Below the pieces are notes generated by a model, which was not told the DNA's origin, ran no database searches, and was given only the letters and a program-made list of their open reading frames with translations. From Thermoplasmata archaeon (GTDB lineage Archaea; Thermoplasmatota; Thermoplasmata; Thermoplasmatales; Thermoplasmataceae), in the NCBI GenBank assembly GCA_021826785.1, contig JAKAYN010000001.1, forward strand, positions 1-16,157: DNA of 16,157 nt. Direction: 5' to 3'. Position 1 is the stretch's first letter. The number at the start of each line of letters is the position of its first letter. Made by a program: the position numbers and the translations under genes. This document shows positions 1 through 16,157 of the stretch, piece by piece.

Positions 1-1417
1 CTGGTACTTTAAGCCAAATGCTGCCTCTGCAGCCAAGAAGGCATTTATAGTTACTAGGGTTGGTGACGTTCTTTTCATCGTTGGCATAGGTGTTTTGTTT
101 TCAGGTCTGGCAAACCAGGTTTCATCACCACTAAGCATACCTTTTATAATATCTAATCCACATTTTGTTCTTTCTAAAATTGGTGTGTTCAATTTAACAC
201 TGGCAACATCTCTTATATTATCCGGTGCAATTGCAAAGTCGGCACAATTTCCGCTTCATGTCTGGTTACCGGATTCAATGGAAGGCCCAACAACGGTATC
301 GGCATTGATACATGCCGCAACAATGGTGGCCGCAGGTATATACCTTGTTGCCAGGTTATTCCCGCTTTTTGACGTTACCTCTGGAACCATGGTGGCTGTT
401 GCCATAATAGGATCATTTACTGCAATATTTGCAGGAATACTTGGCACTGCAATGAATGATATAAAAAGGATACTTGCATATTCAACAATAAGTCAGCTTG
501 CATACATGCTTGCAGCCCTTGGACTGGGCACATTCATAGGTTACACTGCTGTTCCACTTGCCATGTTTCAGCTTGTTGTTCATGGTATATTCAAAGCGTT
601 GCTTTTTATGGCTGCAGCCTCGATAATGATAATGACCCTTGAAAACAGGGATATAAGGTACATGGGCGGCCTATTTAAAAGAATGCCTGTAACTGCAATA
701 TTAATGCTTATAGGATCAATAACCTTGGCTGGAATTCCGCCAACTGCAGGTTTCTATTCAAAGGATACAATAGTTTCATTCTCTTACTTGTATTATTTAA
801 AATCAGGTGACATTGTACCATGGCTATTATTATCACTTGGCGAGATCTTTACCGCACTTTATATATTCAGAATGTACTTTAAGGTATTTCTCGGAAAGCC
901 AAGATCGAAGCTTGCCGAGCGTGCAAGGGACCCAAAGATTGTGTATTTAATACCGATAATTGTTCTCGCAATACCTTCATTAATACTTGGAATATTCCAG
1001 ATTCCATTTTATCATTACATATACAAAAGCGCATATGTTTACACACCGCCATTTGTTATTGAAGCGCTTCCTTTAATATACACGGCCTTAGGAATAGTTA
1101 TAGCATACTTTGTATCGGTAAACAGAATAAAGATACCTGAAAGAAATGTATTCTCAAGAATTGTAAGAAACAAGTTTTACATAGATAGATTATTTACATA
1201 TTACATAGCACAGGACGCTTTTGTATCATTTTCACATGGCATATCATACATAAATAAGTATTTTATAATTGATACCGACAAGTCATTTTCAAAATTTATA
1301 AATCTTGGCAACTTCTTTAGAAAAATACAGGATGGATTATTAAATTATTACATGGTGTTCATGATCGGTGGCATAGCTGTGGTCTTTTTAATAGTAGAGG
1401 TGGTGAGACTTATATGA
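1..1417 (+). CDS. nuoL: NADH-quinone oxidoreductase (complex I) subunit L, 5'-truncated by the window edge
   Basis: Membrane proton-pumping subunit (ND5/NuoL, Mrp-antiporter fold) of a respiratory complex I. The reading frame is open from base 2, so the gene begins upstream of the window; 471 residues are visible. A TTG at 95 is internal, because family sequence (KKAFIVTRVGDVLF) precedes it. Visible hallmarks include KSAQFPLHVWLPD (about residues 79-91 of the visible part), with the channel lysine and the conserved HVWLPD turn, then SALIHAATMVAAGIYL and KRILAYSTISQLAYM. The C-terminal part has the NKFYIDRLF segment, the long amphipathic stretch and the last transmembrane helix (RKIQDGLLNYYMV) that distinguish NuoL from NuoM and NuoN. 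All usual channel residues I can check are present. The stop overlaps the nuoM start (ATGA at 1414-1417), indicating translational coupling in a nuo operon. In Thermoplasmatales this complex is known to lack the NADH-oxidising NuoEFG module; that cannot be seen here. Confidence 0.95.
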   Translation, partial: WYFKPNAASAAKKAFIVTRVGDVLFIVGIGVLFSGLANQVSSPLSIPFIISNPHFVLSKIGVFNLTLATSLILSGAIAKSAQFPLHVWLPDSMEGPTTVSALIHAATMVAAGIYLVARLFPLFDVTSGTMVAVAIIGSFTAIFAGILGTAMNDIKRILAYSTISQLAYMLAALGLGTFIGYTAVPLAMFQLVVHGIFKALLFMAAASIMIMTLENRDIRYMGGLFKRMPVTAILMLIGSITLAGIPPTAGFYSKDTIVSFSYLYYLKSGDIVPWLLLSLGEIFTALYIFRMYFKVFLGKPRSKLAERARDPKIVYLIPIIVLAIPSLILGIFQIPFYHYIYKSAYVYTPPFVIEALPLIYTALGIVIAYFVSVNRIKIPERNVFSRIVRNKFYIDRLFTYYIAQDAFVSFSHGISYINKYFIIDTDKSFSKFINLGNFFRKIQDGLLNYYMVFMIGGIAVVFLIVEVVRLI

Positions 1418-2895
1418 TATCGTTGCTTTTTTTAATCTTTATAACAACCATAATTGCCACGGCGGTAACATACTTCATTAAGAATTATCATAGAACATTT
1501 GCAGTAATATCATTTTTCCTTTTGTTTTTGGTATTTTCCGTTTATTCAATAATAACATTTACATCGTATCATTCAGGCATAATCGACGTTTCGCAGTTCC
1601 CGCTTGCTGTTAATAGATACATAAACATAGATTTTAGCATAGGCCTAACTGGATTAACGGCATCACTTAGTGCAGTTGCCTATATAATAACAATATTCTC
1701 ACTTTTAATATCTAATATGAAGGATAGCATATCATCCGGCCTTATAACAACAGCCGGCCTTGGGCTTATAGGCTTATTCATATCAAGAGATTTTCTGTTC
1801 TTCTTTATATTCTGGGAGATAACCATACTTGCAGTTTTCTTTATTATATATAGATACGGAAGGCTTCAGAAACGTTCAATTTCAATAAAATTCTTTATAT
1901 ACATGCATGTCGGCTCATTGTTCCTGCTTTTGGGTTTCTTCGCCCTTGCCACATACTATTATATAGATTTTCACGTGATATCATTCTCATTTATACAGCT
2001 TTTGAATTACACCTTCTTTTCAACAATACCGGCATTTGGTGCAGGTTTTATAATATTCTCCCTTTTACTGGTGTTTTTAATAAAACTTCCGATATTCCCA
2101 TTACATGGATGGCTTGCAGACTCATATAATTCAGCACCTTACTCAGGCACGATAATGCTTGCAGGTGGCCTTGGCATGATGGGCGGATACGGGCTTTTTG
2201 GAATAATGTATCCTCTTTTAATAAACGTTTTATCACATGATGTTTCATATATATTAATAGGACTTGGAATACTAAGCTTAATATACTTTGCAACAACGTC
2301 TGTTTTCCAGGAAAACATGAAGATGATGCTTGCATATCTCAGTGCAGCGGATCTTTCATTTGTTTTAATATCATTTGGTGTTTCAATGATATCGTATGGA
2401 AAGGTAACAGTGCTTGCTGCTGCCGGTGGCATGTACCAGATTATTGCGGCATCATTCTTAATAACAATGGCCTTCACCGCCCTTTATATAATACATAAAA
2501 AGACAGGCACAGAGATGATATACAAGCTTGGTGGTATAACAAAGAATGCCCCGTTCCTAGCAGGTTTTACACTAATGGCATTTGTTGGCATACTTGGCCT
2601 TCCGGGTTTTACACCGTTTATAAGCGAGTTTTCAATAGTTATATCATCATTTCAAAGTATAGGTGCAGTTTCTATAATAATTGTAATAGGACTTATAATA
2701 ATAGCAGCGTCCTTGATATGGGCTGCCCAGAGATCACTTTTTGGACCTTACAACGAGAACCTTGGTCCGATAAGCGATTTAACAAGACCAGAATTTCTTA
2801 TATTGCTTGGCCTTTTTGCACTGGCGGTTTTATCCGGTGTTTATCCGGATTTATTCTTTAAAATAATAAGTATTTATGCAGGTGGTGTTATATGA
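1414..2895 (+). CDS. nuoM: NADH-quinone oxidoreductase (complex I) subunit M
   Basis: Antiporter-like membrane subunit of complex I, 493 residues, close to the usual 490-510. It is assigned to NuoM rather than NuoN from the FFFIFWEI segment (residues 129-136, channel Glu135), IKLPIFPLHGWLADSYNSAP (223-242, channel Lys224), the GGYGLFG helix (257-263) and GLPGFTPFISEF (395-406, Glu405). It is hydrophobic throughout, with about 14 predicted membrane helices. The ATG at 1414 overlaps the nuoL stop and is preceded by GAGGTGGTGAG, a good Shine-Dalgarno sequence. Oddity: compared with E. coli NuoM as I remember it, the central Lys265 falls on Met255, His322 falls on Asp313, and the His348 region has Tyr/Gln, so several protonatable channel positions look changed. 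No nuoN follows; the next gene is an orphan, so nuoN must lie upstream of the window or elsewhere. Confidence 0.93.
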   Translation: MISLLFLIFITTIIATAVTYFIKNYHRTFAVISFFLLFLVFSVYSIITFTSYHSGIIDVSQFPLAVNRYINIDFSIGLTGLTASLSAVAYIITIFSLLISNMKDSISSGLITTAGLGLIGLFISRDFLFFFIFWEITILAVFFIIYRYGRLQKRSISIKFFIYMHVGSLFLLLGFFALATYYYIDFHVISFSFIQLLNYTFFSTIPAFGAGFIIFSLLLVFLIKLPIFPLHGWLADSYNSAPYSGTIMLAGGLGMMGGYGLFGIMYPLLINVLSHDVSYILIGLGILSLIYFATTSVFQENMKMMLAYLSAADLSFVLISFGVSMISYGKVTVLAAAGGMYQIIAASFLITMAFTALYIIHKKTGTEMIYKLGGITKNAPFLAGFTLMAFVGILGLPGFTPFISEFSIVISSFQSIGAVSIIIVIGLIIIAASLIWAAQRSLFGPYNENLGPISDLTRPEFLILLGLFALAVLSGVYPDLFFKIISIYAGGVI

Positions 2896-3239
2896 ATATG
2901 TATGAAATGTTAACAAATTTTGAGATGTCAATATTGATGGGTGATGTTGATCGCAGTTATAAAATATTAAGTAATGCAAAGGAGCATTATTTAAAGCATG
3001 GAAAAAACAACAATGCAGAGTTTATAGATAACATCATGAAATTTTTACAGAGCGAGCTAAATGCTCAGGAGCTTGAATCAGAGTTGCTCCAGAAAAAGTA
3101 CAGAAGATTATTTCTTGACGATGTGAGTGATTACGATGGTTACATAAAGTCCATGGTTTATTACCTTGAATACTCAGTTAGCAGGTACAATATAAGATAT
3201 CCGTACTTTGATTCAAAGCGTGCAAATGATATTATTTAA
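2892..3239 (+). CDS. Small soluble hypothetical protein co-translated with nuoM
   Basis: A 115-residue protein I do not recognise. Its ATG overlaps the nuoM stop (ATGA at 2892-2895) and follows GGTGGTG about five bases upstream, so it is very probably translated with nuoM as the last gene of the nuo operon. The sequence has no membrane segment, no signal peptide and only one possible start region (Met1, Met3 or Met6). It is rich in charged residues and Tyr and looks helical: residues 7-85 could form two or three amphipathic helices, including the Glu/Leu-rich stretch LNAQELESELLQKKYRR (56-72). It contains no cysteine, so it does not carry an iron-sulfur cluster. It could be an accessory or assembly factor of the complex, or simply a hitch-hiking gene. 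Its stop overlaps the stop of the convergent aldolase gene (3236-3239, TTAA). Coding status is supported by codon use and tight spacing only. Confidence 0.75.
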   Translation: MNMYEMLTNFEMSILMGDVDRSYKILSNAKEHYLKHGKNNNAEFIDNIMKFLQSELNAQELESELLQKKYRRLFLDDVSDYDGYIKSMVYYLEYSVSRYNIRYPYFDSKRANDII

Positions 3240-4099
3240 ATGTTATCACCATTTTTTAATATATTTTTAATAATTTTTTCAAGTTCTTTTTCCTTGGTTT
3301 CGGAAAGCGGATAGAATGGCGGTCTTGGATAACCACAACTGTAACCCTTTATAATTCTTACAAGGCTGTAGTTTGCGGAATAAATACCAAATGGTTTGGC
3401 TGCATTTATAACTTTATTTATTAAGATCTGGAATTTGAATGCATCGTTTGAATTGATATTTTTATATAGATAATTAATTATATTTGGCATGTAATTGCCT
3501 GCGGCAGAAACAGCGCCGTCAACTCCAGCTCTCAGTGCTGCAAATATATGTGTGCTTGGCCCTGCGAGAACGATAAGATCATTATTTATGTTTTTATATT
3601 CGAGCATGTGCATTATATCGTTCACTGTATCCTTTATCCCAATTATATTACCACCAAGTTTAATGATCTTTTCAAGCATTTTTGAATCAACATCATGGTT
3701 TGTCATTCTTGGATAATTATAAACAATTGTTCTATAATATTTTGATAGATCTAGAAAATACCTTATTATTGAATCGGCATCGAGATCGCTGTAATAGTAT
3801 GGTGGCACCGATGAAATTGCAAAGTATTCCTTCTTTTTTGCTGCCATGGCAAGCTCTATGCTCTCATCGAGGTTTAAAGAACCAATTTGCATTATTAATT
3901 TATCTCCGTCTATATCAAGATCGTTTATAATCTTTAATTTTTCATTAAAATTTAATGATAAACCAAGACCGTTTGTTCCGGCAATAAAAAGCTTATCGAT
4001 GCCAGACTTCAATAAAGTTTCACAGTGGTTTCTCAAAAGATCAATATCTAAAACATTGTTTATAAATGGAGTTATAACAGGAACAATCTTCAACGGCAT
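3236..4099 (-). CDS. kdgA: 2-keto-3-deoxygluconate aldolase (DHDPS/N-acetylneuraminate lyase family)
   Basis: Class I, Schiff-base aldolase of the DHDPS/NAL TIM-barrel superfamily, 287 residues. It is expected to cleave 2-keto-3-deoxygluconate to pyruvate and glyceraldehyde in the nonphosphorylative Entner-Doudoroff pathway. Visible are the family loop GTNGLG (41-46), the catalytic Tyr127 in YNYP, and the Schiff-base Lys156 in GIKDT. The closest match from memory is Sulfolobus KD(P)G aldolase, which shares GIDKLF and GYPRPP (256-261). The residues that clamp the substrate phosphate in Sulfolobus appear changed: the Arg after YYYP is Asp105, Arg237 aligns with Lys235, and Ser241 with Ile239; Tyr129 is kept. 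This fits a KDG-specific enzyme like the one described from Picrophilus torridus. The start has no Shine-Dalgarno; a TATA-like element lies about 35 bp upstream, inside the end of the preceding gene. It may therefore have its own promoter, although only 29 bp separate it from the beta-oxidation operon. Confidence 0.87.
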   Translation of the reverse strand: MPLKIVPVITPFINNVLDIDLLRNHCETLLKSGIDKLFIAGTNGLGLSLNFNEKLKIINDLDIDGDKLIMQIGSLNLDESIELAMAAKKKEYFAISSVPPYYYSDLDADSIIRYFLDLSKYYRTIVYNYPRMTNHDVDSKMLEKIIKLGGNIIGIKDTVNDIMHMLEYKNINNDLIVLAGPSTHIFAALRAGVDGAVSAAGNYMPNIINYLYKNINSNDAFKFQILINKVINAAKPFGIYSANYSLVRIIKGYSCGYPRPPFYPLSETKEKELEKIIKNILKNGDNI

Positions 4100-4128
4100 A
4101 GAAAAATATGATATAATAATATAAAAAC

Positions 4129-4139
4129 TTATATAAATC
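4129..4139 (-). promoter_or_regulatory. TATA-like element for the KDG aldolase gene
   Basis: On the minus strand this reads GATTTATATAA, overlapping the stop codon of the upstream acyl-CoA dehydrogenase-like gene. Its centre is about 35 bp from the aldolase ATG, which would give a very short leader, consistent with the absence of a Shine-Dalgarno sequence. The region is AT-rich, so chance occurrence is possible. Confidence 0.4.
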
Positions 4140-5076
4140 CAGATTTTTCACCGTATATAGAATCGGATAATTCTCTTTTTATATTCATAAAGCCAAGCGA
4201 TTTTAATGTTACTGAATCCCTGTAATATTTTTCAATACCAAAATCTGTGAAAAATCCATAGCCACCATGTATATTCACAGCTGCTCTTGTTACATCAATT
4301 ATTATTGACGATATAAAGTTCTTTGCAAAGTCTATTCTACCATTACCGTAAAGATAGTATTTTATAATATCGAGTTTGCTCATTATATCAGATATTGTGT
4401 AGGCAACTGGTCCAAAATCCTTTATCTTTGTATTAAATAATTTTCTAATCTTTGAATATTCGAAGGCCTTTTCCATAGAACCATACATTAAACCAATGGA
4501 CATTGCACAGAGTTCTGGATCCATATATTTTAGGGCTTTTATAAACGATTCAGAATTTCCAATCTTCTTTTTGGTCTCTACCTTTAAATCACCAAACTTT
4601 ATGCCTCTAAAGCCTAGCGATTCCCTTACCTCATATGTTCCAGAAACATAGAATAGATCATTGTTAATGACCGCAAGTGCATCATTGCCTTTTATGAAAA
4701 AGACATCGTATATTTTATCACCATCGTTCTTATTTGAAAAGCTAACAGCGGCTGTCTTCTTACCGGATGCTATGTCAGCGGATATATCTTCTATCTCAGA
4801 GTTTTCTATGGACTTTATGTATATGCCCGATATATAAGCATAAAGAGCCACAGATGGAGAGTATTTTGAAACCTCCTCTATTATGGCCATGCTTGCTTTT
4901 TTATCAAGTTCTAAACCGCCATACTTTGAGCTTACATTACTGTTTATTATGCCCTGTGATGATAGCTTTTCTATTAAATCGTTATCAATGCCCTTTGATT
5001 CTATATCCTTTTCATCAAGATTCTTCGATGAAAATTCTTTGATGTTATCACGTATTATATTGATTTCATCCTCCAT
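4129..5076 (-). CDS. Degenerate acyl-CoA dehydrogenase-like protein, probable non-catalytic partner subunit
   Basis: A 315-residue member of the acyl-CoA dehydrogenase (ACAD) fold, shorter than the usual 370-400. The N-terminal helical part has KYGGLELDK (51-59). The middle beta domain has lost the TEPxxGSD and W/F-I-T-N motifs that hold the flavin ring. The C-terminal domain keeps the second-subunit FAD contacts: YSKIRKLF (207-214, Arg211 and Phe214) and the HGGYGF loop (270-275). The catalytic-base motif (IxEGT) is gone; the equivalent stretch after YYRDS reads VTLKSLGF. It is therefore probably inactive alone. The gene directly upstream encodes an ACAD with the opposite losses, so a heteromer like the split ACADs of mycobacterial steroid degradation is likely. 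Start: GTG at 5085 lies inside the Shine-Dalgarno GGTGAT; ATG at 5076, four bases beyond that site, is preferred. The upstream gene's stop (5080-5078) lies between the Shine-Dalgarno and this ATG, so translation is probably coupled. Confidence 0.85.
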   Translation of the reverse strand: MEDEINIIRDNIKEFSSKNLDEKDIESKGIDNDLIEKLSSQGIINSNVSSKYGGLELDKKASMAIIEEVSKYSPSVALYAYISGIYIKSIENSEIEDISADIASGKKTAAVSFSNKNDGDKIYDVFFIKGNDALAVINNDLFYVSGTYEVRESLGFRGIKFGDLKVETKKKIGNSESFIKALKYMDPELCAMSIGLMYGSMEKAFEYSKIRKLFNTKIKDFGPVAYTISDIMSKLDIIKYYLYGNGRIDFAKNFISSIIIDVTRAAVNIHGGYGFFTDFGIEKYYRDSVTLKSLGFMNIKRELSDSIYGEKSGFI

Positions 5077-5077
5077 T

Positions 5078-6154
5078 TCAATCACCCTTTAAAAGTGTCC
5101 TTGCTATTATCAAATTCTCAACGTCTGTTGTACCCTCCCATATCTCCATAATCTTAGCATTTCTAAATACAATGTCAAGGTTATATTTGTATCCTGAAAG
5201 GCCTGTTACTTCAAGTGCCTTCTCTGCAGCGTAAACGGCCGTTTCGCCTGCGTATGCCTTTGCGGCGCTTGTATCTTCAGGTTTTGTAACACTGTTAACA
5301 AGGTTCATCGTGGCATTGTATGTTAAAAGCTTTGCTGCCTGTATTCTTGTGTAAAGCTTTGCGATTTCAAACATTGTGTTTTCATCCTTTATATTGTTCG
5401 ATTTAACATATTTCATCATTGCATCAAATGCGCCTTCTGCTATGCCAAGTGCCTGCGCTGCAACATATACTCGGCTTATATCAAAGAAGATCATGATATA
5501 GTAAAAGCCCATACCCTCCTCTCCAACAAGCATGGATTCATCAACCTCAAGGTTGTTAAATTTCAATTCTGCGGTATCTGTTGCCCTTACACCAAGCTTG
5601 CCGTGAAGCTTACTGGCAGAAAAGCCCTTTGATTTCGTATCGACAAGAAAAACACTTAAACCGAGGTGCCTCTTTGATTCATTAGAGGTCCTTGCAAGTA
5701 CAAGTATATAATCTGCAATGCTACCATTTGTTATAAAGATCTTGCTCCCATTTATTATATACTTATTTCCTGATTTAACCGCTGTTGTTTTTATTCCGGC
5801 AACATCACTGCCACCTGACGGTTCTGTAACCCCAAGGCCAAGTATCTTTTTACCGGACATTACATCGGATAGTATCTTTTTTTGAGCATCGTTTCCGAAG
5901 AGATTAATTACCTCATTGCCAAAGTATGGCGTTGTAACGGATATGCCCAGACCTGCATCAACCCTGCACAGCTCCTCTATACCAATAACTATCTTTATCG
6001 GATTTGTCATGTCTATTGCTGAATTAATGCCTTTTTTTCTTAGCTCTTCCGGATATATTTCATCTTTATCGTATTTTCGAATGTTATCATCGGTGAAGTT
6101 TTCAAGTGCGAATTCCTTAACCTTTTTCCTGAAATCATCATACTCCTCGAACAT
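5078..6154 (-). CDS. Acyl-CoA dehydrogenase, catalytic subunit
   Basis: FAD-dependent acyl-CoA dehydrogenase, first oxidation of beta-oxidation (acyl-CoA to trans-2-enoyl-CoA, electrons to ETF). With the ATG at 6154 it has 358 residues; the frame stays open to 6199, but that would overlap the thiolase gene by 44 bp, whereas ATG at 6154 lies one base after the thiolase stop with GGAG upstream. Motifs: VTEPSGGSD (109-117), KIFITNG (138-144), GVRATDTAELKF (188-199), and the catalytic Glu340 in IWEGTTDV. Unusually, the region that normally reads R-x-x-F-G-x-P-I, whose Arg and Phe contact the neighbouring subunit's FAD, is shortened and replaced (about 248-266). The QxxGGxGY loop is also degenerate, reading TGLSGY (317-322). 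These are exactly the elements retained in the next gene downstream. The chain-length preference cannot be read from the sequence. It lies in an operon with thiolase and acyl-CoA synthetase genes. Confidence 0.92.
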   Translation of the reverse strand: MFEEYDDFRKKVKEFALENFTDDNIRKYDKDEIYPEELRKKGINSAIDMTNPIKIVIGIEELCRVDAGLGISVTTPYFGNEVINLFGNDAQKKILSDVMSGKKILGLGVTEPSGGSDVAGIKTTAVKSGNKYIINGSKIFITNGSIADYILVLARTSNESKRHLGLSVFLVDTKSKGFSASKLHGKLGVRATDTAELKFNNLEVDESMLVGEEGMGFYYIMIFFDISRVYVAAQALGIAEGAFDAMMKYVKSNNIKDENTMFEIAKLYTRIQAAKLLTYNATMNLVNSVTKPEDTSAAKAYAGETAVYAAEKALEVTGLSGYKYNLDIVFRNAKIMEIWEGTTDVENLIIARTLLKGD

Positions 6155-6155
6155 T

Positions 6156-7331
6156 TTAAACACGCTCCAGTAACATGGAATATCCCTGACCACCACCAAC
6201 GCAGAGCGTTGCTATGCCATATCTCTTTCCTTTTTCCATAAGCTGCCTTGCCAGGGTGCCTGCAATCCTGGCACCCGTTGCACCTAATGGATGACCTATG
6301 GATATTCCACCACCGTTTATGTTAACCTTTTTTAAATCAAGATTAAAAGCCTTCACAGCGTTTAAAACAACAACGGCGAAAGCCTCATTTATTTCCCAGA
6401 GGTCTATATCCTGAGGATCAAGCTTGTTCCTTTCAAGAACCTTTTTCGTTGCCGGTACCGGGCCATCGCCCATTATTGTTGGATCTACGCCGGCGGCTGC
6501 AAAATCAACTATCCTTGCAAGTGGTTTTAAGCCATATTCATTCATTGCTTTCTCCGACATGAGCATTACCATTGATGCACCATCATTGAGTGGCGCCGAA
6601 TTACCTGCCGTTATAAGGCCATCCTCTTTAAATGCAGGCTTTAGCTTCTCCATGCTTTCTAATGATGCATCATCACGTATGCTTAGATCCTTTTCAATTG
6701 TTATTTCCTCGACGGTTACAGGCATTATTTCGCCCTTCATAAAGCCGGATTCATATGCTTTTTTTGCCCTTAGATGTGAGTTGTATGAGTATTCGTCCAT
6801 TTCCTTTCTTGTTATGCCTTTAATATATGCAAGCTTCTCTGCGGTTAAACCCATATTGTATGAAACGTTCATATCATACTTTGAATATTTAGGATTTAAC
6901 ATTAATGACATGTTCGGCTTTATGTATGGATTTGAAATACCCAATGGCACATGTGTCATATGCTCCATGCCACCGGCTATTACTATATCTGATTTCTCAG
7001 TCATTATCTCCATTGAGCCTATAGAAACCGCATTCAATGATGATGAGCATGCCCTGTCAAGCGACATTGCAGGTACACTCACAGGTAACTCCGAGAGCAA
7101 AACAGGGTGCCTGCCACCGTATGTCCAGTTTTCGCCGGCTTGAAATGCACAGCCGGTTATTACATCTCCAATTTCTTCCGGATTTATAGAGGTATCCTCA
7201 ATGGATTTCCTTATCAGTCTTGCCAGCAGATCATCCATCCTTAAATCGTTGTAAACATCCCTTTCGGGATCGTTTGGCCTTGCCCTTGAAAATGGTACCC
7301 TTTTAAAATAAACCAAATACGCATCATTCAT
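6156..7331 (-). CDS. Acetyl-CoA C-acyltransferase (thiolase)
   Basis: Thiolase-superfamily enzyme of 391 residues, the usual length. It performs the last step of beta-oxidation, thiolytic cleavage of 3-ketoacyl-CoA to acetyl-CoA and a shortened acyl-CoA. The nucleophile is Cys95 in DRACSSSLNAVSIG (92-105). Also present are GGMEHMTHVP (120-129), NEAFAV (315-320), the GHPLGATGAR loop with His347 (346-355), and the second catalytic Cys377 in LCVGGGQG (376-383). These four blocks in this order identify an active degradative-type thiolase, unlike the archaeal thiolase-like proteins of the mevalonate locus, which need a DUF35 partner. The GTG at 7340 lies within the Shine-Dalgarno; ATG at 7331, four bases after GGTGAT, is the preferred start. 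That site overlaps the end of the acyl-CoA synthetase gene, so the two are translationally coupled. Confidence 0.95.
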   Translation of the reverse strand: MNDAYLVYFKRVPFSRARPNDPERDVYNDLRMDDLLARLIRKSIEDTSINPEEIGDVITGCAFQAGENWTYGGRHPVLLSELPVSVPAMSLDRACSSSLNAVSIGSMEIMTEKSDIVIAGGMEHMTHVPLGISNPYIKPNMSLMLNPKYSKYDMNVSYNMGLTAEKLAYIKGITRKEMDEYSYNSHLRAKKAYESGFMKGEIMPVTVEEITIEKDLSIRDDASLESMEKLKPAFKEDGLITAGNSAPLNDGASMVMLMSEKAMNEYGLKPLARIVDFAAAGVDPTIMGDGPVPATKKVLERNKLDPQDIDLWEINEAFAVVVLNAVKAFNLDLKKVNINGGGISIGHPLGATGARIAGTLARQLMEKGKRYGIATLCVGGGQGYSMLLERV

Positions 7332-7336
7332 TAGAA

Positions 7337-8914
7337 TCACCTTAACTTATCCCTTAATACTTTTTTATCTATCTTACCAGTGCTGGTTTTTGGCATCTCG
7401 TTAACAAAGATGAAATCATCTGGCACCCAGAACTTTGCTATTCTACCCGTATCAACGAACTCTGACATCTTTATTTTTATTTCGTCCAAACTTGCATTTC
7501 CATTTATAAAGGCCACAGGCCTTTCTCCCCATTTATCATCGGCCTTTGCAACAACGGCAACCTCGTTTACGCCCTGTATTGTGCTTATTAAATCCTCAAG
7601 TATCAATGATGGTATAAACTCGCCGCCAGATTTTATTGCGTCCTTTTCTCTGTCAACGATTTTTATATAGCCATATTCATCTATGACTGCAAGATCGCCA
7701 GTATGAAGCCAGCCATCTTTCCAAAGCTCCTCTGATTTTTCTTTATCCTTTATATATCCATTTGTTAACCATGGCGCCCTTACAATGATCTCGCCTATCT
7801 CTTTGCCATTGTTTTCAACGTCCTTGTTGTTGTTCACAACCCTGAGACTTACCATTGGTATCGGAATGCCTGTTTTTAACCTGAATTCAAATTTCTCCTC
7901 ATCGCTTTTGTTTATGACCTTTCTGTTATAAACGGCAAGTGTAAGTATCGGTGCAGTCTCTGACATACCGTAGCCGCTTACAACATCTATGCCGTAGGCC
8001 CTTGCACGCTCCGCAAGTCCGCGGCTTAGTGCTGCACCGCCTATTATAACCTTTAGGTTTAAATCCTGCAACAACTGCTTGGCATTTTTATCTGAAATCA
8101 GCATGTAAAGTATTGTTGGAACCATGGCAGACATGGAGACTTTCTCTTTGTTCATGGTTTCAAGTATCCTTGGTATATCATATTTTCCTGGAAGTACGTA
8201 TTTTATACCATTCATAATAGATGTATATGGTATTCCCCATGCATGAACATGGAACATTGGAACAAGCGGCATGACAACATCGTTTATATTATATTTTATT
8301 GGCTCATTTGACAGTGCACCTATTGATGCAATTGAGTGAAGTACCAGCTGTCTATGCGTGAATGATACACCCTTTGGAAGCCCTGTTGTTCCTGATGTAA
8401 AAAATAATGTTGCTGTATCATTTTCATCAGGTTCCTTGAATTCTAAATCTGAATCCTTTAAAAGGTCATCAAAATAGTATACAGGAATATTTATATCAAA
8501 GTGTTTGTGATCCTTTGAGTTTACAATTATACCCTTTATAAAATTCAGATAAGCAGCGTTCTTAACAATTAAATCCATAAAAACCTCATCGATCATTATG
8601 TATGAATCATCTGCCCTTTGCATTGTGTAAAATATTATCTCTGGAGGATATCTTATATTAACTGTGTGCATAACAGCGCCTATCATTGGTATTGAATAAT
8701 ATCCATACATGTACATTAATGAATCGTAGTCTATAACGGCAATGACGTCTTTTCTATTTACTCCAATTTTAATCAGATTTTTTGATAAATTCATGGCATT
8801 TTTATAGAATTCCTTGTATGTTAAAGATCTGTCCATATATACAATCTTTTGGTCTCCATTGTTCATTACAGCGGTTTCCAGAAGATTGTTTATTGTTAAA
8901 TCGAAACCATTCAT
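7337..8914 (-). CDS. Fatty acyl-CoA synthetase (AMP-forming)
   Basis: ANL-superfamily adenylating enzyme, 525 residues, that activates carboxylic acids to acyl-CoA with ATP and CoA. Motifs in order: the phosphate loop TSGTTGLPKG (173-182), PMFHVHAWG (219-227), GYGMSET (314-320), GWLHTGDLA (401-409) with the ATP-ribose Asp, DREKD (421-425), and the C-terminal catalytic lysine in TSTGK (Lys514), which swings in for adenylation. The histidine-rich PMFHVHAWG segment and the overall length resemble medium- or long-chain fatty acid ligases rather than acetyl-CoA synthetase (about 650 residues). The position at the head of a beta-oxidation operon supports a fatty acid substrate, but chain length is inferred. 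It is the first gene of the minus-strand operon; the ATG at 8914 has no Shine-Dalgarno, consistent with a leaderless or short-leader transcript. Its last codons carry the ribosome binding site of the thiolase. Confidence 0.92.
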   Translation of the reverse strand: MNGFDLTINNLLETAVMNNGDQKIVYMDRSLTYKEFYKNAMNLSKNLIKIGVNRKDVIAVIDYDSLMYMYGYYSIPMIGAVMHTVNIRYPPEIIFYTMQRADDSYIMIDEVFMDLIVKNAAYLNFIKGIIVNSKDHKHFDINIPVYYFDDLLKDSDLEFKEPDENDTATLFFTSGTTGLPKGVSFTHRQLVLHSIASIGALSNEPIKYNINDVVMPLVPMFHVHAWGIPYTSIMNGIKYVLPGKYDIPRILETMNKEKVSMSAMVPTILYMLISDKNAKQLLQDLNLKVIIGGAALSRGLAERARAYGIDVVSGYGMSETAPILTLAVYNRKVINKSDEEKFEFRLKTGIPIPMVSLRVVNNNKDVENNGKEIGEIIVRAPWLTNGYIKDKEKSEELWKDGWLHTGDLAVIDEYGYIKIVDREKDAIKSGGEFIPSLILEDLISTIQGVNEVAVVAKADDKWGERPVAFINGNASLDEIKIKMSEFVDTGRIAKFWVPDDFIFVNEMPKTSTGKIDKKVLRDKLR

Positions 8915-9065
8915 GTATTTACATATAATATTTCTTAATAATGTTTTCGATCATTATAATTTAAAAACTTTTTATTAGTAAACAAAAATAATAATAAATT
9001 TTACATAAACCGTTTATTCTGTTAACTTAATAAACATTTAAATAATAAATTCCAATTTAACAGGT
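8915..9065. promoter_or_regulatory. Divergent promoter region of the beta-oxidation locus
   Basis: 151 bp, over 80 percent AT, separating the acyl-CoA synthetase operon (minus) from the dehydrogenase/hydratase gene (plus). On the plus strand ATTTAAATAATAAAT at 9036-9050 is centred about 24 bp from the ATG at 9066, as expected of a TATA box for a leaderless mRNA. On the minus strand the TATA-like sequences (AATTATAATG near 8957-8966 and AATATTATATG near 8924-8935) are not clearly placed. Small symmetric sequences (AAACCGTTT at 9008-9016, GTTAAC at 9021-9026) could be operators but are too short to call. The shared region would allow joint control of all beta-oxidation genes. No regulator gene adjoins it. 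Confidence 0.55.
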
Positions 9066-10991
9066 ATGATAAAAACTGTGACTGTTATTGGTGCAGGCCT
9101 TATGGGCCACGGCATAGGTGAGGTTTTTGCCTTGAATGGATACAATGTGCGTTTATATGATTCATTTCCAGAGGCATTAGACAATGCAAAAAAATCTATA
9201 GAGAACAGCCTTTTAAAGCTTTTAAATTCCGGAAAGATAAAAAAGGATGATGTTGATTCTATAAAGGCAAGGATAAGATACGACAAAAACCTTGATGATG
9301 CATTAAATGGTACAGACTTTGTAATAGAGGCCGTTCCTGAAAGGCTAGATTTAAAAATATCTGTTCTTTCCGATGTTTCCAAAAAAACTGATGCAATTAT
9401 TGCAACGAATACATCCAGTATAAGAATATCTGAGATAGCAGAGCACATTAATAAACCAGAGAGGTTCCTTGGCATGCACTTCTTTAATCCACCGGTTATA
9501 CTTAAACTCGTCGAAGTTATAAAAGGAGAAAAAACGGCAGAAAGCGTATTCAATGATGTTTATGATCTTGCCAAATCAATTAAAAAGATACCAATAAAGG
9601 TTATGAAGGACACACCCGGATTCGTTGTTAACAGGATCTCAGGCCCTGAAACTTTATTATTCTGCTTTATTTACCAGAATGGCATTGCAAAACCAGAGGA
9701 GGTTGATGCATATATAAAGGCACAGGGCATGCCAATGGGACCTTACGAGTTGTTCGACTACGTTGGCCTTGACATAATAAAGGATCTGTTCGATTACTAT
9801 GGAAAAGAATTATCAAGTGATTACCAGCAGTGCAATGTAATATCTGATCTTGTAAATTCTGGAAAAAAGGGCATGAAAACTGGCTCTGGCTTTTACAAAT
9901 GGGAGAATGGAAAGGCTTTAATACCAGAGGCAAAGCCCAGCAGCAAGATAAACCTAATGGATATATTTTCACTAGAAATAAATGAGGCTGTAAAGCTTAT
10001 AGAGGATGGAATTGCAACGCCAGAGGATATAGAAACCGGTGTGAAATACGGGCTTAACAGACCATTTGGCCCTATAAGCGTGGCAGAGGGGCTTTCAAAC
10101 AAGGAGGTAAAGGATGCGCTTTTAAAACTTTACGATCTAACAAAATTTGAAACTTTTAAGCCTGCAAAGTCCATAGATTCTGGCAATTTAAAGACAATAA
10201 TACATAAGAAGATAGCTGTTAATGAAATTCATGAAGAGAAAAAATATATTATTGAGGAGCTAAACAACAGGGTTTTAAAATTAACATTGAACAATGGTAA
10301 AAACAATCTTATCACAAATGAACTTGTAAATGAACTTGATGAAGAAATAGATAAAATATCAAAAAACAGTGATATTAATACTGTCGTTATAACAGGAAAT
10401 GATGTATTTTCAGCCGGTGCTGATTTATCACAGTTTTTCAGGAACTCGGCGGATTTTATGAAAAATGCAGAGCACGTTGAAAGGGTATTCGATAAAATAA
10501 GAAAGACCGGAAAGATATTTATAGCGGCAATAAAGGGCTATGCCCTTGGCGGGGGTCTTGAGCTTGCACTTGCCTGTGATATAAGGATGTCCACAGAATC
10601 TGCAATTATTGGATTTCCTGAGACATCACTTGGTTTAATACCAGGATATGGTGGAAGTCAGCGCCTTTACAAATTAATAGGCATGTCCAGGGCGGTGGCA
10701 ATGATACTTACTGCGGAGCGCATAACAGGCAAAAAGGCACTTGAATACGGAATAGTCCATAGATTATTTGAAAGTGATGATGAGGTGATGTCATACGCAA
10801 AGGATCTTTCAGAAAGAATTGCACCAGTTTCCATTGATCTTGCAAAGAAATTGATATACTCTGAGATGAACTTTGACTCTGGCCTTGACTTTGAGGCTGC
10901 AGCGGTTGGAGTTCTTTATTCAACCGATGATCTTAGAGAGGGCATCTCGGCATTTTTGTCAAAGAGAAAGCCAGATTATAAAGGCCATTAA
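9066..10991 (+). CDS. Fused 3-hydroxyacyl-CoA dehydrogenase / enoyl-CoA hydratase
   Basis: A 641-residue bifunctional enzyme for the two middle steps of beta-oxidation: hydration of trans-2-enoyl-CoA and NAD-dependent oxidation of (S)-3-hydroxyacyl-CoA. Residues 1-285 are the dehydrogenase: Rossmann motif GAGLMGHGIGE (9-19), EAVPERLDLK (88-97), NTSS (115-118), catalytic His138 and Asn141 in MHFFNPP with Glu150, and DTPGFVVNRI (182-191). A second helical domain follows (about 295-370). Residues 395-641 are the crotonase domain: SAGADLS (449-455), the oxyanion-hole region GYALGGGLE (491-499), and catalytic Glu499 and Glu519, spaced 20 residues apart as in rat enoyl-CoA hydratase. The order dehydrogenase then hydratase is the archaeal one (as in Sulfolobales and Archaeoglobus) and the reverse of bacterial FadB. 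The C terminus is short, with no extra domain. ATG at 9066 starts directly with the Rossmann fold and has a TATA box about 24 bp upstream. Confidence 0.95.
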   Translation: MIKTVTVIGAGLMGHGIGEVFALNGYNVRLYDSFPEALDNAKKSIENSLLKLLNSGKIKKDDVDSIKARIRYDKNLDDALNGTDFVIEAVPERLDLKISVLSDVSKKTDAIIATNTSSIRISEIAEHINKPERFLGMHFFNPPVILKLVEVIKGEKTAESVFNDVYDLAKSIKKIPIKVMKDTPGFVVNRISGPETLLFCFIYQNGIAKPEEVDAYIKAQGMPMGPYELFDYVGLDIIKDLFDYYGKELSSDYQQCNVISDLVNSGKKGMKTGSGFYKWENGKALIPEAKPSSKINLMDIFSLEINEAVKLIEDGIATPEDIETGVKYGLNRPFGPISVAEGLSNKEVKDALLKLYDLTKFETFKPAKSIDSGNLKTIIHKKIAVNEIHEEKKYIIEELNNRVLKLTLNNGKNNLITNELVNELDEEIDKISKNSDINTVVITGNDVFSAGADLSQFFRNSADFMKNAEHVERVFDKIRKTGKIFIAAIKGYALGGGLELALACDIRMSTESAIIGFPETSLGLIPGYGGSQRLYKLIGMSRAVAMILTAERITGKKALEYGIVHRLFESDDEVMSYAKDLSERIAPVSIDLAKKLIYSEMNFDSGLDFEAAAVGVLYSTDDLREGISAFLSKRKPDYKGH

Positions 10992-11028
10992 ATTAAAAAT
11001 TATTAATACAATATTTTTATTCTTATTA

Positions 11029-11991
11029 ATGGACGAATACAGTTACGGTATTATTATATATAAAAAGGATGGGGATTTTGAATACCTTGTGCTTTTAAGA
11101 TCTGAAGGCTGGCTTGACTTTCCAAAGGGGCATATAGAAAAAAATGAGAATGAATTTGATGCCGCAATAAGGGAAACGTTTGAGGAAACGCATATAATGA
11201 TAAATCGCAATAACATAGAAAAATTCTTTTCATATACAATGGATTACTCATTCAAAAATAATGATGAAATAATTAATAAGCATACAAGGATGTTCCTTGC
11301 AGAATACAACGGCGATGATATAGTAATATCCAAGGAGCATGTTTCTTATCAATGGTTAAATTACCATGAACTTCTGAGAAAATTAAAGTACATCAATCAA
11401 AAGGATATGATATATTATACAGAGAAATATCTTAAAAGAAGGGATGCCATCAATGAGATAAATATGAAATATAAGGAATTACCATTTAGAATTAAAGACT
11501 GGAGGCTTAGCAATAATTTTGTGCCTGGTGAGGGTAATTACAATGCAGAGATATTTTTTATAGGCCAGGCACCTGGAAAAAACGAGGATAAAAACAGAAG
11601 GCCATTCATTGGAAGAAGCGGAAAACTTTTAAATTCAATGCTTTCAATGATTAATATTGAGCGTGAGAACGTATACATAACGAGCGTTGTCCAGTTCTAT
11701 CCTGAAAAGAATCGGGTTCCATCGATTAAAGAGATAGATTTGTGTTTACCATATTTAAAGAGGCAGCTTGAGATAATAAGTCCAAAGATCATTGTTTTAC
11801 TTGGAAGAGTAGCAGCAAATTCTATTCTTGGCATAGAGGATATAGAAAATAATCATGGAAAAATTGTAAATAACAAATATTTTATTACATACCACCCTGC
11901 AGCCGCGCTGAGATCAAAAACTGTACTTGCAAAAATGGAAGAAGACTTTGTAAAATTAAAAAATTATATTAGTAAAATAAAAAATCAATGA
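11029..11991 (+). CDS. Nudix hydrolase fused to a family 4-like uracil-DNA glycosylase
   Basis: A 320-residue two-domain protein. Residues 1-140 are a Nudix hydrolase: the Nudix box starts at Gly34 (GHIEKNE) and continues with RETFEET (48-54); the usual Gly near its end is His55. The FPKGHIE and RETFEE pattern is most like diadenosine tetraphosphate hydrolases (NUDT2 type). Residues about 150-318 match family 4 uracil-DNA glycosylase: VPGEGN (165-170), GQAPGKNED (179-187), RRPFIGRSGKLLN (190-202), PKIIVLLG (252-259) and YHPAAALR (288-295). Three of the four cysteines that bind [4Fe-4S] in this family are absent: the N-terminal CxxC falls around Pro152-Ile155, and the VKC motif reads VQF (Phe223). 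Only Cys239 remains. The frame is open 52 codons further upstream, but that would run into the preceding gene, and Nudix homology starts at this ATG. The last 7 bp overlap the convergent transporter gene. Confidence 0.88.
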   Translation: MDEYSYGIIIYKKDGDFEYLVLLRSEGWLDFPKGHIEKNENEFDAAIRETFEETHIMINRNNIEKFFSYTMDYSFKNNDEIINKHTRMFLAEYNGDDIVISKEHVSYQWLNYHELLRKLKYINQKDMIYYTEKYLKRRDAINEINMKYKELPFRIKDWRLSNNFVPGEGNYNAEIFFIGQAPGKNEDKNRRPFIGRSGKLLNSMLSMINIERENVYITSVVQFYPEKNRVPSIKEIDLCLPYLKRQLEIISPKIIVLLGRVAANSILGIEDIENNHGKIVNNKYFITYHPAAALRSKTVLAKMEEDFVKLKNYISKIKNQ

Positions 11992-13166
11992 ATTAATAAA
12001 TTATTTGTTTCTTTTCCAAATAAGAGATAGATTATTGCCCCAATGAATCCTATTAAATATATGCCAAGCAGGTAATATGAGTATAATCTAATGCTACTAT
12101 TATAGAGTGTAAATACTGTAAATATATATATTATATAGCCAACGGACCTCACAATGCCAACACCAGTACCCCTGAATGATGTTAAAAAGTTCTCAGGCTC
12201 AAGCATGCCGCGTGCCATCCAGCCAAATTCACCTGTTACGCCATTTATAATTAATAGTATTATTAATAAAAGAAGGCTGAAGATAATATCTTTTATAAAT
12301 ATTACAAGAAAAAGCCATGATATAAAAAGACCTGCAAAGCCAATTATTGCAAGGCGTTTCCTCTTTGAACGGCCAAGGATAAATCCTGCTATGATACCAG
12401 TTAAAGATTCAGCAAGAACTGAAAAGAATATAATCAAAGAGGAGTACTTTGGAAACTCGTACGGACCTAGAACCAGATCAGAAAACGCAAAACCAACGAT
12501 GATTGCAATGCCCATAAAGCTCAGAGGTATGTATCTTATTACATTTTTATCAGGTTTTTCTTTGTGATATATCTCCCATTTTATGCTCTCTTTTATTTTT
12601 AATCTGGAAAAAAGTGCTATTATAAAGCCCACAATCGCAATTATTAATAATGACAGTTTTTCATTGTAAACAGAATAATTGACAAAGATGAAAATTCCTG
12701 CCATTACAGTTATGGCTATGTTCGCTGTGTTCGTTGTTTCGGCAATTGCTGTTCCACGATATCTTTTTGGCAGTATTTCAGCTATGTATGCAAGTGAAAC
12801 TGCTTCATCGCCACCAAGGCCAAATTCTGCCATAAATACACCAGGTATTATTAATAAAAGTGAATATGAAAGCGCTATTATTAAAAGTCCTGCAGCTGTG
12901 ATGAAAACAGTTAAAAGAAATAATCTTTTTCTGCCAAAGCGATCTGAAAATATTCCAAATAATAGGTTACCAAGGAGAAGGCCTGTAGGCGATGATGCTA
13001 TTATAAAAACGTCGTAGCCTGCCGGTATAAATGGCCATGTTGTTATCAATGGTGCTATACTAAGTGCAACGCCCCACATAAAAAATGATGAGGCTATTGC
13101 TATGATAGACAATGTATCAAAGCTGTTCCATCTTCTATTTTCATAAACATCGAGATTTACATTCAA
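11985..13166 (-). CDS. MFS transporter under TPP riboswitch control, probable thiamine-related transporter
   Basis: Major facilitator superfamily permease of 393 residues with about 12 hydrophobic segments. Motif A is GIFSDRFGRKR (71-81), between helices 2 and 3, and AEILPKRYRGTA (129-140) resembles the end-of-helix motif of the sugar/metabolite porter group. The substrate cannot be read from the protein, but a complete TPP riboswitch lies immediately upstream. That argues for uptake of thiamine or a precursor; Thermoplasma genomes are known to have THI elements before MFS genes named thiT1/thiT2. Start: an in-frame ATG at 13217 would translate the riboswitch itself (DRPFEPDPGNTGG) and is rejected. 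TTG at 13166 is six bases after GGAGGG and is the likely start; an ATG one frame over is followed at once by a stop. The 3' end overlaps the Nudix-UDG gene tail to tail. Confidence 0.88.
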   Translation of the reverse strand: MNVNLDVYENRRWNSFDTLSIIAIASSFFMWGVALSIAPLITTWPFIPAGYDVFIIASSPTGLLLGNLLFGIFSDRFGRKRLFLLTVFITAAGLLIIALSYSLLLIIPGVFMAEFGLGGDEAVSLAYIAEILPKRYRGTAIAETTNTANIAITVMAGIFIFVNYSVYNEKLSLLIIAIVGFIIALFSRLKIKESIKWEIYHKEKPDKNVIRYIPLSFMGIAIIVGFAFSDLVLGPYEFPKYSSLIIFFSVLAESLTGIIAGFILGRSKRKRLAIIGFAGLFISWLFLVIFIKDIIFSLLLLIILLIINGVTGEFGWMARGMLEPENFLTSFRGTGVGIVRSVGYIIYIFTVFTLYNSSIRLYSYYLLGIYLIGFIGAIIYLLFGKETNNLLIH

Positions 13167-13170
13167 TAAT

Positions 13171-13250
13171 ATCCCTCCGCCGGTATTACCCGGATCAGGT
13201 TCAAAGGGTCGATCCATTAGGATCCTCTCAGCCTTTTACGGCTCCCCAAT
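13171..13250 (-). ncRNA. TPP (thiamine pyrophosphate, THI-box) riboswitch
   Basis: Read on the minus strand, the conserved elements appear in the right order and spacing: GGGGAGCC (13247-13240), a P3 stem GCC/GGC, CTGAGA (13231-13226, pyrimidine-sensing), a P3a hairpin GATCC-TAAT-GGATC, CCTTTGAACCTGAT (13207-13194), a P5 hairpin CCGG-GTAATA-CCGG, and CGGAGGGA at the 3' side of P4. The GGGG pairs with the CCC after P3a to form P2. The 3' GGAGGG (13178-13173) is also the Shine-Dalgarno of the downstream TTG start. It lies in the P4 strand that pairs with the CCT of ACCTGAT, so ligand-stabilised folding should block translation. No extra expression platform is needed. Its transcript would start very close to the aptamer's first G. 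Confidence 0.96.
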
Positions 13251-13266
13251 CTATATATCTTTAAAT

Positions 13267-13275
13267 ATTATATAT
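13267..13275 (-). promoter_or_regulatory. TATA box for the riboswitch-transporter transcript
   Basis: ATATATAAT on the minus strand, centred about 25 bp upstream of the first conserved G of the riboswitch (13247). With the usual archaeal spacing, transcription would start at or within a few bases of the aptamer, leaving little room for a P1 helix. The surroundings are very AT-rich, so the exact box is uncertain. Confidence 0.5.
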
Positions 13276-13539
13276 GAATTTTGTATTTTTTGACATAAAA
13301 ATAATTTCTTATGATAAAATTAAAGGATCATTAAAATTAATAATTATATTAATGTGTGCATTATTTATCTTACATTTTAGTGAAAAATTTAACAACTAAT
13401 ATGAAAATAAAAATAGTACAAATATTGGTAAATTTGGCCACATATTCAAACTATTATATTTAAGAGTGCGGTAAAAAATTTTAACATATCATTGGTTTTG
13501 TTTTCAACGGATTTTATTTGTTTAAGATAATAATACTAA
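13276..13539. other. AT-rich intergenic stretch with no recognised feature
   Basis: About 260 bp between the riboswitch promoter and the tnpB remnant. Both strands are broken by frequent stops; I see no gene, stable hairpin, tRNA or clear repeat. It may include the decayed end of the adjoining insertion element. Confidence 0.5.
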
Positions 13540-13554
13540 TAAATTCTGGTATGC

Positions 13555-14190
13555 TTAAAATTCTTGGCCCTGGCCCAGTACCTTGCGCCCGTCAAATACT
13601 TTAGGTATTACTTTTTTATTATATTATATGAAGCATTTAAATCTGCATGTATAATAATTCCTTTTGCTGTTCTAAATACTCCTCTCTTGATTCTTTTATC
13701 TAAATGTACCTATGCTTTTCTATGGTTTCATTGTCAAGGAATAAGCATTTGGATGTATATCTTTCATTATAATTACATTTATTTTGTGTTCCTTTCCATT
13801 ATAGTATATCCGATTAACTAAAACATTAAATGGCAGTTGTAAAAAATTCTGATTATTCCTTTAGCATTTAATAGATTAAAATATATTATTTCTTTTATAT
13901 ACAGCCTCAACATCATATACTTTGCCTAAAGACATAATTCTTACCTGTATTAGATCTACATTTTCTAACCATGCTCTCACCTCAAAATTAATTATCCTAG
14001 GTAATTTTAGTATTCAACATCTATTCTGTTGCTGGTTTGTAAATATAAGCATAAATTCATCATCCTTATATTTAGGTGGTTTTGGAGTTTCTGTGAATAA
14101 TTCTGGTTTCCTTTTATATAATTTTACCGCCTTAAAGAATGAAACCTATGAATCCTTTACCTTTTTATTGCATGCCGTGCTGTCTTTTTG
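13555..14190 (-). pseudogene. tnpB: Decayed tnpB (OrfB, IS200/IS605-IS1341 type) with deleted RuvC core
   Basis: The minus strand carries scattered blocks that match TnpB. Block 1 (14145-13879) encodes SFFKAVKLYKRKPELF, PKPPKYKDDEFMLIFTNQQ and FEVRAWLENVDLIQVRI in one frame, interrupted by TGA at 14016 and preceded by TAG at 14148. Block 2 (13860-13801) encodes NNQNFLQLPFNVLVNRI. Block 3 (13765-13704) encodes ERYTSKCLFLDNETIEKH in a shifted frame. Block 4 (13703-13611) encodes RIKRGVFRTAKG and IIIHADLNASYNIIKK after another shift, keeping the last RuvC Asp. About 200 codons of the central RuvC nuclease core are missing between blocks 1 and 2. The resulting protein could not be made or act as an RNA-guided nuclease. 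No tnpA or clear element ends are visible; the GC-rich segment at 13568-13592 marks the 3' end. Confidence 0.85.
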
Positions 14191-14310
14191 CATTTATATT
14201 ACAGCTGAAAGTTTTTAAACGACACTTGATGGTTTCTCAGCCATTAATTGCATTATAAAAATAGCTCAACAAATTTATAGTTTTCCACATATTATTTTGT
14301 TAAATATTTT

Positions 14311-15519
14311 TCAATTCCTGAATAATTCCGGATAAATTACTTTCATGCTATCCATTCTATCCCTAAAACTGTTGAATATTCTGGTAACCATGAATGAGGA
14401 GGCTATCATTATTAAACCTGTTATAATTATTATATACGGGAAGAAAATAAATTCGGATAAAATACCAAAAATAACGGCCATTACTGGGGATGAACCACCG
14501 GAAAATACCGTTGTTATGGAATTAAATTTTCCTGTTATGCCATTTGGAACGCTGTTTATTATTAATGTTTCAATGTAGACGTTTAAAAAGGCTATTATAA
14601 TTCCAAGAAATACTGCTAAAACCGAATCAAGTATTGCTATTCTGTTTAATGCAATAAAAATAAATATTATTCCTATACCAAAAACAAGCAATTTAAGCAA
14701 TTCCGATTTTTCAGTAAATTTTTTCATTGCAATAATACCACCAATAAGCATTCCAAGTGGAAAGCCGGCTATGAATAAAGTATAATATATGGACGTCGCT
14801 CTCAATATTATATATATTAAACCTGAAGAAAATACATCAAGTGAAACAAAAAGGCCATTTAAAAGCATGGTAAATAACAGAAATGGAATAATGCTTTTAA
14901 CAATCTTAAAGGTGTAATTAAAGCCATCACTTATGGCAATATTATTGTATATTTTTGCAGGATGATTTCCCAAAATTATGATAACCGCCACCACTGAAAT
15001 AATAATAAGGAATAGGTAAAAATAAGATTCTTCTAAAAATATGAAAAAGCCACCTGAAAGTGTTCCTGCAAGTGTGAACAGGCCTGAGGATGTTTGATCA
15101 AGTGATTGAGCCTTTGCCATGCTATTTTCTGGAATTATCTCCTTTGTAAGACCCCGAAAATCATCAGATATTACCCACATTAAGAGTGATGAAATGAAAT
15201 CGACAGAGTATATAAAAAACAATGATTTATTAATTAAAAGTAATGAATAAACCAAAACCATTAAAATATTGATTATTATGAAAATCTTATGCCTGTTGTA
15301 TTTATCAATTATGTGGCCCTCAGGTAGTGATATTATAATATATCCAAGAAAGGAGAAGGCAGGTATAAGGCTAACAAGAAAAACAGATCTATATTTATCT
15401 ACTATTTCCCACATGAAATATATATAATATGCTATATTTGAATATCTGGAAATATTTCTTGAAATTAGGTATTTTATGTAATTTTTATAATTAATTTGAT
15501 AAAAATCATTTTTTAACAT
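14311..15519 (-). CDS. MFS transporter of unknown substrate
   Basis: Major facilitator superfamily permease, 402 residues, strongly hydrophobic with about 11-12 membrane segments. The motif A loop between helices 2 and 3 reads GHIIDKYNRHK (68-78), a variant of G-x-x-x-D-R-x-G-R-R/K. A cytosolic loop follows at about 185-205. The N-terminal 20 residues are polar and Tyr/Asn-rich; no signal peptide is expected. It is only distantly like the riboswitch-linked transporter in this window and has no riboswitch. Its divergent neighbour is a winged-helix regulator, which suggests the pair works as a regulator and its regulated efflux or uptake pump. The ATG at 15519 lacks a Shine-Dalgarno, and a TATA-like element (AGATATAAATTTA, minus strand, 15550-15538) sits about 25 bp upstream, so the mRNA is probably leaderless. 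Downstream (14190-14310) there is no gene before the tnpB remnant. Confidence 0.88.
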   Translation of the reverse strand: MLKNDFYQINYKNYIKYLISRNISRYSNIAYYIYFMWEIVDKYRSVFLVSLIPAFSFLGYIIISLPEGHIIDKYNRHKIFIIINILMVLVYSLLLINKSLFFIYSVDFISSLLMWVISDDFRGLTKEIIPENSMAKAQSLDQTSSGLFTLAGTLSGGFFIFLEESYFYLFLIIISVVAVIIILGNHPAKIYNNIAISDGFNYTFKIVKSIIPFLLFTMLLNGLFVSLDVFSSGLIYIILRATSIYYTLFIAGFPLGMLIGGIIAMKKFTEKSELLKLLVFGIGIIFIFIALNRIAILDSVLAVFLGIIIAFLNVYIETLIINSVPNGITGKFNSITTVFSGGSSPVMAVIFGILSEFIFFPYIIIITGLIMIASSFMVTRIFNSFRDRMDSMKVIYPELFRN

Positions 15520-15569
15520 ATAAATTATCCTTATACGTAAATTTATATCTTATATATAAATTTATATTT
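15520..15569. promoter_or_regulatory. Divergent promoter with a duplicated TAAATTTATAT element
   Basis: The 50 bp between the transporter and regulator start codons contain an exact 11-bp direct repeat, TAAATTTATAT, at 15538-15548 and 15557-15567, spaced 19 bp start to start. The second copy is embedded in the perfect palindrome ATAAATTTAT (15556-15565). The first copy lies about 24-27 bp from both start codons and could serve as a TATA box in both directions; the second lies over the expected initiation region of the regulator gene. This arrangement would suit an autoregulating repressor that also controls the transporter. Confidence 0.55.
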
Positions 15570-16145
15570 ATGTACGATAAATTATTAGATGCGTTTAGAA
15601 GCGAGATTAAAACTAAAATTATTACACTGCTTATTAAATATCAAAAAATGACTGTAACTCAAATGGCGAGATACATTGATACTACAAGGTCAAATTTATA
15701 TCAGAACATTTCAGAAATGTTAAGGGGAAATCTGGTTCTACCACCAGAAATTGTTGTAAAAAAAAATTATGTTGAAAAATATTATAGATTAAACACAGAG
15801 GTTTTTAATGTATCACAAAAAATTATGGTAGAAGAACTTTTAAAGCTAAAAAACAGTGAGATTAAGGATATGCTAAAGTCATTTTTTATGGCCCAAGCCC
15901 TTTTATTAAATGTACTTGCAGAGGAGGTAGATTCGTATACCGACGATGATATAACAAATATAAAAAATAATTTTAACATGATATTAACTACGTTTGGTTC
16001 TCTTTCAAATAAAAATGCGAAAATCCTGGCAGAAAAAATAACAGAAATGATAGAAGAATTGCCAGATGGAGATGAGCAAAACATATTCCTCTTTCTGATA
16101 TTTCCATTTGGCAATACAAATCTGGGCAAATACATTTTAAAATGA
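15570..16145 (+). CDS. Winged helix-turn-helix transcriptional regulator
   Basis: A 191-residue DNA-binding protein of the broad ArsR/TrmB-like winged-helix class; the exact family is not clear. The N-terminal domain has FRSEIKTKIITLLIKYQK (9-26) as helix 1, TVTQMARYIDTTRSNLYQNI (28-47) as the helix-turn-helix, and a wing around EIVVKKNYVEKYYRLN (60-75). The C-terminal half (80-191) is helical and ends hydrophobic (NIFLFLIFPFG); it may dimerise or sense a ligand. There is no metal-binding cysteine cluster and no membrane segment. The gene is divergent from an MFS transporter, with only 50 bp of repeat-containing promoter between them, so it probably controls that transporter and itself. The ATG at 15570 has no Shine-Dalgarno but has TATA-like sequence about 25 bp upstream (leaderless). 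The gene ends 12 bp before the window edge. Confidence 0.82.
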   Translation: MYDKLLDAFRSEIKTKIITLLIKYQKMTVTQMARYIDTTRSNLYQNISEMLRGNLVLPPEIVVKKNYVEKYYRLNTEVFNVSQKIMVEELLKLKNSEIKDMLKSFFMAQALLLNVLAEEVDSYTDDDITNIKNNFNMILTTFGSLSNKNAKILAEKITEMIEELPDGDEQNIFLFLIFPFGNTNLGKYILK

Positions 16146-16157
16146 AATTTTAATTGA

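Follow-up and report, generated by a model that had tools for sequence, protein, structure and literature searches.

Two adjacent acyl-CoA dehydrogenase (ACAD) genes, designated L and S, lie on the reverse strand of the window, by which we mean the whole 16,157-nucleotide stretch of Thermoplasmata archaeon DNA that was analysed, from a genome of the Picrophilus type (Table 1). The preliminary description had placed two ACAD genes here with the start of the second just past the stop of the first, and this arrangement was found, the gap being one base; an alternative GTG start of S at position 5085, upstream of the ATG, would overlap L. In Pfam searches the N-terminal, middle and C-terminal ACAD domains of L all scored above the gathering score, as did the N- and C-terminal domains of S, for which Pfam gave no middle-domain match. 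The middle segment of S is short in the alignment (median of 96 residues versus 122-124), and the AF2 model of S showed a confident acyl-CoA dehydrogenase fold (pLDDT 90.1, pTM 0.90) that full-length ACAD structures match over residues 1-314; chains of heteromeric ACADs were absent among the 50 Foldseek/VIA matches listed for S, an absence that carries no weight. In the nearest genome compared, from the same genus (G055), L is 91% and S 75% identical, and the closest named S protein, from Picrophilus oshimae, is 74% identical.

Table 1. Genes of the L/S locus and active-site segments of the two proteins (window positions; fractions are proteins carrying the residue in the alignment).
Feature	Position	Strand	Remarks
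S, beta-like acyl-CoA dehydrogenase homologue, 315 aa	4132..5076	(-)	ATG at 5076; stop 4129-4131; Pfam N and C domains
HGGYGF loop of S, residues 270-275	4252..4269	(-)	both Gly in 81/81 S
R211-x-x-F214 of S, FAD clamp	4435..4446	(-)	81/81 S
L/S junction TGA-A-ATG, one base between L stop and S start	5074..5080	(-)	
L, alpha-like acyl-CoA dehydrogenase, 358 aa	5081..6154	(-)	stop 5078-5080; Pfam N, middle and C domains
Catalytic Glu340 of L, in W339-E340-G-T	5135..5137	(-)	Glu in 82/82 L, 0/81 S
Degenerate Q-x-x-GG loop of L, TGLSGYKY, residues 317-324	5183..5206	(-)	second Gly 0/82, Gln 0/82
Degenerate R-x-x-F-G region of L, residues 249-258, reads K-S-N-N-I-K-D	5381..5410	(-)	Arg 0/82, Phe 0/82
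TEPSGGSD of L, residues 110-117	5804..5827	(-)	
Thiolase, directly upstream of L	6159..7340	(-)	NCBIfam PRK06445, above cut-off
Acyl-CoA ligase	7340..8914	(-)	NCBIfam PRK06187, long-chain-fatty-acid--CoA ligase, above cut-off
3-hydroxyacyl-CoA dehydrogenase / enoyl-CoA hydratase fusion, divergent	9066..10988	(+)	

A thiolase gene lies immediately upstream of L at 81/85 fetched L loci; three of the remaining loci start at contig ends (L070, L101 and L152), and L103 is without it. This thiolase-L-S operon supports the role in fatty acid oxidation that had been proposed for the pair. Homologues of the window's ligase and of its hydroxyacyl-CoA dehydrogenase/hydratase occur near 33/85 and 35/85 L loci, respectively, some of them distant. 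The gene for ETF-alpha is present in all 77 genomes of the family and falls within the fetched stretch at 34/85 loci, on the opposite strand in 33. Elsewhere in the window, S is followed by a gene of the dihydrodipicolinate synthase family (3239-4099, reverse strand), a homologue of which was seen among the fetched loci only at L048, from the same genus, and near L103; a single open reading frame at 10942-11988 combines a NUDIX domain with a uracil-DNA glycosylase domain.

Active-site residues were counted after 82 L and 81 S proteins had been aligned with 30 further ACADs of Thermoplasmata and 34 from bacteria. Six loci in which one gene is broken or cut (L097, L104, L112, L117, L119 and L152) were omitted whole, with the loss of some intact partners as well, and the L protein of L103 is counted among the 82. 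The catalytic Glu, found in every L and no S, is present in 26/30 of the other Thermoplasmata ACADs and 33/34 of the bacterial ones. Conversely, the Arg of the FAD clamp is kept by all S and by all of the comparison proteins (30/30 and 34/34) and is lost from all L, and the same division holds for the clamp Phe (29/30 and 34/34) and for the second Gly of the GG loop (29/30 and 34/34). The first Gly of this loop is kept in 75/82 L and the loop is two residues shorter in 79/82, so that it is degenerate rather than gone. At the position equivalent to Gln365 of short-chain ACAD (SCAD), every S has Gln (66) or Asn (15), whereas Gln occurs in no L; an Arg of helix G on the substrate side (SCAD R272 by motif) is present in 82/82 L and 0/81 S. 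Since the division of residues is fixed across 82 L and 81 S when compared with other ACADs, it is not a matter of chance. The preliminary description, in which L keeps TEPSGGSD, FITNG (residues 140-144) and Glu340 but lacks R-x-x-F-G and has a degenerate GG loop, and S lacks the flavin-ring motifs and Glu but keeps Arg211, Phe214 and HGGYGF, was confirmed, and an intact FAD partner site was found in 0/82 L. The residue directly before the catalytic Glu (L residue 339, window 5138-5140) is Trp in 82/82 L and mostly Tyr or Gly in other ACADs. Two protein database searches were also performed, in each of which the best 120 of 7999 scored candidates were listed; in the 120 listed relatives of L, the Glu, the helix-G Arg and the Trp before the Glu are each present in 120/120, and an Arg stands in the clamp column in 8/120, as read from a quick alignment in which this column is poorly aligned.

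S lies directly downstream of L at 84/85 fetched L loci (69/70 in one set and 15/15 in another), and where the junction could be read, in 66 pairs of the family set, the spacing ranges from −17 to +6 bases, with start codons picked by script. The conserved pairing that had been put forward for checking is seen at nearly every locus, and L without an adjacent S is found at 1/85 only. This exception, L103 (8001-9062, reverse strand), is a second L gene in its genome (G060); its product has also lost the FAD clamp, it adjoins a 3-hydroxyacyl-CoA dehydrogenase gene, and it may rely on the S protein encoded by the main pair of that genome. Among the 77 genomes of the family, an L orthologue is present in 69, one of them fragmentary (G056); seven genomes, each less than 80% complete, have neither gene, and in one (G044) only a fragment of S was seen, at a contig end. 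Of the family genomes, 35 are 90% or more complete and no more than 5% contaminated; all of these carry both L and S, with a broken S frame in one of them (G061, Thermoplasma volcanium GSS1). In an even sample of 300 genomes of the class, S orthologues were found in 61 and L in 62, the additional L (G122) being cut by a contig end, and the pair also occurs in further families of this class. How widely S is distributed was judged chiefly from profile searches of family, class and phylum genomes. Both profiles left a wide gap to the next ACADs, from 5e-87 to 4e-59 for S (the broken S of T. volcanium aside) and from 1e-154 to 1e-93 for L (cut genes aside), and in 292 genomes of the phylum the S profile matched 31 at E values up to 1e-60, all within the order. 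Proteins of the S type, with no middle domain and a length of about 300-360 residues, numbered 12 in one protein search, and six such proteins, the window's S included, stood at the top of the 120 listed in another.

Distance matrices of L and S agree over 81 pairs (r 0.842, versus 0.089 for the best of 1000 permutations), and in the tree L and S each form one group with support of 100. One genome of family f1 (G059, contig C3) carries a second L-S pair, L101, which falls among family f3 in the L subtree and again in the S subtree, as if the pair had been transferred as one unit. In T. volcanium (L104), the S gene at approximately 8080-9090 is split into two collinear frames, 55% and 60% identical to S of G057, by one frame change in the deposited sequence, and L is intact. 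This frame change, together with the shortened middle domain and the fast evolution of S, which changes approximately 2.4 times faster than L, could suggest that S is a decaying paralogue heading for loss. However, S is kept beside L in all 35 of the high-quality family genomes, the broken frame of T. volcanium included, and in other families of the class, it has 23 positions with at least 95% identity, and its predicted fold is confident; we therefore regard decay as a very improbable explanation. The FAD-clamp segments of S have stayed fixed, with a mean conservation of 0.85 in the segment 268-288 versus 0.50 overall. A second possibility is that L works as a homomer, binding FAD through other residues, and that S takes no part in completing the FAD site but has a non-catalytic role as a regulator or scaffold, for example in docking of ETF or thiolase. 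L does retain the full set of flavin-ring and catalytic residues, and one L paralogue stands alone, yet this reading leaves unexplained why the residues that S invariably keeps are precisely the FAD-clamp residues lost by L, and why the rest of S has drifted. We consider it improbable.

In human SCAD, one monomer makes the contacts to the flavin ring and ribityl chain, and its neighbour contributes R297, Q365 and G369, as described in excerpts of PMC13027082; according to excerpts of PMC12369846, the FAD of human isovaleryl-CoA dehydrogenase (IVD) is likewise shared between monomers. When these SCAD positions were located in L and S from motifs rather than from a structure, the same-monomer set was found in L and the adjacent-monomer set in S. 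That this split falls between L and S points to a shared FAD site, and the proposed correspondence of L and S to own-subunit and neighbour-subunit FAD contacts agrees with the published accounts of SCAD and of ChsE, as far as the excerpts consulted (PMC13027082, PMC11153573) describe them. Taken together, the comparison of residues and the pairing of the genes lend good support to the earlier proposal of a heteromer: L and S very probably combine as subunits of a single, obligately heteromeric acyl-CoA dehydrogenase with a split FAD site. In such an enzyme, L would hold the flavin ring, bind acyl-CoA and supply Glu340 as the catalytic base. S would form no active site itself but would clamp the L-bound FAD at its ADP end through Arg211, Phe214 and the Q/N-x-x-GG loop. 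The pair, expressed from the thiolase-L-S operon, would catalyse the first step of fatty acid beta-oxidation, presumably on an acyl-CoA substrate with ETF as the likely electron acceptor. By analogy only, the physical complex may be an alpha2beta2 tetramer with two FADs. A fused model, in which one relative with both genes in the same frame (L096) was read through the L stop into one chain and nine other in-frame relatives served as the alignment (10 rows in total), gave a pTM of 0.51, which does not fix the interface, and we therefore make no claim about it.

As a control, we turned to one replicon of Cupriavidus metallidurans and took from it eight pairs of neighbouring ACADs. These are not characterised enzymes, and their chains were labelled alpha-like or beta-like after the motifs seen. 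Every pair (8/8) consists of exactly one alpha-like and one beta-like chain, with a division similar to that of L and S: the clamp Arg is present in 8/8 beta-like and 1/8 alpha-like chains, the clamp Phe in 8/8 and 0/8, and the second Gly of the GG loop in 5/8 and 0/8. The Glu of the alpha-like chains is at the LCAD/IVD site in 8/8 and at the MCAD site in 0/8, the reverse of L, in which the LCAD/IVD site is Ser in 20/20 rows. No Cupriavidus protein reached the IpdE2 cut-off, the best scoring 107.5 of 450 bits.

This difference in the catalytic base, MCAD-type in L and at the LCAD/IVD site in all eight bacterial alpha-like chains, suggests that the L/S pair arose independently of the bacterial alpha2beta2 ACADs, an origin that the trees neither show nor reject. 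When L and S were forced into one clade, after removal of nine long or odd rows (La_L103 among them), the log-likelihood was 35.9 above that of the free tree in a comparison of 60 rows with 58 (AU p 0.795), which allows a single duplication giving L and S. The account we lean towards is that the pair is the Thermoplasmata's own invention: the gene of an MCAD/BCD-type homomer would have been duplicated in tandem, the copies would have lost opposite halves of the site, and the resulting obligate pair would have become the conserved dehydrogenase of beta-oxidation and been fixed in a thiolase-L-S operon with coupled translation. Alternatively, L and S may have descended by transfer from the bacterial steroid/dicarboxylate alpha2beta2 family (ChsE, IpdE, Pim). 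The division of labour is identical, and AU tests rejected neither L with the bacterial alpha clade (p 0.40) nor S with bacterial beta (p 0.45), the bacterial chains in these tests being the Cupriavidus pairs, with no characterised ChsE in the tree. Against transfer stands the position of the Glu; moreover, the free tree sets the Cupriavidus alpha and beta chains apart from L and S and joins them (support 92) to four homomers that lie on the same replicon and also carry the LCAD/IVD-site Glu, and PDB profiles favour homomers for S (171 bits versus 70 for Tcur3481), with Tcur3483 and 4x28 not among the 60 profile matches listed for L. Transfer from bacteria thus appears rather unlikely.

Unlike the homotetrameric butyryl/short-chain ACADs (MmgC 5lnx, BCD 5ol2, CarC 6fah and SCAD), in which one chain holds both halves of the site, L and S divide it, and they share the ChsE-like gene architecture of adjacent genes with complementary loss of Glu/flavin and FAD-clamp residues. 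In the alpha2beta2 steroid ACADs, alpha binds the isoalloxazine and the substrate and carries the Glu, and beta contacts the ADP-ribose, with the LCAD-type Glu conserved in ACADs of M. tuberculosis (excerpts of PMC11153573), and there is one FAD per alpha-beta interface (excerpts of PMC8399759). As far as these excerpts go, ChsE1-ChsE2, ChsE4-ChsE5, IpdE1-IpdE2 and Tcur3481-Tcur3483 are likewise encoded by two ACAD genes with the same alpha/beta division as L/S. Dicarboxylyl-CoA dehydrogenase pairs of the PimC/PimD type also have two ACAD genes in one operon and were suggested to be possibly heterotetrameric (excerpts of PMC12543098). L and S scored below the curated NCBIfam cut-offs for pimC (TIGR03204; L 86 bits versus 624) and pimD (TIGR03203; L 69 and S 29 versus 653), and the IpdE2 cut-off (NF050027, 450 bits) was not reached, the best score being 28 for S of a relative, with the window's S not listed. 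In the literature searched, which comprised listings and excerpts of some papers and included few subscription papers, we found no description of an archaeal heteromeric ACAD. The split-site design is already known from steroid degraders, and L/S would be a variant of it, differing from the steroid pairs in being archaeal, in its place in a thiolase operon, in its MCAD-type Glu and in a weak sequence relation. If our reading is correct, split-site ACADs serve not only the bacterial breakdown of steroids and dicarboxylates but also the oxidation of fatty acids in archaea, there with another class of catalytic base, and L/S would be a naturally occurring example of duplicates with reciprocal losses, open to testing one subunit at a time.
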